Assembly (NCBI GenBank): GCA_900470155.1
Contig: UBZT01000001.1
Location: 62,001-126,000 of the forward strand
From: Hyphomicrobiales bacterium
GTDB taxonomy: Bacteria > Pseudomonadota > Alphaproteobacteria > Rhizobiales > Rhizobiaceae
Direction of reading: 5' to 3'
Length of the DNA stretch: 64,000 bases
The notes under the pieces were generated by a model. The model did not search any database. It was not told the origin of the DNA and saw nothing but the letters and a program-made list of their open reading frames with translations. Below, one piece after another: positions 1-64,000 of the stretch; the stretch's first letter is position 1; each line of letters opens with the position of its first letter. A program made the translations under genes and the position numbers.

Positions 1-461
1 TAGACGGGGGAGAGTATCGCGACTTCGTCTGGTCTCTCCATCAGTCGCAGCATCCGGATCCAGGCGTCAAGAAGGTCCTCGTTGACTGGGGCAACGGAAA
101 ATCCCGAGCCGAACAGCTCGCTTGATACCTTGACAGGCAAATCTCGGATCAGGCCCGCGACGATAGCGGGGTCGAGTGTCAGGCTGACCGCCAGGTAAGG
201 TTCGCCCGCCGACGACGGATGCACAGATCCGACGGCCGGCAGATCCACAGACATCACGAAATAGGTTGCCGGGTCATAGTGCAATGTCCGGTCACCGACC
301 GTCATCGTCTTCGATCCTGTCAGGATCAGGTTGACCATCGGATCATAGACGGCGGCGAGCTGGTGCTCCGGGATTTCACCCTGGACCATTGCCACGCGCG
401 GTATGCCCGTCTCGGTGCGCCTGTTCTCGGCCTTTGACGCCAGTGCGCGCAGTTCTATCAA
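1..461 (-). CDS. AraC-family transcriptional regulator, N-terminal part (cut by left edge)
   Basis: About 153 residues are readable before the window ends. The visible part matches the N-terminal ligand domain seen in many AraC-type regulators, with the stretches YDPMVNLILTGSKTM and YFVMSVDLPAVG in the expected order; the C-terminal DNA-binding half lies outside. An in-frame stop at 477-479 limits the N-terminus, and no ATG follows it closely, so the TTG at 461-459 is taken as a tentative start. It is divergent from a short-chain dehydrogenase fragment at 610, a common arrangement in which such a regulator controls the neighbouring oxidoreductase. The exact start is uncertain. Confidence 0.7.
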   Translation of the reverse strand, partial: MIELRALASKAENRRTETGIPRVAMVQGEIPEHQLAAVYDPMVNLILTGSKTMTVGDRTLHYDPATYFVMSVDLPAVGSVHPSSAGEPYLAVSLTLDPAIVAGLIRDLPVKVSSELFGSGFSVAPVNEDLLDAWIRMLRLMERPDEVAILSPV

Positions 462-609
462 TTGCTTTTCAATGTTTCAGACCTTTGCAGAGCTTCGATG
501 AGCGCGCAAGACGAAAGCAGAAATAGGCAAGCTTCAGAGAGAAATGGGTGAGCGAACGACGCCTCGCCGACGTAGCTTCAGGTCAACACAGGACATGGAG
601 CAAAGAGAC

Positions 610-690
610 ATGAAAATCGTCATCATTACCGGCGGCAGCCGAGGCCTTGGAGCCAGCACCGCGATCCACTGCGCAAAGCGCGGCATGGAC
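610..690 (+). pseudogene. Truncated short-chain dehydrogenase (5' end only)
   Basis: The reading frame starting at 610 gives MKIVIITGGSRGLGAS, the classic beta1 strand and TGxxxGxG nucleotide-binding loop of a short-chain dehydrogenase, and continues for about 27 residues. Homology then stops: the following codons read antisense into the glutathione S-transferase gene that ends at 729. The rest of a roughly 250-residue protein is missing. The fragment probably marks a deletion or rearrangement junction near position 690. It retains the divergent arrangement with the AraC regulator on its left. Confidence 0.65.
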
Positions 691-728
691 CCAGAAGAGC
701 TCGTAATCCACCGCCGGCCCTTCCGCGC

Positions 729-1397
729 TCACAGTACGATCCCCGCGCCGGCGAGCGCACCGTCAATGCGTTCATCGACCTCGCGCTTCGTCGCAGCCCA
801 ACCAGGTACCGTGTCCAGCAGGCGCTGCTGCCAGGCGACCAGATTGGGGAATTCGTTCAGCGGGATCTTCGTCCGCTCGTTCTGCGAGAACGGCCCGGCG
901 ATGTCGAAATCCGCCAGCGTCAGCCGGTCGCCGACGATGTAGTCATGCTTGGCAAGATGCGCGTCCAGGACGGCGGCCCCTGCCCGGATCTTGTCGGCCG
1001 CCAACTGGACGATGGTCTCATCCGCAGGCCTGCCCATGAAGCGCTTGCCAAGCACTTCATCGAAGGTGAGCGTCGCGAAGATACGCCACTGCTCGCCCGA
1101 CCAGAACATCCACTGAAGGATCTCGTGCTTCTCACGGGTTGTTTTCCCCGCCAGATCGCTGCCCGCCTTCTCCGCGAGATAGAGGTTGATCGCCGCCGCC
1201 TCGTAGAGGACGAAGTCGCCATCCACCATCACGGGCGACAGCCCGTGCGGATTTAGCCCCAGGAACTCGGGCGTGTGGCTCTCGCCCTTGAAAAGATCGA
1301 CGTTTACGATCTCGATGTCGATGCCCATGGTGGCTGCTGCGGACGTGACACGGCGACGGCTTCCCGAACCGGGATCGCCATAGATCTTGATTGACAT
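729..1397 (-). CDS. Glutathione S-transferase family protein
   Basis: The 222-residue product has the usual GST length and layout. An N-terminal thioredoxin-like domain (about residues 1-80) contains GLSPVMVDG with the cis-proline, followed by YEAAAINLYL at the glutathione gamma-glutamyl site. An all-helical C-terminal domain contains the N-capping motif region LTLADFDIAG. A ribosome site AAAGGAG lies about ten bases before the ATG. It sits 89 bases downstream of a peroxiredoxin-like gene on the same strand, so the two probably form an operon for peroxide or electrophile defence under the divergent LysR regulator. The substrate is unknown. Confidence 0.88.
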   Translation of the reverse strand: MSIKIYGDPGSGSRRRVTSAAATMGIDIEIVNVDLFKGESHTPEFLGLNPHGLSPVMVDGDFVLYEAAAINLYLAEKAGSDLAGKTTREKHEILQWMFWSGEQWRIFATLTFDEVLGKRFMGRPADETIVQLAADKIRAGAAVLDAHLAKHDYIVGDRLTLADFDIAGPFSQNERTKIPLNEFPNLVAWQQRLLDTVPGWAATKREVDERIDGALAGAGIVL

Positions 1398-1486
1398 TGG
1401 AAGAGTGCTCCTTTGAGTGTGAGGTCAGACCGGCCGGAGTGTGATTGTACGACGCGGCTGGGTTGATCTTGAGAGGATAGGAAGGG

Positions 1487-2164
1487 TCAGGCCAGGGTGC
1501 CGGCACGCAAGCGGTCAAGCACCGGCAACAGATCGGACGGATCGGGGCGCCGCGTATAGTCGGGATTGACCTCGGCATAGGCGATGACGCCATCGGTCCC
1601 GATCACATAGCGCGCCGGCATCGGCAGCACCCAGGCCGGATCGTCGTTGATCTTCGGCAGATCGTTGCCGAACTGCCTGTAGACCTCGATCAGATCATCC
1701 GGCAGCGCGAAGCGCAGGCCGAACTCCGCGGCGACGGCCGTGCCGGCATCGCTCAGGATCGGGAAGCCGAGCTTGTTGTCGCGCTGCGACTTGCGGCTGT
1801 TCGCCGGCGTCTGGGGAGAGATCGCGACGAGGCTCGCGCCACGCTCTTCGATGGCCGGCCGGATGTCCTCCAGCGCCTGAAGGTCATAGTTGCAATAGGG
1901 GCACCAAACGCCGCGATAGAAGGTGGCAATCAGCGGCCCCCGCGCCAGTAGCGCAGGCGAACCGACGCTGTTGCCGTCCGCATCCTGAAGTGTGAATTCC
2001 GGCGCGGTGTCGCCAGCCTTGAGAGCGTCACCGGCCTGGCCACTGTCAACCAGCAACTGGGTCGCACGCTTCATCGTGTCCAACTGGTCGCTTGTCGGCA
2101 CCAGCGGAAAGCGTCCATTCTCGAAATCCTCGCGCATTGCGTCGAGCTTGTCCTGAAGTTTCAT
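1487..2164 (-). CDS. Peroxiredoxin-like (AhpC/TSA family) protein
   Basis: The 225-residue thioredoxin-fold protein carries RGVWCPYC (Cys about 88 and 91), the peroxidatic/redox motif of the peroxiredoxin-like AhpC/TSA group. The N-terminal helical extension (KLQDKLDAMREDF) is typical of this subgroup. Two in-frame ATGs exist (2170 and 2164); GGAGA lies directly against the first but six bases from the second, so 2164 is chosen. Expected role is reduction of hydroperoxides in the cytoplasm. A GST gene follows on the same strand and a LysR regulator is divergent upstream, an arrangement typical of inducible oxidative-stress operons. Confidence 0.88.
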   Translation of the reverse strand: MKLQDKLDAMREDFENGRFPLVPTSDQLDTMKRATQLLVDSGQAGDALKAGDTAPEFTLQDADGNSVGSPALLARGPLIATFYRGVWCPYCNYDLQALEDIRPAIEERGASLVAISPQTPANSRKSQRDNKLGFPILSDAGTAVAAEFGLRFALPDDLIEVYRQFGNDLPKINDDPAWVLPMPARYVIGTDGVIAYAEVNPDYTRRPDPSDLLPVLDRLRAGTLA

Positions 2165-2212
2165 GGTCATTCTCCGTATTACTGTGGAGCCGCTGTGAGC
2201 CAAGAACTAGGT

Positions 2213-2262
2213 TATCCGGAGAAGAAGGTGTATCCATTCCATACGAACAACATATATCCGGA
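2213..2262. promoter_or_regulatory. Direct repeats in the LysR/peroxiredoxin divergent promoter
   Basis: The 8-mer TATCCGGA occurs at 2213-2220 and again at 2255-2262, with a related TATCCATT between them. Both copies lie between the divergent starts of the peroxiredoxin gene (2164) and the LysR gene (2269), where a LysR regulator would bind. Operator function is inferred from position only; a LysR T-N11-A palindrome was not confidently assigned. Confidence 0.3.
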
Positions 2263-2268
2263 TTTCGA

Positions 2269-3165
2269 ATGAGTGATCGCTGGCAGGAAATGGCTGTGTT
2301 CGTCCGTGTGGCCGAGAGCGGTAGTCTTTCGCGTGCGGCGCGCGAACTAACGCTCTCGCAGCCGTCGATATCGCGTATTGTCGGTACGCTGGAGGCGCGG
2401 CTGGGCACGACGCTGCTGCTGCGTACCACCCGCAGCCTCTCGCTGACGGACGCTGGCAACCTGTATCTGGAACGGGCGAAATACCTGCTTGCGGAGATGG
2501 AGGAGGCTGAACAGGCAACGCGGGGAGTAGACTCGCTGCACGGCGTGATCCGCCTCGCGATGCCAGTGCTCTACGGCACGCGCGTGATCATTCCGGCGCT
2601 GGCGACGTTCCTGGCCCGGCATCCGGATCTTCGGGTCGAGATGATCATGAGCGACGCGCGCCAAAACCTTATCACGGATGGGGTCGACGTCGCCATTCGC
2701 CTGGGCGTCGGGCCGCTGGAGGACTCCACCTTCGGCGCCCGCAGACTAGCCCTGGTCGAGCGACTGGTGGTCGCGGCACCGGCCTATCTCTCAGGCCATG
2801 GCGCACCCGCCAATGCGGCTGAGCTCGCCCGACACGATTGCATCGTTCAGCAGGGCCTGTTTGGTCGCGAAAGCTGGCGCTTCACACACAATCAGACCGT
2901 CACGTCCGTCAATGTTTCGGCAAGGCTCTGGATCAATTCGGCGCCGGGAATTCTGGCGGCGGCTGTCGCAGGGCTGGGCATCGCGCTGGCGACCCGCGTC
3001 ATGGCAGGAGAGGAACTGCGCACTGGCCAACTGACACAGTTGCTTGAATGCTACCGGCTCGATCCCGCAGCAGTCTATGCCGTTTTCCCGGCAGGCCCAA
3101 GGCCATCGGCGAAAGTCCGGGCGATCGTAGATCACCTCGGAGCGTCGCTCGACGCTCCAGGCTGA
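2269..3165 (+). CDS. LysR-family transcriptional regulator
   Basis: A 298-residue LysR regulator. The N-terminal winged helix-turn-helix (about 1-60) reads MAVFVRVAESGSLSRAAREL followed by SQPSISRIVGTLEARLG; the remainder is a periplasmic-binding-like effector domain. The reading frame is open further upstream, but the ATG at 2269 starts exactly where LysR homology begins and avoids overlap with the divergent peroxiredoxin gene. It most likely controls the divergent peroxiredoxin-GST pair and itself. The effector is unknown. Confidence 0.9.
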   Translation: MSDRWQEMAVFVRVAESGSLSRAARELTLSQPSISRIVGTLEARLGTTLLLRTTRSLSLTDAGNLYLERAKYLLAEMEEAEQATRGVDSLHGVIRLAMPVLYGTRVIIPALATFLARHPDLRVEMIMSDARQNLITDGVDVAIRLGVGPLEDSTFGARRLALVERLVVAAPAYLSGHGAPANAAELARHDCIVQQGLFGRESWRFTHNQTVTSVNVSARLWINSAPGILAAAVAGLGIALATRVMAGEELRTGQLTQLLECYRLDPAAVYAVFPAGPRPSAKVRAIVDHLGASLDAPG

Positions 3166-3479
3166 TCGACGCTGCGGAGTCGGTTTTGGTCAAAAGCTTA
3201 TTATTCGAAGGAAGGGAGCACCCGTCATGATTAGGCGCAATTGTCGATGCTGTTCATTGCTTTAGCGTAAACGGCGGATCAACCGGCAGGCCTTCCGGGG
3301 GGAGCAATAAGACGCCCCGAGCTTGCTATGGTTTCTTCTCATCGACGTGCTCGGTCACGCACCTGATGATGAGATCGGCGACTGGCGGTGAGCCTGATGT
3401 TCGGACGCAATGGGTCGGTTGGTGTGCGGTAGCTTACCGATCCTCGGCCCTCTAAAGTGGGCTGCCCGGACACGGCCCC
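3166..3479. other. Intergenic region, no gene recognised
   Basis: These 314 bases lie between the converging ends of the LysR gene and the DUF3883 gene. Short open frames exist on both strands but none has a ribosome site together with family-like sequence. I see no convincing terminator hairpin or repeat. Confidence 0.5.
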
Positions 3480-4319
3480 TTACAAGAAGGTCGCCTGATA
3501 GCTGGTGGCCATCAATGATACATGCGCCTCCAGTGGCGGATGCAGTTCGAATGCCTTCGGCTCCCTCACGAAATTCCATAACCGCACCAGCCGCCAATCG
3601 CTATGTCGCTCCTTGGCAACGGCCAGCTCATTGCGCGTGATGTGAAACGGCGTGCGCTCCCAGCCATTGGTCGTCTTCACCTCGATCAGCCGATCGCTGC
3701 CGTCGGAATCGAAGCTCAGGATGTCATAGCCGGCGCCATCACCATCGACATTGGACACCCAGCGAATGCGTTCGGCGAGATCTGTCCGGCCTGCGGCGCG
3801 CAGGCTGGCACGCTCATGTGCGAGAACGCGCTTCTCGCCGGCGCGGCCCAGCGCGCGATTGCGAGCATCGCGCTCCGCCACATCGTACTTCCGGGCAATG
3901 GCAGCCATCTGCTCGAGTTCGCCGGGCGGCGGCGCATTGCTGTGCGTCGGTGGTGGGCCGATCCACAGCGCCGCTTCCTCACAAAACACTGAAGCTGACG
4001 GACCCATCGCCATCCGCGCGGCCGGTGCAAGCCAATCCGGATGGCGATCGAGCCAGCGCACCACAGCGTCGACGAGCGATGCCTGGAAATTGAAGGCCGG
4101 CTTGTAGCCTGGAATCCAGACTTCACCGAGGCCTTTGAGCACGGCGCTGATGTTCTGATGCTTGTATTCGATCGAGCCGCGGGGCCGATCGATCACCGCT
4201 CGGAGAAGACGGTTATGTTCGGCCTTGCTGTAGAGTCGCCCGGCGATGTCGTCAGCAAGCATCGCGAAATAATCCGCCACGATCGCGTCATTCTGCTTGT
4301 CGGACCAGTCATCAGCCAT
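3480..4319 (-). CDS. DUF3883 domain protein, nuclease-like
   Basis: The 279-residue protein ends in a DUF3883 domain (about residues 155-260) with features of a PD-(D/E)xK nuclease fold: GRAGEKRVLAHER with Glu162, GAGYDILSF with Asp199, and LIEVKTT with the ExK pair 213/215. The N-terminal half (about 1-110) contains EYKHQNISAVLKGLG and GYKPAFNFQ, which I recall as conserved in free-standing DUF3883 proteins. DUF3883 domains are common in restriction and defence contexts, but no methyltransferase or helicase is adjacent. A GGGAG site precedes the ATG, and the gene starts 42 bases after vapC on the same strand, suggesting co-transcription. DNA cleavage is inferred. Confidence 0.8.
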   Translation of the reverse strand: MADDWSDKQNDAIVADYFAMLADDIAGRLYSKAEHNRLLRAVIDRPRGSIEYKHQNISAVLKGLGEVWIPGYKPAFNFQASLVDAVVRWLDRHPDWLAPAARMAMGPSASVFCEEAALWIGPPPTHSNAPPPGELEQMAAIARKYDVAERDARNRALGRAGEKRVLAHERASLRAAGRTDLAERIRWVSNVDGDGAGYDILSFDSDGSDRLIEVKTTNGWERTPFHITRNELAVAKERHSDWRLVRLWNFVREPKAFELHPPLEAHVSLMATSYQATFL

Positions 4320-4361
4320 GGCTGCTCCCGAGCGGGCGGGCCAAGCTGGAGAAGGCCTGGA

Positions 4362-4786
4362 TCATGCCAGCAACTGCGCGGGGACACCAAGCGCCGGCCC
4401 GGCCTCAGCCAGCCGCTGGTCAAGCGTATACACTGTGGCGCCATGCTCCGATGCAATGGCGAGATGCAGCGCGTCTCCCGCACGCAGCCCAAGCGCATAT
4501 TGATCAGCGAACCTCGCCGCCGCCCGGAACTGACCGCCCGTCACGAGCAGCATGGTGAAACTCTCGGCGACCAGCTTGTTGAACATGGCGAGCGCCGCGG
4601 CGCGCTGATCGAGGCTGACCTGTCCGGTCCGCAGTTTGATCGCCAGGGCCGACGACATCTCGGTAACGGTCCAGTCGCTAGCCAGGAGCCGCGCCGGATC
4701 CTGTTCCGCCAGCCAAGCCTGAACGCGCGGCGTCATTGCTTCGTTGGAGAGCGCCGCAACGATCAGCGACGTATCGAGATAAAGCA

Positions 4787-4787
<1 letters not shown>
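4362..4787 (-). CDS. vapC: VapC-type PIN-domain toxin
   Basis: A 141-residue PIN-domain protein with the four acidic residues of the VapC active site: Asp5 (YLDTSLIVA), Glu43 (TVTEMSSAL), Asp105 (RAGDALHLA) and Asp123 (TLDQRL). Family members are Mg-dependent RNases that block translation when freed from antitoxin. Its ATG overlaps the antitoxin stop by one base (TGATG at 4789-4785), which indicates translational coupling. The active site looks intact, so the toxin should be functional. Confidence 0.9.
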
Positions 4788-5131
<344 letters not shown>

Positions 5132-5196
5132 CTATTGGGGACGACTGCATCCGGACACCCGGTTAGGCGTGAACCGTTAGGCGTTGCCAGCCCTGA

Positions 5197-5242
5197 GTCG
5201 AGGCGGGCATATTGATTTCGTCGATTTTGACGGTACTTTATC
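5197..5242 (+). repeat. Insertion-sequence-like end, copy 1
   Basis: These 46 bases align without gaps to 13980-14025 with about 36 matches, including an identical 17-mer TTTGACGGTACTTTATC at the right end. Both copies are in the same orientation. The length and pattern resemble the terminal sequence of a mobile element. No transposase gene lies next to either copy and the element family was not identified. Confidence 0.45.
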
Positions 5243-5530
5243 AGGGGATAAGGATTCGAGCTTTGGGTCTATACCTCAGCGCGAAACGGTCGATAGACAC
5301 CGATAGTTCACAGAATTTTTTCTGTGCTGCGATTTCAAGAAAATACAACAAATTCAAAAGTCTAGCATTTTGACTGTCTGCGTCACGGCTCTCGGCGTCG
5401 AATTGAAGTTTTTCTGTAGGAAAATCAATTTCTTAGCGCGGAAAAATCTTAGAGCGGGAGTGACGGACGTCATTTCGGATAGAGCCGGACACTCCTTCGC
5501 AGAGTTGGCGGAATATATGATTCGATCGGC

Positions 5531-5563
5531 GATGATTGTTCGGAATAGATCCGAACAATCATC
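5531..5563. repeat. Perfect 14-base inverted repeat
   Basis: The arm GATGATTGTTCGGA at 5531-5544 is followed by the spacer ATAGA and its exact reverse complement at 5550-5563. There is no T-run on either side, so it is not a standard intrinsic terminator. It could be an operator, a transposon-related hairpin or a structured RNA remnant. It lies in the low-GC intergenic region. Confidence 0.6.
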
Positions 5564-5594
5564 AATCGCTTTCAATGCCAACTGATTGCTAGCG

Positions 5595-5637
5595 TTGCGC
5601 GAACGGCCCTGGCTTTGCATCAAGGCCGTCCGCGCAA
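5595..5637 (-). terminator. Probable hairpin terminator of the quinone oxidoreductase gene
   Basis: The arms TTGCGCGAACGGCC (from 5595) and GGCCGTCCGCGCAA (to 5637) pair with one internal mismatch. The hairpin is 44 bases past the stop codon of the minus-strand oxidoreductase. No strong U-tract follows, so termination strength is uncertain. Confidence 0.4.
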
Positions 5638-5680
5638 TTGCCAAAAGCAAATCGCCGCAAGCAATACCGGTTGCGCTTAA

Positions 5681-6670
5681 TTACAATTGCGGTGACAGGA
5701 CGATCCGGCCGTTCAGATCGCGGCTCTCCATCCGTTCGTGAGCGGTCACGGCCTCGCTGAAGGGGAGTAGATCGACCGGAATGTCGCACAGTCCCGAGGC
5801 TACCGCCTTCAAGGCTGCCTCGAGACCTGGCCGGATAGCTTGTGGATGCGACGGCAGAAAGGCTCCCGCATTGAATCCGGCCACGGTCATGCTGCCTAGC
5901 CAGAGGTCGTTCGTCTTGACAGCATGGGTCCAGTCACCGCTGGCATTGCCGGCGACGATGAGACGGCTGCCCGGCTTCATCAGTGCAAAGCTCTGGCTGC
6001 GTACGGCACCGCCGACAGGATCGATGATGACATCGAATTTTTCGCCGTCGAGCACGTCGGGCAGTTCCGCGGAATCGACGATCCGATCGTAGGGCAGTTT
6101 CGTGTTTGCTGCTGCTTCCAGCTTGCCCGAACGGACCGTGCCGACGACACGTGACGCGCCGAGCTGCCTTGCGATACCAGCGAATGCGGAGGAGAAGCCG
6201 CCAAGGGCGCCGTGTATCAGCACGCTTTCTCCCTCGGCGAGCTTGGCAACCAGAGTAAGCGCGACATGGGCCATCGCGGCGTTGGGTATCATCGCGACAG
6301 CGAGAGCAGAATCGACATGGGAGCCCTCGATCGACACAACGCCCTGCACGGGCGCGATATACACGGAGGCATACCCGCCGGTGCCAGCGCCGGCCGACAT
6401 AGAGACGACCTTCTCGCCGATCGCAAACCCGGTCACCCCATCGCCGAGCGCTCGCACCGTCCCGGCCACTTCCAGGCCGGGAACGAATGGCGGCTGCGCC
6501 ATGCCGGGCACATCCTTGAACTGCCCCTGGCGAAACAGGAGGTCGACGAGACCAACCGCCGCGTGCGTGACGTCGATCGCAATCTGGCCCGGTCCCGGGC
6601 TCGGATCGGGCAGATCGACGATCGTCAGGACGCTCGGACTGCCGAACTGGGTGGCTTGGATAGCTTTCAT
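5681..6670 (-). CDS. Zinc-independent quinone oxidoreductase (MDR superfamily)
   Basis: A 329-residue medium-chain dehydrogenase/reductase. It opens with MKAIQATQFGSPSVL and PGPGQIAIDVTHAAVG, the quinone-oxidoreductase type N-terminus without catalytic zinc ligands. The Rossmann part contains VLIHGALGGFSSAFAGIA, equivalent to the AxxGxxG NADPH loop, and ends NGRIVLSP. The ATG at 6670 is preceded by AAGGAG at seven bases. It lies 49 bases downstream of a TetR gene on the same strand, with a candidate operator between them, so it is probably repressed by that TetR and induced by an electrophile or quinone. The substrate is not predictable. Confidence 0.88.
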   Translation of the reverse strand: MKAIQATQFGSPSVLTIVDLPDPSPGPGQIAIDVTHAAVGLVDLLFRQGQFKDVPGMAQPPFVPGLEVAGTVRALGDGVTGFAIGEKVVSMSAGAGTGGYASVYIAPVQGVVSIEGSHVDSALAVAMIPNAAMAHVALTLVAKLAEGESVLIHGALGGFSSAFAGIARQLGASRVVGTVRSGKLEAAANTKLPYDRIVDSAELPDVLDGEKFDVIIDPVGGAVRSQSFALMKPGSRLIVAGNASGDWTHAVKTNDLWLGSMTVAGFNAGAFLPSHPQAIRPGLEAALKAVASGLCDIPVDLLPFSEAVTAHERMESRDLNGRIVLSPQL

Positions 6671-6686
6671 GGAACAGCTCCTTTTA

Positions 6687-6704
6687 TGACTGATTAGACA
6701 CTCA
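6687..6704. promoter_or_regulatory. Candidate TetR operator upstream of quinone oxidoreductase
   Basis: TGACTG-N6-CACTCA forms an imperfect palindrome just downstream of a TATAAT -10 box (reverse complement of 6704-6709) on the minus strand. The same half-sites recur at 7311-7324 in the TetR promoter with a spacer of two instead of six. The position would allow repression of the oxidoreductase. Confidence 0.5.
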
Positions 6705-6719
6705 TTATATGGTGAAAAA

Positions 6720-7286
6720 TTAGCGCAATGCCTGCCAAAGGGCCTCGAATCCAGCGTCGCGGACACCTTCCGCATGGCCGGGGTCGTGGATGATGAAATC
6801 GATCGTCGTCCCTGCCATCGTTTCGACGAGTGCTCCGACATAAGCCAGAGGTGCATCCCGCAACGCTCCGGTTGATCGTGCACGGTGTACGATTGCGACG
6901 GCCGGGCCTGCGACGACTGCCACCGCCTTGCGGCTGGCTTCGGTGATCTGGTCTGACACCCCGAGCTGGGCTAAGGCTCGCCGCTTCGACGGATTGGAAA
7001 CGCCCCAGTCCGTCCAACGCGCCCACAGATGATGCAATTGCCCGCGAACATCGCCGTCGCCAGGCATCGCTTCCAGGATGGCTTCAGAGAGCTCCGTCTT
7101 CAACTCGACATAGAGCTCATTGAGCAAAGCGGATTTCGTTCCGAAGTATGTGAACACCGATCCATGCGGCACCTGAGCAACCTTGGCGATTTCGGCCGTC
7201 GCCGCACCAAGACCGTGTTCGGCAACCAACGTCATCGCCGCCGTCAGGATCGCATCACGTTTTTCTTCACTTCTGGGTCGCGCCAT
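6720..7286 (-). CDS. TetR-family transcriptional repressor
   Basis: A 188-residue TetR regulator. The N-terminal helix-turn-helix (about 8-55) reads KRDAILTAAMTLVAEHGLG and continues VPHGSVFTYFGTKSALLNELY. The C-terminal ligand domain is not specific enough to name an inducer. The gene is upstream of and co-directional with the quinone oxidoreductase; similar operator-like palindromes lie in front of both genes, so it is likely an autorepressor and local repressor. Confidence 0.9.
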   Translation of the reverse strand: MARPRSEEKRDAILTAAMTLVAEHGLGAATAEIAKVAQVPHGSVFTYFGTKSALLNELYVELKTELSEAILEAMPGDGDVRGQLHHLWARWTDWGVSNPSKRRALAQLGVSDQITEASRKAVAVVAGPAVAIVHRARSTGALRDAPLAYVGALVETMAGTTIDFIIHDPGHAEGVRDAGFEALWQALR

Positions 7287-7306
7287 TTGCCATCATCCTC
7301 GCCTAA

Positions 7307-7335
7307 TAGATGACTGTTCACTCACGCATTGTCAA
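7307..7335 (-). promoter_or_regulatory. TetR gene promoter with embedded operator
   Basis: On the minus strand TTGACA (7335-7330) and CATCTA (7312-7307) are separated by exactly 17 bases. The spacer contains TGAGTG-AA-CAGTCA (reverse complement of 7311-7324), the same half-sites found before the oxidoreductase. A repressor bound there would cover the -10 box. This supports autoregulation by the TetR protein. Confidence 0.5.
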
Positions 7336-7473
7336 GAGTGGTGATCATCTTTCGTGGATTGCTCCTTCCGCCGACGCGAGTCTGCGTTTCGAAAGGATGG
7401 GGGGCCGTTCGATGGGGCACCATCTTCGGCCTAACACGCCTTCCCCATTGCGATGGGGTCGTGTGTGGGTTGG

Positions 7474-8418
7474 TTAGGGGATTGTCGAAGTGCCTTGCCC
7501 GGCACCGGCAATGTCATGCGAAATGGCTTGGAGGCGCTGCTGCAGCCTTGGCGCGACAAAATCGAGGAAGGCGCGCAATTTCAACGGCTGTTGCTGATGC
7601 GCGGCGTGGACGAGGTGGACCGGCATCGGCGGGGGGGCGTGATCCACCAATATCGGCAAGAGTGACCCCGCCCTGACGCTTGCCGCTGCCTGATATGAAA
7701 GCACGCGGGCGATGCCAACACCCGAGACTGCACCGCTCACGACGCCATCCGCGGTGTTGACCGAGAAGCGAGGATTGATCGTCACTTGCTGCTGGGCATT
7801 CCCGTCCATGAAGGGCCACTCCCGGTAGCGTTGCAGTCCTTCAAACGCGATACAGTCGTGGTGGGCCAGAGCATCGGGCGTTTCCGGCTTGCCTCGCCGT
7901 TCAAGATAATCCGGGCTTGCACAGACGACCCATCGGATCTCGCCGACCTTGCGCGCCACCAGCGAGCTGTCCGGCAGGCGGCCGATCCTGACCGCGACAT
8001 CGACGTGCGTTTCGATGAGATCGATGGTGCTGTCGGACAGCACAAGCCGCACTGTCACCTCGGGATAGGCGCCGAGAAAATCGTGGACGATCGGCGCGAC
8101 ATGGAGTGCGCCGAATGCGATCGGCGCGGTCACCAGCAATTCGCCGCGCGGCGCACGATATTCACCCGAGGCGGCGCGCTCCGCCTCCGACAGTTCCTCA
8201 AGCACCCTTCGCGCCGAGGCGACATAGGCCGTGCCAGCTTCCGTGAGCAGGAGCTTTCGGCTTGTGCGGACCACGAGCTGCGAACCAAGAAACGTTTCCA
8301 GGTCCGAAACGCGTCGGCTGACGGTGGGAAGCGGAACGTTGAGAGATCGGGACGCCGCAGACAGGCTCCCTCCATCGACAGCCGCGACCAGCGTGCGCAT
8401 TGCCTCGAACCTGTCCAT
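7474..8418 (-). CDS. LysR-family transcriptional regulator
   Basis: A 314-residue LysR regulator of the CrgA-like type: MDRFEAMRTLVAAVDGGSLS, then LPTVSRRVSDLETFLG in the helix-turn-helix, then a substrate-binding domain with PDYLERRG. The frame extends 12 codons upstream, but homology begins at the ATG at 8418. It is divergent from the AhpD-like gene at 8533 and probably controls the cluster through the SDR gene ending at 10853. Confidence 0.9.
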   Translation of the reverse strand: MDRFEAMRTLVAAVDGGSLSAASRSLNVPLPTVSRRVSDLETFLGSQLVVRTSRKLLLTEAGTAYVASARRVLEELSEAERAASGEYRAPRGELLVTAPIAFGALHVAPIVHDFLGAYPEVTVRLVLSDSTIDLIETHVDVAVRIGRLPDSSLVARKVGEIRWVVCASPDYLERRGKPETPDALAHHDCIAFEGLQRYREWPFMDGNAQQQVTINPRFSVNTADGVVSGAVSGVGIARVLSYQAAASVRAGSLLPILVDHAPPPMPVHLVHAAHQQQPLKLRAFLDFVAPRLQQRLQAISHDIAGAGQGTSTIP

Positions 8419-8532
8419 CGTCCCTCTCGCTTTGCGGAAGTTAGGCTTTCGCACTTAGCATCTGCCTACCGGATACGGAAGGGGGTACTTCAATCCTGCA
8501 ACAGCAAGACAACCCGTTCAGGAGAAAAGCAC

Positions 8533-9084
8533 ATGTCACGAATTCCAACTCACGTCACCGAACAGACCCCCGAAAAATCCCAGACCCTGCTTGCGGCCGT
8601 GCAAAAGCAACTCGGCACCGTGCCGAACATGTTTCGCATCGTTGCCAACAGCCCGGCAGCACTCGAAGCCTATCTCGGCTTTTCCGGCGCGCTCGGCAAA
8701 GGCGCGCTTTCCGCACCAACCCGTGAACGGATCGCGCTCGCAGTTGCCGGGGTGAATGGCTGTGGCTACTGCCTGTCCGCCCACACCTATATCGCCCGTA
8801 ACCTCGCCAAGCTCGACGACGCGGAAATCACCGCCAACCGAAATGGCGCCTCCAACGACGTCAAGGCGGATGCAGCCGTGCGCTTCGCCGTCAAGCTCGC
8901 CCGTGGACGCGGACAGGCAAGCGACGCCGATATCGCGGCGCTCAGGCAGACAGGACATTCCGATGCGGAGATTGTCGAGATCATCGCCCATGTCGCGCTC
9001 AACACCTTCACCAACTACGTCAATGAAGCGCTGAAGACCGAAATCGACTTCCCGGTCGTGACCGTGCGCACCGCCGCCGCCTGA
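8533..9084 (+). CDS. Carboxymuconolactone decarboxylase/AhpD-like protein
   Basis: A 183-residue member of the AhpD/CMD superfamily. The core contains LPFS-like helix SAPTRERIALAVAGVNGCGYC with the redox pair C-G-Y-C and the downstream SAHT histidine, which define peroxidase-type AhpD proteins. AGGAG lies eight bases before the ATG. It is the first gene of a plus-strand cluster (broken hydrolase, SnoaL stub, SDR) divergent from a LysR regulator. Likely role is thiol-dependent peroxide or organic hydroperoxide reduction; the partner is unknown. Confidence 0.88.
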   Translation: MSRIPTHVTEQTPEKSQTLLAAVQKQLGTVPNMFRIVANSPAALEAYLGFSGALGKGALSAPTRERIALAVAGVNGCGYCLSAHTYIARNLAKLDDAEITANRNGASNDVKADAAVRFAVKLARGRGQASDADIAALRQTGHSDAEIVEIIAHVALNTFTNYVNEALKTEIDFPVVTVRTAAA

Positions 9085-9172
9085 TCCTTCCCACACGTCC
9101 AGTACCAAACGATGCGGGCGCGCAGCCGCGCCTGCAAACCCTTCGGCACACCTTCAAATCAAGGAGATTTCC

Positions 9173-9905
9173 ATGACCGTCCGTTTCAACACCGTCGATG
9201 TCGATGGCCTCAAGCTGTTCTACCGCGAGGCCGGCGATGTGAGCCGCCCGACCGTGCTGCTGCTGCATGGTTTCCCGAGCGCCAGCCACATGTTCCGCGA
9301 CCTAATTCCCGAACTGGCCGACACCTATCATGTCGTTGCCCCGGACCTGCCCGGCTTCGGCATGACCGAACAGCCGTCCCGCGACCAGTTCGGCTATAAC
9401 TTCGAAAACATCACACACGTTGTCGACCGCTTTACCGAGGTGCTCGGTCTCGACAAGTTCGCCGGTCATGGCCTATTGGAGCGAGCCGACCCAGGCCAAC
9501 CGTGACGCGCTGCGCGGCTTCCTGGCGCCAGAGACGACCCTCTTCCAGTATACACACGGCGTCGACGATCCGAGCAAGGTCTCACCCGACGGCCGCAACC
9601 TCGACGATTTCTACCTGGCCCGCCCCGGCAACGATGAAATCCAGCTCGACCTGCTGCTCGATTACCAGACCAACGTCGCGCTTTACGACACCATCCAGGC
9701 CTATCTGCGCGCGCATCAGCCGCCGGTGCTGGCGGTCTGGGGTCGGAACGACCCGTTCTTCATTCCGCCGGGCGCCGAGGCGTTCAAGCGCGATGTGCCG
9801 GCGGCGGACGTTCGCTTCGTCGACAGCGGACACTTCGCGCTCGAAACCCATGCCGTCGAGATCGGCGCCGCGATGCGTGCGTTTCTCGCCAAGCATATCG
9901 GCTGA
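9173..9905 (+). pseudogene. Alpha/beta hydrolase inactivated by internal deletion and frameshift
   Basis: The first frame (from ATG 9173, with AAGGAG six bases upstream) encodes the N-terminal third of an epoxide-hydrolase-like protein, including LLLHGFPSASHMFRDL and VAPDLPGFGMTEQ. Near 9465 the homology jumps to another frame, which reads YWSEPTQANRDALRGFL and continues to a normal C-terminus with WGRNDPFF and DSGHFALE. About 50 residues are absent, including the nucleophile elbow that carries the catalytic acid/serine. The deletion plus frameshift makes the gene non-functional. The cluster context suggests it was once co-expressed with the AhpD-like gene. Confidence 0.8.
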
Positions 9906-9990
9906 CCCGCTTGTCTGGGCGTGTCTCCCACCGCGCCCAGATTTTCAATCAGCAGGCGGCCTTGTCCGTCTGACACTTCGGAGACAGACC

Positions 9991-10086
9991 ATGATTTGCG
10001 CTCGTAACACTGTATGCGACTTCCACGACAAGCTTTCCAAAGGCGACGCGCCGGGCGCACTCGGCCTCGCCGAGGCTCGCGTCTAA
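9991..10086 (+). pseudogene. Truncated SnoaL/NTF2-like protein (31 residues)
   Basis: A GGAG site precedes an ATG at 9991 that opens a 31-codon frame containing CDFHDKLSKGDAPGALGL, the typical first helix of SnoaL-like small enzymes of about 130 residues. The sequence then changes abruptly to AEARV and stops. The stop overlaps the next ATG (TAATG), so its translation could couple to the SDR gene. It is probably a deletion remnant whose 5' end still delivers ribosomes to the SDR. Confidence 0.5.
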
Positions 10087-10853
10087 TGGAGCGCGTGGCG
10101 ATCATCACTGGCGCCAGTCGCGGTATCGGCCGCGCAACGGCCGCCCGATTGGCTCGCGACTTCAGCGCTTTGGCGCTGGTGGCACGAACCCGGGAGACCT
10201 TGGAGGACACGGCTGAAACGGTCCGGGCCGCAGGAGCAAAGCCGCTTCTTCTTGTTCATGACCTGCGCCAGCCGGATGCGGCTGGAGCGGTCGTCGCAGC
10301 GACGCTCGAGCACTTCGGCAGGATCGATGCCGTCGCCTGCATCGCCGGCGCTGTTCCACAAGCCGACATGTTCGTACTGACCGACGAACAATGGGAGGAC
10401 GGATTTGCGCTCAAATTCCACTCCGCCCGGCGTTTGACGCTTTCCGCATGGGATGCGCTCAAGGCCACGCATGGTTCGGTCGCGATCACGTCGGGTACGT
10501 CAGCCTATACGCCAAAGGCATCGGTCGCCGCCGTCGGGACGATCAATGCGGCGATCCTGGCGCTTGCAAAGGCCTTTGCCGATCGGGGCATCGAGGACGG
10601 GGTGCAGGTCAACACGATCCTGCCCGGATCGGTCATGACCGACCGCCGCCTGACGATGCTTCAGTTCTATGCCGATAAGCACAGTCTCTCACTCGATGCG
10701 GCAATCGATCGGTTCGCGGCCGAGGTGGGTATTGCCCGCTACGGGCAACCCGAAGACATCGCCAACGCGATCGCCTTCCTCTTTTCGGCCGAAAGCCACT
10801 GGATCACTGGCACGGCACTTCGCGTCGACGGCGGCGAAACGAAGGTACTTTGA
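10086..10853 (+). CDS. Short-chain dehydrogenase-like protein lacking the YxxxK motif
   Basis: A 255-residue SDR fold with an intact cofactor loop (IITGASRGIGRATAA) and a canonical C-terminus (YGQPEDIANAIAFLFSAES, then GTALRVDGG). The catalytic serine region is present as ITSGTSAYTPK, but where YxxxK should lie the sequence reads AAVGTINAAILALAKA, so both the catalytic Tyr and Lys appear replaced. Known SDR groups with this change exist and may be non-reductive or use a different mechanism. The start ATG overlaps the stop of the upstream stub. Substrate is unknown. Confidence 0.82.
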   Translation: MERVAIITGASRGIGRATAARLARDFSALALVARTRETLEDTAETVRAAGAKPLLLVHDLRQPDAAGAVVAATLEHFGRIDAVACIAGAVPQADMFVLTDEQWEDGFALKFHSARRLTLSAWDALKATHGSVAITSGTSAYTPKASVAAVGTINAAILALAKAFADRGIEDGVQVNTILPGSVMTDRRLTMLQFYADKHSLSLDAAIDRFAAEVGIARYGQPEDIANAIAFLFSAESHWITGTALRVDGGETKVL

Positions 10854-11159
10854 CCTTGCGGGTGAGTGCCGGACGGCGAGGCCGGCCCTCCTGGCTTGGC
10901 TGATATTCCCAAAAGGCTCGCTGGCGGTGATCGTCGATGCCGTTCAGGCATTGGCAGAGTGGGTCGTCGAGAACGCGCCGCGCATGGATGTGGCGCGCGA
11001 GGTTTATCGCAAGCGTCGCGCGGAAGGCTGATCCTTGGCTGACGCCATGATGAACCGCCATCACACATGTCGCTTCCGTAAAGCGATAGGAAGGGTTCCG
11101 AAGTCGGGCACTTCTGGCGAATAGCGGAAAGTCTTACATGGATATCGAAGGAGATAATC
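10854..11159. other. Intergenic region with a possible gene-tail remnant
   Basis: Between the SDR and msrB genes one frame (about 10900-11031, plus strand) reads VDAVQALAEWVVENAPRM and ends REVYRKRRAEG before a stop. It looks like a real protein C-terminus, but it has no start codon or upstream half, and I could not assign a family. It may be another deletion remnant. The last 20 bases carry the msrB ribosome site. Confidence 0.3.
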
Positions 11160-11621
11160 ATGAAGAACAGTCATTTCATAAAGAACCCCGGTGCTCTGGC
11201 AGCCCTCTCGCCGGAGCAGTACCGAGTGACACAGGAGAACGGCACCGAGCGGCCGTTCGTGAACGCGTATTGGGACAACAAGGAGGCCGGAATCTACGTG
11301 GACGTCGTTTCCGGCGAGCCGCTCTTCGCATCGGTGAACAAGTTCGAGAGCCGCTCTGGCTGGCCGAGCTTCACCAGGCCGATCGAAGGCGCGACGATCG
11401 TCGAACATGTCGACGACAGTCACGGAATGCGTCGGACCGAGGTCCGGTCCGGCGGCGGCGACAGTCATCTCGGCCACCTCTTTCCGGACGGTCCGGCAGC
11501 GGAGGGCGGGATGCGTTACTGCATCAACTCAGCGTCGCTGCGCTTCATTCATCTCAAGGATCTCGAGGCCGAAGGCTACGGTGAATACCGGCGGCTGTTC
11601 GAGAACGAAAGGAAGGCTTGA
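11160..11621 (+). CDS. msrB: Peptide-methionine (R)-S-oxide reductase
   Basis: A 153-residue MsrB that reduces the R epimer of methionine sulfoxide. Visible motifs are [26 protein letters not shown] and the catalytic cysteine in [12 protein letters not shown]. The structural zinc cysteines of many MsrBs are absent: the expected CxxC positions read [10 protein letters not shown] and RSGGGDSH. It therefore belongs to the zinc-less type. GAAGGAG precedes the ATG. msrA follows after three bases, so the two are co-transcribed and together repair both epimers. Confidence 0.95.
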
Positions 11622-11624
11622 ACC

Positions 11625-12140
11625 ATGACAGACACAACACAACGCGCCGTCCTCGCTGGCGGCTGTTTCTGGGGCATGCAGGATCTGATCCGCAAGCAAC
11701 CGGGTGTGGTCGGCACACGTGTCGGCTACTCGGGCGGCGACGTGCCCAACGCCACCTACCGCAACCATGGCACCCATGCCGAGGCGATCGAGATCATCTT
11801 CGATCCCGATCTGACAAGCTATCGGCAGATCCTCGAATTCTTTTTCCAGATACACGATCCGACCACGAAAGACCGCCAGGGCAACGATCGAGGTGCCAGC
11901 TACCGTTCCGCGATCTTCTACGCGGATGACGCGCAGAGAGCGGAGGCGGAAGAGACGATCGCCGATGTGGAGGCGTCGGGGCTCTGGCCCGGCAAGGTCG
12001 TAACCGAGGTCTCGCCCTTGGGGGATTTCTGGGAGGCCGAGCCCGAGCATCAGGATTATCTGGAACGGATCCCGCACGGCTATACCTGCCACTTCATCCG
12101 GCCCGGCTGGAAGCTGCCGCGCCGCGTCGATGCAGCCTGA
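11625..12140 (+). CDS. msrA: Peptide-methionine (S)-S-oxide reductase
   Basis: A 171-residue MsrA with the catalytic motif [11 protein letters not shown] near the N-terminus (Cys14), then [22 protein letters not shown] and [10 protein letters not shown], all diagnostic. It reduces the S epimer of methionine sulfoxide using thioredoxin. AAAGGAAGG precedes the ATG. It is coupled to msrB and convergent with the flavin reductase-molybdopterin pair that follows. Confidence 0.96.
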
Positions 12141-12308
12141 GACCTAAGACGACGCTGGATTGGGGAACGAGACAGCGCCGGGAGTCCGCAATGGGGCTTC
12201 CGGCGCTTCGTTGCGATATTCGAGCACCGTCCGCAGGTCATCGTGAGAGTCGCCGTGAGAAAATCACGACAGCGCGCAGGCGCCGGGGCGACCGGTTGAC
12301 TTCTCTTG

Positions 12309-13076
12309 TTACGCCCGGATCGCGCCGGTGGGGCCAAACCGCTCCGTCCGGACGTTGCCCGCCTTATGGCCCATCGCAACGAGATGCTCGGCAATCGTTT
12401 CGACGAATGCCGTTGGCCCGCATACGTAGACATCGGGGTTTCCCGCGGGGGTGAATTGCCGGCGCGTCAACATCATGCGGTCGATCCTGCCTCGCTCTCC
12501 GGTCCACCCCGATGGAGCATTGCGGGTCAGCGTGTGGGTGAGCGTGAAGTGGGCGCCGGCGCCCTGTGCTGCAAGTCGATCGAGTTCGGCGCGGTAGATG
12601 ATCTGGTCGATGCCCCTCGATGAATAGAGCAGGCGGGCAGGCTGCGTCGCGCCGCCTGCGGCGCGCGACCGCAGCATCGACATCAGCGGCACGATGCCCG
12701 AGCCGCCCGCGATCAGAAGCAATCCATAGTCATGCGCCGCAGACCAGGCGAAATAGCCCCCGATCGGTCCGCGGATCTCGATCTGGTCACCGATGCGCAA
12801 ATCCGCATGGAGGAAGCCTGAGACCTCTCCATCAGGCACGGCATCGACGGTCAGCTCGACAAGCGGCCCCGAACGGGCGCCGGACGCGATCGAATAGCTG
12901 CGCTGCGCGACATAGCCGTCCTCGGCGGTGAGGCGCAGGTCGACATGCTGCCCACCAAGATGCCCGGGCCAGCCCGGCACATCGAAGCTGATCGTCTTGA
13001 CCGTCGCCGTCTCGTTTCGGATCGCCATGACCGTGGCAACGCGCCATTGCGCGGATGCCGTTGCGAGGTCGATCAT
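12309..13076 (-). CDS. Ferredoxin-reductase-like FAD/NAD(P)H oxidoreductase
   Basis: A 255-residue member of the ferredoxin-NADP reductase superfamily. The FAD domain (about 10-105) contains AQRSYSIASG, equivalent to the RxYS motif; the pyridine nucleotide domain starts LLLIAGGSGIVPLMSML and ends with VYVCGPTAFVE. There is no C-terminal 2Fe-2S domain. The start overlaps the stop of the molybdopterin protein gene by four bases (ATGA), so it is translationally coupled and probably delivers electrons to that enzyme. Confidence 0.88.
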   Translation of the reverse strand: MIDLATASAQWRVATVMAIRNETATVKTISFDVPGWPGHLGGQHVDLRLTAEDGYVAQRSYSIASGARSGPLVELTVDAVPDGEVSGFLHADLRIGDQIEIRGPIGGYFAWSAAHDYGLLLIAGGSGIVPLMSMLRSRAAGGATQPARLLYSSRGIDQIIYRAELDRLAAQGAGAHFTLTHTLTRNAPSGWTGERGRIDRMMLTRRQFTPAGNPDVYVCGPTAFVETIAEHLVAMGHKAGNVRTERFGPTGAIRA

Positions 13077-13690
13077 TGGTCACCTGTATAGCGCTGCTCG
13101 CGCCAGGGATCGCCACGGAGATGGTAGCCTTGCGATTCCCAGAAGCCGGGCGAGTCTGCCTCGCGAAAGGCCAGGCGCCGCACCCACTTTGCACTTTTCC
13201 AGAAATAGAGGTGCGGCACGAGCAGGCGGGCCGGGCCGCCATGAGAGGGGAGGAGCGGCAGATCGTCAAAATGGGTCGCAATCATCGCACGCGCCTCGAT
13301 CAGATCGGCGACGAGCAAGTTGGTCGTATAGCCGCCATCGCAATGCGCCATAAGGAAGCCGGTCGGCGCGGCGTCCAGCCCGGCGGCGCGCAAGAGGTCG
13401 TCGATGGTGACCCCGCGCCAGCGCGTGTCGAACTTCGACCATTTGGTGACACAGTGAATGTCGGACGTGATTTCGGTTTGTGGCAGAGCCTCAAACTGCT
13501 CCCAGCTCCATTTGCCCAGCATCGAGCCGCCGTGTTGCAGCGCAAGGCTCCAGCGATCGAGGGACGTGTGCTGCGTTGGTCCGGCGGTCAGCACCGGAAA
13601 CTCCGGCGTCAGGAACTGGCCAGGCGGTAATCGCAGGCGATCAGCGTCTCCGCCGCGGCGCTTGCCCTTGAAGCCTCTTGTCACAAGCAT
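13073..13690 (-). CDS. Sulfite-oxidase-like molybdopterin oxidoreductase
   Basis: A 205-residue protein with the oxidoreductase molybdopterin-binding fold. SDIHCVTKWS carries the cysteine that ligates molybdenum, and HCDGGYTTNL and HGGPARLLVPHLYFWKSAKW are family signatures. It lacks a Tat signal, so it should be cytoplasmic, unlike MsrP/YedY. It is translationally coupled to the flavin reductase. With msrB and msrA converging from the other side, a role in sulfoxide reduction is plausible but is inference from context. Confidence 0.88.
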   Translation of the reverse strand: MLVTRGFKGKRRGGDADRLRLPPGQFLTPEFPVLTAGPTQHTSLDRWSLALQHGGSMLGKWSWEQFEALPQTEITSDIHCVTKWSKFDTRWRGVTIDDLLRAAGLDAAPTGFLMAHCDGGYTTNLLVADLIEARAMIATHFDDLPLLPSHGGPARLLVPHLYFWKSAKWVRRLAFREADSPGFWESQGYHLRGDPWREQRYTGDQ

Positions 13691-13947
13691 TGTTTGTCCC
13701 TCATAGCTGAGACGTTGGAAAACCCTGGTTCTGCTGGTTTGGGCAGTCCGATCGGTTGGGTCTCCAACTCGTCAGCAATCGATACCACCTTCCAAAAAGC
13801 ACCGTCAGTCTTTAACAGTGGAACTGTGACTTCCGCTTTATGGCAGCTTGCGCCATAGTATGGAGCAACTTCGGTCATGGGTTTGGACCAAACCTGCTGG
13901 TAAAGCTCTTCCCGAGAAACTGTCTCCCCCCAACCCCTGTCGTCCAT
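13681..13947 (-). pseudogene. Remnant of a protein with an SREELYxxVW N-terminal motif
   Basis: From the ATG at 13947 the frame reads into TVSREELYQQVWSKPMTEV, a motif I recall from the N-terminus of larger bacterial proteins of unknown function. Only about 88 codons remain, and the tail overlaps the start of the molybdopterin gene by ten bases. It lies immediately beside insertion-sequence-like end copy 2. It is probably a truncated gene rather than a complete small protein. Confidence 0.4.
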
Positions 13948-13979
13948 GCAACGGCTCGATCCCATCCCGGCGATCCAGG

Positions 13980-14025
13980 ATCGAGGTGGGTGCAGTGATT
14001 TTGCCGGGTTTGACGGTACTTTATC
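13980..14025 (+). repeat. Insertion-sequence-like end, copy 2
   Basis: Ungapped counterpart of 5197-5242, about 78 percent identical over 46 bases with a shared 17-mer at the right end, same orientation. It sits in the gap between the remnant gene and the methyltransferase gene (14026-14199 shows no gene). It may mark one border of the accessory segment. Confidence 0.45.
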
Positions 14026-14199
14026 GGCGCGTCGGATTCCACGTTGCAGTCTATGTCTGGTCAAATCCACGCATTGTGGTGCATTCCTGACCTTCGATCT
14101 CAACCTCATCAAAACCGCCCGGGCGGCAGGTCATGATAGCGCGCGCGAAGCCTGAAAAGCACATGCCATCAGCCGGACATCGCTTCCTCTTTCCTCGAC

Positions 14200-14763
14200 C
14201 TAGAAACCAAGCGACTGCTGCGCAGGCTCCGCTGGTGCCAGCTTCACACCTTCGAGCTCCAACATTCTTGCCTTCGACTGCGACCCGCCCGGCGCTGAGA
14301 ATCCGCCGAGCTTGCCGCCTGCGGCCAGCACCCGGTGACACGGAATGATCAGCGCGACAGGGTTCTTCGCCATGGCCTGGCCAACCTCGCGAGCGGCCTC
14401 CGGCCCAAGCCCCAAGACCTTGGCAAGGGCGCCGTAAGTCGTCGTATGCCCCCAGCCAATCTTGCGCGCGGCGGCATAGATATCCTTGAACACATCATCC
14501 TGGCCGCCGAGATCGAGTGTGACATCGGAAAAATCGACGGCGTCGCCAGCAAAATATCGCTTCACCGCCTCTATGGTCTTGGCAACGTTCGGTGGCGGCA
14601 TTGCGCGGCCTGACGACGACACACGCCGCATCAGCAGCCTCTCGGTCTCCGCCTCGTCTTTCGTCGGCAATTGGAAGCGCGCGATGCCCGACGCATTCCA
14701 GGCAATGCCGCAGAAGCCGCCAGCCGTTTCGAAGATGCAATGATGGTGTCTTTCCTGGCTCAT
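14200..14763 (-). CDS. Methylated-DNA--[protein]-cysteine S-methyltransferase
   Basis: A 187-residue Ogt/Ada-C type protein. The acceptor site IIPCHRVLAAGG (Cys142) and the helix-turn-helix segment TTTYGALAKVLG are intact, and the product has the right length for a stand-alone O6-alkylguanine repair protein. It transfers an alkyl group from DNA to its own cysteine and is consumed in the reaction. No ada-type regulator is adjacent. Confidence 0.93.
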   Translation of the reverse strand: MSQERHHHCIFETAGGFCGIAWNASGIARFQLPTKDEAETERLLMRRVSSSGRAMPPPNVAKTIEAVKRYFAGDAVDFSDVTLDLGGQDDVFKDIYAAARKIGWGHTTTYGALAKVLGLGPEAAREVGQAMAKNPVALIIPCHRVLAAGGKLGGFSAPGGSQSKARMLELEGVKLAPAEPAQQSLGF

Positions 14764-15001
14764 TTTTCTTGCCGCTTACCTTTGTCGTTGAGACCAAAAT
14801 CCTCCGCTCTGTCCAGTATTTCAACCCGATTCTTGCGAAGGCTGGCCGCAATCGACAGACAGATCGGGCCGATCCGGCACCATTTGCCCACGCAGGCGGT
14901 TTGCGCGCTTGAACCGGCTCGCATCGGCCTGCACAACGGCTTGCATGGGCAGGCCGGGTTCGCATAAAGCTCGTTCCAGCACAGTTTGCGGAGTGGTCAG
15001 C

Positions 15002-16063
15002 GTGGAAATATCGGAAATCATCATCGCCGGCGATACGCCGGGTCTCGAATGGCGCCTGCCGGTGCTGCGTTTCGAAGGCAGCAAACCGGAGGCGCCGACA
15101 GTCTACATGCAGGCAGCCCTGCATGCCAATGAGCTTCCCGGGACGGCCGTGCTGCATTTCCTCTGCCAGACGCTGCGCGAGGCCGAAGCACAAGGCCGGA
15201 TCGCCGGCACGATCGTCATTGTGCCGCAGGCCAACCCGATTGGTGCGTCACAATCGCATTTCGGCGAATTACAAGGCCGTTTCGAACTCGGCACGCGCAC
15301 CAATTTCAACCGCGACTTCCCGCTGATCTCGCTACGCGACCGTGACACCCTGGTGGAAGACCTGACCCGCTATCCGGCAACCGAACAGTTGAAGCGCCGA
15401 TTGCTGCATATGGCACTCGGCGCCGATCTGGTGCTCGACCTGCATTGCGATGACGAGTCACTGCAATATGCCTATATCGACGACGCCTTCTGGCCGGAAG
15501 CGAGCGATCTGGCTGCCGCACTCGACATGGATGCCGTCTTCCTCTCCGATGGCGAAAGCTCGGCTTTCGAAGAAGCCGTCGGCTATGCCTGGAAATATGA
15601 AGTCCCCGGCGAAAAACGCGAGGCCCTGCCCGGCAAACTTGCCGTCACGCTGGAATTGCGCGGCCTGCGCGACGTCTATCCCGATGTGGCGCGCAAGGAT
15701 GCGGACGGGATCTGGGCATTTCTGGCCGCCCGTGGCGTGGTCGTCGATGCAAATGTCTCGCTGCCGACCTTTGTCGGCCCCGCCGTGCCGCTCGATAATA
15801 TCGAGATGGTCCGCAGCCCTGAAGCCGGAACCGTGCTCTTCCACCGCGATATCGGCGATCCGGTTGTCGAAGGTGATCTGCTGGCGACCATCGTCACGCG
15901 CCCGGGCCAGCCCGATGGCAGCGTGGACATCCGTGCACCTCAGGCCGGCCTGATCGTGACGCGCATCTCCGACCGCTTGGTGCGTCGTCGCGCCGACCTG
16001 ATGAAAATTGCCTGTGACCAGCCGAGCCGCACATTGCGCAAGGCGGGAGCCCTTGAGGATTGA
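15002..16063 (+). CDS. Succinylglutamate desuccinylase/aspartoacylase family hydrolase
   Basis: A 353-residue zinc carboxypeptidase-like (M14-related) protein. YMQAALHANELPGTAVLHF supplies the HxxE zinc ligands, LVLDLHCDDESL a second histidine and acidic residues, and the C-terminal part (PEAGTVLF, RAPQAGLI) is a biotinyl-like beta domain. Homology starts near VEISEIIIAG, so the GTG at 15002 with GCGGAG eight bases upstream is chosen; an in-frame GTG at 14993 is an alternative. Expected activity is hydrolysis of an N-acyl amino acid. An ArsC-like gene follows after two bases. Confidence 0.87.
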   Translation: MEISEIIIAGDTPGLEWRLPVLRFEGSKPEAPTVYMQAALHANELPGTAVLHFLCQTLREAEAQGRIAGTIVIVPQANPIGASQSHFGELQGRFELGTRTNFNRDFPLISLRDRDTLVEDLTRYPATEQLKRRLLHMALGADLVLDLHCDDESLQYAYIDDAFWPEASDLAAALDMDAVFLSDGESSAFEEAVGYAWKYEVPGEKREALPGKLAVTLELRGLRDVYPDVARKDADGIWAFLAARGVVVDANVSLPTFVGPAVPLDNIEMVRSPEAGTVLFHRDIGDPVVEGDLLATIVTRPGQPDGSVDIRAPQAGLIVTRISDRLVRRRADLMKIACDQPSRTLRKAGALED

Positions 16064-16065
16064 CC

Positions 16066-16416
16066 ATGACCGCGACGATCTACGGTATCAAGAACTGCGA
16101 CACGATGAAGAAGGCTCGCCAATGGCTGGACGATCACGGTGCCGCCTACGCTTTCCACGACTACAAGACATCAGGCATCGATCGTGGCCACCTCGAAACC
16201 TGGACCGAGACATCCGGCTGGGAAACGGTTCTCAACCGCGCCGGCACGACCTTCAAGAAACTGCCCGAGGAGGCCAAGGCGGATCTCGACCGGGAGAAGG
16301 CGATCGCCCTGATGATCGCACAGCCGTCGATGATCAAGCGTCCGGTTCTGGAAATCGACGGCAAGCTGCTGATCGGCTTCAAGCCGGAGGTTTACGCAAC
16401 AGAACTTGGGAAATAG
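16066..16416 (+). CDS. ArsC/Spx-family thioredoxin-fold protein
   Basis: A 116-residue protein of the ArsC/Spx/YffB group. GIKNCDTMKKARQWL carries the single N-terminal cysteine (Cys11), and RPVLEIDGKLLIGFKPE is the C-terminal signature of the YffB-like branch. It probably acts as a glutathione-dependent thiol reductase rather than an arsenate reductase, since no arsenic genes are nearby. It starts two bases after the preceding stop and is followed two bases later by ybaK, so the three genes likely form one operon. Confidence 0.87.
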   Translation: MTATIYGIKNCDTMKKARQWLDDHGAAYAFHDYKTSGIDRGHLETWTETSGWETVLNRAGTTFKKLPEEAKADLDREKAIALMIAQPSMIKRPVLEIDGKLLIGFKPEVYATELGK

Positions 16417-16418
16417 CG

Positions 16419-16892
16419 ATGTCGAAGACCACGCGCGCCACCCAGGCGCTGGCCAAGGCCGGTATCAGCTTCACCGTTCATACCTATGACTACGATCCCA
16501 ATGCCGAGCGCATCGGCATGCAGGCGGCAGACGCGCTGGGCGAAGATCCGGCGCGCGTGCTGAAAACGCTGATGGCCGAGCTTGATGGCAAGCCGGTCTG
16601 CGTCGTCCTTCCCTCCGACAAGGAAGTCAGCATGAAGAAGCTTGCTGCCGCCTTCGGCGGCAAGGCGGCAGCGATGATGAAACCGGCGCTGGCCGAAAAG
16701 CTTACCGGCTTTGTGGTCGGCGGCATCAGCCCGTTCGGCCAGAAGAAACAGGTGCCGACCGCGATCGAGATTGCGGCCCTTTCCGAGCCGCATGTGTACA
16801 TCAATGGCGGCCAGCGCGGGCTGCAGGTGCGGCTCGATCCGACGGATGCTTTGACCACGCTGGGCGCGATTGCGGCATCAATCACCGCTTGA
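16419..16892 (+). CDS. ybaK: Cys-tRNA(Pro)/Cys-tRNA(Cys) deacylase
   Basis: A 157-residue YbaK/EbsC-family editing protein: KTLMAELDGKPVCVVLPSDKE, VGGISPFGQKKQVPT and YINGGQRGLQVRL are characteristic. It hydrolyses mis-charged Cys-tRNA(Pro) in trans, protecting translation. The ATG at 16419 lies two bases after the previous stop. Confidence 0.93.
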   Translation: MSKTTRATQALAKAGISFTVHTYDYDPNAERIGMQAADALGEDPARVLKTLMAELDGKPVCVVLPSDKEVSMKKLAAAFGGKAAAMMKPALAEKLTGFVVGGISPFGQKKQVPTAIEIAALSEPHVYINGGQRGLQVRLDPTDALTTLGAIAASITA

Positions 16893-16988
16893 TGCAAAGC
16901 AGCCGGTTTTCACGACGCCGAGCTTCATTTTCGCCGCAAAGCCCTCTAAGTCTAGTGCCATCCCAATGACAGAGAATGGCAGATCCCG

Positions 16989-18242
16989 ATGACAATAGCG
17001 CCCGACTTCACCCATGCCGTCGATCCGGTCAAGCTCGAGAAGCTTGGCGAAGTGGCCGTCAAGGTCGGCCTTCAGTTGCAGGCAGGCCAGGATCTTGTGA
17101 TCACCGCGCCGATCGCCGCCCTGCCCTTGGTGCGCCATATCACCAAACACGCCTATCTGGCCGGTGCCGGCATCGTCACCACCTTCTATTCCGACGAGGA
17201 AACGACACTTTCCCGTTACGCGCATGGTTCGGACGAGAGCTTCGACAGGGCATCCGGCTGGCTCTACGAGGGCATGGCCAAGGCCTATGCCAATGGAGCG
17301 GCGCGGCTTGCGGTTGCCGGCGACAATCCGATGCTTTTGTCGGGCCAGGATCCGGCCAAGGTGGCACGGGCTAACAAGGCCAATTCCATCGCCTATAAGC
17401 CGGCGCTCGAATATATCTCGAATTTCGACATCAACTGGAACATCTGCTCCTATCCCAACCCGTCCTGGGCCAAGCTGGTATTCCCGGACGTGCCGGTCGA
17501 GATTGCCGTGGCCAAGCTGGCCGATGCGATCTTTGCCGCCTCGCGCGTCGACCAGGCCGATCCGGTCGGCGCCTGGAAAACGCACAATGGCGAACTTGCC
17601 AAGCGTTCCGGCTGGCTGAACGGCCAGCGCTTCTCGGCCCTGCATTTCACCGGCCCCGGCACGGATCTCACCGTTGGCCTTGCCGATGGCCACGAATGGC
17701 ATGGCGGCGCGTCTGTTGCCAAGAACGGCGTCACCTGCAATCCGAACATCCCGACGGAAGAGGTCTTCACCACGCCGCATGCGCTGAAGGTCGAGGGCCA
17801 TGTCTCGTCGACCAAGCCGCTCTCCCATCAGGGAACGCTGATCGACAATATCCAGGTCCGCTTCGAAGCCGGCCGGATCGTCGAGGCAAAGGCCACCAAG
17901 GGCGAGGAAGTGCTCAACAAAGTGCTCGATACCGACGAGGGCGCACGCCGTCTCGGCGAAGTGGCGCTGGTGCCGCATTCGTCGCCAATCTCGGCGTCCG
18001 GCATCCTGTTCTACAACACGCTGTTCGACGAGAATGCCTCCTGCCACATTGCGCTTGGCCAGTGCTATTCGAAATGTTTCCTCGATGGCGCCACGCTCAG
18101 CCAGGATCAGATCAAGGCACAGGGCGGCAATGCCTCGCTCATCCACATCGACTGGATGATCGGCTCGGACAAGGTGGATATCGATGGCGTGAGAGCGGAT
18201 GGCTCGAAGGTGCCGGTCATGCGCAAGGGCGAATGGGCCTGA
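16989..18242 (+). CDS. M29-family aminopeptidase
   Basis: The 417-residue product matches the thermophilic M29 metallo-aminopeptidases (AmpS/PepS). Recognisable stretches include PNIPTEEVFTTPHALKVEG with metal-ligand glutamates, RLGEVALVPHSSPIS with another metal ligand region, and HIALGQCYSKC near the C-terminus, then HIDWMIGSD. No signal peptide is present, so it is a cytosolic peptidase that removes N-terminal residues. It is transcribed separately from ybaK (96-base gap). Confidence 0.94.
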   Translation: MTIAPDFTHAVDPVKLEKLGEVAVKVGLQLQAGQDLVITAPIAALPLVRHITKHAYLAGAGIVTTFYSDEETTLSRYAHGSDESFDRASGWLYEGMAKAYANGAARLAVAGDNPMLLSGQDPAKVARANKANSIAYKPALEYISNFDINWNICSYPNPSWAKLVFPDVPVEIAVAKLADAIFAASRVDQADPVGAWKTHNGELAKRSGWLNGQRFSALHFTGPGTDLTVGLADGHEWHGGASVAKNGVTCNPNIPTEEVFTTPHALKVEGHVSSTKPLSHQGTLIDNIQVRFEAGRIVEAKATKGEEVLNKVLDTDEGARRLGEVALVPHSSPISASGILFYNTLFDENASCHIALGQCYSKCFLDGATLSQDQIKAQGGNASLIHIDWMIGSDKVDIDGVRADGSKVPVMRKGEWA

Positions 18243-18256
18243 TCATTCAAGAGAAA

Positions 18257-18278
18257 TGCCGGCGGTCTGCCGCCGGCA
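18257..18278. terminator. Hairpin terminator between convergent genes
   Basis: TGCCGGCGG and CCGCCGGCA pair perfectly around a four-base loop, 14 bases after the aminopeptidase stop. Read on the minus strand it is followed by ATTTCTCTT, so it may serve both this gene and the converging small exported protein gene. Confidence 0.6.
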
Positions 18279-18302
18279 ACCCATGTCAGCGTCCTGCGGA
18301 TA

Positions 18303-18644
18303 TCAACGGTAATAGACGATCTTGCCGCCATTGGCCGCGGTCTGGACCCAGATCACGTTTTTCGCGGCAATCTCACGCAGTTCCAGCGCATCGCGCAGAC
18401 CGGCATCGGCCGCCACCTCGGCCTGCGCAGCGCGGACGCGAACCGGATGCGGTTTCATGACGAAAAACGGCACGGTGCCATCCGTGTCACGCCACGACGG
18501 ACCAACCTTCACAGCGGTGACATTGTCGTTGTAACTCCTGCCGAACAGGATCCTCGACAGCTCGGATTGTTCTGCCAGAGCCGGCGCAGCACCGATCGTT
18601 GCAGCCAGAAGGCCGGCCAGAGCCGCAGCATTCATCATTTTCAT
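18303..18644 (-). CDS. Small exported protein of unknown function
   Basis: The 113-residue product begins MKMMNAAALAGLLAATIGAA and ends its Sec signal with PALA, giving a mature protein of about 90 residues. The mature part contains GLRDALELREIAAKNVIWVQ, with no motif I can assign. The start at 18644 was chosen because the signal peptide begins there; the open frame continues 12 codons upstream. It is transcribed alone. Confidence 0.65.
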   Translation of the reverse strand: MKMMNAAALAGLLAATIGAAPALAEQSELSRILFGRSYNDNVTAVKVGPSWRDTDGTVPFFVMKPHPVRVRAAQAEVAADAGLRDALELREIAAKNVIWVQTAANGGKIVYYR

Positions 18645-18835
18645 AGTCAATTCTCCAGACGTAACAGAGGCATCGCGCAAGGGGCATGACGCAATCTGCC
18701 ACGCTTTGCTGCCATAGTCAGGTTGAAATGGGAATTGCGTTACCGGTTTGTAAGGCCAGCGCCGCTCACAATCCGATGAGCGGCCGATGAGCGGCCGACG
18801 GGGCGGAAAATCTACGCCAGCACCGGAATACGGAA

Positions 18836-18857
18836 AAGGCCGGCAATCGCCGGCCTT
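18836..18857 (-). terminator. Intrinsic terminator of the DUF6481 gene
   Basis: AAGGCCGGC and GCCGGCCTT pair perfectly around AATC. On the minus strand the stem is followed by TTTTCC. It lies 51 bases past the DUF6481 stop. Confidence 0.65.
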
Positions 18858-18907
18858 GAACAGTTTCGCAATCGCAAGATATCAAAGCTCGTCCTGCGGA
18901 CCGTGCC

Positions 18908-19288
18908 TCAGGACTGTCTTGCCTTGCGATTGGCGTAACGCCTGTCGCGCTCCGCCTTGCGGGCGGCTTCGTCTTCGACGACGCGGGAAATGCGGCTGGC
19001 TTCAGCGGCTTCGCGTGCTTCGGCTTCGGCATTCGCAGCCGCCGCGATGGCCGCTTCCCGCTCGGCGGCCTCAGCCTTGAGACGGTCGCGTTCTTCGTTC
19101 TTCAGGCGCTCGCGTTCAACGCGGCGGGCTTCGCGGGCTTCGGCGACGGCCATGCGCTCGGCCTGTTTGGCCTCAAGGTTCGGCTGTGCGGCTTCCTTGG
19201 CGGCACGATAGGCCTCAAGCAAGGCAGCCTTTGCCTCGGCAGCCGTGCTGCGACGATCGGAAAGTTCGGTGTTTTTTATATTTCTCAA
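18908..19288 (-). CDS. DUF6481 family protein, charged coiled-coil-like
   Basis: A 126-residue protein made almost entirely of Ala, Glu, Arg and Lys, predicted as one long helix or coiled coil (about 15-115). It starts MRNIKNTELSDRRSTAAEAK, matching the rhizobial DUF6481 N-terminus. Function is unknown. It follows a second small charged protein and a cold-shock gene on the same strand. Confidence 0.65.
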   Translation of the reverse strand: MRNIKNTELSDRRSTAAEAKAALLEAYRAAKEAAQPNLEAKQAERMAVAEAREARRVERERLKNEERDRLKAEAAEREAAIAAAANAEAEAREAAEASRISRVVEDEAARKAERDRRYANRKARQS

Positions 19289-19324
19289 TGCTCTAATCCA
19301 GTTGAGATGCCATGCCGGCCAAGG

Positions 19325-19549
19325 TCAGGCCTTTCTGGCACGTTTCGTAACGGGGCTCGCTGCCGGCTTATTGCTGTCTTGCAATTCCTTGGCAAGACGG
19401 GCCTCGCGTAGCCTCAGGGTCTTTTCTTCGCGCGCAGACACGATTGTGTCCAGTTCTTCGAACGCGCGCTCGCGGGCGAAAAATTGCGACTGGGTCTTGC
19501 CAAAGGCAATTTCTGCCTGCTGACGCGGTTTGCTGAAGTTTTCTGTCAT
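19325..19549 (-). CDS. Small charged hypothetical protein near cspA
   Basis: A 74-residue protein rich in charged residues (AFEELDTIVSAREEKTLRLR) with a basic tail. Two ATGs are possible; AGAGGAGG abuts the ATG at 19555 and is spaced six bases from the one at 19549, which is chosen. I do not recognise a named family. It sits 36 bases upstream of the DUF6481 gene and 40 bases downstream of the cspA terminator. Confidence 0.6.
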   Translation of the reverse strand: MTENFSKPRQQAEIAFGKTQSQFFARERAFEELDTIVSAREEKTLRLREARLAKELQDSNKPAASPVTKRARKA

Positions 19550-19589
19550 GCTCATCCTCCTCTGGGGTGCTCGGGTCGGCGAGCGGCAA

Positions 19590-19618
19590 TAAAAAAGGCC
19601 AGGCAATGTGCCTGACCT
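19590..19618 (-). terminator. Intrinsic terminator of the cold-shock gene
   Basis: On the minus strand GGTCAGGC pairs with GCCTGGCC around a four-base loop (one G-T wobble) and is followed by a run of six T. It lies 62 bases after the cold-shock stop. Confidence 0.7.
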
Positions 19619-19680
19619 CGGTTGGATCTTGCTCTCGACAGTGCCAGTACATCCGTGGTCAAGGGAAAGCAGATACCGAA

Positions 19681-19890
19681 TTAAGCAGCCTGAAGGTTGC
19701 AGGCCGACATCTTGCCCGACTTGTTGTCGCGCTCCATGTCGTAGCCGATCTTCTGGCCTTCGACGATTTCGCGCATGCCAGCACGTTCGACAGCCGAGAT
19801 GTGGACGAATGCGTCCGGGCCGCCGTTGTCAGGCTGAATGAAGCCGAAGCCCTTGGTGGAGTTAAACCATTTTACTGTGCCAGTGGTCAT
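19681..19890 (-). CDS. cspA: Cold-shock domain protein
   Basis: A 69-residue protein consisting of one cold-shock domain. GTVKWFNSTKGFGFIQPD contains RNP1 (KGFGFI) and DAFVHISAV contains RNP2 (FVHI). It binds single-stranded RNA/DNA and acts as an RNA chaperone. An ATG five codons upstream (19905) is an alternative, but family members start at MTTGTVKWF. A strong promoter at 20035-20063 implies an untranslated leader of about 140 bases, typical of temperature-regulated csp genes. Confidence 0.94.
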   Translation of the reverse strand: MTTGTVKWFNSTKGFGFIQPDNGGPDAFVHISAVERAGMREIVEGQKIGYDMERDNKSGKMSACNLQAA

Positions 19891-20034
19891 GATGAACCCT
19901 TTCATAGCATAAGAGATACCACAACGCCGATGCGCTGCGGATGATGATAGCGATTTTTGAAAGGAAGGTTCGTTCAGGGCGCGGTTGCTAAATGCGCGGT
20001 AACCAAAGCTCAGCAAGCAAATATCGATAAGCAC

Positions 20035-20063
20035 TACATAAAGACATTGCCACGGAATGTCAA
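20035..20063 (-). promoter_or_regulatory. Sigma-70-like promoter of the cold-shock gene
   Basis: On the minus strand TTGACA (20063-20058) and TATGTA (20040-20035) are separated by exactly 17 bases. The predicted transcript has a leader of about 138 bases before the cspA ATG, as in other cold-shock genes with regulatory 5' leaders. Confidence 0.6.
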
Positions 20064-20181
20064 CCTTTGGTTTTTCTGTTTCGCCGCACCGACCGTCGCA
20101 AAGCCCCTAAATTCCTTGCATTTTTGCAGGATCGTGATTTTTACAGTGAGCGAAATACAACTTAAAAATGCATGTCGAAAC

Positions 20182-20781
20182 TCAGAGACGGGCGAAACTG
20201 GATCGCACGCGATCGAGAAATTTCACGCGTTTTTCGACGGTCGCCCTGTCCATGTCGTGCAGCGACAACATCGCGAAATCCAAGCCGTTTGAACAGAAGG
20301 ATGCAACCCCGCGACTGAGGATGCGCCGGACCGGATTGCCCATGTAGAGGTGCACGATCCACCATGGCGAGCCCGTCGTTGTCACCACCCGGAATGTCCG
20401 GATATTGGTTAGCAAGGGTATCAGCCGTGCGCCGCCTGGATCGTGCCTGAACGCCACGCCCGGCACAAAAACCCGGTCGATGAAGCCCTTCATGATCGCC
20501 GGCAGATTGAACCACCATTGCGGGAAGACGAGCACGAGCCCATCCGCTGCCTGTAGCCGCGCAACCCAAGGCGCAACGGCAGACGCATCGTATTGTCCGC
20601 CCATGTAACTTGCGCGTTCTGTCGCCGTCAGGCGCGGGTCGAAATCCTCGCCATAGAGATCCAGGAGGTCAACAACATGCCCGTTTGATTCCAGGGCCTG
20701 CTGGACCGTGCGCGCCGCAGAGGCTGCAAAACTGTCTGGAAGTGGGTGCGCCAGAACGACCAGGAAGTGCCGGGGCGCCAT
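20182..20781 (-). CDS. NAD(P)H dehydrogenase (quinone)/flavodoxin-fold protein
   Basis: A 199-residue MdaB/KefF-like flavoprotein. It opens HFLVVLAHPLPDSFAASAA, contains VLVFPQWWFNLPAIMKGFID with the WW(F)NLPA flavin motif, and has a C-terminal TTTGSPWW. It reduces quinones by two electrons using FMN or FAD. Its ATG overlaps the xseA stop by one base (TGATG), so it is translationally coupled to xseA, an unusual partner. Confidence 0.88.
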   Translation of the reverse strand: MAPRHFLVVLAHPLPDSFAASAARTVQQALESNGHVVDLLDLYGEDFDPRLTATERASYMGGQYDASAVAPWVARLQAADGLVLVFPQWWFNLPAIMKGFIDRVFVPGVAFRHDPGGARLIPLLTNIRTFRVVTTTGSPWWIVHLYMGNPVRRILSRGVASFCSNGLDFAMLSLHDMDRATVEKRVKFLDRVRSSFARL

Positions 20782-22394
20782 CAGAACAGGCTGCCCTGAC
20801 CGACGGGAGGCTCCGCTTTCCTTGCCGGCTTGGCCGCCGACGGCGATTTGGACGACGTCGCCTGTGGCTCGGCGTCTGGTGCGGCAGCGCCCTCGCCGAC
20901 CACCGCCGAGACGCGGCCATCGGCAAATTCGATTGCGACCGGCTGTGAGGTTGCCAGTGCGGCCGCCCGCGAGATCGGCCGGTCGCTGCCATCGCGGATC
21001 ACGGCATATCCGCGCTGGAGGACGTTCTTGTAGGACAGCGACTGCAAGACGCGATCCTGTGCGACCACCAGCGAGCGGGCCCGGCGCAGATCGTGAACCA
21101 CGGCGCTGTCGGCTCGACGGCCGAGGCTCTCCAACCGGTCCTTCGACCGTGCGATCAGACCTTGGAGCCGGGACGGCACAGCGGTCAGCGTCGCATCGAA
21201 GCGACCCAGCCGCGCCTTGCTGCGCTCGATCAGCCGTTCGATCACGCGTTCGGCCCGCGTCGCCTGCTCGCCCAGCCTCTGCCGGCGCTCGACAAGGCGG
21301 CGCGCCAGCATATCAGGCGAGAGCTTGGCTGCGGCGCGCTCGAAACTGCGTCGCTTGTTCATGGTGTTGAGCTCGAGACTGCGGCCGAGACCACTCGACG
21401 CCTCGTCGAAGCGGCGGCGCGGCAGCGCCAGCAACTGGTCGAGCGACGGCAAGGCACGGGCCAGCGCGCGAAGGCCCTGGCTGCGATAGTCCATCTGACG
21501 GTTGATCGCGCCGGACAGACGGGCAGCGAGTGTCGCGATCTGGGCTTCCAGATCGACTTTCACCGGCACAGCCATTTCGGCCGCCCCTGTCGGGGTCGGG
21601 GCGCGCACATCCGCGGCATAGTCGATCAGTGTCCAGTCGGTCTCGTGGCCGACGGCCGAGATCAGCGGGATGTCGCTTGCTGCCGCGGCACGAACCACTG
21701 CCTCGTCATTGAAACTCCAGAGATCTTCCAGGCTGCCGCCACCGCGCGCGACGATCAGCACGTCCGGCCGCGCGACCGGCCCAGCGGGTTCGATCGCATT
21801 GAAGCCTTTGATGGCATTGGCGACCTCGTCGCCCGACCCCTCACCCTGGACCTTGACCGGCCAGACGATGACATGGACCTGGAAGCGGTCGGAAATGCGA
21901 TGGAGGATATCGCGGATCACGGCGCCGGTCGGCGAGGTAATCACGCCGATCACCCTGGGCATGAAGGGCAGCAATTGCTTGGTCGCCGGATCGAAAAGTC
22001 CTTCGGCGGTAAAGCGCCGCTTGCGCTCCTCGATCAGCGCCATCAGCGCGCCGGCACCAGCCGGCTCCATCTGCTCGATGACGATCTGATATTTCGACGA
22101 GCCGGGGAATGTGGTGATGCGGCCGGTGGCAATGACTTCCATGCCCTCCTCCGGCCGATATTTCAGCTTCGGAAACGAGCCTTTCCAGATCACCGCATCG
22201 ATGCGTGACTTGTCGTCCTTCAGGGAAAAATAGGCATGGCCGGACGAATGCTGGCCGCGAAAGCCGGAGATCTCGCCGCGCACCCGGACATGGTCGAAGG
22301 CGGTCTCGACCGTGCGCTTGATCGAGCCCGAGAGTTCCGAAACGGTAAACTCGGTCAGGTTGCTCGGCGAATCGTCAGCGAAGAAATTGCTCAT
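20781..22394 (-). CDS. xseA: Exodeoxyribonuclease VII large subunit
   Basis: A 537-residue XseA. The N-terminal OB-fold (about 12-105) includes [20 protein letters not shown], the catalytic domain includes [14 protein letters not shown] and [15 protein letters not shown], and a long coiled coil follows. The C-terminal tail is extended and rich in Ala, Pro and Lys. [12 protein letters not shown] at 22394 is the natural start; the frame extends 22 codons upstream without homology. It degrades single-stranded DNA with XseB, which is not in this window. Confidence 0.95.
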
Positions 22395-22484
22395 GCATCC
22401 TGAATATCGCAAAAGCCAACGAAGATCAGCCTCAGGCTTGCGGTCCTCAGCAGATTTCATCGTCGTTCGCCGATACTGTCGCGA

Positions 22485-24386
22485 TCAGGGGAGAACGACC
22501 CGGTAGATCGTCAGACCCGACTGCGGATCCTGCGACAATGGCTGCAGGTAGTCGGGAACCCGGCCTGCTTCGAGCGCTGCATAAAGCCCATCCGGCTTCA
22601 TCCTTGCGATCTTCTCGGTCTGCACATTGGTCGGGCAGAAGGCGACGATGGTCGATTGCGAGCCGCGCAGGAAGGCGGCGGCTTCCTCCGGCTCCGCAAG
22701 GCCGATATGCAGTTCGGTCAGCATGCCGCCCTGATTGCGGTGATAGGGGCCGCTCAGCACACGGTGCGGGGTCAGCCGGAGAATGTCGGCGCCATAGTCG
22801 GACGGCGCCACCACCGTGCCTGCCGGCAGGTCGTTCAGCTGGGCCAGTGCCGGCAGTGTCTCGCAGGCCGCCCCTGCATCGGCCTGAGCCGCTGGCGTCG
22901 CCGCAACCAGCGAACGCATCCGGTTCGAGATCCCCATCGTTCCCTCAACGATGAAGACGCCACTCAATATCCAGACGCTCGGCACCGAGATCAGCGTGAC
23001 CACAACGAAGAAGAAGCCGGCGCCGATATTGTCCGGTTCGGCATTGGAGTTGCGCCGAAGCTCGGAGATCAGCAGGGCGACCGGCAAAATGGCGAGCAGG
23101 TTTGCGAAGGTCGCGCCACGCACCTGGATCAGCGCAATGGCAAAACTCATCAGCAACAAGGCAGACAGAATGGCATGGCTGCGCACATCATCGCCCCGGA
23201 TCATCCGGAACAGGCAGACAGCCAAGGCAAAGACCGGCACGGCATAGAAGCCGCCGAAGCTCGACGGCTCGACTTCCAGCCAGCGCCAGAAGGACTGGGC
23301 CTCCAGAACGCCATCGAGCCACATTGTCTGCAGCAGCGGATCCAGCTCGTTCAGCGGGTTCTGCAGGCATTGCGGTGCGACGGCAAGCGCTGCGAGCCCG
23401 ACAAGCACACCGATGACGAGGAGAGCTGCGCCGCGTCCTGCAAGACCAAGCCGAGACGGCAGAAATGTTGCGGCGAGCAGCGCACCGGCGCCGACGGCAA
23501 TGATGGCATAGTAGCCGATCGAGAGACTGTCGCAGGTGACGAGAGCATAATGGACAGGCGGGACGGTCGCCAGGAAAAGCGAGGAGATCGAGAGCAGCAG
23601 CGATAGCGAAAACGCGCGCGCTGCGGTCTGCATCTCTAAGCCTTCCACAGCCCACAGCAGGGCCACCACGGCACAGACCACGGCAATCAGCGGCGTGGTT
23701 TCGGCACCGATGGCAATCGCCAGGGCACAGGCGAGACCCGCAACGGCAAAGCTCAAGGCCCGGCGTGCCGGGTCGAGCAGGCAGGCGGCGATCGTTGCAA
23801 TCAGCACCAGCTGAACGTTGTGGTGGTCGATCGCGCCCGGCAGGAACCGGTTGCTGGTGATGACGAAGATGGCGGCAAGGATCAGCGCGATATGCATGAC
23901 CACCGCATCGCCGAGCCTGCGCGCCGCAATGGCGACGGCTGCCAGCAGAGGGATGACCAACGAAAAAGGCCAGACAAGAAGGGCCAGCGCTTCGGCGCGA
24001 TCGGTTGGCAGCGCGAGCGAAAACAGCTTGATCAGCGCTGCAATCGGCAGGTCGATGATCCGCGACCAGTGCATCAGCGTGCCGCCGGGCAGGCCGAGCC
24101 TGTATTGCGTGAGATCGAACCAGGACTGGCCAGCCAGGAGATCGCGGACCTGGACCAGACGCATCACATCGTCATTGTCGATACCGACATAGTCGCGTGC
24201 ACCCGGCAGGTTGAGCAGCGCCAGAAGGCAGATCGTCAGCCCCGAATACAGGGCAATAGCGACCGGGAGGCGCTGCAGGCGACGTCGGGAAAGAGAGGCC
24301 GGTGACGTGGAGGCTGCTGCCGTCAATCTGATGTTCCTCAGCAGGGCGGCATTTCGCCACCGGTATGCAAAATAATCCAGGACCAA
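22485..24386 (-). CDS. Multi-pass membrane protein, GT-C glycosyltransferase-like
   Basis: The 633-residue protein has about 11-13 hydrophobic segments and a soluble C-terminal domain (about 490-633). An acidic motif follows the first membrane helix (GIDNDDVMRLVQVRDLLAG), then LPGGTLMHWSR, a pattern seen in GT-C enzymes that use polyprenyl-linked donors. An IDHHNVQ motif lies in a later loop. It is divergent from a GT2-GtrA pair, so it could be the periplasmic transferase of the set. Gene identity below the fold level is unclear. Confidence 0.72.
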   Translation of the reverse strand: MVLDYFAYRWRNAALLRNIRLTAAASTSPASLSRRRLQRLPVAIALYSGLTICLLALLNLPGARDYVGIDNDDVMRLVQVRDLLAGQSWFDLTQYRLGLPGGTLMHWSRIIDLPIAALIKLFSLALPTDRAEALALLVWPFSLVIPLLAAVAIAARRLGDAVVMHIALILAAIFVITSNRFLPGAIDHHNVQLVLIATIAACLLDPARRALSFAVAGLACALAIAIGAETTPLIAVVCAVVALLWAVEGLEMQTAARAFSLSLLLSISSLFLATVPPVHYALVTCDSLSIGYYAIIAVGAGALLAATFLPSRLGLAGRGAALLVIGVLVGLAALAVAPQCLQNPLNELDPLLQTMWLDGVLEAQSFWRWLEVEPSSFGGFYAVPVFALAVCLFRMIRGDDVRSHAILSALLLMSFAIALIQVRGATFANLLAILPVALLISELRRNSNAEPDNIGAGFFFVVVTLISVPSVWILSGVFIVEGTMGISNRMRSLVAATPAAQADAGAACETLPALAQLNDLPAGTVVAPSDYGADILRLTPHRVLSGPYHRNQGGMLTELHIGLAEPEEAAAFLRGSQSTIVAFCPTNVQTEKIARMKPDGLYAALEAGRVPDYLQPLSQDPQSGLTIYRVVLP

Positions 24387-24479
24387 TGTCTGGCGAAACC
24401 TAGCCTTAACCTTCTCAAGAAATAGTAAAGCCGCATGCGGTCAGGACGGCTGCACGAGCTTTCAACAGGTGCATTTTCG

Positions 24480-25502
24480 ATGAGTGGTTCGGCCTCCGCC
24501 TATCCCGACATTGCCGTCTTGCTGCCCTGCTACAACGAGGCGGCGACGATCGGTGACGTCGTGCGCGACTTCCGCACCGCGCTGCCGCAGGCCCGCATCT
24601 TCGTCTATGACAACAATTCCACCGACGGCACGGCGCTGACCGCCATGCTGGCCGGCGCGACCGTCGTTCGCGAGCGTCGCCAGGGCAAGGGCCATGTGGT
24701 GCGCCGGATGTTCTGCGACATCGAGGCCGATATCTATGTGATGGCCGATGGTGACGGCACCTATGCGCCGCATGACGCAGAAGAACTGATCCGCACGCTG
24801 ATCACCGAGCGGGCCGACATGGTGGTCGGCACCCGCCGAGGCGTGCATGACGATGCCGGTCGCCAGGGCCATGCCTTCGGCAATCGGCTGTTCAACACGC
24901 TCTACCGCCTGCTGTTCGGCAATGACTTCACCGACATCCTGTCCGGCTACCGCGCCTTTTCGCGCCGCTACGTGAAAAGTTTCCCGGCCGTGTCCGGCGG
25001 CTTCGAGATCGAAACGGAAATGTCGGTGCATGCGTCGCGGCTGAAACTGCCGGTCTGCGAGCTGGAACTGGACTATGGCCGCCGGCCGGAAGGCTCGCAT
25101 TCGAAGCTCTCGACCTTCAAGGATGGGGCAAAGATCCTCTGGATGTTTGCCATGCTGATGAAGGAAACCCGGCCGTTTGCGTTCTTCGGCCTGATCAGTG
25201 CTGGCCTGATGGGCATGAGCCTCGGCTTCATGGCGCCGGTTCTCTACGAATTCTTCACCACCGGCCTGGTGTCGCGCATGCCGACCTGGATTGCCGCCAT
25301 GGCGCTGATGATGATGTCCTTCTTCAGCTTCACGGCCGCGCTGATCCTCGATTCGGTTGCCCGTTCGCGGGCCGAACAGTTGCGCATCCACTACATGAAC
25401 CTGCCGGCGCTGAAACGAGCAGAAGACGAGCAGAAACCGGCGAACAAGCCGACGACTGCCAAAGCCGCTGCGCCAGCCAAGCGCGCCTCGAAAGCCGCAT
25501 GA
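24480..25502 (+). CDS. Family 2 glycosyltransferase with two membrane helices
   Basis: A 340-residue GT2 enzyme of the dolichyl/undecaprenyl-phosphate sugar synthase type. Motifs in order are LLPCYNEAATIGDVVRDF, YDNNSTDGT, MADGDGTYAPHDAEEL (DxD) and DILSGYRAFSRRYVKSFP. Two hydrophobic helices (about 235-260 and 270-292) anchor it, and a Lys/Ala-rich tail follows. The ATG at 24480 gives the best alignment; an earlier ATG at 24435 is possible. It overlaps the GtrA gene by four bases (ATGA). Confidence 0.88.
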   Translation: MSGSASAYPDIAVLLPCYNEAATIGDVVRDFRTALPQARIFVYDNNSTDGTALTAMLAGATVVRERRQGKGHVVRRMFCDIEADIYVMADGDGTYAPHDAEELIRTLITERADMVVGTRRGVHDDAGRQGHAFGNRLFNTLYRLLFGNDFTDILSGYRAFSRRYVKSFPAVSGGFEIETEMSVHASRLKLPVCELELDYGRRPEGSHSKLSTFKDGAKILWMFAMLMKETRPFAFFGLISAGLMGMSLGFMAPVLYEFFTTGLVSRMPTWIAAMALMMMSFFSFTAALILDSVARSRAEQLRIHYMNLPALKRAEDEQKPANKPTTAKAAAPAKRASKAA

Positions 25503-25873
25503 AAAAATTCATCCGCTTCGTCATCGTCGGCGCAACGGGCTTTCTCGTCGATGCCGGCACGCTCTGGCTGCTTTTGACCTTTTCGCCGCTCGGCCCACTC
25601 AGCGCGCGGGTCATCGCGATCGCGCTCGCGATGACCGCCACCTGGCTGCTCAACCGCAGCTTCACCTTCGGCGCCTCGAAGCGCTCGGTCGTGGTCGAAG
25701 GCTTCCGCTACGGCGTGATCGCGGTGATCACCTCGCTGGTCAATTACGGCATCTATGCCGGGCTCTTGATCATGGCACCGCTGCTCAGCCCCTATGCGGC
25801 GTTGGTCTTTGCCTCCATCGCCGCCATGCTGTTCAGCTTCTTCGGCTATTCGCGCTTCGTCTTCCGGCGATAG
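25499..25873 (+). CDS. GtrA-family membrane protein
   Basis: A 124-residue protein with four hydrophobic helices and the GtrA signatures FVIVGATGFLVDAGTLWLL and TWLLNRSFTFG. Such proteins are proposed flippases for polyprenyl-phosphate sugars. Its start overlaps the GT2 stop (ATGA), so the two are translated together and probably act on the same lipid-linked sugar. Confidence 0.9.
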   Translation: MKKFIRFVIVGATGFLVDAGTLWLLLTFSPLGPLSARVIAIALAMTATWLLNRSFTFGASKRSVVVEGFRYGVIAVITSLVNYGIYAGLLIMAPLLSPYAALVFASIAAMLFSFFGYSRFVFRR

Positions 25874-25896
25874 CCTTTATCAGTAGCCGGCTAACG

Positions 25897-26883
25897 TCAG
25901 ACGGTTTCCCAACCGTCCTTGCTCGCGGCACGATAGATCGCGTCGATGAAACGCTGGTTCGCCTTGGAATTTTCCAGCGTGACCACCTCACCCGTGGTGC
26001 CAGCGACAGCCCGGGCAAAGGCTTCGGCCTCGAGTTTGTACTGGCGGCTGTCGGGGAAGCGGAAGATCTGCGAGCCATCGTGGCTGCGATTGGTGAGTTC
26101 GACCTCTTCGGCGCCCCAGCGATCGGCGTTGAACGGCGACTTGACCTCGATGAAACCGTCCGTGCCATGAAACACCATCAGCTGACGGTTGGCCATCTGG
26201 GTCGAGATGTAGAAATTCAGTTCGAAATCGCCGAAATCGGCCTTCACGCTCGAATAGATGTCGGTGCCGAATTCCGGATCGCGCTCGACCGTTGCCTGGA
26301 TACGCTGCGGCTCCTTGCCGGTGGCAAAGCGCGTGGTGATCGTCGGATAGACGCCGATATCCGGCAAGGCGCCGCCGCCGAGTTCGGGAATATTGCGCAT
26401 ATTGCCGGGATCGCGGTTGAAATAGGTGAACGAACCCTGGACCATCTTCAACCGGCCGATGGCGCCCGCTGCCAGCAGTTCGCGGACCTTGTGCCAGACC
26501 GGCGTGTAGGTGATCATGAAGGCCTCGGAGACGACGACCTTGTTGCGGTCGCGGGCTTCGATGATCGCATCGATCTCGTCCGCCTTCAGCGCGATCGGCT
26601 TTTCGCAGAGCACATGTTTGCCGGCATTCGCCGCCTTGATCGACCATTCGACATGCTGCGATGTCGGCAGGGGAATGTAGACGGCATCGATCACGTCGGA
26701 AGCCAGCATTTCCTCGTAGGAGCCGAAGGCATGCGGCACGGAAAAGCGGTCGGCCATGGCGCGCGCCTTTGCCAGGTCGCGACTGGCAATCGCGGTGACC
26801 ACGGCATTTTCAGCATCCTGGATGGCCGGCACGACAAGTTCGCGGCCGATCTTGGCCGTCGACATAATTCCGAAACGCAACAT
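25897..26883 (-). CDS. Gfo/Idh/MocA-family oxidoreductase
   Basis: A 328-residue NAD(P)-dependent oxidoreductase. It begins [19 protein letters not shown] (dinucleotide fold) and carries [14 protein letters not shown], the EKP motif that defines the family, followed by a C-terminal alpha/beta substrate domain ([13 protein letters not shown]). Likely substrates are sugars or polyols. It is transcribed alone and convergent with the GtrA gene. Confidence 0.92.
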
Positions 26884-27077
26884 GATTTCCTCCCTGAAAA
26901 GAACGGCCGGACACTAGGCGAGGTTCGCGCCGCGCGCAATCCGGCTCGCAGCACGTGTAGCTTCATCGCTACGATCCAGATTGGCCGAAAATGTCCTCTC
27001 TTCGTCCGTCTGTCTGCTTTTTCTGCTCTCCAGACTGGATAAATTCGGCTATCGTCAAAAACACCGGAGAGCCTGAA

Positions 27078-27638
27078 ATGTCCGCAGAGAAAACCGCACT
27101 GATCGTCGTCGATGCCCAGGAGTCCTTTCGCCAGTGTGCATTCTGGACGACTGACGATCTTGCCGCCTATGTCGAGAAACAGCAGGCGCTGATCGACGGC
27201 GCCAAGGTTGCCGGCATCCCGGTCGTGCAGATCTTCCATGTCGACAGCGATGCGCCGTTCACGCTCGACAGCGGCTTCGTCACGACGCTTGCCGAACTGG
27301 AACTCACCCCGGACGTGACATTCCACAAGAACGTGCATTCGGCCCTGGGCGGCACCGGTCTCGAAGACTGGCTGAAGGCCAACGGGATCAAGCGCCTGAT
27401 CATGTGCGGCATCCGCACCGAACAATGCTGCGAAACCACCACTCGCCACGCGGCCGATATCGGCTACGACGTCGATTTCGTCAGCGAAGCGATGCTGACC
27501 TTTACCATGACCCATGCCTCGGGCGTCAGCTTCTCGCCGGCCGACATCCGCATGCGCACCGAACTGGTGCTGGCCGGCCGCTTTGCCCGCATCGCCACCG
27601 TCGAAGACGCACTCGGCACAGCAAGGAAGGCGGCTTGA
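27078..27638 (+). CDS. Isochorismatase-family cysteine hydrolase
   Basis: A 186-residue hydrolase. TALIVVDAQESF carries the catalytic Asp, VTFHKNVHSAL the Lys, and IMCGIRTEQCCETTTRHA the Cys. Such enzymes hydrolyse amides or isochorismate-like substrates; the exact one is unknown. The next gene begins inside its stop codon region (TTGA), so a GlxA-type regulator is translationally coupled and likely co-regulated. Confidence 0.9.
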   Translation: MSAEKTALIVVDAQESFRQCAFWTTDDLAAYVEKQQALIDGAKVAGIPVVQIFHVDSDAPFTLDSGFVTTLAELELTPDVTFHKNVHSALGGTGLEDWLKANGIKRLIMCGIRTEQCCETTTRHAADIGYDVDFVSEAMLTFTMTHASGVSFSPADIRMRTELVLAGRFARIATVEDALGTARKAA

Positions 27639-28639
27639 GCATACAGCACGCCCCCTCTGTGCCGGAGGTCATCCCGGTCTATATCCTGGTTCCGCCGGAG
27701 GCCCTGCTGATCGATGTCGCAGGGCCGCTGGAAGTGCTGCGCTATGCCAATGCCGAGCAGAATGCGGTTCACTTCGATTACCGCTATGTCTCGACATATG
27801 CCCGACAGCAGACCTCGATCGGGCTGATGCTGGACGGGCTGGAGCCGCTGCCGGAGAGTCTGCCGGCCGGTGCCATGCTGGTTGTCTCCGGTAGCCTTGC
27901 CGTCGGCAAACAGGCGCTTGCCGAGAATGCCGAACTCCTCGGCCTCGGCACATGGCTGTGCCGGGTCGTCACTGCGCAGACACGGCTGGTGACGATCTGC
28001 TCCGGTGCGCTGCTGGCCGGCGCTGCCGGCCTGATGGAAGGCCATGCCTGCACCACCCATACGGAATGCATCGACGAATTGAAGGCGCTCGCCCCGACCG
28101 CCAATGTGCTGGAAAACCGTCTCTATGTGGAGGACCGCAACCGCTTCTCCAGCGCCGGCATCTCGACCGGGATCGACCTGATGCTGCATGTCGTAGCAAA
28201 GCTGACCTCGGCCCAGGTGGCGCTGGCGGTGGCGCGCAAGATGGTGATTTATCTGCGCCGCAGCGGTTCCGACCCGCAGCTTTCGCCCTGGCTGTCCGGC
28301 CGCAACCATATCCATCCGGCAATCCACCGGATGCAGGATGCGATCATGGCCGATCCGGCGCGCGACTGGAGCCTTGGCGAGTTGTCGCGCCTGGCGGCAC
28401 TCAGCGAACGGCACATGACCCGGCTGTTTCGCGAGCATACCGGCCTGTCGGTCACCGCCTATATCAACACGATCCGGGTGGCGCTGGCGCATGACCTGTT
28501 GTCCCAGAGCCGATTCGACATGGAAAGCGTCGCCGAGCGGGCCGGGTTTTCCTCGACACGGCATTTGCGGCGGGTGTGGTCGGAGCACCACGCTGCACCG
28601 CCCAGCCAGTTTCGCCGCGACCGGCGACAGGACAATTGA
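27635..28639 (+). CDS. GlxA-type AraC-family regulator with DJ-1/PfpI domain
   Basis: A 334-residue regulator with an N-terminal amidotransferase-like (DJ-1/PfpI) domain (about 15-180, including LVTICSGALLAGAAGLM) and a C-terminal pair of AraC helix-turn-helix motifs (ALSERHMTRLFREHTGLS, VAERAGFSSTRHLRRVW). A TTG at 27635 overlaps the previous stop (TTGA) and has AAGGAAGG four bases before it, so it is the best start. It likely controls the upstream hydrolase gene. Confidence 0.87.
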   Translation: MSIQHAPSVPEVIPVYILVPPEALLIDVAGPLEVLRYANAEQNAVHFDYRYVSTYARQQTSIGLMLDGLEPLPESLPAGAMLVVSGSLAVGKQALAENAELLGLGTWLCRVVTAQTRLVTICSGALLAGAAGLMEGHACTTHTECIDELKALAPTANVLENRLYVEDRNRFSSAGISTGIDLMLHVVAKLTSAQVALAVARKMVIYLRRSGSDPQLSPWLSGRNHIHPAIHRMQDAIMADPARDWSLGELSRLAALSERHMTRLFREHTGLSVTAYINTIRVALAHDLLSQSRFDMESVAERAGFSSTRHLRRVWSEHHAAPPSQFRRDRRQDN

Positions 28640-28665
28640 GGAAGCTCGCATGGTTTTGACCCATT

Positions 28666-28682
28666 CACCATTTTGAATGGTG
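28666..28682. repeat. Small perfect hairpin between two genes
   Basis: CACCATT and AATGGTG pair around TTG, 27 bases after the GlxA-type regulator stop and 57 bases before the aldo/keto reductase. No U-tract follows. It may be a terminator or an operator. Confidence 0.35.
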
Positions 28683-28738
28683 CATCACGAAGCCGATTGC
28701 TACCGTCCGGTGAAACAGTCCATCGAAAGGATCATGCC

Positions 28739-29689
28739 ATGCAGAAGCGCGCCCTCGGCCGCACCGGTCTTTCCATCGCGCCCGTCGTCTTCGGCGGCAA
28801 TGTCTTCGGCTGGACGGCCGACGAGGCGACTTCGTTCGCCCTGCTCGATGCCTTCTTCGACGCCGGCTACAACACGATCGACACGGCCGATGTCTATTCC
28901 GCCTGGGTCGATGGTCATGTCGGCGGCGAAAGCGAAACGATCATCGGCAAATGGCTGAAGCGTGGCGGTGTTGCGCGCGACAAGGCGATCATCGTCACCA
29001 AGGTCGGCTTCGACAACAATGGCCGCGAGACCGGCCTTGGCAAGACCTGGATCGCCGACGCGGTCGAAGCTTCACTGAAGCGCCTGCAGACCGACTATGT
29101 CGATCTCTATCTGGCCCACAAGCCGGACGAAAAGACACCGATTGAGGAAACGCTGGAGGCCTTTGGCAAGCTGATCAAGGCCGGCAAGGTGCGCGCCATC
29201 GGCTGCTCCAACTATGATGGCGGTCAATTGCAGGCCGCCCTCGATGCCTCGGTGAAAAACAGCCTGCCGCGCTTCGACGTGGTGCAGCCGGAATACAATC
29301 TCTACACGCGCGACCGTTTCGAGGGATCGCTTGCCGATCTCTGCATTGCCGAAGATATCGGCGTGATCAGCTACTATGCGCTGGCCGCCGGCTTCCTCAC
29401 CGGCAAATACCGCAAACCGGAAGACACCGAAGGCGTCGCCCGCTCCTACCGGGTCTGCAACTACCTGAACGACAGGGGATTGAAGGTCCTCGCCGCACTC
29501 GACCAGGTCGCTGCCGAGACCGAAGCCACGCCGGCAACCATCGCCATCGCCTGGGTCGCCGCCCGTCCGGGCATCACGGCGCCGATCGCCTCGGCCACCA
29601 GCCTTCGCCAGCTTGACAGCCTGATCGCTGCCGGAAAACTCCAGCTCTCGGATCAGCAGATGGCGCTGCTCAACGCGGCGGGTGCTTGA
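28739..29689 (+). CDS. Aldo/keto reductase
   Basis: A 316-residue AKR. Catalytic residues are in DTADVYSAW (Asp, Tyr), IIVTKVGFD (Lys) and LYLAHKPDE (His); the NADPH-binding tail reads GITAPIASATSLRQLD. It reduces aldehydes or ketones. AAAGG lies before the ATG at 28739. An acetyltransferase gene starts two bases after its stop. Confidence 0.93.
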   Translation: MQKRALGRTGLSIAPVVFGGNVFGWTADEATSFALLDAFFDAGYNTIDTADVYSAWVDGHVGGESETIIGKWLKRGGVARDKAIIVTKVGFDNNGRETGLGKTWIADAVEASLKRLQTDYVDLYLAHKPDEKTPIEETLEAFGKLIKAGKVRAIGCSNYDGGQLQAALDASVKNSLPRFDVVQPEYNLYTRDRFEGSLADLCIAEDIGVISYYALAAGFLTGKYRKPEDTEGVARSYRVCNYLNDRGLKVLAALDQVAAETEATPATIAIAWVAARPGITAPIASATSLRQLDSLIAAGKLQLSDQQMALLNAAGA

Positions 29690-29691
29690 CC

Positions 29692-30138
29692 ATGACCCAT
29701 GTCATTCGCGATGCTACTGCGGCCGACGAGGCCGCCTGGCGCAAGCTCTGGGCCGGCTACCTGACCTTCTACAATGTCGATCTTGACCCCGAGATCACCG
29801 ACCACACCTGGGCCCGTATCCTCGATCCAGCCTCGCGCGTTAGCATGCGTGTCGCCGAGGTCGATGGGGAACTCGCCGGCTTTGCCATCCACCATTTCCA
29901 CGACAGCACCTGGGTCAAGACACCGGACTGTTATCTGGAAGACCTGTTCCTCGACGAACGTTTTCGCGGCCAGGGCATCGGCCGCGCGCTGATCGACGAC
30001 CTGATCGCGCTTTCCAAAGCCCAAGGCTGGTCACGGCTCTACTGGCACACCAACCACGACAATGCGACGGCCCGCACACTCTACGACCGCTACGCGAGGG
30101 AAGACGGGCATGTGCGCTATCGCCTGAAACTCGGCTGA
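29692..30138 (+). CDS. GNAT-family N-acetyltransferase
   Basis: A 148-residue GNAT protein. The acetyl-CoA loop is RGQGIGRALIDDLI within motif A, preceded by EDLFLDERF, and the C-terminal WHTNHDNATARTLYDR is typical. Substrate unknown. It lies two bases after an aldo/keto reductase gene and converges with a LysR gene, the two stops being directly adjacent. Confidence 0.92.
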   Translation: MTHVIRDATAADEAAWRKLWAGYLTFYNVDLDPEITDHTWARILDPASRVSMRVAEVDGELAGFAIHHFHDSTWVKTPDCYLEDLFLDERFRGQGIGRALIDDLIALSKAQGWSRLYWHTNHDNATARTLYDRYAREDGHVRYRLKLG

Positions 30139-31029
30139 TCAGCGCGAATAGCGGAAAAAATCCACAAAAGCCCGCAGCGCCGGGCGCATCTGGCGACGCG
30201 AGGTGTAGTAGATGTAGAAACCGTCGAAGGGTGGCGACCAGTCGGTCAAGACCGGCACAAGCCGCCCTTCGCGGATATCCACGTCCACCCGCTCGTCGAA
30301 CAGGAAAGCGAGACCGACACCATCAAGGGCTGCGATTCGGGCCAGTCGCTGGTCGGACACGATCAAGGGACCGGAGACGTCGACCGCCAAGTCCTTGCCA
30401 TTCTGTTCCAGTTCCCAGCGGTAGATCCGGCCGCTGCTGAAGCGGCGGCGGATGCAGCGATGCTGCATCAGGTCCTGCGGCGTGAGCGGCACGCCGTGTT
30501 CGGCGACATAGGCCGGCGATCCGACGATCACGCCGCGCTGCGGCCCGCTCGCCTTGACCGCGATCATGTCGGCTTCCAGGTGTTCGCCGAGCCTCAGACC
30601 CGCATCGAACCCTTCGGCGACGATATCCTCGAAGCGGTCATTGGTGACGATGTCGAGTTCGATCCGCGGATAGGTCCGCAGGAACGCACCCAGCCTCGGC
30701 GCGATCAGGTCCTCGGCAGCCAGCATCGGCATGGTGATGCGCAAGGGGCCAGCCGGCTCGCCTCTATCGTCGGCCAGGGCCGCAAGCGCCGTATCGATAT
30801 CGGCCAGCGCCGGTGCCAGCGTCTCCAGCAGCCGCCTGCCCTCCTCGGTCGGCGCGACGCTGCGGGTGGTGCGGGCAAGCAGGCGCACGCCGAGGCTCGC
30901 CTCCAGCGAAGCCACCGCATGGCTGACGGCCGATGGCGCAATGGCAAGCTCTGCGGCCGCCTTGCGGAAGCTGCGGGTCTCGGCGACGGTGGCGAGCACC
31001 GCCAGTTGGGAAAGCTGGATCCTGTTCAT
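30139..31029 (-). CDS. LysR-family transcriptional regulator
   Basis: A 296-residue LysR regulator: QLAVLATVAETRSFRKAAAE and SAVSHAVASLEASLGVRLL in the helix-turn-helix, then a substrate-binding domain with GSPAYVAEHG. It is divergent from the aldo/keto reductase at 31149, with palindromic boxes between the two genes. It probably activates that reductase and represses itself. Confidence 0.92.
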   Translation of the reverse strand: MNRIQLSQLAVLATVAETRSFRKAAAELAIAPSAVSHAVASLEASLGVRLLARTTRSVAPTEEGRRLLETLAPALADIDTALAALADDRGEPAGPLRITMPMLAAEDLIAPRLGAFLRTYPRIELDIVTNDRFEDIVAEGFDAGLRLGEHLEADMIAVKASGPQRGVIVGSPAYVAEHGVPLTPQDLMQHRCIRRRFSSGRIYRWELEQNGKDLAVDVSGPLIVSDQRLARIAALDGVGLAFLFDERVDVDIREGRLVPVLTDWSPPFDGFYIYYTSRRQMRPALRAFVDFFRYSR

Positions 31030-31032
31030 TGC

Positions 31033-31085
31033 TCTATTTAATAGAACAAGTTGCGCGAAATTACAGCCATTATCCTATTCAATCC
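31033..31085. promoter_or_regulatory. LysR-type operator boxes between regulator and aldo/keto reductase
   Basis: TCTATT-T-AATAGA at 31033-31045 is a perfect palindrome four bases in front of the LysR start. A degenerate copy, CCTATTCAATCC, lies at 31074-31085 nearer the reductase. Two spaced sites in a divergent LysR promoter fit the usual recognition and activation site arrangement. Confidence 0.5.
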
Positions 31086-31148
31086 CGGTGGTATTCTCGG
31101 TCTATCATCAGCGCATCCGGCGCGCTCTTCCGCGAAAGGTCAAACACC

Positions 31149-32147
<999 letters not shown>

Positions 32148-32170
32148 CGCGAAGCAGTCAGGCGAAGTAA

Positions 32171-33043
32171 TCAGGCGCTACCGGCGACGCTTTGTCGGTA
32201 GGCTGATGGCGTCGTGCCGGTCATCGCCTTGAACACCCGCGTCAGGTGGCTCTGGCTGCTGAAGCCGCAGGCCGACGCGATCTGGGCAATCGGATCCGCG
32301 CCCGCCAGCAGCGCCTTGGCGCGGGCAAGCCGCCGATGCTGGACCCAGCCATGGGGCGAGACGCCGCAGCTCGCCCGGAACATGCGCTGCAGGTGGAATT
32401 CGCTGAGGCCCGCAATCGCGGCGAGATCAGCCAGGCTCACCTGCTGGTCGAGATGCGCCTCGATGTAATCGGTGATCCGCCGGCGGACGGCGGGTGCGAG
32501 GCCGCTCTTGATGGCGAGCGGTCGCGCACCGCCATAACGCGGATCGACGAAGAGGCTGGCGAAGGCCGCTGTCATCGCCGCGTCGGCAAGCAGCGCATCA
32601 CCGGCATAGGTCGCATCGGCCACTTTGCGCAAGGCCTCGGCCAGCACCGGGGCATGCTCGAAGGTCGCCTCGGGCATCACCATCAGCCGGCAGTCACGGT
32701 CGAAAGTCTCGGTAAACACACGCCGCAGCTCTTCGTCCGGCACATAGAGATGGACGAACTCGAAGGCATCGGTGATTTCCCATTCCGACGAGGCACCCTG
32801 CGGCATGATGCAGAGCGCGCCCGGCCAGCCGTTCAGTGCGCCGCCGTCGAGCCGCCGGGTGCCGGCGCCCCCCTGCAGATAGAGGCTGAATGTATGGCCA
32901 TCCGGCCGCTGGTAGCTCATCCGGTCATCGGCATTGCGCCAGATCGCCGTCGAACAGCCGGAACCAAGCGCAAGTGTGCTCACCGCCTGCGCGCGCGGCG
33001 AGGCGGAGAGGAAGCTGAAGACGGACGGGTTGTGAAGCGACAT
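32171..33043 (-). CDS. AraC-family transcriptional regulator
   Basis: A 290-residue AraC regulator with the DNA-binding module at the C-terminus (about 190-285): LADLAAIAGLSEFHLQRMF and IAQIASACGFSSQSHLTRVF are its two helix-turn-helix motifs. The N-terminal half carries a cupin-like ligand domain. The start at 33043 (MSLHNPSVFSF) is chosen; the frame extends upstream without homology. It is divergent from a DMT-family transporter and probably controls it. Confidence 0.88.
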   Translation of the reverse strand: MSLHNPSVFSFLSASPRAQAVSTLALGSGCSTAIWRNADDRMSYQRPDGHTFSLYLQGGAGTRRLDGGALNGWPGALCIMPQGASSEWEITDAFEFVHLYVPDEELRRVFTETFDRDCRLMVMPEATFEHAPVLAEALRKVADATYAGDALLADAAMTAAFASLFVDPRYGGARPLAIKSGLAPAVRRRITDYIEAHLDQQVSLADLAAIAGLSEFHLQRMFRASCGVSPHGWVQHRRLARAKALLAGADPIAQIASACGFSSQSHLTRVFKAMTGTTPSAYRQSVAGSA

Positions 33044-33169
33044 GGCAGAACTCTGAAGCAAGGAGCGCCATTCTATCGCAGAGTTCGGCGCTTGCCAGCC
33101 GTGGATAATGCCCAACTCGCCCGCCGCGCATTTTCACCGCAAGAATCTGCAAGAAGAAGCTTCGCTACG

Positions 33170-33186
33170 GCGCTATCGGATAGCGC
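33170..33186. promoter_or_regulatory. Perfect palindrome upstream of DMT transporter
   Basis: GCGCTATC-G-GATAGCGC is an exact 17-base palindrome lying 17 bases before the transporter ATG, between it and the divergent AraC gene. It could be an operator or an RNA hairpin in the leader. AraC-type regulators usually bind direct repeats, so the binding protein is unknown. Confidence 0.4.
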
Positions 33187-33203
33187 ATCACAGCGAGGGC
33201 CGC

Positions 33204-34127
33204 ATGACCAATATCATCCTGTTCGTTTCCACCGTCATCATCTGGGGCACGACCTGGATCGCCATTGCCATGCAGGTCGGGCCTGTGCCGGTGCTGGTGT
33301 CGGTATTCTACCGCTTCGCCACCGCGGCGCTGATTTTTCTCGTGGTGCTGGCCGTGATGGGCAAGCTCAAGGTGCCCGCACTGCGCCACCAACCCTTCAT
33401 CCTGGCCCAGGCGCTCTGCCTGTTCAGCTGCAACTTCATCTGCTTCTACAATGCCGCCAGTTATGTGCCGTCGGGGCTGATCTCGGTGATCTTCTCGCTG
33501 GCGACGATCTATAACGCCATCAATGCCCGGCTGTTTTTCGGCGATCAAATCACCGGCCGCACGCTGGTCGCGGCAGCCTTGGGGGCTTCGGGCCTCCTGC
33601 TGCTGTTCGGACCGGATATCCTCGTGCATTTTGATGTCGACACCTGGAAGGGCGTCGGCCTGTCGGCGCTCGGCACGCTGTTCTTCTCGCTCGGCAACAT
33701 GGTCTCGCGCCGCAACAGCGCCGCCGGCATCCAGCCCGCCACCGCCAATGCCTGGGGAATGACTTACGGCGCGATCGTGCTTTTGACCCTGATTGCCGTA
33801 ACCGGCACGCCGGTGATTGCGCCACCCGACAGCCGCTACCTGTTCGCCATGCTCTATCTCGCGGCAATCGGCTCTGTGGTCGGTTTCACCACCTATCTGA
33901 TGCTGGTCGCCCGTATCGGCTCGTCCAGGGCCGCCTATACGACCGTGCTCTTCCCGGTCGTCGCGCTGTCGCTGTCGACGCTCTATGAGGATTATCACTG
34001 GACCCTGCTCGGGGTTCTCGGCCTCGCGCTGACGCTTGCCGGCAATGTGGTGATCTTTGCCAGGCCTGCAGCGCGGCCGACGGTCCCGGCAGCAAATCCG
34101 GCCGCGGCCGGCGCCCCTTCGCGCTGA
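33204..34127 (+). CDS. EamA/DMT-family transporter
   Basis: A 307-residue membrane protein with about ten hydrophobic helices arranged as two EamA repeats; the first starts IILFVSTVIIWGTTWIAIAM. A Pro/Ala-rich tail follows. Such proteins export amino acids or other small metabolites. It is divergent from an AraC regulator. The substrate is unknown. Confidence 0.9.
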   Translation: MTNIILFVSTVIIWGTTWIAIAMQVGPVPVLVSVFYRFATAALIFLVVLAVMGKLKVPALRHQPFILAQALCLFSCNFICFYNAASYVPSGLISVIFSLATIYNAINARLFFGDQITGRTLVAAALGASGLLLLFGPDILVHFDVDTWKGVGLSALGTLFFSLGNMVSRRNSAAGIQPATANAWGMTYGAIVLLTLIAVTGTPVIAPPDSRYLFAMLYLAAIGSVVGFTTYLMLVARIGSSRAAYTTVLFPVVALSLSTLYEDYHWTLLGVLGLALTLAGNVVIFARPAARPTVPAANPAAAGAPSR

Positions 34128-34147
34128 ACGCAGGTGACAAAGCGCCC

Positions 34148-34756
34148 TTACAACTTCGGGGTCAGCATTTCGAAGCGGTCGCGGATCGTCGAACAGGTAT
34201 CGCCGCCGAGCCTTGCTATGGCGTCGATACCGGCCGGATCGACATGCAGGCGATCATCGACAAGGCCGTCCTGATAGTGGGCAAACAGGATCTCACCCAG
34301 GATGATCTGCCGCGACTTGCCGAGTTCGAGACTGACATGGCGGCGGCATTCGAAGGCAGCCGGCGCCTCCTTGATCCACGGCGAGGCGACCTTTACGCCG
34401 GGCATGGCGGTCAGGCCCGCCTGTTCCAGCTCATTGATGCCGCGCGGATGTTTCGCAGCGCAGGCATGCATGGCCTCGGCAATGGCGAACGAGACGATGT
34501 TGACGGTAAACACTTCCGTCATGCGGATGTTCTCGCCGGTATGCTTGAACGACATGTCGGGATTGTTTTCGACGCCAAGCGCCAGGATCGGCGGGTCGGC
34601 CGACAGGCAGTTGAAAAAGCTGAACGGCGCGGCGTTGATGCGTCCCTCATTGTCCACCGTGGTCACCAGTGCGATCGGCCGGGGGATGATCGTGCCGATC
34701 ATCAGTTTGTATTTGTCGCGCGCCGACAGAGTGGTGAAATCAAAACCTGCGGACAT
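34148..34756 (-). CDS. Flavin reductase-like (FMN-binding split barrel) protein
   Basis: A 202-residue protein of the flavin reductase/DIM6 type: IIPRPIALVTTVDNEGRINA, APFSFFNCLSADPP and DTCSTIRDRFEML are recognisable. It binds FMN and probably reduces flavin for a monooxygenase not present here. The start MSAGFDFTTL is supported by homology over the upstream in-frame ATG at 34804. It is transcribed alone in front of the pheT terminator. Confidence 0.88.
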   Translation of the reverse strand: MSAGFDFTTLSARDKYKLMIGTIIPRPIALVTTVDNEGRINAAPFSFFNCLSADPPILALGVENNPDMSFKHTGENIRMTEVFTVNIVSFAIAEAMHACAAKHPRGINELEQAGLTAMPGVKVASPWIKEAPAAFECRRHVSLELGKSRQIILGEILFAHYQDGLVDDRLHVDPAGIDAIARLGGDTCSTIRDRFEMLTPKL

Positions 34757-34812
34757 GCACTTCCCCGTTCCCAGCGTCCGCGATCCGTCGGACAGTCGCC
34801 CCAAATGAACAA

Positions 34813-34829
34813 GGGCGGCAAAGCCGCCC
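34813..34829 (-). terminator. Terminator of the pheT transcript
   Basis: GGGCGGC and GCCGCCC pair around AAA; on the minus strand the stem is followed by TTGTTCATTT. It lies 17 bases after the pheT stop. The U-tract is weak. Confidence 0.55.
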
Positions 34830-34845
34830 CTGGTTGACCGTCGGA

Positions 34846-37269
34846 TCAGGCGCGCAGACTGCCGCCCGTTGTCTTTTCGACATTGCCGACGATCTTCTTC
34901 GTCAGAGCATCGAAATCCTCATCCGTCAGGGTCTTGTCGGATGGCTGGATCAGCACTTCGATGGCCACCGACTTCTTGCCCTCGCCAACGGACGCGCCTT
35001 CGAAGACATCGAAGACATTGACGCCTGATATCAGCTTGCGGTCGGCGCTGGTGGCGGCCTTGATGATCGCGCCGGCCTCGACCGATTTCTCGACGACAAA
35101 GGCGAAGTCGCGCTTGACCATCTGGAAGGGCGAAAGCTCCAGCGCCGGCTTGGTGCGGGTGGCCTTCTTCTTCGGTTCCGGCAAGGCATCGACGAAGACC
35201 TCGAAACCACACAGCGCGCCCGATACGTCGAGCGCTTCCAGCGTCTTCGGATGAAATTCGCCGAAGTAACCGAGGATCACCTTGGGGCCGGCCTTGATCG
35301 TGCCGGAACGGCCGGGGTGATACCATTCCGGTCCGCCCTGCTCGATCTGGACATTGCCCATCGGCAGACCGCAGGCTTCCAGAACCGCCAGCGCATCGGC
35401 CTTGGCGTCATAGACATCGACCGGCTTGCCGCCGCCCTTGGTGGCATTCGACCAGGACCGGCCGGCACCGGCGAGCGAGGCCGTGCCACGACGGATACCG
35501 CCGGCGACGCGACGCTGGCCGTCCGGCGTATCGGCTTCGTATGTGCCCGACACTTCGAAAATCGCCACATCGCCAAAACCACGGTCGGCATTGCGCTGGG
35601 CAGCCGTCAGAAGGCCGGGCAGCAGCGAAGGCCGCATGTCCGACATGTCGGCTGCAATCGGATTGACCAGCTTCAGCGACGGCTTGCCGCCGCCAAACAG
35701 CTTGGCCTGCTCTGCCGAAATGAACGACCAGGTGACCGCTTCCATCATGCCGCGCGCCGCCAACGCGCGCTTGGCGGTGCGGGTGCGGATCTGCAGCGTC
35801 GTCAGGATCTTGCCATTGACCGCACCCATCGACGGCAGCGGTTCCGGCTTGATATTGTCGACACCGAACATGCGCATGACTTCTTCGACCAGATCGGCCT
35901 TGCCGTCGACATCCGGACGCCAGGACGGGACCGAAACCGAGACGCGTTCACCGGAGCCGGAGACCTCGAAACCGAGGCTGGTCAGGATGGCGCGGGCTTC
36001 GTCATTGGATACGTTCAGGCCGGTCAGGCGCTTGACCTCCGCAAAGGGGAAATCGACAACCTTCTTTTGATGGCCCTTGTAGCCGGCTACCTTTGCTGCC
36101 GCCGCCGTGCCGCCGCACATGTCGAGCACCAGTTCGGTGGTGCGCTCGAGACCGGGAACCATGTATTCCGGATCGACGCCGCGCTCGAAACGGTAGCGGG
36201 CATCAGTGATGATGCCATGGCCACGGCCGGTCTTGGCGATGTTGATCGGATCCCAGAGCGCCGATTCGATCAGCACATTGGTGGTGTTCTCGTCGCAGCC
36301 GGAATGTTCGCCACCCATGATGCCGCCGATCGATTCGACGCCATTGTCGTCGGCGATGACCACATTGGCCGGATTGAGCTTGTAGGTGCGGGTGTCGAGC
36401 GCCAGCACTTCCTCGCCGACCTGGGCGCGGCGTACGGTCAGCACCCCCTTGACCTTGTCGGCGTCGAAGACATGCATCGGACGACCCTGGTCGAAGGTCA
36501 TGTAGTTGGTGACGTCGACCAGCGCGGAGATCGGGCGAAGACCGATGGCGAGCAGACGAGCCTGCATCCATTTCGGGCTCGGGCCGTTCTTGACGCCGCG
36601 CACCAGCCGATAGGCAAAGCCCGGGCACAGGCGCTCGTCGTCGAGCACGATCTTGACCTCGTGCGGCGTTTCACCCTCGACGGCAAAGCTTGGTGCCTTC
36701 GGCTGTTTCAGCGTGCCGAGGCCGGAGGCAGCCAGATCGCGGGCAATGCCAAAGATCGAGGTGCAGTCCGGACGGTTCGGCGTCAGGTTGATCTCGATGA
36801 CCGGATCATCCAGCCCGGCATAGGATGCGAAGGACGTGCCAACCGGCGCATCCTCGGGCAGGTCGATGATGCCATCATGATTGTCGGACATGTTGAGCTC
36901 CTTTTCGGAGCACATCATGCCGTGGCTTTCGACGCCGCGGATCTTGCCGACCGCGAGCGTCACGTCGATGCCCGGCACATAGGTGCCCGGACGGGCGAGC
37001 GCACCGACCATGCCGGCGCGGGCATTCGGCGCGCCGCAGACGATCTGAACCGGCTTGCCGTCACCGGCATCCACCGTCAGCACCTTCAGCCGGTCAGCCT
37101 CGGGGTGCTTTTCCGCCGTCAGGATCTTGGCGATGACAAAAGGCTTGTAGGCCGCCTTGTCATCGACATGCTCGACTTCGAGCCCGATCGCCGTCAGGCG
37201 CTCGCAGATCTGTTCGAGGCTCGCATCGGTATCGAGATGATCTTTCAGCCAGGAGAGTGTGAATTTCAT
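34846..37269 (-). CDS. pheT: Phenylalanine--tRNA ligase beta subunit
   Basis: An 807-residue PheT. An N-terminal tRNA-binding OB-fold (about 40-150, [20 protein letters not shown]) is followed by the B3/4 editing domain, the B5 domain, the catalytic-like core and the C-terminal FDX-ACB anticodon-binding domain ([16 protein letters not shown] near the start). It forms the alpha2-beta2 synthetase with PheS. Its ATG overlaps the stop of the upstream DUF2442 gene by four bases. Length and order are normal for the bacterial enzyme. Confidence 0.98.
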
Positions 37270-37556
37270 TGTCTCGTTTCCACCTGAATCTTATCCGAAA
37301 CGTCCGGCGATCGCGCGCCTGGCGCCCTTTCGCCGAGAAGCAGGCTGATGACCGAGATATCGAGTTCGATGTCGGGCCAATGCATGCTTTTCGGCATGAA
37401 GTCTATGTTGTTTCGTTCCACCGGCATCGCGTCCTGAAGCTGCGGATACCACCAGACCGGAACACTGACGATACGACCGTCCGTCAGTTCCACATGCAGC
37501 AGGTCGTCGCCGCAAAGCGCATCGACCGGCCGCATGTTATCAAGATGTTCAATCAC
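37266..37556 (-). CDS. DUF2442 domain protein between pheS and pheT
   Basis: A 96-residue protein. [20 protein letters not shown] and [17 protein letters not shown] are the DUF2442 signatures. The family is often linked to toxin-antitoxin or phage loci, but here it is inserted between pheS and pheT, translationally coupled to pheT (ATGA). No toxin partner adjoins it. Whether it influences PheT production is unknown. Confidence 0.85.
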
Positions 37557-37614
37557 GTCTCATTCGCCTTCAATTCTCACCGGACAGCAGAGGCTTTCAC
37601 CCCGCCTGTCCGTC

Positions 37615-37634
37615 CCGCCCCCAGCCGGGGGCGG
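37615..37634 (-). terminator. GC-rich hairpin between pheS and the DUF2442 gene
   Basis: CCGCCCCC and GGGGGCGG pair around AGCC, 35 bases after the pheS stop. There is no U-tract, so it may only attenuate. It is followed on the minus strand by the DUF2442-pheT genes, which may therefore have their own promoter. Confidence 0.35.
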
Positions 37635-37668
37635 TCATCATTTCTTGCCGCTCAGTTGCTCAGTCTGC

Positions 37669-38754
37669 TCAGTTGCTCAGGCCGCCAAACAGCGTCGGCA
37701 CGTCGAGCGGACGGAAGCCGTAGTGGCTCATCCAGCGGACGTCGGCGTTGAAGAAGTCTCTGAGGTCCGGCATGCCGTATTTCAGCATGGCGATGCGGTC
37801 GAGGCCCATGCCCCAGGCAAAGCCCTGGTATTCGTCCGGGTCGAGGCCGCCTGCGCGCAGCACGTTGGGGTGCACCATGCCGCAGCCGAGGATTTCCATC
37901 CAGTCGGTGCCTTCGCCGAACTTGACGATCGGGCCCGAAGAGCGGTCGCACTGGATGTCGACCTCGAAGGACGGCTCGGTGAACGGGAAGAAGGACGGCC
38001 GGAAGCGCATCACGACATTGTCGACCTCGAAGAAGGTCTTGCAGAACTCCTCGAGGATCCAGCGCATGTTGGCGACATTGGCCGTCTTGTCGATCACCAG
38101 ACCCTCGACCTGATGGAACATCGGCGAATGGGTGGCGTCACTGTCCTGGCGATAGGTCTTGCCCGGAATGACGATGCGGATCGGCGGCTTCTGCGCCTCC
38201 ATCGTGCGCACCTGGACCGGCGAGGTATGGGTGCGCAGGACCTTGCGCTCGCCGTTCTCGTCGGGCTGGAGGAAGAACGTGTCGTGCATCTCGCGGGCCG
38301 GATGGCCTTCGGGGAAATTCAGCGCGGTGAAATTGTAATAGTCGGTCTCGATATCCGGACCTTCGGCGATCGAGAAGCCCATGTCGGCAAAGATCGCGGT
38401 GATCTCGTCGACGATCTGGCTGATCGGATGGATACGGCCGCGCTCGGCTGGCGACGAGCGCACCGGCAACGTCACATCAAGCGTCTCGGCCTTCAGACGC
38501 GTATTGATCGCGGCATCCTTGAGATCGGCCTTGCGGGCGGTCAGTTGTTCGGTGACTTCATTCTTCAGCGCGTTGATCGCTGCGCCCCGGGTCTGGCGCT
38601 CTTCCGGCGTCATGGCGCCGAGCGTCTTCAGCAGTTCGGAGACCGAACCCTTCTTGCCCATGGCCGCCACGCGTACCGCCTCGATCGCCGGCTCGTCCGC
38701 AGCGGCGGCGATATCGGCGAGAAGCTGGGTCTTCAAACTGTCGAGATCGGACAT
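37669..38754 (-). CDS. pheS: Phenylalanine--tRNA ligase alpha subunit
   Basis: A 361-residue PheS. The N-terminal helical arm is followed by class II synthetase motifs, including [39 protein letters not shown] and [14 protein letters not shown]. Start [11 protein letters not shown] is chosen; the frame continues 14 codons upstream without homology. It is separated from rplT by a strong terminator, so it has its own promoter. Confidence 0.98.
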
Positions 38755-38812
38755 TTTCCGTTTCCTGCCCTTCATGTCGCGCCGTGATACCGTCACGGCC
38801 TAACGGTCAAAG

Positions 38813-38845
38813 AAAAACCCGCGCCAGCCGTCCCAGCGCGGGTTT
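38813..38845 (-). terminator. Strong intrinsic terminator after rplT
   Basis: The arms AAACCCGCGC and GCGCGGGTTT form a ten-base-pair stem and run into a T-tract on the minus strand. It lies 35 bases after rplT and 59 bases before pheS, ending the rpmI-rplT operon. Confidence 0.85.
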
Positions 38846-38879
38846 CCCAATACTTGAAATTCAGTCGGGAAGCGCTGGC

Positions 38880-39284
38880 TTACTTGACCGCGCTTTCAAA
38901 CTCGTTGGTCGTGCCGGCTTCCTTGAGGTAGGCCAGCGACTTCTTCGAAACGTCAACGAGCTTCGCGAAGGCTGCCGGCTCATGGATGGCCATGTCGGAC
39001 AGAACCTTGCGGTCGACTTCGATGCCAGCCTTGTTCAGGCCGTCGATGAAGCGGCCATATGTCAGGCCGAATTCGCGCACAGCCGCGTTGATACGCTGGA
39101 TCCACAGAGCGCGGAAGTTGCGCTTGTTGACCTTGCGGTCGCGGTAGGCGAATGCCTTCGAACGATCCACGGCAGCCTTGGCGGCGCGGATGGTGTTCTT
39201 GCGGCGGCCGTAGAAGCCCTTGGCTGCCTTGAATACTTTGTTGTGCTTGGCGCGGGAAGTTACGCCACGTTTTACGCGTGCCAT
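38880..39284 (-). CDS. rplT: 50S ribosomal protein L20
   Basis: The 134-residue basic protein starts [19 protein letters not shown] and contains [17 protein letters not shown] and [15 protein letters not shown], all typical of L20. It binds 23S rRNA early in assembly. AAGGAG precedes its ATG. It follows rpmI by 36 bases in the same operon. Confidence 0.98.
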
Positions 39285-39320
39285 GTCATGATCTCCTTAT
39301 TGATCCAAAAGTGCCGGGTC

Positions 39321-39524
39321 TCAGAGACCGTTTGGCAGGTAGTTCTTGATGACCTTCTTGCCATCTGGTTCAGCCAGAACCATCGTGCCGCGTGCGTCAC
39401 GAATGAACTTGTTGGACCGCTTGATCATGCCGTGGCGCTTGCCAGCAGCTGCTGCACGGACCTTGCCGGTTGCCGTGATCTTGAACCGCTTTTTGGCGGA
39501 GGATTTCGTCTTCATCTTGGGCAT
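39321..39524 (-). CDS. rpmI: 50S ribosomal protein L35
   Basis: The 67-residue protein reads [20 protein letters not shown] at the start and ends [10 protein letters not shown], typical for L35. The open frame extends upstream by 18 codons, but the conserved N-terminus fixes the start at 39524. It forms an operon with rplT. infC, which often precedes these genes, is 3.6 kb away here. Confidence 0.96.
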
Positions 39525-39686
39525 TTTGCTACTCCATTGTTCTTGTATCGAAACAGGCAGACGAATGCCCGTTTTCAAGCATAAAGAACGGCCACGGCAT
39601 GCCCTGCCGGACCGTTCGGACGGGGGCTTATAACCGCAGGACCAAAAAAGCGCAACGGGGGCGGGCAGGAATCTTCAAAAGCCGTG

Positions 39687-41015
39687 TCATCCGCCGTTGT
39701 GTGGGACGCCCAGCGACACCTTCAGACCCCCCATCGATGACCGGCTGAAGCGCATGGATCCGCCATAAGCCTCCAGCACATCCTGCGAAATCGCCAGGCC
39801 GAGGCCGGAGCCGGGATCCTTGTCGTCGAGATGCACGCCACGCCCGGCAATGCCCGACAGCGCTTCCTCGACAACACCCTCGCCGTCATCCTCGACATCG
39901 ATCAGCAGATGTTCGTCCTCGATGCGACCGGTCACCTGGATGACGGTTGCGGCAAACCGCGTGGCATTGTCCAGCACATTGCCGAGCGCCTCGGCCAGGT
40001 CCGCGGGGTCCATGTCGACGGTCAGGGCCTCATCGACTTCAATGCGCCAGTCGATCCCGCGATGCTCCGTCACCGGTTTCAGCACCGACACCAGCTTGCC
40101 GACCAGCGCCGCCAGTTCGGTGACCGCCATCTGCTCGACGCCGAGCCGTGCCGACTGCAATTGCCGGTCGGCGCGCTGGCGGATCAGGTCGATCTGCTGG
40201 CGGGCGAGATCACGCTGGGCTCCGGCCAAATTGTCGGCCAGTTGCAAAAGCACGGTGAGCGGCGTCTTCAGGCCATGGGCCAGGTCGCTCGCCCTTGCGC
40301 GCGCCCGCTCGATCGCCGTTTCACGCTCGCGCAGCAGATGATTGAGTTCGCCGACAAGAGGACGAAGCTCCCGCGGCCCGCCTTCCTTCACCGCCCGGCT
40401 CAAGCCGGAGCGCACCAGCGCGACATCGGACTGAAGGCTGGCGAGCGGCGCCAGGCCAATGCCGATCTGCAGGAAGGCCGCCGCGACCAGCACCGCCGCC
40501 GTCAGCGCCAGCATGAAGGCGATGGCGCTGTGATAATCGAGCAGGGCATCGTCCATCACCGAGCGATCGAAGGCTGCCAGCAGGGTGAAATTGCGCGAGC
40601 CGTCCGGCTCCTCCACCAGAATGCGGCGGCTATGGACCAAAAGTTCGGCACCGTCCGGCCCTTCGGTGGCGCTGAAGCCATAATCACCGGGAACAAGCGC
40701 TGCGACCGGTATTTCCAGGTCCCAGAGCGAGCGCGAGCGGAAGACCTCGCCGCGCTCCGAGACGATCTGCCAATACAGCCCGCTGCCCGGCAGGTCGAAA
40801 CGCGGATCAGCCGGCTTTCGCACCAGTACGGCCTTGGCGTTTTTCAACTCAAGGCCCGCGGCCAACTGGTCGATCACCGCGGACATGTCGGTGCGGTAAC
40901 GTTCGGCGACATAGTCGGAAAAAATGCGGCTGAGGCCGAAGCCGACCAGCAACAGGATGAGGACCACGGCCACCATGGCTCCGATGACGAGACGAAGCCG
41001 CAGCGACTGCATCAT
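39687..41015 (-). CDS. Sensor histidine kinase, PhoQ-like
   Basis: A 442-residue membrane kinase. Two hydrophobic segments (about 8-28 and 164-188) flank a periplasmic sensor domain of about 130 residues. The phosphoacceptor is His247 in DLAHGLKTPLTVLL; the N box (GNVLDNATRFA) and G box (GSGLGLAIS) follow. The ATG overlaps the response regulator stop (ATGA). The periplasmic domain is close to two exported acidic proteins encoded upstream, which could be its input; FeuQ-type kinases use a small periplasmic inhibitor in this way, but the match here is only analogy. Confidence 0.93.
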   Translation of the reverse strand: MMQSLRLRLVIGAMVAVVLILLLVGFGLSRIFSDYVAERYRTDMSAVIDQLAAGLELKNAKAVLVRKPADPRFDLPGSGLYWQIVSERGEVFRSRSLWDLEIPVAALVPGDYGFSATEGPDGAELLVHSRRILVEEPDGSRNFTLLAAFDRSVMDDALLDYHSAIAFMLALTAAVLVAAAFLQIGIGLAPLASLQSDVALVRSGLSRAVKEGGPRELRPLVGELNHLLRERETAIERARARASDLAHGLKTPLTVLLQLADNLAGAQRDLARQQIDLIRQRADRQLQSARLGVEQMAVTELAALVGKLVSVLKPVTEHRGIDWRIEVDEALTVDMDPADLAEALGNVLDNATRFAATVIQVTGRIEDEHLLIDVEDDGEGVVEEALSGIAGRGVHLDDKDPGSGLGLAISQDVLEAYGGSMRFSRSSMGGLKVSLGVPHNGG

Positions 41016-41677
41016 GGCTTGTCATCCAGCAGCACATAACCAAAACCACGGCGTGTCTCGATCGCATCGGCATCGGTCTTGCGGCGAATGCGGGCGATCA
41101 TCGCCTCGACGGCATTCTTGGCCTGGTCATCGTCGCGGCCCTGTACATGGCGGGCGATCTGCAAAGGATCGAAGACGCGGCCCGGCTCGGCGATCATCAG
41201 GGCCAGAAGGCGAAATTCCAGCGGCGTCAATTCCAGCGCCTGTCCGTCATAGGTCACCCGCCGGGCCAGGTCGTCGAGTACGAACCGGCCGGCCGTCACC
41301 ACGGACTTCGGCCGTCCGCCGGCGCGACGCAACAGGGCGCGCAACCGCGCGATCAGTTCCTCGCTGCGAAACGGCTTGGGCAGATAGTCGTCGGCACCGG
41401 CATCGAAGCCGTCAACCCGCTCCATCCATGAACCGCGCGCCGTCAGCACCAGGATCGGGGTGTCGAGACCAGCCGCGCGCCAGCGCTTGAGAATGGACAG
41501 GCCATCCATGCCCGGCAGGCCGAGATCGAGAATGATGGCGTTGTAGTCTCCCGTCTCGCCTTCGGCCCAGACCTCAGGTCCGCTGGTCAGGTGCTCGACG
41601 ATGAAACCTTCGGCCTCCAGCTTGGTGCGCGTGTGTTCGGCAATGCCCAGATCATCTTCGGCGAGCAGGAGACGCAT
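41012..41677 (-). CDS. OmpR/PhoB-family response regulator
   Basis: A 221-residue response regulator. The receiver domain (1-115) has acidic pocket residues Asp8/Asp9, phosphoacceptor Asp51 (ILDLGLPGMDG), Thr79 and Lys101 (YLPKPF). The C-terminal winged helix contains LTPLEFRLLALM and ETRRGFGYVL. It is three bases downstream of the PepSY-tail acidic protein gene and overlaps the kinase start, so the three genes form one operon. Confidence 0.95.
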   Translation of the reverse strand: MRLLLAEDDLGIAEHTRTKLEAEGFIVEHLTSGPEVWAEGETGDYNAIILDLGLPGMDGLSILKRWRAAGLDTPILVLTARGSWMERVDGFDAGADDYLPKPFRSEELIARLRALLRRAGGRPKSVVTAGRFVLDDLARRVTYDGQALELTPLEFRLLALMIAEPGRVFDPLQIARHVQGRDDDQAKNAVEAMIARIRRKTDADAIETRRGFGYVLLDDKP

Positions 41678-41680
41678 GCA

Positions 41681-42184
41681 TCACCACCCAAATGCCGAGA
41701 GCTTGCGGCCCGTCTCGGCATTTAGCCTCAGGCTGCGCACGCTGCCCTTGGCACTCTCGACCTTGAGGGCATAATAAGGCGTGCGGGCCTCGAGGTTGAG
41801 ATCAACCGATATCACCCGTCCCGCCTTCATCTCGTCGACCTTGTCGAGGATCTGGCGCAGCGACAGGATGCGCCCCTGGCGGACCGCATCGCGGGCCCGG
41901 ACATGATCGGCATCACGATTGCGGCCCTTCGAGCCGCTGCCGGAATTGTCGTCATCGTCGTCGCTGTCGTCGCCCCTGTCATCGCTGTTGCCATGTCCTG
42001 AATTGTCCGAATCGTCGCCGGAGTCATTGTCGGAATCGTCGCTGCCGCCTGACCCGCGTCCACTGCTGTCACTGCCGCTATCGCTGTCGCTGTCGTCATC
42101 AGCCCAAGCGGGGTCGGTCCGTGCCAGCACGGCCAAACCCGTGGGCAGGGTCAGCAGGAGGTGAAGGAATGCGCGACGATCCAT
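41681..42184 (-). CDS. Exported Asp/Ser-rich protein with PepSY-like tail
   Basis: The 167-residue product has a signal sequence (MDRRAFLHLLLTLPTG, Tat/Sec-like, ending PAWA), a 57-residue stretch (about 29-85) built almost only of Asp, Ser, Gly and Asn, and a C-terminal domain (about 105-165) resembling PepSY, with LRQILDKVDEMKAGRVI and YYALKVESAKG. It is the first gene of an operon with the response regulator and kinase. PepSY domains often act as periplasmic inhibitors or ligand-sensing modules. A metal-ion binding role for the acidic stretch is inferred, not shown. Confidence 0.75.
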   Translation of the reverse strand: MDRRAFLHLLLTLPTGLAVLARTDPAWADDDSDSDSGSDSSGRGSGGSDDSDNDSGDDSDNSGHGNSDDRGDDSDDDDDNSGSGSKGRNRDADHVRARDAVRQGRILSLRQILDKVDEMKAGRVISVDLNLEARTPYYALKVESAKGSVRSLRLNAETGRKLSAFGW

Positions 42185-42315
42185 GGGCTTTCTGGAGATT
42201 TCCTTGCTCTTTTGGCGCAAGCTTGAATGCAGGATTGATCCGGATGCAGGACAAGCCTGGATCCAGGACCGCGACTGCTTGAGCCTAGCGCGTGTCGGTC
42301 GGTGTTGCCACCAGC

Positions 42316-42351
42316 AAAAATGGGTTCCCCGCCCGGGGGCGCCGGGCGGGG
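42316..42351 (-). terminator. Intrinsic terminator after the acidic exported protein gene
   Basis: CCCCGCCCG (42327-42335) and CGGGCGGGG (42343-42351) form a nine-base-pair stem followed on the minus strand by a T-tract at 42320-42316. It separates the 42407 gene from the downstream operon, so the two acidic protein genes are transcribed separately. Confidence 0.7.
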
Positions 42352-42406
42352 CGAAACGGCGAAAGGGGTTGCCCGGGCGGATGGGCTTCGCGCGTTTCGA
42401 TGCCGG

Positions 42407-42970
42407 TCAACTGGCGGGGATGACCGTCACCTTGGTGAGCGTGCCCTTGGGCGCGCGAAGCTTGATCTCGGTTTGGCCGTGTTCCAGCTCGACCTCGTAG
42501 CGCAGGCGGTTGCCATTCTGGTCGACGGCCATCATCGTGCCGTTGCGAAGGCCATTGAGCTGGGCGTCACTGACAACCAGGCGCACATCATCGCGGCCCC
42601 GACCACGGCCCCGGTCGGCGCTGTCGTCATCGTCCCTGTCGTCATTGTCGTCGCTGCTGTGATGACGGCCATGATCGTCGTCACGATCATCATCGCGACT
42701 GTCATCATCGCCACCACGGCGACCGCTGCTGTCATCATCACGATCGTCATCGTTGTCGCGGTCGCTGCCGCCACGGCTGGAACTGCTGTCGTCGGACCCA
42801 TCCCGGCCGCTATCATCGGAGCCGTCATCATCGCCACCGCGGGCTTCGGCGACCGAGACGATCATCGAGGCATAGGGCGAAGGAAGCACGGCGCCGAGTG
42901 CGGGCAGGATCGTCAAGGCGACGATGGCGGTGCTGGATACCAGCAGGGCTCTACGCAAAAGACAGGTCAT
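42407..42970 (-). CDS. Exported, extremely Asp-rich protein
   Basis: The 187-residue protein has a signal peptide (about 1-43, leading to VAEARGG), then about 85 residues (46-128) composed nearly entirely of Asp, Arg, Ser and Gly, and a C-terminal globular part (about 130-187; LVVSDAQLNGLRNGT). I do not recognise a family for the tail, although the beta-rich pattern could be PepSY-like. It lies upstream of, and on the same strand as, the acidic PepSY gene and two-component system. Mixed Asp and Arg/Lys blocks could bind cations or nucleic acids. Confidence 0.72.
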   Translation of the reverse strand: MTCLLRRALLVSSTAIVALTILPALGAVLPSPYASMIVSVAEARGGDDDGSDDSGRDGSDDSSSSRGGSDRDNDDDRDDDSSGRRGGDDDSRDDDRDDDHGRHHSSDDNDDRDDDDSADRGRGRGRDDVRLVVSDAQLNGLRNGTMMAVDQNGNRLRYEVELEHGQTEIKLRAPKGTLTKVTVIPAS

Positions 42971-43118
42971 TGTTATTCTCCGTGTTGCACATCCATCGTT
43001 TGGATGACTGCAGTGTGCATCACGGCGCCTGACAGGATGCCCGCACGGCTTGTCAGCAAGCTGTCAGAAAAGGCGCGACTTCTGGCCGGCCGGGCCGGCT
43101 GCCGAAACAGCGGCCATG

Positions 43119-43142
43119 AAAAAAGCCGCCCGATGGGCGGCT
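43119..43142 (-). terminator. Intrinsic terminator after infC
   Basis: AGCCGCCC and GGGCGGCT pair perfectly around GAT, followed on the minus strand by six T. It lies 27 bases past the infC stop. Confidence 0.85.
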
Positions 43143-43168
43143 GATTTCGGCGTCTTGTGTTCAGGCAA

Positions 43169-43705
43169 TCACTTCGGGGCCAGAACCATCATCATCTGGC
43201 GGCCTTCGAGCTTCGGCTCGGCTTCGACCTTGGCAATCGCCACGGTGTCTTCCTTGACCTGAAGCAGAAGCTTCATGCCGAGTTCCTGGTGGGCCATTTC
43301 ACGGCCGCGGAACTTCAGGGTCACCTTGACCTTGTCGCCCTCTTCAAAGAATCGGTTCATCGCCTTCATCTTCACCTCATAGTCATGGGTGTCGATATTG
43401 GGGCGCATCTTGATTTCCTTGACCTCAACGATCTTCTGCTTCTTGCGCGCTTCAGCTGCCTTCTTCTGGTTGGCATATTTCAGCTTGCCGAGATCGAGGA
43501 TCTTGCAGACCGGAGGCTCCGCATTCGGGGAAATCTCGACCAGATCCAGTCCGGCCTCTTCCGCCATTCGAAGCGCTTGATCCGTCGCCACGACGCCGAG
43601 GTTCTGGCCCTCGTCATCAATCAACTGGACTTTAGGAACGCGAATTTCTCGATTGGAGCGCGGCCCATCCTTTACGGGGGCATCGGTTTTGAACGGTCTG
43701 CGGAT
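43169..43705 (-). CDS. infC: Translation initiation factor IF-3, ATC start
   Basis: A 178-residue IF-3. The N-terminal domain includes [20 protein letters not shown], the linker [15 protein letters not shown], and the C-terminal domain ends [11 protein letters not shown]. No ATG, GTG or TTG lies at the expected N-terminus; the family sequence [20 protein letters not shown] begins right after an ATC at 43705-43703, which is preceded by AAGGAG at nine bases. A rare AUU/AUC-type start is a known feature of infC, used for autoregulation through codon discrimination by IF-3. The gene is isolated from rpmI-rplT. Confidence 0.93.
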
Positions 43706-43896
43706 GGTCGTATTCTCCTTGAATTATTTCCGTGCACTGCAAAGTCTAGACAAAGTCTGGCGACGCGATGCGCGCCGAAGGCCTATGTGGCGAATACAGC
43801 GGCAGTGTCAATACCATGGTCCGGACAGAAAATCACCTGTTGTCCGTCACTTCCTGAATGTGTTTTACAGCAAATCAGCAAAAAAGGAGCCGCTCC

Positions 43897-44694
43897 ATGT
43901 CCGAAATCTCCAACACACTCGTCGAAAAAGCCATCTCGGTTGGTCCCACAGGCGACGAACGCGAGATCGCGACCATCCTTCGGCCCGTCACAAGCCCTGT
44001 CGAAAAGCCAGCATTGGTCTGGCTCGGCGGCTATCGGTCCGACATGGCCGGCACCAAGGCGATCGAGATGGACATGTTCGCCGCCGAACACGGACTTCAG
44101 GCAATCCGCTTCGACTATTCCGGGCACGGCCTGTCGGGCGGCGAATTTCGCCAGGGTACGATCTCGCGCTGGACGGAAGAGGCGCTGGCGGTGATTTCGG
44201 CGTCTGCCGCCAAACGGGTGATCCTGGTCGGCTCGTCGATGGGCGGCTGGATTGCGCTCAGGGTCATCCAGGAAGCACGTCGTCTCGGCCTGCCCTTCGA
44301 GGTTGCCGGCCTGGTACTGATCGCGCCGGCGCCCGATTTCACCGTCGACCTGATCGAGCCGCATCTGTCGGAGGCGGAAAAACAATCGCTGGCCGAGCGC
44401 GGCTATTTCGAGGAACCCTCCGAATACAGCCCCGAGCCGAATATCTTCACCCGCGCCCTGATCGAGGACGGTCGGTCAAACCGCGTCCTGACCGGGATGA
44501 TCGAGACCGGTTGCCCGGTGCATATCCTGCAGGGCATGAAGGATCCGGACGTGCCTTACAAGCATGCCCTTAAGCTGATGGAATTCCTGCCGGCGGACGA
44601 TGTCGTCCTGACCCTCGTGCGCGATGGCGACCACCGCCTGTCGCGGCCAGAGGATATTGCGCGGATGAAGGCAGCAATTGCCGCCATGATCTGA
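43897..44694 (+). CDS. Alpha/beta hydrolase
   Basis: A 265-residue hydrolase. WLGGYRSDMAG forms the oxyanion hole region, RFDYSGHGLSGG is typical, VGSSMGGWIAL holds the nucleophile serine, and GDHRLSRPEDI the catalytic histidine. AAGGAG is eight bases before the ATG. Likely a serine esterase or thioesterase of unknown substrate. It is divergent from infC. Confidence 0.92.
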   Translation: MSEISNTLVEKAISVGPTGDEREIATILRPVTSPVEKPALVWLGGYRSDMAGTKAIEMDMFAAEHGLQAIRFDYSGHGLSGGEFRQGTISRWTEEALAVISASAAKRVILVGSSMGGWIALRVIQEARRLGLPFEVAGLVLIAPAPDFTVDLIEPHLSEAEKQSLAERGYFEEPSEYSPEPNIFTRALIEDGRSNRVLTGMIETGCPVHILQGMKDPDVPYKHALKLMEFLPADDVVLTLVRDGDHRLSRPEDIARMKAAIAAMI

Positions 44695-44856
44695 CGATTG
44701 ATCTCGATAATTTTCGGGAACCTTCGGCCCCCATCCTGGTTAGATGTGTCGCATTTTAACCATACTCACGGAATTGCGTCGGCTTGCCCGCCGGCGCGAT
44801 TGACTCACACCCCCTGAAAATCTTAACTTTTCGTTAACGATACAGGGGACAGTTTC

Positions 44857-45474
44857 ATGATGAACGGTTCGCGCGCCATCAAGGCGCTGCTCATCGCGGT
44901 GGCGGTTATGGCACCGGCTGATTTCGGCTATGGCGCGCCGAAGCCCCTCAATTCCATGATCACCGGCAGCGTCACCTCGCAGCCGATCGGTCACTACGAA
45001 TTCTGCAAGGCCAATCCTGCGGAATGCGCCGTGCGCAGCCGTGCGGCCTCCGTGCCCAAGGTCACCGATCATGGCTGGAGCGTCATCAGCGAGATCAATG
45101 CCACGGTCAATCATTCGATCACACCGATGACCGACCTCGAAATCTACGGCCGCGACGAAGTCTGGGTCTACCCGACCGATGTCGGCGATTGCGAGGATTT
45201 CGTCCTGTTGAAGCGCCGCAAGCTGATGTCTGCCGGGTTTTCGGCCGCCGACCTGTTGATAACAGTTGTCCGCAAGCCGGACGGCGAAGGTCATGCCGTT
45301 CTGACCGTGCGTACCCAGTCGGGCGATTTCATCCTCGACAACCTCAATGACCAGGTGAAGCTGTGGAGCGAAACGCGCTACACCTATCTGAAGCGCCAGG
45401 CGAGCTATGATACCGGCCGCTGGGTAACCATCGAAAACGGCAATGCAGACGTGCTGGTCGGCGCGCTGCGCTAA
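44857..45474 (+). CDS. Transglutaminase-like cysteine peptidase (BTLCP family)
   Basis: A 205-residue exported protein with a signal peptide ending near GYGAP and the catalytic triad Cys in VGDCEDFVLLK, His in GEGHAVLTV and Asp in FILDNLND. BTLCP family members include LapG, which cleaves an adhesin in the periplasm, but no LapD partner is adjacent. Its stop overlaps the stop of the convergent MFS gene by two bases. Confidence 0.9.
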   Translation: MMNGSRAIKALLIAVAVMAPADFGYGAPKPLNSMITGSVTSQPIGHYEFCKANPAECAVRSRAASVPKVTDHGWSVISEINATVNHSITPMTDLEIYGRDEVWVYPTDVGDCEDFVLLKRRKLMSAGFSAADLLITVVRKPDGEGHAVLTVRTQSGDFILDNLNDQVKLWSETRYTYLKRQASYDTGRWVTIENGNADVLVGALR

Positions 45475-46715
45475 GCAGATTGCGGCTGTGGCCTCAGGTC
45501 AAGCCTGACCAGCGCCAGCATGGCGACGGTCGAAATGGTCGCGACAAGCACCAGACAGCCGAGCGCTGTGGCCGGGCCCAGTCTCTCATTCAGCCATATG
45601 ATCGAAAACGGCGCTGCCGCCGACAGCACCATGCGGATGCCGGAGAGCGCGCCGGTACGGCGGCCGTAGCCGTCGGGACCGAAATAGTGCAGCGGCAGCA
45701 TGCCGCGCACGATCGAGGTCAGTCCCTGCCCGATCCCGTAGACAACGGCAAAGGCAAAAATTGCGATCGGCCAGGGCTCGACCACGGTCAGGCAAAGAAG
45801 CACCATGGCAAGCGTGATCGCAACTGCGGCGATGATCGCCGTCAGTGGTGGCGAAAACAGGCTGCGGCGAACATATTCGACCAGCCGGGCGCCGACCTGC
45901 GACGGGCCGATGAAACTTGCGGCAAAGGTGGCCGTGGCGGCGGCAAAGCCGAGATCGCCGAGCAGGACCAGCAGGGCAGCACCGATCGCCGACATGACAA
46001 AACCGCCACCGGCAAAGCTTATCGCCATCAAGACCATCGGCCGCCGGTCCGTGGCCGCCGACCGATCCGCCGGCCGTTGGCCCATATCCGGACTGACGGT
46101 CTTCGTCTCGTGGGTATTTTCCGGAAGACGCTTCGGCCCGACCACCCGAATATCGCCCTGAACACCCTTCGGCATCGCGAGATGGATCGGCAAGGCGATC
46201 AAAAGGTTCATCGCGGCCAGCACGAGATAGACATCGCGCCAGCTCATCCATGTCAGGAGCCATTGCAACAGCGGCCAGAAGATCGTTGAGGCAAAGCCGG
46301 CAATCAGCGTCACCAGGGTGATTTCGGCGCGGGCCTTTCGGCCATACCGCTGGGCGAGCGCCGCAAACCCTGCGTCATACTGCACGGCGATCGCGACGAA
46401 TTCGGCGGCCAGCGCAATCGCGGCGAACTGCCAGGCATTCTGCATCAGGGCGAGCAGGACCAGCGACAACGCGGCCAATAGCGATCCGAGGCTCATCACG
46501 AGCCGCGCACCGAAGCGGTCAATCTGGCGACCGACGATCGGGGCCGAGACGGCACCGGCCAGCAGACCCAGCGAAAAAATGGCAAAGACAAAACTTTCGT
46601 CCCAGCCGAATTCGCCGGCAATCTCCGGTGCCAGAACGGAAAATGAGTAATAGAGCGTCCCGTAACCGATGGTCATGGAGACGCCCAGACCGATGGTCGC
46701 GGGAGACAGCTTCAT
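45471..46715 (-). CDS. MFS transporter
   Basis: A 414-residue protein with about 12 hydrophobic helices and the MFS loop motif GRQIDRFGARLVMSLG near residue 65. A short soluble linker (about 195-235) divides the two halves, rich in Thr, Glu and Asp. The substrate is unknown. It converges with the transglutaminase-like gene, the stops overlapping. Confidence 0.92.
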   Translation of the reverse strand: MKLSPATIGLGVSMTIGYGTLYYSFSVLAPEIAGEFGWDESFVFAIFSLGLLAGAVSAPIVGRQIDRFGARLVMSLGSLLAALSLVLLALMQNAWQFAAIALAAEFVAIAVQYDAGFAALAQRYGRKARAEITLVTLIAGFASTIFWPLLQWLLTWMSWRDVYLVLAAMNLLIALPIHLAMPKGVQGDIRVVGPKRLPENTHETKTVSPDMGQRPADRSAATDRRPMVLMAISFAGGGFVMSAIGAALLVLLGDLGFAAATATFAASFIGPSQVGARLVEYVRRSLFSPPLTAIIAAVAITLAMVLLCLTVVEPWPIAIFAFAVVYGIGQGLTSIVRGMLPLHYFGPDGYGRRTGALSGIRMVLSAAAPFSIIWLNERLGPATALGCLVLVATISTVAMLALVRLDLRPQPQSA

Positions 46716-46798
46716 GCGAACCCAGTTAGTTCAGTTGGATGGCAGCCAGATGACATCCTGCCTGCCCGCCAACGTCAACCTCGACGTCAGCCCGGACC

Positions 46799-47782
46799 TT
46801 ATCCATGCCCGATCAGCACACCGGCGGCCAGCACCAGTGAACCCCCGAGCACGACCTGCATGGCGGCCCGCCAGAACGGCGTCTCCATATAGCGGTTCTG
46901 GATGAAGGCAATCGCCCAGAGTTCGAAGAACACCACCACTGCCGCCGTCACCGTTGCCGTCCAGAAATGCGGTATGAGATAGGGCAGCGCATGGCCAAGC
47001 CCGCCAAGCGCCGTCATGATGCCGGAGGCAAGGCCACGCTTGATCGGCGAGCCACGGCCAGACAGCTTGCCGTCATCGTGCGCGGCTTCGGTGAAGCCCA
47101 TCGAGATGCCGGCGCCGACGGAGGCGGACAGACCGACCAGGAATGTCTGCCAGGTGTCGCCGGTGGCAAAGGCTGCGGCAAAGATCGGCGCCAAGGTCGA
47201 GACCGAGCCATCCATCAATCCGGCCAGGCCCGGCTGGACATAGGTCAGGATGAACTGGCGGCGAACCGTGTCGTCCTCTTCGACCCTTGCACCGCCGGAG
47301 ACATGTTTTTCCTCCAGCATGGCGGCGGTCTCTTCATGACCTTCTTCGGCCAGCGCCAGATCGCCGAGCAGCTTGCGGATCCCGGCATCCGATGTACGCT
47401 GCACGGCCGTATGATAGAAACGGGCAGCCCCCTCTTCCATGCGTTCCGCTTCGGCGCGGATCTGCGCCAACGTCTGGCTCTTGCGCAGCCAGTCCGGCTT
47501 TCGATCGTAGAACCCGCGGACATGCTCGCGACGGATCAGCGGAATACGCTCGCCGAAGCGCTCGCGATGCATTGCGATCAGCATGTTGCGGTGACCGTGC
47601 TCGACCTCGGCCATATCCTCGAAGACCTTGGCCGATTGCGGAAAATCGGCGCGCAACTGGTCGGCATAGGCCAGATAGATACGCGCATCGTCTTCTTCCG
47701 ACGAAATCGCCAGACCGAGGATCTCCTGCTCGCTCAGGCTGTCGAAGGGCCTTTTGGCCGATGCAAAGGCAGACAATTTCAT
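46799..47782 (-). CDS. mbfA: Membrane-bound ferritin-like iron exporter
   Basis: A 327-residue fusion. The N-terminal ferritin-like domain (about 10-165) carries EEDDARIYLAYAD, EVEHGHRNML and EEGHEETAAML, which hold di-iron ligands; the C-terminal VIT1/CCC1-like domain has three to four hydrophobic helices. This is the MbfA architecture known from Rhizobiales, which exports iron and protects against peroxide. The start at 47782 is chosen because AAAAGG is nine bases upstream; an ATG at 47791 is also in frame. A perfect iron control element lies 14 bases upstream. Confidence 0.9.
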   Translation of the reverse strand: MKLSAFASAKRPFDSLSEQEILGLAISSEEDDARIYLAYADQLRADFPQSAKVFEDMAEVEHGHRNMLIAMHRERFGERIPLIRREHVRGFYDRKPDWLRKSQTLAQIRAEAERMEEGAARFYHTAVQRTSDAGIRKLLGDLALAEEGHEETAAMLEEKHVSGGARVEEDDTVRRQFILTYVQPGLAGLMDGSVSTLAPIFAAAFATGDTWQTFLVGLSASVGAGISMGFTEAAHDDGKLSGRGSPIKRGLASGIMTALGGLGHALPYLIPHFWTATVTAAVVVFFELWAIAFIQNRYMETPFWRAAMQVVLGGSLVLAAGVLIGHG

Positions 47783-47795
47783 CGCCGTCATCCTT

Positions 47796-47812
47796 TTTAG
47801 AATTATTCTAAA
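47796..47812 (-). promoter_or_regulatory. Iron control element (Irr box) of mbfA
   Basis: TTTAGAATTATTCTAAA is a perfect 17-base palindrome around a central base and fits the iron control element consensus TTTRGAAYNRTTCYAAA. In Rhizobiales, Irr binds such sites under low iron and represses mbfA. Here the box overlaps the 5' untranslated region, close to the start codon. Regulation by Irr is inferred from the motif and gene. Confidence 0.85.
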
Positions 47813-47969
47813 TAGCTAGCGCAGAGGCCCTGCGAGGTCAAGTCGCAGGCCATCCGGTTTGACCAAAGCACCAAGATCGGTGAAACAGGGGCGGCAAGAC
47901 GCCGGGCAGACGGCGCCGACGGAGCGCCGCATGGACTGTTCACTACAGGCGCGGACAAGGAGATCAGGC

Positions 47970-49695
<1,726 letters not shown>

Positions 49696-49721
49696 GCCCC
49701 GACTGCTATCTTGACGTTTGC

Positions 49722-49746
49722 GACGGCCCGCCCAAAGCGGGCCGTC
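49722..49746 (+). terminator. Terminator after the DctP gene
   Basis: GACGGCCCGC and GCGGGCCGTC form a ten-base-pair stem around CCAAA, 27 bases past the stop. The downstream U-tract is short. Confidence 0.65.
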
Positions 49747-49751
49747 TGCGT

Positions 49752-50747
49752 TTATCGGACGCTGTCGAGGAAATCCGCGATCCGGCCTGCGACTTCATCA
49801 TGCACGGCCCGCCGATCGACGCCCGCCGCATCGCGGAACAGGTCCGGCGACAATTGCGTTCCGACTTTCGAGCCTTCCGGCAGGAAGGTGTAATGACCTA
49901 TTCCACCCGTGATGATCTCGAGTGCACTGCCTTCAATGTGGCTGGCCAGCCAGTCGCAGCACTCGGATGGCGGCGCCACGTCATCGGCATCGCCGCCGAT
50001 GACAATGACCGGGCGATACATGGCTGCAAGGCTCTCCACATCAAAACCGAGCACAGAGCGCCCCGGCGCGATGGCGACCGCGCTACGAAACCTCGGATCG
50101 GAAAAGTCGGAGCGCCGGCGCGCCCAGGACGTGCGGAAAACCGGATTGGCCTGCAGCCTGGGCAGTTGATCGGCGAGATCGGGAAACTCGCGGGGACCTC
50201 GGACCGGGCTCTTGACCGGATTGTCCGGTTCGAACTGCGAATAGGCGACACGGGCGCCGACCAGCTGCAGCGCGGTATAGCCACCGGCGGAGAAGCCCGC
50301 GACATGGGCGCGGTCATCGATCGTCCCGCCCAGTGCGCGACGCCAGGCTGGATCGTCCAGCAGCGCGACAAGATCGGCTGCGCGTTCCCACAGGCACAGG
50401 AACCCCTCGGCCCGGTAGCGCTCGCTGCCGGTATGACCATGATGATCGACGGCAAGGGCGACATATCCGCGCTCCGCCAGCCGATGCGCCAGCCAGGCCA
50501 TGGCGGACGCACTTGCACCACTGCCATGCGACAGCAGTACCAGCGGCTGCGATCTTTCGCTCACAGCGATCGGCGCGTCCCGCGCCACAGGCTCCTGCCT
50601 GAACCACGACGCTGCGGTCGGAACCTCGGCTTTCGCGCCCTTTGCGGCGGGATACCAGACCGTCCAGGACAGCGGCCTGATGCCGGACCCATCCCAGTTC
50701 TGCCGGGTCGCATCGAAGCTCTGGCCTTCCCTATAGCCGACCGTCAT
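49752..50747 (-). CDS. Alpha/beta hydrolase (dienelactone hydrolase/PAF-acetylhydrolase-like)
   Basis: A 331-residue cytoplasmic hydrolase without signal peptide. WTVWYPAAKGAKAE, VLLSHGSGASASAMAWLAH and HVAGFSAGGYTALQL (nucleophile serine) are followed by GGIGHYTFLPE with the histidine. It is a paralogue of the secreted hydrolase at 52128, sharing motif order and the WYPAA and SHGSG signatures. A HDAC-like gene lies just upstream on the same strand with 69 bases between. Confidence 0.87.
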   Translation of the reverse strand: MTVGYREGQSFDATRQNWDGSGIRPLSWTVWYPAAKGAKAEVPTAASWFRQEPVARDAPIAVSERSQPLVLLSHGSGASASAMAWLAHRLAERGYVALAVDHHGHTGSERYRAEGFLCLWERAADLVALLDDPAWRRALGGTIDDRAHVAGFSAGGYTALQLVGARVAYSQFEPDNPVKSPVRGPREFPDLADQLPRLQANPVFRTSWARRRSDFSDPRFRSAVAIAPGRSVLGFDVESLAAMYRPVIVIGGDADDVAPPSECCDWLASHIEGSALEIITGGIGHYTFLPEGSKVGTQLSPDLFRDAAGVDRRAVHDEVAGRIADFLDSVR

Positions 50748-50816
50748 GCCTCACCTTCGCGGAGGAAGTCATTCGAGTGGAAGAGGCTGCGACGCTCCCT
50801 TGCGGTCATCCTGTCG

Positions 50817-51845
50817 TCAGCCCTCCAGGCCCTTCAGCACATTGGCGACATTGAGCCCGATTTCCGGCACGCCATAGCCGCCCTCCATCAGGGTCAGGAC
50901 GGGTATGCCGGTCTTGGCGATCATCTCGCCCATGCGGATATAGTCCGGTGTCTTCAACTTGAAGAAGCTGATCGGGTCCTGCTCGAATGTGTCGACCCCC
51001 AGAGAGACGACAATGACGTCGGCGCCATAGGTCTTGATGCGCTGGAGCGCATCGGCCAGTGCCGCCGACCAGGCGTCGAACGGCGTGCCCGACGGCAGCG
51101 GATAATTGGCGTTCAGCCCCTCGCCCGGCCCTTCGCCGGTCTCGTCGGCATAACCGAGGAAATAGGGAAAGGCGTTGGCCGGTTCGCCATGCAATGAGGC
51201 AAAAAAGATATCGTCGCGGCGATAGGTGATGTCCTGGGTGCCATTGCCATGGTGGAAATCGACATCGAGGATGGCGACCTTGCGGGCACCGAGATCGAGC
51301 AGACGCTGGGCGGCGACAGCGGCGTTGTTGATGAAACAATAACCGCCGAACAGATCGAAGCCCGCATGATGTCCGGGCGGGCGGCAGAGCGAGAAGGCAA
51401 AGCGGTTGCCGGCATTCAGCCAGTCGGCTCCCGACAGCGCGACATCCATCGAAGCGATCGTCGCCTCATAGGTGCCGCCGGAAATCGCGGTCTCGGCCGA
51501 ATTGGCATAGTAACCGAGCGCGCCGTCGATATGGTTGGGCACCCGGGAGATCTGGCTGCGTCGGCATGGAAACGAGGTCGCTATGGCCTCGCCCTGAAAG
51601 CCGGCCGCCTGCCACCGCTGCCAGCAGGTGGCGAGGAAATCGAGATAGCCGGCGTGATGCACCTTCAGCGCCGTGTCCAGCCCGTGTTCGGCTGGCCCCT
51701 CGACATCGGTGAAGCCGGCATCCTTGACGGCGGCCAGGATCCATTCGGCCCGGAACGGGCCCTCGAACGGTTTGACCAGCAGGCCGCCATGCAACTCGGT
51801 CCTTGCATCGCGAAGCCTGTGTTTTTCCGAATAGAAGACGCGCAT
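50817..51845 (-). CDS. Histone-deacetylase-family (acetylpolyamine amidohydrolase-like) protein
   Basis: A 342-residue arginase/deacetylase-fold enzyme. Zinc and active-site motifs are SLCRPPGHHAGFDLFGGYCF, ILDVDFHHGNGTQDI and EGGYGVPEIG. In bacteria this group deacetylates polyamines or other small acetylated amines. The two flanking alpha/beta hydrolases may act in the same pathway, but no polyamine gene is visible here. Confidence 0.92.
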   Translation of the reverse strand: MRVFYSEKHRLRDARTELHGGLLVKPFEGPFRAEWILAAVKDAGFTDVEGPAEHGLDTALKVHHAGYLDFLATCWQRWQAAGFQGEAIATSFPCRRSQISRVPNHIDGALGYYANSAETAISGGTYEATIASMDVALSGADWLNAGNRFAFSLCRPPGHHAGFDLFGGYCFINNAAVAAQRLLDLGARKVAILDVDFHHGNGTQDITYRRDDIFFASLHGEPANAFPYFLGYADETGEGPGEGLNANYPLPSGTPFDAWSAALADALQRIKTYGADVIVVSLGVDTFEQDPISFFKLKTPDYIRMGEMIAKTGIPVLTLMEGGYGVPEIGLNVANVLKGLEG

Positions 51846-52127
51846 TGCTGTTCCCCACCTGGCGAACCATCGTCCGCTCTTTCATTTTGCTCAACCTAGC
51901 GTCAGCCCCTTCGGATCGGCAAGGGACGTGCGGATATTTCCGATCGTCGGACCAGAAATTGTCGCAAGGCGCAGCCCGAGCAGACGGTCGCCCGAATGCC
52001 GTCATTCGGCACAAGGCCAGCCCGAAGACTGAATCGTGATCAAGGACGTGCTCGATCGCGATCTTGGGCGTCCCGGACACCGATCCGGCGTGAAACATCC
52101 TCCTTCTCCAACGCGAACGAGGTTCCC

Positions 52128-53240
52128 ATGCGTTCCATCTTTACGATCCCTGGCCTTACAATCCCTGGCCTTACAATTCCTGGCCTTGCCATGCTCACCC
52201 TTGCGCTCGTCGGCGGCACCGCCTTTGCCGGCCAAGCTGTCGGCGTTCAAACGCTTGCCATCACAGCCCCTGCCCGCGAAAGACCGCTCGCCGTCACCGT
52301 CTGGTATCCGGCAGCATCTGGCGGTCACCGCATGTCTGTCGGCGACAACCGCATCTTCGAGGGCACCGAGGTGCTGCGCGACGCCCTGCCTGCCAAGGGC
52401 GGGTTTCCGCTCATTCTCCTGTCGCACGGCTCCGGCTCGCGCGCCCTCGGCATGGCCTGGATCGCAACGGCGCTCGCCGAGGCAGGCTTTGTCGTCGCCG
52501 GTCCCGACCATCCCGGCACGACAAGTGGCGATTCCACCCCCGAAGCGACACCGAAAATCTGGGAGCGAACGGCCGATCTCTCCGCCGTGCTCGACAGCGT
52601 CAGCACGGATCCGATATGGCGCGGCGTGGTCGATCCGGCCAAGGTGGGCGTGCTCGGCTTTTCGCTGGGCGGCACGGCGGCGATGGAAATCGCCGGCGCA
52701 AGGGCAAGTCTCGATGCCTACGTTGCCTATTGCGACAGCCATCCCGCGATGATGGATTGCCGCTGGTTCAAAGGCGGGCGCGGTTTCGTCGATGACGAAG
52801 AAATCAAGGTGCCGCCGCTCGACCTGCGCAGCGTGGATCGTCAGCGCTTCGAACAGTCCAACCGCGATCCGCGCGTCAAAGCGGCCGTGCTGGTCGATCC
52901 GGGCCTTGCGACCGCCTACACGCCGGCAAGCCTCGCCGCGATCGACATCCCGCTTGCCTTCGTCAATCTCGGCAGCACCGGCCAGATTCCCATCGCCGTA
53001 CTGGCCGATGCGCTGGCAACCAAAATTGCCGGCGCGACCTATGAACGGATCGAGAAGGCCGACCATTTCAGCTTCCTGCCGCTCTGCAAGCCCGGCTCCG
53101 GTGCCATGCTGAAGCAGATTGGCGAACCGGATCCGATCTGCGACGAGAGCCCCGAGCGGTCGCGCGCCGATATCCATGCAGAAGTCGCGGACCATATCGG
53201 GCAAGCCTTTGCACGCATGCTCAAGGACGGGGCCGAGTGA
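52128..53240 (+). CDS. Secreted alpha/beta hydrolase with repeat in signal peptide
   Basis: A 370-residue hydrolase with a signal peptide (about 1-34, ending GGTAFA). Its first part contains three five-residue units (IPGLT, IPGLT, IPGLA) encoded by a 15-base tandem repeat. The mature enzyme has VTVWYPAASGGH, ILLSHGSGSRALGMAWIA, VGVLGFSLGGTAAMEIAGA and KADHFSFLPL. It is a paralogue of the cytoplasmic hydrolase at 49752. Its mature part is rich in Cys at the end (CKPG, ICDE), perhaps a disulphide. Confidence 0.88.
   Translation: MRSIFTIPGLTIPGLTIPGLAMLTLALVGGTAFAGQAVGVQTLAITAPARERPLAVTVWYPAASGGHRMSVGDNRIFEGTEVLRDALPAKGGFPLILLSHGSGSRALGMAWIATALAEAGFVVAGPDHPGTTSGDSTPEATPKIWERTADLSAVLDSVSTDPIWRGVVDPAKVGVLGFSLGGTAAMEIAGARASLDAYVAYCDSHPAMMDCRWFKGGRGFVDDEEIKVPPLDLRSVDRQRFEQSNRDPRVKAAVLVDPGLATAYTPASLAAIDIPLAFVNLGSTGQIPIAVLADALATKIAGATYERIEKADHFSFLPLCKPGSGAMLKQIGEPDPICDESPERSRADIHAEVADHIGQAFARMLKDGAE
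52146..52190 (+). repeat. 15-base tandem repeat in signal-peptide coding region
   Basis: Units at 52146-52160 and 52161-52175 are identical and 52176-52190 differs at three positions. Each encodes five residues, so slippage would lengthen or shorten the signal peptide in frame. Confidence 0.85.
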
Positions 53241-53332
53241 CAACCCGCAAGCGGCATGGCGGCCCTGGCGGTCGCCATGTGTTCCAATATCCCCGCTTAG
53301 ACACTTGACGTTTTCAATCTCTGCGCTTTTTT

Positions 53333-53348
53333 GGAAACGATCGTTTCC
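53333..53348. promoter_or_regulatory. Palindromic operator before the TetR gene
   Basis: GGAAACGATCGTTTCC is a perfect 16-base palindrome 20 bases upstream of the TetR ATG, downstream of a TTGACG -35-like box at 53305. It fits a TetR autoregulatory site. Confidence 0.6.
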
Positions 53349-53367
53349 TATTTGATTGGCGCAGCCG

Positions 53368-53979
53368 ATGACCGCTTCTGAAACCGCAGCCCGCTCTCCC
53401 GGACGCCCGCGCGAATTCGACATGACTGTCGCGCTCGACGCGGCAATCCGGATATTTTCGGAAAAGGGCTATCACGGCACCTCGATCAGCGAATTGAAGG
53501 CGGCCATGGGCCTGACCGCCGGCAGCATCTACAAGGCGTTTCGCGACAAGCGCGACGTGTTCATCGCCGCCTATGATCGCTACAAGCAGGTCCGCGCCGA
53601 TCTGCTCGACGAGGCGCTGGCTTCGGCCTGCAATGGTCGCGAAAAGGTGTCGCGCGTGATCGGGTTCTACGCCATGGCCGCCTGTGGCGAGACCGGCCGG
53701 CGCGGCTGCCTGGCGATCGGGGCCGCCGTCGAGCTGACCCTGTCGGATCCGGCGATCGCCGAGCGCGTCAGCCTGCATAACGAGCGGCTTGTAGTGCGGC
53801 TCGAGGGTTTCATCCGCGAAGGCCAGGCCGATGGCTCGATCCGTGCCGACCTTGCGCCTGCCCCGACGGCCCTCGCCCTGTTTTCCTATCTCCAGGGCAT
53901 TCGCATCGCCGGCAAGACCGCCGCACTCGAAGCCCAGACGCTCGCCTCGGCCGAAGCCGTGCTCAGACTGCTCGACTGA
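53368..53979 (+). CDS. TetR-family transcriptional regulator
   Basis: A 203-residue TetR regulator with the helix-turn-helix (about 15-60) in ALDAAIRIFSEKGYHGTSI and MGLTAGSIYKAFRDKRDVF. The ATG at 53368 is chosen; a TTG upstream is in frame. It precedes a frameshifted MFS transporter on the same strand, the usual TetR/efflux pair. The stem before it, GGAAACGATCGTTTCC, is probably its operator. Confidence 0.92.
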   Translation: MTASETAARSPGRPREFDMTVALDAAIRIFSEKGYHGTSISELKAAMGLTAGSIYKAFRDKRDVFIAAYDRYKQVRADLLDEALASACNGREKVSRVIGFYAMAACGETGRRGCLAIGAAVELTLSDPAIAERVSLHNERLVVRLEGFIREGQADGSIRADLAPAPTALALFSYLQGIRIAGKTAALEAQTLASAEAVLRLLD

Positions 53980-54120
53980 CAGACGGCTTGCTGCTTAAGC
54001 GCCCGCCAAGTCCGTCTGGCCTGGGTCGCCTAGTTTGTCCGACTTGCTCATCTGGTCCACCCTTTGCCGCAATTTTCCGCGCCGCCCCTCGTTCGCCTTT
54101 TCCTCCCAAGGATACCTTCG

Positions 54121-55363
54121 ATGACCCAAACGACCTCCACTGCCCAACCGCTTGCGCCGACTAGCCAACTCTCTGATCAATCCACTGGCCAGCCCATCGG
54201 CCTTTCTGCCGGCATGACCTTGATGATGGCCGCCGCCTGTGGCCTGATTGCCGCCAATCTCTATTATTCGCAGCCGCGCCGGGCCGATCGCCGCCGCCAT
54301 CGGCCTTCCGGTCGAAGCCACCGGCCTGATCGTCACCCTGACCCAGATCGGCTACGGCATCGGCCTTTTGCTGCTGGTTCCGCTGGGCGATCTGGTCGAG
54401 AACCGCCGGCTGATCGTCGGCATGATCGGCCTCGTCACGCTTTCCCTGATCGCCGCCGGGTTTTCGACCACGCCCGGACCATTTCTCGCGGCCTCGCTTG
54501 CCATCGGGCTCGGTTCGGTTGCCGTGCAGATGATCGTGCCCTTTGCCGCCAATCTCGCACCGGACGCGGTGCGCGGGCGCGTCGTCGGCAATGTCATGAG
54601 CGGGCTTATGCTCGGGATCATGATGGCACGGCCGGTCGCAAGCGTGATTGCGCATCTCTTCTCGTGGCACACAATGTTCTATCTCTCGGCCGTGGTCATG
54701 GTCGCCTTGGCCGGGCTGCTCTGGACGCGGCTGCCACGCCGGGCACCGGCGGCAAAACTCAGCTATCTGCAACTGATCGCCTCGATGGGCAGGCTGCTTG
54801 CCAGCCAGCCGGTGCTGCAGCGCCGCGCCGCCTACCAGGCCTGTCAATTCGCGGCCTTCAGCCTGTTCTGGACGGTGACGCCGCTTTATCTCGCCGGTCC
54901 CGCCTTCGGCCTGTCTCAGGGCGGGATCGCGCTGTTTGCGCTTGCCGGTGTCGCCGGCGCCATCGCCTCGCCGATAGCCGGACGGCTTGCCGACCGGGGT
55001 CTCGTGCGCCCGGCCACCGCGTTTGGCCTGGCGAGCGTCGCCGTCGCCTTCCTGATCACCCATATCGCACCGGAAGGATCGAGCCTCGCGCTGGCGCTTC
55101 TAACCTTTGCCGCCATCCTGCTTGATTTCGGCGTAACCATGACGCTGGTCACCGGACAGCGCTCGATCTACGAACTCGGCGCCGACCTGCGCAGCCGCCT
55201 GAACGGGCTGTTCATGGCGATCTTCTTTTCCGGCGGCGCCATCGGCTCGGCACTCGGCGCCTGGGCCTTTGCCGCGGGTGCATGGTCGCTCGCCTCGATG
55301 ATCGGCCTTGCCCTGCCCGTCCTGGCGCTCGCCGTCTTCGTCACGGAGAAGCGCAAAGTATAA
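54121..55363 (+). pseudogene. MFS efflux transporter with frameshift
   Basis: The first 52 codons (MTQTTSTAQPLAPTSQ and GLIAANLYYSQP) enter the first membrane helices of an MFS transporter of about 400 residues. At about 54277 the expected PLAGPIAAAIG is reached only after changing frame: CAGCCG is followed by C then GCCGGG, as if two bases of a leucine codon were lost. The second frame (from IAAAIGLPVEATG) then continues uninterrupted to KRKV. It is either a real pseudogene, a sequencing error, or a frameshift site. A strong bidirectional terminator follows. Confidence 0.85.
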
Positions 55364-55386
55364 GCGCTCGGGTGCTGCAAACAGAA

Positions 55387-55428
55387 AAGGGCGATTTCCG
55401 CCGGTCCGTGACCGTGGAAATCGCCCTT
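55387..55428. terminator. Strong bidirectional hairpin terminator
   Basis: AAGGGCGATTTCC and GGAAATCGCCCTT form a perfect 13-base-pair stem around a loop that itself contains CGGTC and GACCG arms. It lies between the converging MFS and small secreted protein genes. On the minus strand it is followed by TTTTCTGTTT. Confidence 0.85.
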
Positions 55429-55453
55429 GCCCCCCGGCCCCCGCCGTATTGAG

Positions 55454-55828
55454 TTATTCGACCAGATTGATCTGCTGGGTTTCACCACCGGAGCAGGTAT
55501 AGCAGCAGTCCGTGCAGGTTTCGCCATTGTCCGGACCCGTGCCCCAATAGGAGGCGCGGTCGCCGGAAATCCAGGCGCCGTAGCAGATCTTCTCGCCCTC
55601 CTCGCAGGCCAGCGATATGCTTTTCGCCTCACCGTCATCGAGGTAATAGACTTCGCCATCGCCCGGCCAGACATGGTCGCGGTCCTGGCTGTAGAGTTCG
55701 ACCTCGACCGCATTCGGATGGTCGTTCTGCATCACGAAGGTGACATCGGCAGCCAGAGCCGGCGCCGCGACCAGGGCCATGAGCGCCAGCACAACAAGCC
55801 GCAACGCGCGGCTCTTTGACAAAAGCAT
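55454..55828 (-). CDS. Small secreted Cys-rich protein of unknown function
   Basis: A 124-residue protein with a signal peptide (MLLSKSRALRLVVLALMAL, ending APALA). The mature part contains ELYSQDRDHVWPGDGEVYYL and a Cys-dense cluster ETCTDCCYTCSGGE near the C-terminus. No family was recognised; the repeated Cys suggests disulphides or metal binding. The start is at 55828 because the signal peptide starts there. It is transcribed alone. Confidence 0.65.
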   Translation of the reverse strand: MLLSKSRALRLVVLALMALVAAPALAADVTFVMQNDHPNAVEVELYSQDRDHVWPGDGEVYYLDDGEAKSISLACEEGEKICYGAWISGDRASYWGTGPDNGETCTDCCYTCSGGETQQINLVE

Positions 55829-55950
55829 ATTTTGATCCCCCAACTAGAAATTCTGTCCGCAGCAATAGCATAAGGCCCGATGGCGGAAAGGGGATCGCGG
55901 CGCAGCCAAGGTGGCAATTTTTGGTACACGCCGCTCAAGATGCGCGCAAC

Positions 55951-56481
55951 TCAGGCGCTTCTCGAAGCCAGGTTCTTGTAGAATATCGTGGTGTCGCAGA
56001 AGCGGCCATCGGGAAATAGCGCATAGGCCGGTATGACGCCGGTTCTTTGCCAGCCGAGCTTCTCATAGATTCCTTCCGCCGGTTCGCCGGTCGCGGTGTC
56101 GAGCACCAGAAGCGTGCGCCCGGCCCCGATGGCACCGTTTTCGGCAGCCGCCATCAGCCGACGGGCGAGACCCAGACCGCGCGCGCTTCGATGCACCAGC
56201 AGTTTCATCAGGTCGGCGCGATGCGGCTGGTTCGGCTTGCTGGCAAAGCCGATCTGCACCGTACCCTGCACTTTGCCCTCAACTTCCGCCACATAGAGCA
56301 GCACCTCGCCGCGACCGACGGCGGCAGCAACGCCCTGCCAGAAGGGCACGCCGTCGGACGGCGCAAAGGGCGACATGAAGCCGAGCGATGCGCCGCCTTC
56401 GATGCAATCGGCCAGCACCTCACAAAGATCGGGCAAAACCCGGAGCGTTTCGGTTTCATCGAGCAGGCGGATGTCAGGCAT
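55951..56481 (-). CDS. GNAT-family N-acetyltransferase
   Basis: A 176-residue GNAT enzyme with SARGLGLARRLMAAAENGA (acetyl-CoA loop) preceded by MKLLVHR and followed by LLVLDTATGEPAEGIYEKLG. It lies 62 bases downstream of a cupin-containing regulator on the same strand; a 17-base tandem duplication sits between them. Substrate unknown, antibiotic acetylation cannot be excluded. Confidence 0.9.
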   Translation of the reverse strand: MPDIRLLDETETLRVLPDLCEVLADCIEGGASLGFMSPFAPSDGVPFWQGVAAAVGRGEVLLYVAEVEGKVQGTVQIGFASKPNQPHRADLMKLLVHRSARGLGLARRLMAAAENGAIGAGRTLLVLDTATGEPAEGIYEKLGWQRTGVIPAYALFPDGRFCDTTIFYKNLASRSA

Positions 56482-56496
56482 GATGGTTTCCCAAGG

Positions 56497-56530
56497 TTTT
56501 GGTCAGTTGAACATTTTGGTCAGTTGAACA
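56497..56530 (-). repeat. 17-base tandem duplication between two genes
   Basis: TTTTGGTCAGTTGAACA occurs twice in a row (56497-56513 and 56514-56530), exactly. It lies between the regulator and acetyltransferase genes and doubles the intergenic spacer. It looks like a recent duplication. Confidence 0.75.
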
Positions 56531-56543
56531 TGGCGCGACAGGA

Positions 56544-57131
56544 TCAGGAACCGAGATTGACCACCACGACGTAACGGGCCGCAACCGTGCCGGGATTGCG
56601 GTAGCCATGCACATCGGCGACATTCATGAACAGGCAATCGCCGGCCGACAGGTGATAAACCTCCTCGCCGACCGTCATGACGATCTCGCCGTCGAACACC
56701 CAGACATGCTGGGTCTGGCTGCGACGGGTCAGCCTGCCGGGGAAACGAACCTCGGCACCGGCGGGAAACTCGACCTCGATGATATCGACGGCACTGCCCA
56801 CGCCAGAACCGGTGCCTTGTGGCGATACCGCACGGCGCAGATAGCCGCTGTCGGGATCGCGCCAGACCGGCTGATCCGCCCGGCGCGCCAATGGGCTGGC
56901 CTGTCTGGCTTCGTTGTCGAAAAACACCGACAGCGAAACGCCGAGCGCCGAACAGAGCCTCGCCAGCAGGGCTGCCGTCGGGCTCGCTTCGGCACGTTCG
57001 ACGCGCGAGATCATCGCCCGGCTGACGCCGGACAGGTCGGCCAGAGCATCGAGCGTGAGCCCGCGTTCGGCCCGCAGCGCCCTGAGGCGCTCGGCCACCG
57101 TCTTTTCAAACTCATCACCGCCTGATTCCAT
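56544..57131 (-). CDS. XRE-family regulator with C-terminal cupin domain
   Basis: A 195-residue regulator with an N-terminal XRE helix-turn-helix (about 8-65, RLRALRAERGLTLDALADLS and VSRAMISRVERAEASPT) and a C-terminal cupin (VEFPAGAEVRFPG, YHLSAGDCLFMNVADVHGYR). Such regulators usually control an adjacent metabolic or transport gene; here the acetyltransferase follows. The start MESGGDEFEK is chosen over the upstream ATG at 57158. Confidence 0.9.
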   Translation of the reverse strand: MESGGDEFEKTVAERLRALRAERGLTLDALADLSGVSRAMISRVERAEASPTAALLARLCSALGVSLSVFFDNEARQASPLARRADQPVWRDPDSGYLRRAVSPQGTGSGVGSAVDIIEVEFPAGAEVRFPGRLTRRSQTQHVWVFDGEIVMTVGEEVYHLSAGDCLFMNVADVHGYRNPGTVAARYVVVVNLGS

Positions 57132-57268
57132 TATGTAAGAATTACAGTATCGTATCATGGAGTCAAGGCCGTCGTGCCGTTCGCAAACGTGACCGGCATA
57201 GTGGGGAAAAATACCCGCCGTCCGGGCTTAGATCTGCGTCAGACAACCATCACCCAGGAGGAACCGCG

Positions 57269-57500
57269 ATGATTTCCGCTGACCAGATCCGCGAACACAT
57301 GGACGTGATTGCCGTCGATGGCTCGCATGTCGGCACCGTCGATCACCTTGGAGGCCAGAGCCGTATCAAGCTCCAAGAGCGACTCATCGGACGGCAAGCA
57401 CCACCTCATCCCGCTCGACTGGGTCGATCACATCGACCAGCATGTGCACCTGTCGAAGAGCATCACCGATGTGCACAACGAGTGGACGGCGCTGAACTGA
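57269..57500 (+). pseudogene. DUF2171/PRC-barrel-like protein with frameshift
   Basis: The first frame reads MISADQIREHMDVIAVDGSHV, then VDHLGGQSRIKL, the DUF2171 start. At about 57373 the frame shifts and the second frame continues SDGKHHLIPLDWVDHIDQHV to LSKSITDVHNEWTAL. One extra base (or two missing) explains it. AGGAGG precedes the ATG. The gene of about 75 codons is either disrupted or mis-sequenced; the same type of shift occurs in the MFS gene at 54277. Confidence 0.72.
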
Positions 57501-57810
57501 CGCACCGGCACTGTAAAGCGTCATCGCCAGCATCGATGTCGCGGCAGGCATGCCGCGACACTTGCCAACCTGAGCCAGGCGTCAAAGCCGGGAAAATCTT
57601 CCGCGATTCGCCGACACAACAAGTACCGATGATCACAAACCGCAGACCCGGAGGCCAAGCAGCGGGCCGTTGACCGCCCGCAGCAGAGGCGCACCTGCGC
57701 CAAAAGCGGGCTGCACGGGAGCGCATCAGCACAAGAAAGCCACCGTTTCTGGTGATTTGACTCAAATTCCCGCTATGCGCTGAAACGGCCCGCTGCTATA
57801 TGCGCAAGCC
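57501..57810. other. Intergenic region before lepA, no gene recognised
   Basis: About 310 bases separate the DUF2171 gene and lepA. No open frame has both a ribosome site and recognisable sequence, and I see no stable terminator. The lepA promoter should lie here. Confidence 0.5.
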
Positions 57811-59634
57811 ATGAGCACAGATAACCGTACGCCCCTCGACCATATCCGCAATTTCTCGATCGTGGCCCATATCGACCACGGCAAGTCGACGCTGGCCGAC
57901 CGTCTGATCCAGACGACCGGCGGCCTTGCCGAACGCGACATGTCCGAGCAGGTGCTGGATTCGATGGATATCGAGCGCGAGCGCGGCATCACCATCAAGG
58001 CCCAGACAGTGCGCCTGCACTACAAGGCCAACAATGGCGAAACCTATATCCTCAACCTGATCGATACGCCCGGACACGTCGACTTCGCCTATGAAGTCTC
58101 GCGCTCGCTGTCGGCCTGCGAAGGCTCGCTGCTGGTCGTCGACGCCTCCCAGGGCGTCGAAGCCCAGACGCTCGCCAATGTCTATCAGGCGATCGACAAC
58201 AATCACGAGATCGTCACCGTTCTCAACAAGGTCGACCTGCCGGCAGCCGAACCCGACCGCATCCGCGAGCAGATCGAGGAAGTCATCGGCATCGACGCAT
58301 CGCAGGCCGTGCTGATCTCGGCGAAAACCGGTTTCGGCATCCCGGACGTTCTGGAAGCGATCGTGCACCAGTTGCCGGCACCGAAGAGCGAAATGGGCGA
58401 AAAAGGTCCGCTGAAGGCGCTGCTGGTCGACAGCTGGTACGACACCTATCTCGGCGTGATGGTTCTGGTACGCGTGCTTGACGGCGTGCTGACCAAGGGC
58501 CAGACGATCCGCATGATGGGCACCGATGCCAAGTATCAGGTCGAGCGCGTCGGCGTGCTGACCCCGAAGATGCTGGCCGTCGATTCACTCGGCCCCGGCG
58601 AAATCGGCTTCTTCACCGGCTCGATCAAGGAAGTGGCCGATACCCGCGTCGGCGATACCATTACCGAAGACAAGAAGCCGACGGCGAAAGCGCTGCCGGG
58701 CTTCAAGCCGGCCCAGCCGGTCGTCTTCTGCGGCCTGTTCCCGGTCGATGCGGCCGATTTCGAAGACCTGCGCGCCGCCATGGGCAAACTGCGCCTCAAC
58801 GATGCGTCCTTCTCGTTCGAAATGGAATCGTCTGCGGCGCTCGGCTTCGGCTTCCGCTGCGGCTTCCTCGGCCTTCTGCATCTGGAAATCATCCAGGAGC
58901 GTCTCGAGCGCGAATTCAATCTCGACCTGATCGCGACCGCCCCTTCGGTCGTCTACAAGCTGTTCATGACCGACGGCACCGAGCGCGAGCTGCACAATCC
59001 GGCCGACATGCCGGACGTGGTGCGCATCTCGGAAATCCACGAGCCGTGGATCAAGGCAACCATCCTGACGCCCGACGACTATCTCGGCGGCATCCTCAAG
59101 CTCTGCCAGGACCGCCGCGGCATCCAGACGGAACTCACTTATGTCGGCAAACGCGCCATGCTCACCTATGAGCTGCCGCTCAACGAAGTGGTGTTCGATT
59201 TCTACGACCGCCTGAAGTCGATCTCCAAGGGTTATGCCTCGTTCGACTACCATCTCGACGCCTATCGCGAGGGCAACCTCGTCAAGATGTCGATCATGGT
59301 CAATGGCGAGCCGGTCGATGCACTCTCCATGCTGGTCCACCGGTCGGCTGCCGAAAAGCGCGGCCGCGACATGTGCGAAAAGCTGAAAGACCTGATCCCG
59401 CGCCACATGTTCAAGATCCCGATCCAGGCAGCGATCGGCGGCAATGTGATCGCCCGCGAAACGATCTCCGCGATGCGCAAGGACGTCACCGCCAAGTGCT
59501 ACGGCGGCGACGCCAGCCGCAAGCGCAAGCTGCTCGACAAGCAGAAGGCCGGCAAGAAGCGCATGCGCCAGTTCGGCAAGGTCGACATCCCGCAGGAAGC
59601 GTTCATCGCCGCGCTGAAGATGAGCGACGAGTGA
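57811..59634 (+). CDS. lepA: Elongation factor 4 (LepA)
   Basis: The 607-residue GTPase contains [20 protein letters not shown] (P-loop), [25 protein letters not shown] and [14 protein letters not shown]. The C-terminal domain reads [20 protein letters not shown], typical of LepA. It back-translocates or remodels ribosomes. It is transcribed alone and converges with argG. Confidence 0.98.
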
Positions 59635-59642
59635 GGTGTAGC

Positions 59643-59666
59643 GACCCGGAGCAACCTGACCGGGTC
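59643..59666 (+). terminator. Possible lepA terminator
   Basis: GACCCGG and CCGGGTC form a seven-base-pair stem eight bases after the lepA stop. No U-tract follows. Confidence 0.35.
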
Positions 59667-59693
59667 CAATCCCAAACCTTTTGTCCGTTGCGC

Positions 59694-60917
59694 TTAGCGA
59701 AGTGCGTCCCTGTTCCTGGCACCCCAATTTTTGAGCCTCAGGCCGGTCAGCCGAATGAACCCTTCGGCATCGTGATGGTCGTATGAGCCGGAGCCTTCCT
59801 CAAAGGTCACAAGGTCGGCGTTGTAGAGCGAGTATGGGGATGAGCGGGCAATGACGCTGGCAGAGCCCTTGTAGAGCCTTAGTGTCACGTCACCGCTGAC
59901 GAATGCCTGACTTTTGTCGATCAGGGCCTGAAGCATTTCTCGTTCGGGCGAGAACCAGAAACCGTTGTAGATCATTGCGGCATAACGGGGCATCAACTCA
60001 TCCTTGAGATGGGCCGCCGCGCGATCGAGCGTGATCGACTCGATCCCTCGATGGGCGGCGAGCAAGATCGTTCCACCCGGAGTTTCATAAACACCGCGTG
60101 ATTTCATTCCAACAAACCGGTTTTCGACCAGATCCACCCGCCCGATACCATGTCTGCAACCGCGCAGGTTCAGTTGCTCAAGCAGTGTCGCCGGCGACAT
60201 GGCTTCGCCGTCGAGGGAAATCGCATCCCCGCGCGCGAAACTGATCTTGATGATTTCCGGCTCATCTGGCGCATCAACCGGATCCACTGTCCGCTGATGA
60301 ACATAGGCGGGAGCCACAACGGCAGGATCTTCCAGCATCTTGCCTTCCGTTGATGTGTGCAGAAGATTGGCATCGGTCGAGAACGGCGCTTCTCCGTGCT
60401 TGTCTTTCGGGATCACGATCTGGTGGCGCTCGGCATAAGCAATCAGTTCGAGACGGGAGCGGATAGGCCACTGCCGCCATGGAGCGATGACCGTGATCGA
60501 TGGATCAAGGGCGTTCACCGCCAGTTCGAACCGAACTTGATCATTGCCCTTGCCCGTCGCCCCATGGGAAATGGCATCAGCTCCAACTTCCTGTGCGATC
60601 TTGACGAGATGCCGGGCGATTAGGGGTCTCGCGATCGAGCTTCCCAGCATATATTGCCCCTCATACAGCGCATTGGCGCGCAGCATGGGGAAGACGAAGT
60701 CCCGGGCAAACTCTTCCCGCAAGTCGAGGATTCGGATGTCATTGACGCCGAGCATTTCCGCATTCCTGCGCGCCGGTTCCAGTTCCTCGCCTTGGCTGAG
60801 ATCGGCGGTAAAAGTGACGACCTCGCACCCATATGCCTCCTGCAGCCATTTCAGGATCACGGACGTATCCAGTCCGCCGGAATAAGAGAGTACGATTTTC
60901 TTGAGTTTTTCGTTCAT
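59694..60917 (-). CDS. argG: Argininosuccinate synthase
   Basis: The 407-residue enzyme has [18 protein letters not shown] (ATP pyrophosphatase loop), [16 protein letters not shown] and [19 protein letters not shown]; length is standard. It joins citrulline and aspartate in arginine synthesis. Its start at 60917 is preceded by GGAGG. No other arginine gene is adjacent; the divergent Lrp-type regulator suggests local amino-acid control. It could be a second copy of argG, which cannot be tested from this window. Confidence 0.95.
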
Positions 60918-60988
60918 GGAAATGCCTCCGAATTTGCATGTGTACGGTAGGTCAAATCGCGGCAGCAGAAATTGCAAAGATTGTAGAA

Positions 60989-61017
60989 ATTAAACCTGTT
61001 CTGGCATAATCTGCCAA
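60989..61017 (-). promoter_or_regulatory. Probable argG promoter with inverted repeat
   Basis: TTGGCA (61017-61012) and TTTAAT (60994-60989) on the minus strand are separated by 17 bases. The spacer contains TGGCA-N5-TGCCA (61002-61016), an inverted repeat that could bind the divergent Lrp-type regulator. Confidence 0.45.
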
Positions 61018-61041
61018 ATATGCCTGATCAGGGAGCGTGAT

Positions 61042-61509
61042 GTGCCATTTATATTGGACCGTATAGATCGACGCATTTTAAGCGTCCTGCAGCGTGATGG
61101 ACGCATCTCGAATGTGGACCTCGCAAAGGAGGTCGGTCTTTCGCCTTCGCCCTGCCTGCGTCGGGTCCGTCTGCTGGAGGAGGCCGGCGTGATCGATCGA
61201 TACATCGCAGTGGTTAACCCAGCAAAAGTCGGGGCCAGCCTCACGATGTTTGTCCGGGTCTGGTTCACGACCCAGGATGCTCAAGTCACCCTTCAGTTCG
61301 GGGAGGCCATCCGGCGGTTCCCCGAGGTGACTGAGTGTTATCTGACCACAGGCGAATGTGATGCGATCCTTCGGGTGGTCACCGCAGACCTACACAGTTA
61401 CTGGCGCTTCCAGGCCGATCACCTCACGCGGATTCCAAGCGTCTTGAGTGTCAAGACAGATGTACCGATGGAGACATTGAAACAGAGCTTCGAGATCCCG
61501 ATCGCCTGA
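61042..61509 (+). CDS. Lrp/AsnC-family transcriptional regulator
   Basis: A 155-residue regulator with the N-terminal helix-turn-helix (about 5-60, LDRIDRRILSVLQRDGRISN, VGLSPSPCLRRVRLLEEAG) and the C-terminal RAM domain (about 68-145, PEVTECYLTTGECDAILRV). The start is a GTG at 61042 with GGGAG seven bases before it. It is divergent from argG and likely controls it in response to an amino acid. Confidence 0.92.
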   Translation: MPFILDRIDRRILSVLQRDGRISNVDLAKEVGLSPSPCLRRVRLLEEAGVIDRYIAVVNPAKVGASLTMFVRVWFTTQDAQVTLQFGEAIRRFPEVTECYLTTGECDAILRVVTADLHSYWRFQADHLTRIPSVLSVKTDVPMETLKQSFEIPIA

Positions 61510-61604
61510 AACCGATTGGATCAGGGCGGCTCCTCTTCTCTCGCCTCTCGCTTCCGGTTCGGCCATTGTTGCGCTATGGTCCGCCATTCACCGGAGATCC
61601 GTGC

Positions 61605-61835
61605 ATGTCGGCGCAGGTCCGCAAACCCACCGAACTGTCCCTGGACGAAACGCTTGTCGCGGAAGCCCATGAACTTGGGCTCGACGTGGCGGATGCCGCC
61701 GAGGCCGGGATCGCCCGCGCGGTGAAGGCCGAGAAGGAGCGCCGCTGGAAAATCGAGAACGCGGACGCAATTCAGGCCGCAAATGACTATGTCGCCAAGC
61801 ATGGCTTACCTTTGGCAAAGTACCGTCAGGCCTGA
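61605..61835 (+). CDS. CcdA-like type II antitoxin, no adjacent toxin
   Basis: A 76-residue protein with KPTELSLDETLVAEAHELG and WKIENADAIQAANDYVAKHG, the CcdA-type antitoxin pattern of a DNA-binding head and a toxin-wrapping tail. CcdB normally follows, but the sequence downstream belongs to the antisense ParE gene ending at 61845. It is therefore an orphan antitoxin or a remnant. Confidence 0.8.
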   Translation: MSAQVRKPTELSLDETLVAEAHELGLDVADAAEAGIARAVKAEKERRWKIENADAIQAANDYVAKHGLPLAKYRQA

Positions 61836-61844
61836 CGTGCCGCC

Positions 61845-62144
61845 TCATCCGCCTTCGGACAGCAGCCGTGCCCAGTCCTGTCGATGGCTGACGACGCGCA
61901 GGACCAATACGCCCGTTTCATCCGTCGTATAGAGGATCAGATGTCCGCCATGCGGATGCATCCTGATCGGCGGCGTAAATTGCCGCTGTTGGCGGGCCAG
62001 CAGCGGGTGTTCGTCAATCAATGCGAACGTGGCTCTCAGATCTGCGTAGTAACGCTCCGCCTGCGCCTCTCCGAACGCCCTCACTCCATAGACATAGATC
62101 GAAATCAGATCTTCTTCGGCTTCGACGCTGAGCCGCAGGCTCAT
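61845..62144 (-). CDS. parE: RelE/ParE-type toxin
   Basis: A 99-residue toxin-like protein: LSVEAEEDLISIYVYGVRAF, YYADLRATFALIDEHPLLAR and HGGHLILYTT with an R residue set near the end (VLRVVSHRQDWARLL). ParE-type toxins inhibit gyrase. The start at 62144 overlaps the antitoxin stop (ATGA). The open frame upstream is antisense noise. Confidence 0.88.
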   Translation of the reverse strand: MSLRLSVEAEEDLISIYVYGVRAFGEAQAERYYADLRATFALIDEHPLLARQQRQFTPPIRMHPHGGHLILYTTDETGVLVLRVVSHRQDWARLLSEGG

Positions 62145-62380
62145 GCCTTCGCCCGCCGCCTTGCATCGATCAGGATCTCGTCCAGGGTCCGGGTTCCGAC
62201 GCCATTTTCGATGCCCGCGTCGATCAGGCGCTGCAGGTCCGCAATCCCCTGCTGGCGCTCCTGGTCCCGGCGGATCAGGTCGCGCATGTAGTCGCTGGCA
62301 TTGCCGTAGCGACCGCTTTCGGCCTGCTGTTCGACCCAGGCCTTCATCTGCTCGGGCAGCGAGATATTCATCGTGGCCAT
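62141..62380 (-). CDS. parD: ParD-type antitoxin
   Basis: A 79-residue antitoxin with the ribbon-helix-helix start MATMNISLPEQMKAWVEQQA and GNASDYMRDLIRRDQERQQG. It should neutralise the overlapping ParE and autorepress the operon. The ATG at 62380 fits the family; earlier ATGs are unlikely. Confidence 0.9.
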   Translation of the reverse strand: MATMNISLPEQMKAWVEQQAESGRYGNASDYMRDLIRRDQERQQGIADLQRLIDAGIENGVGTRTLDEILIDARRRAKA

Positions 62381-62525
62381 ATGCGCCTCCATTGGCAAAG
62401 ATTGCCAAATCTCAGCCGTCCCTGCAAGCCTCCCCCGGCTTGCAGCCCCTCAAAATCCTGGTTATTTAGTTGTGCAGGCAATTCGAATAAACCGCGACGC
62501 GATCGCTTCCAAGGGGGAATAGCCA

Positions 62526-62891
62526 ATGCACAAGTTCAAGATCGTCAAGACCGAGAAGGGCGAATACCGCGTCCAATTCGTCTACAATGCCGAAGTGATG
62601 GTGTGGTCGGAGAACTATGCCTCGAAGGCCAGCGCGAAGAATTGCGTCGAGTCGATCAAGAAAAATGCCCCCACGGCGGCGATCGTCGACCTGACCCAGC
62701 AGGAAACCGGCAGCGGCTATCGCTTCGAGATCGACGAGGCGAAAAACGGCGAGACTTTCGTCCGCTTCCGGGCCGCCAATGGCGAGATCATGGTGCGCTC
62801 GGAAACCTACAAGGCGAAGTCGAGCGCCAAGAACTGCGTTACCTCGGTGCAGAAGAATGCGCCCGAGGCCGCGGTGGTCGAGGAGGGCTAA
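62526..62891 (+). CDS. Protein with two DUF1508 (YegP-like) repeats
   Basis: A 121-residue protein built from two repeats of about 55 residues, KFKIVKTEKGEYRVQFVYNA followed by SENYASKASAKNCVESIKKN, and YRFEIDEAKNGETFVRFRAA followed by SETYKAKSSAKNCVTSVQKN. YegP-like proteins form symmetric folds and may bind damaged or regulatory ligands; function is unclear. It converges with ampR, the stops overlapping by four bases. Confidence 0.87.
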   Translation: MHKFKIVKTEKGEYRVQFVYNAEVMVWSENYASKASAKNCVESIKKNAPTAAIVDLTQQETGSGYRFEIDEAKNGETFVRFRAANGEIMVRSETYKAKSSAKNCVTSVQKNAPEAAVVEEG

Positions 62892-63784
62892 AGGCCCTTT
62901 CGCCCCACAGCCTCGGCCGCCGCCATCTCCAGCAACCAGTCCTGGAACAGCCGCATGCCTGTGGTGGGCGGGCGCGATTTCAGCCGCGTCAGCCAGTAGC
63001 TGCCCATGCCGGTCTCGATGGCAAACGGCTGCACGAGCTGGCCCGATGTCAAAAGTCGCTGGAACATAAGCGGCGGTGCCAGCGCCACGCCGGCGCCCTG
63101 CTGGGCGGCCTCGATCATCGCCAGCGAGGTGTCGAAAACCATGCCCTTCATGGGCGCGGAGGCATCCACCCCTGATGCCGTAAACCACGACGCCCATTCC
63201 GACGCGCGGTAGGAGCGCAGCAGCGTCTCGCCGAGCAGGTCGTCGGGGGCTTTCAGCCGGGCGGCAATCTGCGGCAGGCAGAGCGGCGACAGGGGCGCCT
63301 CGAACAGCTCCAGCGCCTCCGTGCTGTGCCAGGCGCCATTGCCGAAGCGGATGGCAAAATCCAGGCCTTCGGCCGCCATGTCGACGCGGTTGTTGTTGGT
63401 CGACAGCCTGAGTTCGACAAAGGGAAACCGCCGGGCGAAATCGCCAAGCCGCGGCAGCAGCCAGCCAACGGCAAACGTGCCGACGGCGCCGACCTTGACC
63501 ACTTCGCTCAGGTGACCATTCTCGAACCGGTCGAGCGTGCCGGCGATCCGGTCGAAGCTTTCGCGCAGCACCGGCAGAAGCGCCTCGCCCTCCTCGGTGA
63601 TCATCAGGCCGCGCGGCAGGCGCTTGAACAGCGCAACACCCAGCCGGTCCTCGAGCTGCTTGACCTGCTGGCTCACGGCGGCCTGGGTGACGCAGAGCTC
63701 GATCGCGGCGCGGGTAAACGACAGATGCCGGGCCGAGGCTTCGAAGGCCCGCAGCGCATTGAGCGGAAGATAGGGTCGAACCAT
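62888..63784 (-). CDS. ampR: LysR-family regulator AmpR
   Basis: The 298-residue protein matches AmpR over its DNA-binding half: MVRPYLPLNALRAFEASARH, then LSFTRAAIELCVTQAAVSQQ and KQLEDRLGVALFKRLPRGLM. AmpR controls ampC beta-lactamase in response to muropeptides. The divergent open frame at 63948 fits ampC by position. The start at 63784 is the AmpR-like MVRPYLP. Confidence 0.88.
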   Translation of the reverse strand: MVRPYLPLNALRAFEASARHLSFTRAAIELCVTQAAVSQQVKQLEDRLGVALFKRLPRGLMITEEGEALLPVLRESFDRIAGTLDRFENGHLSEVVKVGAVGTFAVGWLLPRLGDFARRFPFVELRLSTNNNRVDMAAEGLDFAIRFGNGAWHSTEALELFEAPLSPLCLPQIAARLKAPDDLLGETLLRSYRASEWASWFTASGVDASAPMKGMVFDTSLAMIEAAQQGAGVALAPPLMFQRLLTSGQLVQPFAIETGMGSYWLTRLKSRPPTTGMRLFQDWLLEMAAAEAVGRKGL

Positions 63785-63841
63785 GGATGCCCCAGTTTTT
63801 CTAAGGTGAGATGCCAGATAAGGTCGTTTGCGATGCAATTG

Positions 63842-63855
63842 CGATAAATTTAGCG
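63842..63855. promoter_or_regulatory. Candidate AmpR-binding site
   Basis: CGATAAATTTAGCG is an imperfect palindrome with a TAAATTTA core, midway between ampR and the divergent gene. It fits a LysR-type T-N11-A dyad and the position of AmpR sites in other bacteria. Confidence 0.45.
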
Positions 63856-63947
63856 ATGGGGGCGAGCCAATCGTCAAGCCGGAACGCCAACACGCCTCCG
63901 AGCCGGCGAAACCGAAAACACATCCGTCCCGTGCCCAAGGAGCCGTC

Positions 63948-64000
63948 ATGCCCACCTCGCCCGCCCTTCACCCATCAAGCTTCCTGTCGCGCCGCCACTT
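63948..64000 (+). CDS. Start of a gene divergent from ampR, probably a beta-lactamase (cut by right edge)
   Basis: Only 17 codons are visible: MPTSPALHPSSFLSRRH, possibly an export signal with a twin-arginine-like SRRH. AAGGAG lies six bases before the ATG. The identity as a class C beta-lactamase is inferred only from the ampR neighbour; the sequence alone does not prove it. Confidence 0.5.
   Translation, partial: MPTSPALHPSSFLSRRH

Follow-up and report, generated by a model that had tools for sequence, protein, structure and literature searches.

A four-gene set with two Asp-tract proteins

What role do exported proteins with extended Asp tracts play when two of them sit beside a two-component system? 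A locus in a window of 64,000 nt (the whole stretch of DNA analysed) raises this question: a sequence-only reading had noted two such proteins adjoining an OmpR-type regulator and a PhoQ-like kinase, with the whole set inserted between infC and rpmI-rplT. A check of the open reading frames found the genes where that reading had put them, and their coordinates agree with the insertion, the order on the minus strand being infC, ACT, PEP, RR, HK and rpmI-rplT (Table 1). As in DbfQRS-like modules, PEP is an exported PepSY protein encoded no more than four genes away from RR and HK; export of both ACT and PEP is judged from the hydrophobic N-terminus alone. The RR and HK genes overlap by 4 nt, and the proposal that PEP heads an operon with them stands; ACT is not simply part of it and probably has its own promoter.

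Table 1. Features of the locus, in window coordinates.
Feature	Position	Strand	Description
HK	39687-41015	-	442 aa; PhoQ-like histidine kinase with periplasmic sensor domain
RR	41012-41677	-	221 aa; OmpR/PhoB-type response regulator
PEP	41681-42184	-	167 aa; exported (judged from N-terminus), twin-arginine-like N-terminus, Asp tract, PepSY domain
PepSY domain of PEP	41684..41920	-	AlphaFold2 and Foldseek
Asp tract of PEP	41912..42094	-	61 aa, script-cut; 21 D, 0 E, net -16
GC-rich hairpin	42327..42351	-	terminator- or attenuator-like; between ACT and PEP; fold z -3.4
ACT	42407-42970	-	187 aa; exported (judged from N-terminus), hydrophobic N-terminus, Asp tract and 62-aa conserved C-terminal domain; ORF and family profile A1
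ACT C-terminal domain	42410..42595	-	small beta-rich fold, strand-helix-4 strands (AlphaFold2 prediction)
Asp tract of ACT	42602..42844	-	81 aa, script-cut; 34 D, 0 E, net -21
Predicted response-regulator site	43029..43067	-	CTGACA-N5-CTGACA-N15-CTGTCAG, exact match; upstream of ACT
Terminator-like hairpin	43124..43142	-	after infC, between infC and cassette; pattern scan
infC	43169-43624	-	flanks the four-gene set on the ACT side

The ACT and PEP tracts are the only two places in the window with at least 15 Asp per 50 residues in a six-frame scan, which gave maxima of 26 and 21 Asp per 50 residues. Simple DNA repeats as the source of the tracts are rejected or at least weakened by the weak tandem-repeat signal in the DNA (best score 51) and by mixed Asp codons, with 20 GAC and 18 GAT in ACT, and 19 GAC and 11 GAT in PEP.

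Domains of the four proteins

RR matches Response_reg and Trans_reg_C, with the receiver Asp51 read from the sequence, and its best NCBIfam models are QseB and PmrA, both below cut-off. HK matches HATPase_c above cut-off and HisKA just below it, has His247 in its H-box (also read from the sequence), and its best NCBIfam model, PhoQ, is below cut-off. The curated models do not place the pair in PhoPQ, as scores are 131.5 bits for PhoQ (cut-off 497) and 130.7 bits for PhoP (cut-off 336).

The PepSY-like tail that had been proposed for PEP was borne out by domain profiles, with support that comes from relatives and the family; by itself the window tail reaches 15.7 bits (E 0.02) against PF03413, short of the gathering cut-off of 24. 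Of the 19 rows of the PEP profile, 13, the window row among them, match PF03413 at E <=0.1. The PEP profile, which includes paralogues, matches a solved PepSY protein at 1.8e-15, and the predicted model of the domain (AlphaFold2, pLDDT 86) has YpmB as its first-ranked Foldseek match (TM 0.65, E 0.057), with UipA a weak structural match at rank 3 (rmsd 10.3).

We found no curated family or solved fold for the ACT C-terminal domain in Pfam, PDB sequences or Foldseek. Its model, built from three near-identical sequences (AlphaFold2, pLDDT 71, pTM 0.46), is a predicted small beta-rich fold. Pfam matches are weak and scattered (TOBE_2 in 2 of 17 rows, best 3.9e-4; DUF5959 in 4 of 17 rows, best 0.0045), the PDB sequence search gave E 0.57 or worse, and Foldseek returned insignificant matches alone, at E 0.11 or worse. 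ACT as a diverged PepSY protein was rejected, with an hhalign probability of 1.9% against the PEP/PepSY profile and no detectable similarity.

The PepSY domain carries a mean net charge of +6.8 in 40 acidic-tract proteins, and the HK sensor a mean of -7.8 in the 16 kinases scored of 32 loci (L067-L098); the two are complementary in charge, and direct contact between them is a candidate interaction. PepSY domain charge varies with the charge of the protein's own tract (Spearman -0.44, 57 PepSY proteins scored), but we rejected the idea that the domain is tuned to its tract, because relatives of the same clade with neutral linkers are just as basic (+9 in L101, +7 in L112-L117), so PepSY domain charge follows clade.

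Distribution among relatives

The same gene order was sought in relatives, and the acidic genes do recur beside the kinase, the ACT C-terminal domain being found in 29 of 60 genus genomes, which leaves the association intact; across the family it occurs in 13 of 297 genomes and 7 of 109 genera. All 29 fall among the 31 genus genomes with a strong PEP match, and the remaining two strong-PEP loci are interrupted by contig ends. The order infC-ACT-PEP-RR-HK-rpmI is shared by 28 genus loci and by G071 and G128 from other genera; in G233 the set is placed after an unrelated gene and in G229 it lacks rpmI behind it, so the four genes move together. Outside the family, a single order-level match to ACT (G378, 5.6e-4) was discarded, having no such upstream site and no acidic neighbour within 3 kb.

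A second genus group has the kinase without ACT, and the same RR-HK clade includes versions with Gly/Ser, Gly/Pro or Gly/Asn linkers (L101, L102, L111-L117). These neutral-linker versions, together with occurrences of the upstream site without ACT (below), argue from sequence comparison that the core circuit can do without the tract and without ACT. In two genomes, G268 and G084, the ACT tract is kept and its C-terminal domain is absent.

Joint evolution of tract charge

The tracts show no positional conservation of sequence, but the net charge density of the ACT and PEP tracts evolves together. Over 38 loci, the Asp fractions of the two tracts are correlated (Spearman 0.70), as are their net charges by independent contrasts (r 0.76, permutation p ~1e-4). 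Individual loci change in both proteins: both tracts are near-neutral Gly/Ser in G058, weakly charged in L096, and lean toward Glu/Gly in G273. Paired retention and joint charge change suggest that ACT and PEP together form a single cation-handling unit of the sensor.

Correlated make-up could also follow a genome-wide preference for certain low-complexity residues, for which local GC served as the control; Asp fraction shows no dependence on local GC, to which Arg, Ser and PEP Gly are partly tied. Gene conversion between ACT and PEP is weakened as an explanation by uncorrelated Asp codon choice (Spearman -0.02, n 37), although a gene's own partner shares longer exact words with it than most other partners do (14.5 vs 12.7 nt, mean rank 0.24), which speaks the other way.

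A conserved site upstream of ACT

The site CTGACA-N5-CTGACA-N15-CTGTCAG precedes ACT in 30 of 30 aligned loci with 0-2 mismatches of 19, which points to ACT as the probable target of the adjoining regulator. Exact CTGACA-N5-CTGACA occurs once in the 5.48-Mb genome that contains the window (G000), before ACT. Among 297 family genomes, 23 have the site with at most one mismatch, against 0 for the read-backwards control; of the 23 first loci with the site, 10 lie before an ACT-type gene and 4 before a plain PepSY-RR-HK set. It stands before PepSY-RR-HK itself in G290, G229 (C1), G061 and G264, and no PepSY-RR-HK set was recognised beside the sites of G298 and G221. At ACT loci the site has one mismatch in G229 and two each in G233 and G058. 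Where ACT is missing, in the sister group, exact CTGACA-N5-CTGACA is still found between infC and PEP at 11 of 12 loci, with the inverted half-sites one base nearer than in ACT loci.

The half-site pair alone is unspecific, with at least one exact copy in 52 of 60 genus genomes, and some pairs precede other genes, such as one we take to be tctC-like; these are probably read by a paralogue. A wide regulon built on the half-site was rejected for G000, which has one exact repeat and 19 one-mismatch copies against 10 in the read-backwards control. Among 20 non-ACT sites from relatives, six precede what is presumably a c556-type cytochrome gene, six share one unnamed place, three lie by the tctC-like gene and five are scattered. 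The c556 gene is matched in 59 of 60 genus genomes, and of 30 loci taken for a test of its site, 25 were scored, five lacking a findable start (G000 among them). Sites with at most one mismatch were present at 16 ACT-positive loci and absent from 4, and present at 2 ACT-negative loci (G159, G201) and absent from 3. G159 has its half-site pair before c556 though it lacks an ACT or PEP match. G201 is counted as ACT-negative, and a contig end may have cut off an ACT gene there.

Two hairpins bound ACT. The terminator pattern scan gave 4 sites in the region vs 3.1 expected by chance, and it is solely its position after infC that marks the first hairpin as terminator-like. Between ACT and PEP, the longest hairpin is of the same CCCCG(C/T)CCG type in 26 of 30 loci, counted without a shuffle control, and its stem shows a C-G to T-A exchange across relatives; a T-run begins ~6 nt past the stem, and the hairpin is absent from the terminator scan list. 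We infer that transcription may terminate there.

Known systems

The closest published mechanism found is DbfQRS of Vibrio cholerae, a module in which a PepSY protein controls a kinase and which is reported to be widespread (PMC12714742). It shares with the window set a small exported PepSY protein, an OmpR-type regulator and a histidine kinase, with the PepSY gene directly upstream of the regulator gene, and we conclude that, in anatomy, PEP-RR-HK is a DbfQRS-like module and not FeuNPQ. Unlike PEP, DbfQ has 135 aa and a single PepSY domain, and the excerpted description makes no mention of an Asp tract, an ACT-type partner or a 39-bp site (PMC12714742). Pseudomonas aeruginosa BqsRS/CarRS is also preceded by two exported proteins, PA2658 and PA2659; both are termed PepSY proteins in the same excerpts (PMC12714742), whereas ACT has no detectable PepSY similarity (hhalign 1.9%). 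BqsS, the kinase of that PepSY-two-component locus, is described as sensing Fe2+ (PMC12666569). The PepSY proteins UipA and LanP, exported or membrane-anchored like PEP, bind metals through acidic residues; as excerpted, they have two PepSY domains with acidic sites on the fold, whereas PEP has a separate Asp tract (PMC8963506, PMC11845868).

The sequence-only reading had modelled the locus on rhizobial FeuPQ, in which a small periplasmic protein restrains the kinase and the regulator is also of OmpR type. Control of the adjoining kinase by such a protein fits the anatomy, but FeuPQ as the model does not hold. The window set is not made of RR and HK orthologues that go with FeuN; the same genome has a separate FeuNPQ-like locus (G000 C41, L219) of a small exported ORF, which we take to be FeuN by its position, a regulator and a kinase. 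That locus is paralogous, its regulator being 41.6% identical to the window RR and placed by the RR tree on a long branch that does not belong to the window clade. The FeuN-like protein was rejected as a relative of PEP, because hhalign detected no similarity between it and the PEP profile (probability 0.6%).

Discussion

We propose a four-gene envelope-sensing set on a DbfQRS-like core, in which a DbfQ-type periplasmic regulator is paired with an autoregulated polyanion, matched to it in charge, that probably handles cations; we would back this reading about as readily as doubt it. By analogy with DbfQ, the PepSY domain of PEP would bind the periplasmic domain of HK and bias it toward the inactive (phosphatase) state until a signal lifts this hold. 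Phosphorylated RR would then bind the 39-bp site, itself conserved, and turn on ACT, which would be exported in quantity because it precedes the hairpin, with PEP-RR-HK behind it. Both Asp tracts may be disordered polyanions with a common ligand, for which divalent or polyvalent cations are the likeliest candidates (Ca, Mg, Fe or cationic peptides); the PEP tract would sense this ligand, and ACT, made after activation, would titrate it and reset the system. The observed joint evolution of charge would follow from a shared ligand.

A bolder version, possible but on balance doubtful, is that cation sensing has moved from the kinase to the two disordered polyanions, one carried by the PepSY brake of the kinase and the other made as the pathway output, in a charge-balance sensor with self-titrating feedback; competition of the two for a common pool of ions would then require their charges to remain matched.

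The tracts could instead be mere flexible spacers from signal peptide to domain, with a make-up that drifts and a PepSY domain that alone controls the kinase. The Gly-rich linkers found in some lineages of the same RR-HK clade and the lack of positional conservation would suit a spacer, but a spacer does not call for pooled Asp:Glu counts of 1291:45 in ACT and 888:63 in PEP tracts, for co-evolving charge density in two separate proteins, or for the ACT tract retained without its domain in G268 and G084, and we consider this reading rather unlikely. That both acidic proteins are FeuN-type brakes on a kinase responding to metals or antimicrobial cations we find improbable: PhoQ is the best model for the kinase, below cut-off, and FeuN is described, in excerpt, as restraining FeuQ by direct binding (PMC12486126), yet a FeuNPQ-like locus lies elsewhere in the genome, its small protein is unmatched by the PEP profile, and ACT appears as an output under its own RR-type site. 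Less probable still is a reading in which PEP and ACT would be released under envelope stress as periplasmic chaperones or peptidase inhibitors and their acidic tracts would serve solubility; the absence of a peptidase gene from the conserved set (seven queried genes) is a weak point against it.

Among the matches listed in a literature search of partial coverage, no paper was titled on the four-gene set or on Asp-tract PepSY proteins. Exported low-complexity proteins do not align and for that reason are usually passed over; here two separate proteins co-evolve in composition and not in sequence, giving a testable handle on tract function. If the proposed reading is true, recently described PepSY-kinase modules would gain a second, autoregulated component, and if the charge-balance version is true, sensing would be done by co-evolving low-complexity tracts with no folded binding site. 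The set supplies candidate metal-binding polymers as well as candidate parts of envelope sensing in Rhizobiaceae.

Layout of the locus

ACT (the exported acidic protein with an Asp tract and its own C-terminal domain), PEP (exported, with an Asp tract and a PepSY tail), RR (the OmpR-type regulator) and HK (the PhoQ-like kinase) are encoded in that order on the minus strand of contig 17 of the 5.48-Mb source genome (G000), flanked by infC and rpmI-rplT. PEP ends 3 nt before RR starts, and RR and HK overlap by 4 nt. By reading of the sequence, the RR receiver carries Asp51 and the HK H-box His247; the RR domains and HATPase_c pass their Pfam cut-offs, HisKA lies just below, and the best curated-model fits (PhoQ for HK; QseB and PmrA for RR) all fall far below theirs. 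A long antisense ORF facing ACT (42302-43144, plus strand) has a Val/Ile-rich reading that amounts to Asp codons reversed, and it is therefore probably not a gene.

Predicted features of the window
Feature	Coordinates	Basis
Terminator-like hairpin 3' of infC	43124-43142	terminator pattern scan
GC-rich hairpin between ACT and PEP	42327-42351	fold z -3.4
Predicted RR site upstream of ACT	43029-43067	motif match

The ACT-PEP hairpin is absent from the terminator scan list for the window, and its T-run begins ~6 nt past the stem, so that we infer its role. The longest hairpin in this gap is of the CCCCG(C/T)CCG type, with exchanged pairs, in 26 of 30 related loci, counted without a shuffle control.

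Distribution of the gene set

The sequence-only reading had described the whole set as inserted between infC and rpmI-rplT, and the order infC-ACT-PEP-RR-HK-rpmI indeed recurs in 28 further loci of the genus, as well as in the fetched neighbourhoods of G071 and G128, from other genera. The PEP tail matched 49 of 60 genus genomes, and in 31 of these the match was strong (E at most 1.5e-19); the G201 and G167 contigs stop before the ACT position. The search found just two named records with the tail, Rhizobium sp. 18065 and Rhizobium sp. PDO1-076. Profile searches placed the ACT domain in 29 of the 60 genus genomes, all within the 31 strong-PEP genomes, and in 13 of 297 family genomes (7 of 109 genera); over 249 genomes of the order there was no credible new occurrence, one weak match being rejected after inspection.

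A second genus group (12 fetched loci, L107-L118, one cut within RR) has infC-PEP-RR-HK-rpmI without ACT, and its PEP linker is Gly/Pro-rich with a net charge of -8 to +1 over 74 residues. At the G107 locus RR and HK are present, with neither ACT nor PEP detectable. In the RR tree (48 rows, midpoint root; L099 and L101 left ungrouped, as their ACT genes came to light later), this group and G107 fall within the clade that carries ACT (supports 94/84 and 90/86, unstarred), and therefore ACT and the tract charge were likely, if not provably, lost together in the ACT-less group.

Co-evolution of the Asp tracts

Delimited by script, the tracts hold 34 Asp in 81 residues (ACT) and 21 in 61 (PEP), with no Glu in either; they are the sole such Asp-dense places across all frames of the window, and the tandem-repeat signal in their DNA is weak. 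Pooled over loci, Asp:Glu is 1291:45 in ACT tracts and 888:63 in PEP tracts. In L099 (G084), the ACT counterpart has no C-terminal domain, and its long Asp tract is followed by a terminal His/Gly-rich tail, which hints at possible metal binding.

The ACT and PEP tracts do not align, yet their compositions vary together. Across 38 loci, Spearman coefficients were positive for Arg (0.83), Asp and net charge (both 0.70), His (0.69), Ser (0.54) and Gly (0.47), with Glu, Asn, Lys and Thr each at or below 0.30; after adding three loci, the window's among them (41 in all, G273 not included), the Asp and net-charge values were 0.70 and 0.68. Independent contrasts on an RR+HK tree (37 contrasts) gave r values of 0.76 (net charge) and 0.65 (Asp), with permutation p ~1e-4, and 0.15 (Asn). 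Tract charge thus co-evolves between the two proteins, although a per-genome habit for low-complexity residues may contribute to the correlation. Local GC does not track tract Asp but is partly reflected in Arg, Ser and, for PEP, Gly; Asp codon choice gives no sign of DNA exchange between ACT and PEP, and partners from one locus share slightly longer DNA words. Both tracts are near-neutral and Gly/Ser-rich in G058, both Asp/Gly/His in its sister G268, and both shifted toward Glu and Gly in G273.

A conserved site upstream of ACT

The 39-bp pattern CTGACA-N5-CTGACA-N15-CTGTCAG lies upstream of all 30 aligned ACT genes (28 in the genus, plus G071 and G128), 51-101 bp from the chosen start, with no mismatch at its 19 scored positions in 14 loci, one in 12 and two in 4; in other genera it often forms an almost perfect palindrome of four half-sites. 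Allowing one mismatch, it matched 23 of 297 family genomes (control 0). The first locus precedes an ACT-type gene in 10 (G000, G158, G274, G071, G212, G327, G211, G326, G268, G128) and a plain PepSY-RR-HK set in 4 (G290, G229 C1, G061, G264); among the remaining 9 are places that look like chance hits and one, in G053, with a cytochrome b561-like neighbour. ACT-locus sites have one mismatch in G229 (C8) and two each in G233 and G058, and G273 keeps the direct repeat exactly, with TTGTCAG one base nearer (7 mismatches at fixed spacing). RR would activate ACT through this predicted site.

In 11 of the 12 ACT-less loci, an exact CTGACA-N5-CTGACA lies between infC and PEP, followed, one base nearer, by GTCAG and TGTCAG-like inverted half-sites; its retention ties the site to the RR-HK locus, not to ACT alone. 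The site directly follows infC there, and the stretch from it to the first ATG in the PEP frame, 150-582 bp long, may hold either a remnant of ACT or a leader RNA.

On its own, the half-site pair lacks specificity, with exact copies in 52 of 60 genus genomes; G000 has one, at this locus, and 19 with one mismatch, against 10 in a read-backwards control. In part of the genus (L177, L179, L183, L184, L187, L188; L232-L248) the pair, often with a third repeat, lies ~170 bp upstream of a presumably c556-type cytochrome gene, followed by a second cytochrome c-like gene. In G061 (L209/L228) a palindromic site separates the PepSY-RR-HK set from a divergent small exported protein gene, then a cytochrome b561-like gene. 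In six genomes (L176, L181, L182, L185, L186, L189) the pair occupies a single conserved position, in divergent orientation to a membrane sensor-like gene. It also precedes what we take to be tctC-like genes (L190, L191, L193 and, with one mismatch, L137 at C17:20788 in G000), which suggests that a TctD-type regulator may read almost the same sequence.

Domains and comparison with known systems

The PepSY-like tail proposed for PEP was borne out, its sequence profile matching a solved PepSY protein at 1.8e-15. Its model has the PepSY fold (pLDDT 86); no Foldseek match had E below 0.001, the closest structure being YpmB (TM 0.65, probability 1.00, E 0.057), with UipA third at a poor rmsd of 10.3. 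The ACT tail is modelled as strand-helix-four strands (pLDDT 71), with no significant match in sequence or structure searches. Of 40 acidic-tract PEPs, presumably Tat-exported, 36 have a twin-arginine-like motif ahead of the hydrophobic stretch, versus 3 of 17 others. Across the same 40 proteins the PepSY domain is basic, averaging +6.8; the HK sensor is acidic, averaging -7.8 for 16 scored kinases from 32 loci, and -5.0 and -5.4 for 4 and 7 others.

The kinase set had been likened to FeuPQ, where FeuN is reported to restrain FeuQ (PMC12486126), but a FeuNPQ-like locus sits elsewhere in G000. PEP-RR-HK shares its anatomy with DbfQRS: according to PMC12714742, the gene for the PepSY protein DbfQ precedes dbfR-dbfS, DbfQ binds DbfS, shifting it toward its phosphatase activity, PepSY genes occur near two-component genes at >60 times chance frequency, and BqsS of P. 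aeruginosa adjoins two PepSY proteins. PEP would likewise restrain HK. UipA binds uranyl/iron and LanP lanthanides (PMC8963506, PMC11845868), and BqsS senses Fe2+ (PMC12666569); by analogy a cation is therefore a plausible ligand here, and the ACT and PEP tracts would bind one shared cationic ligand.
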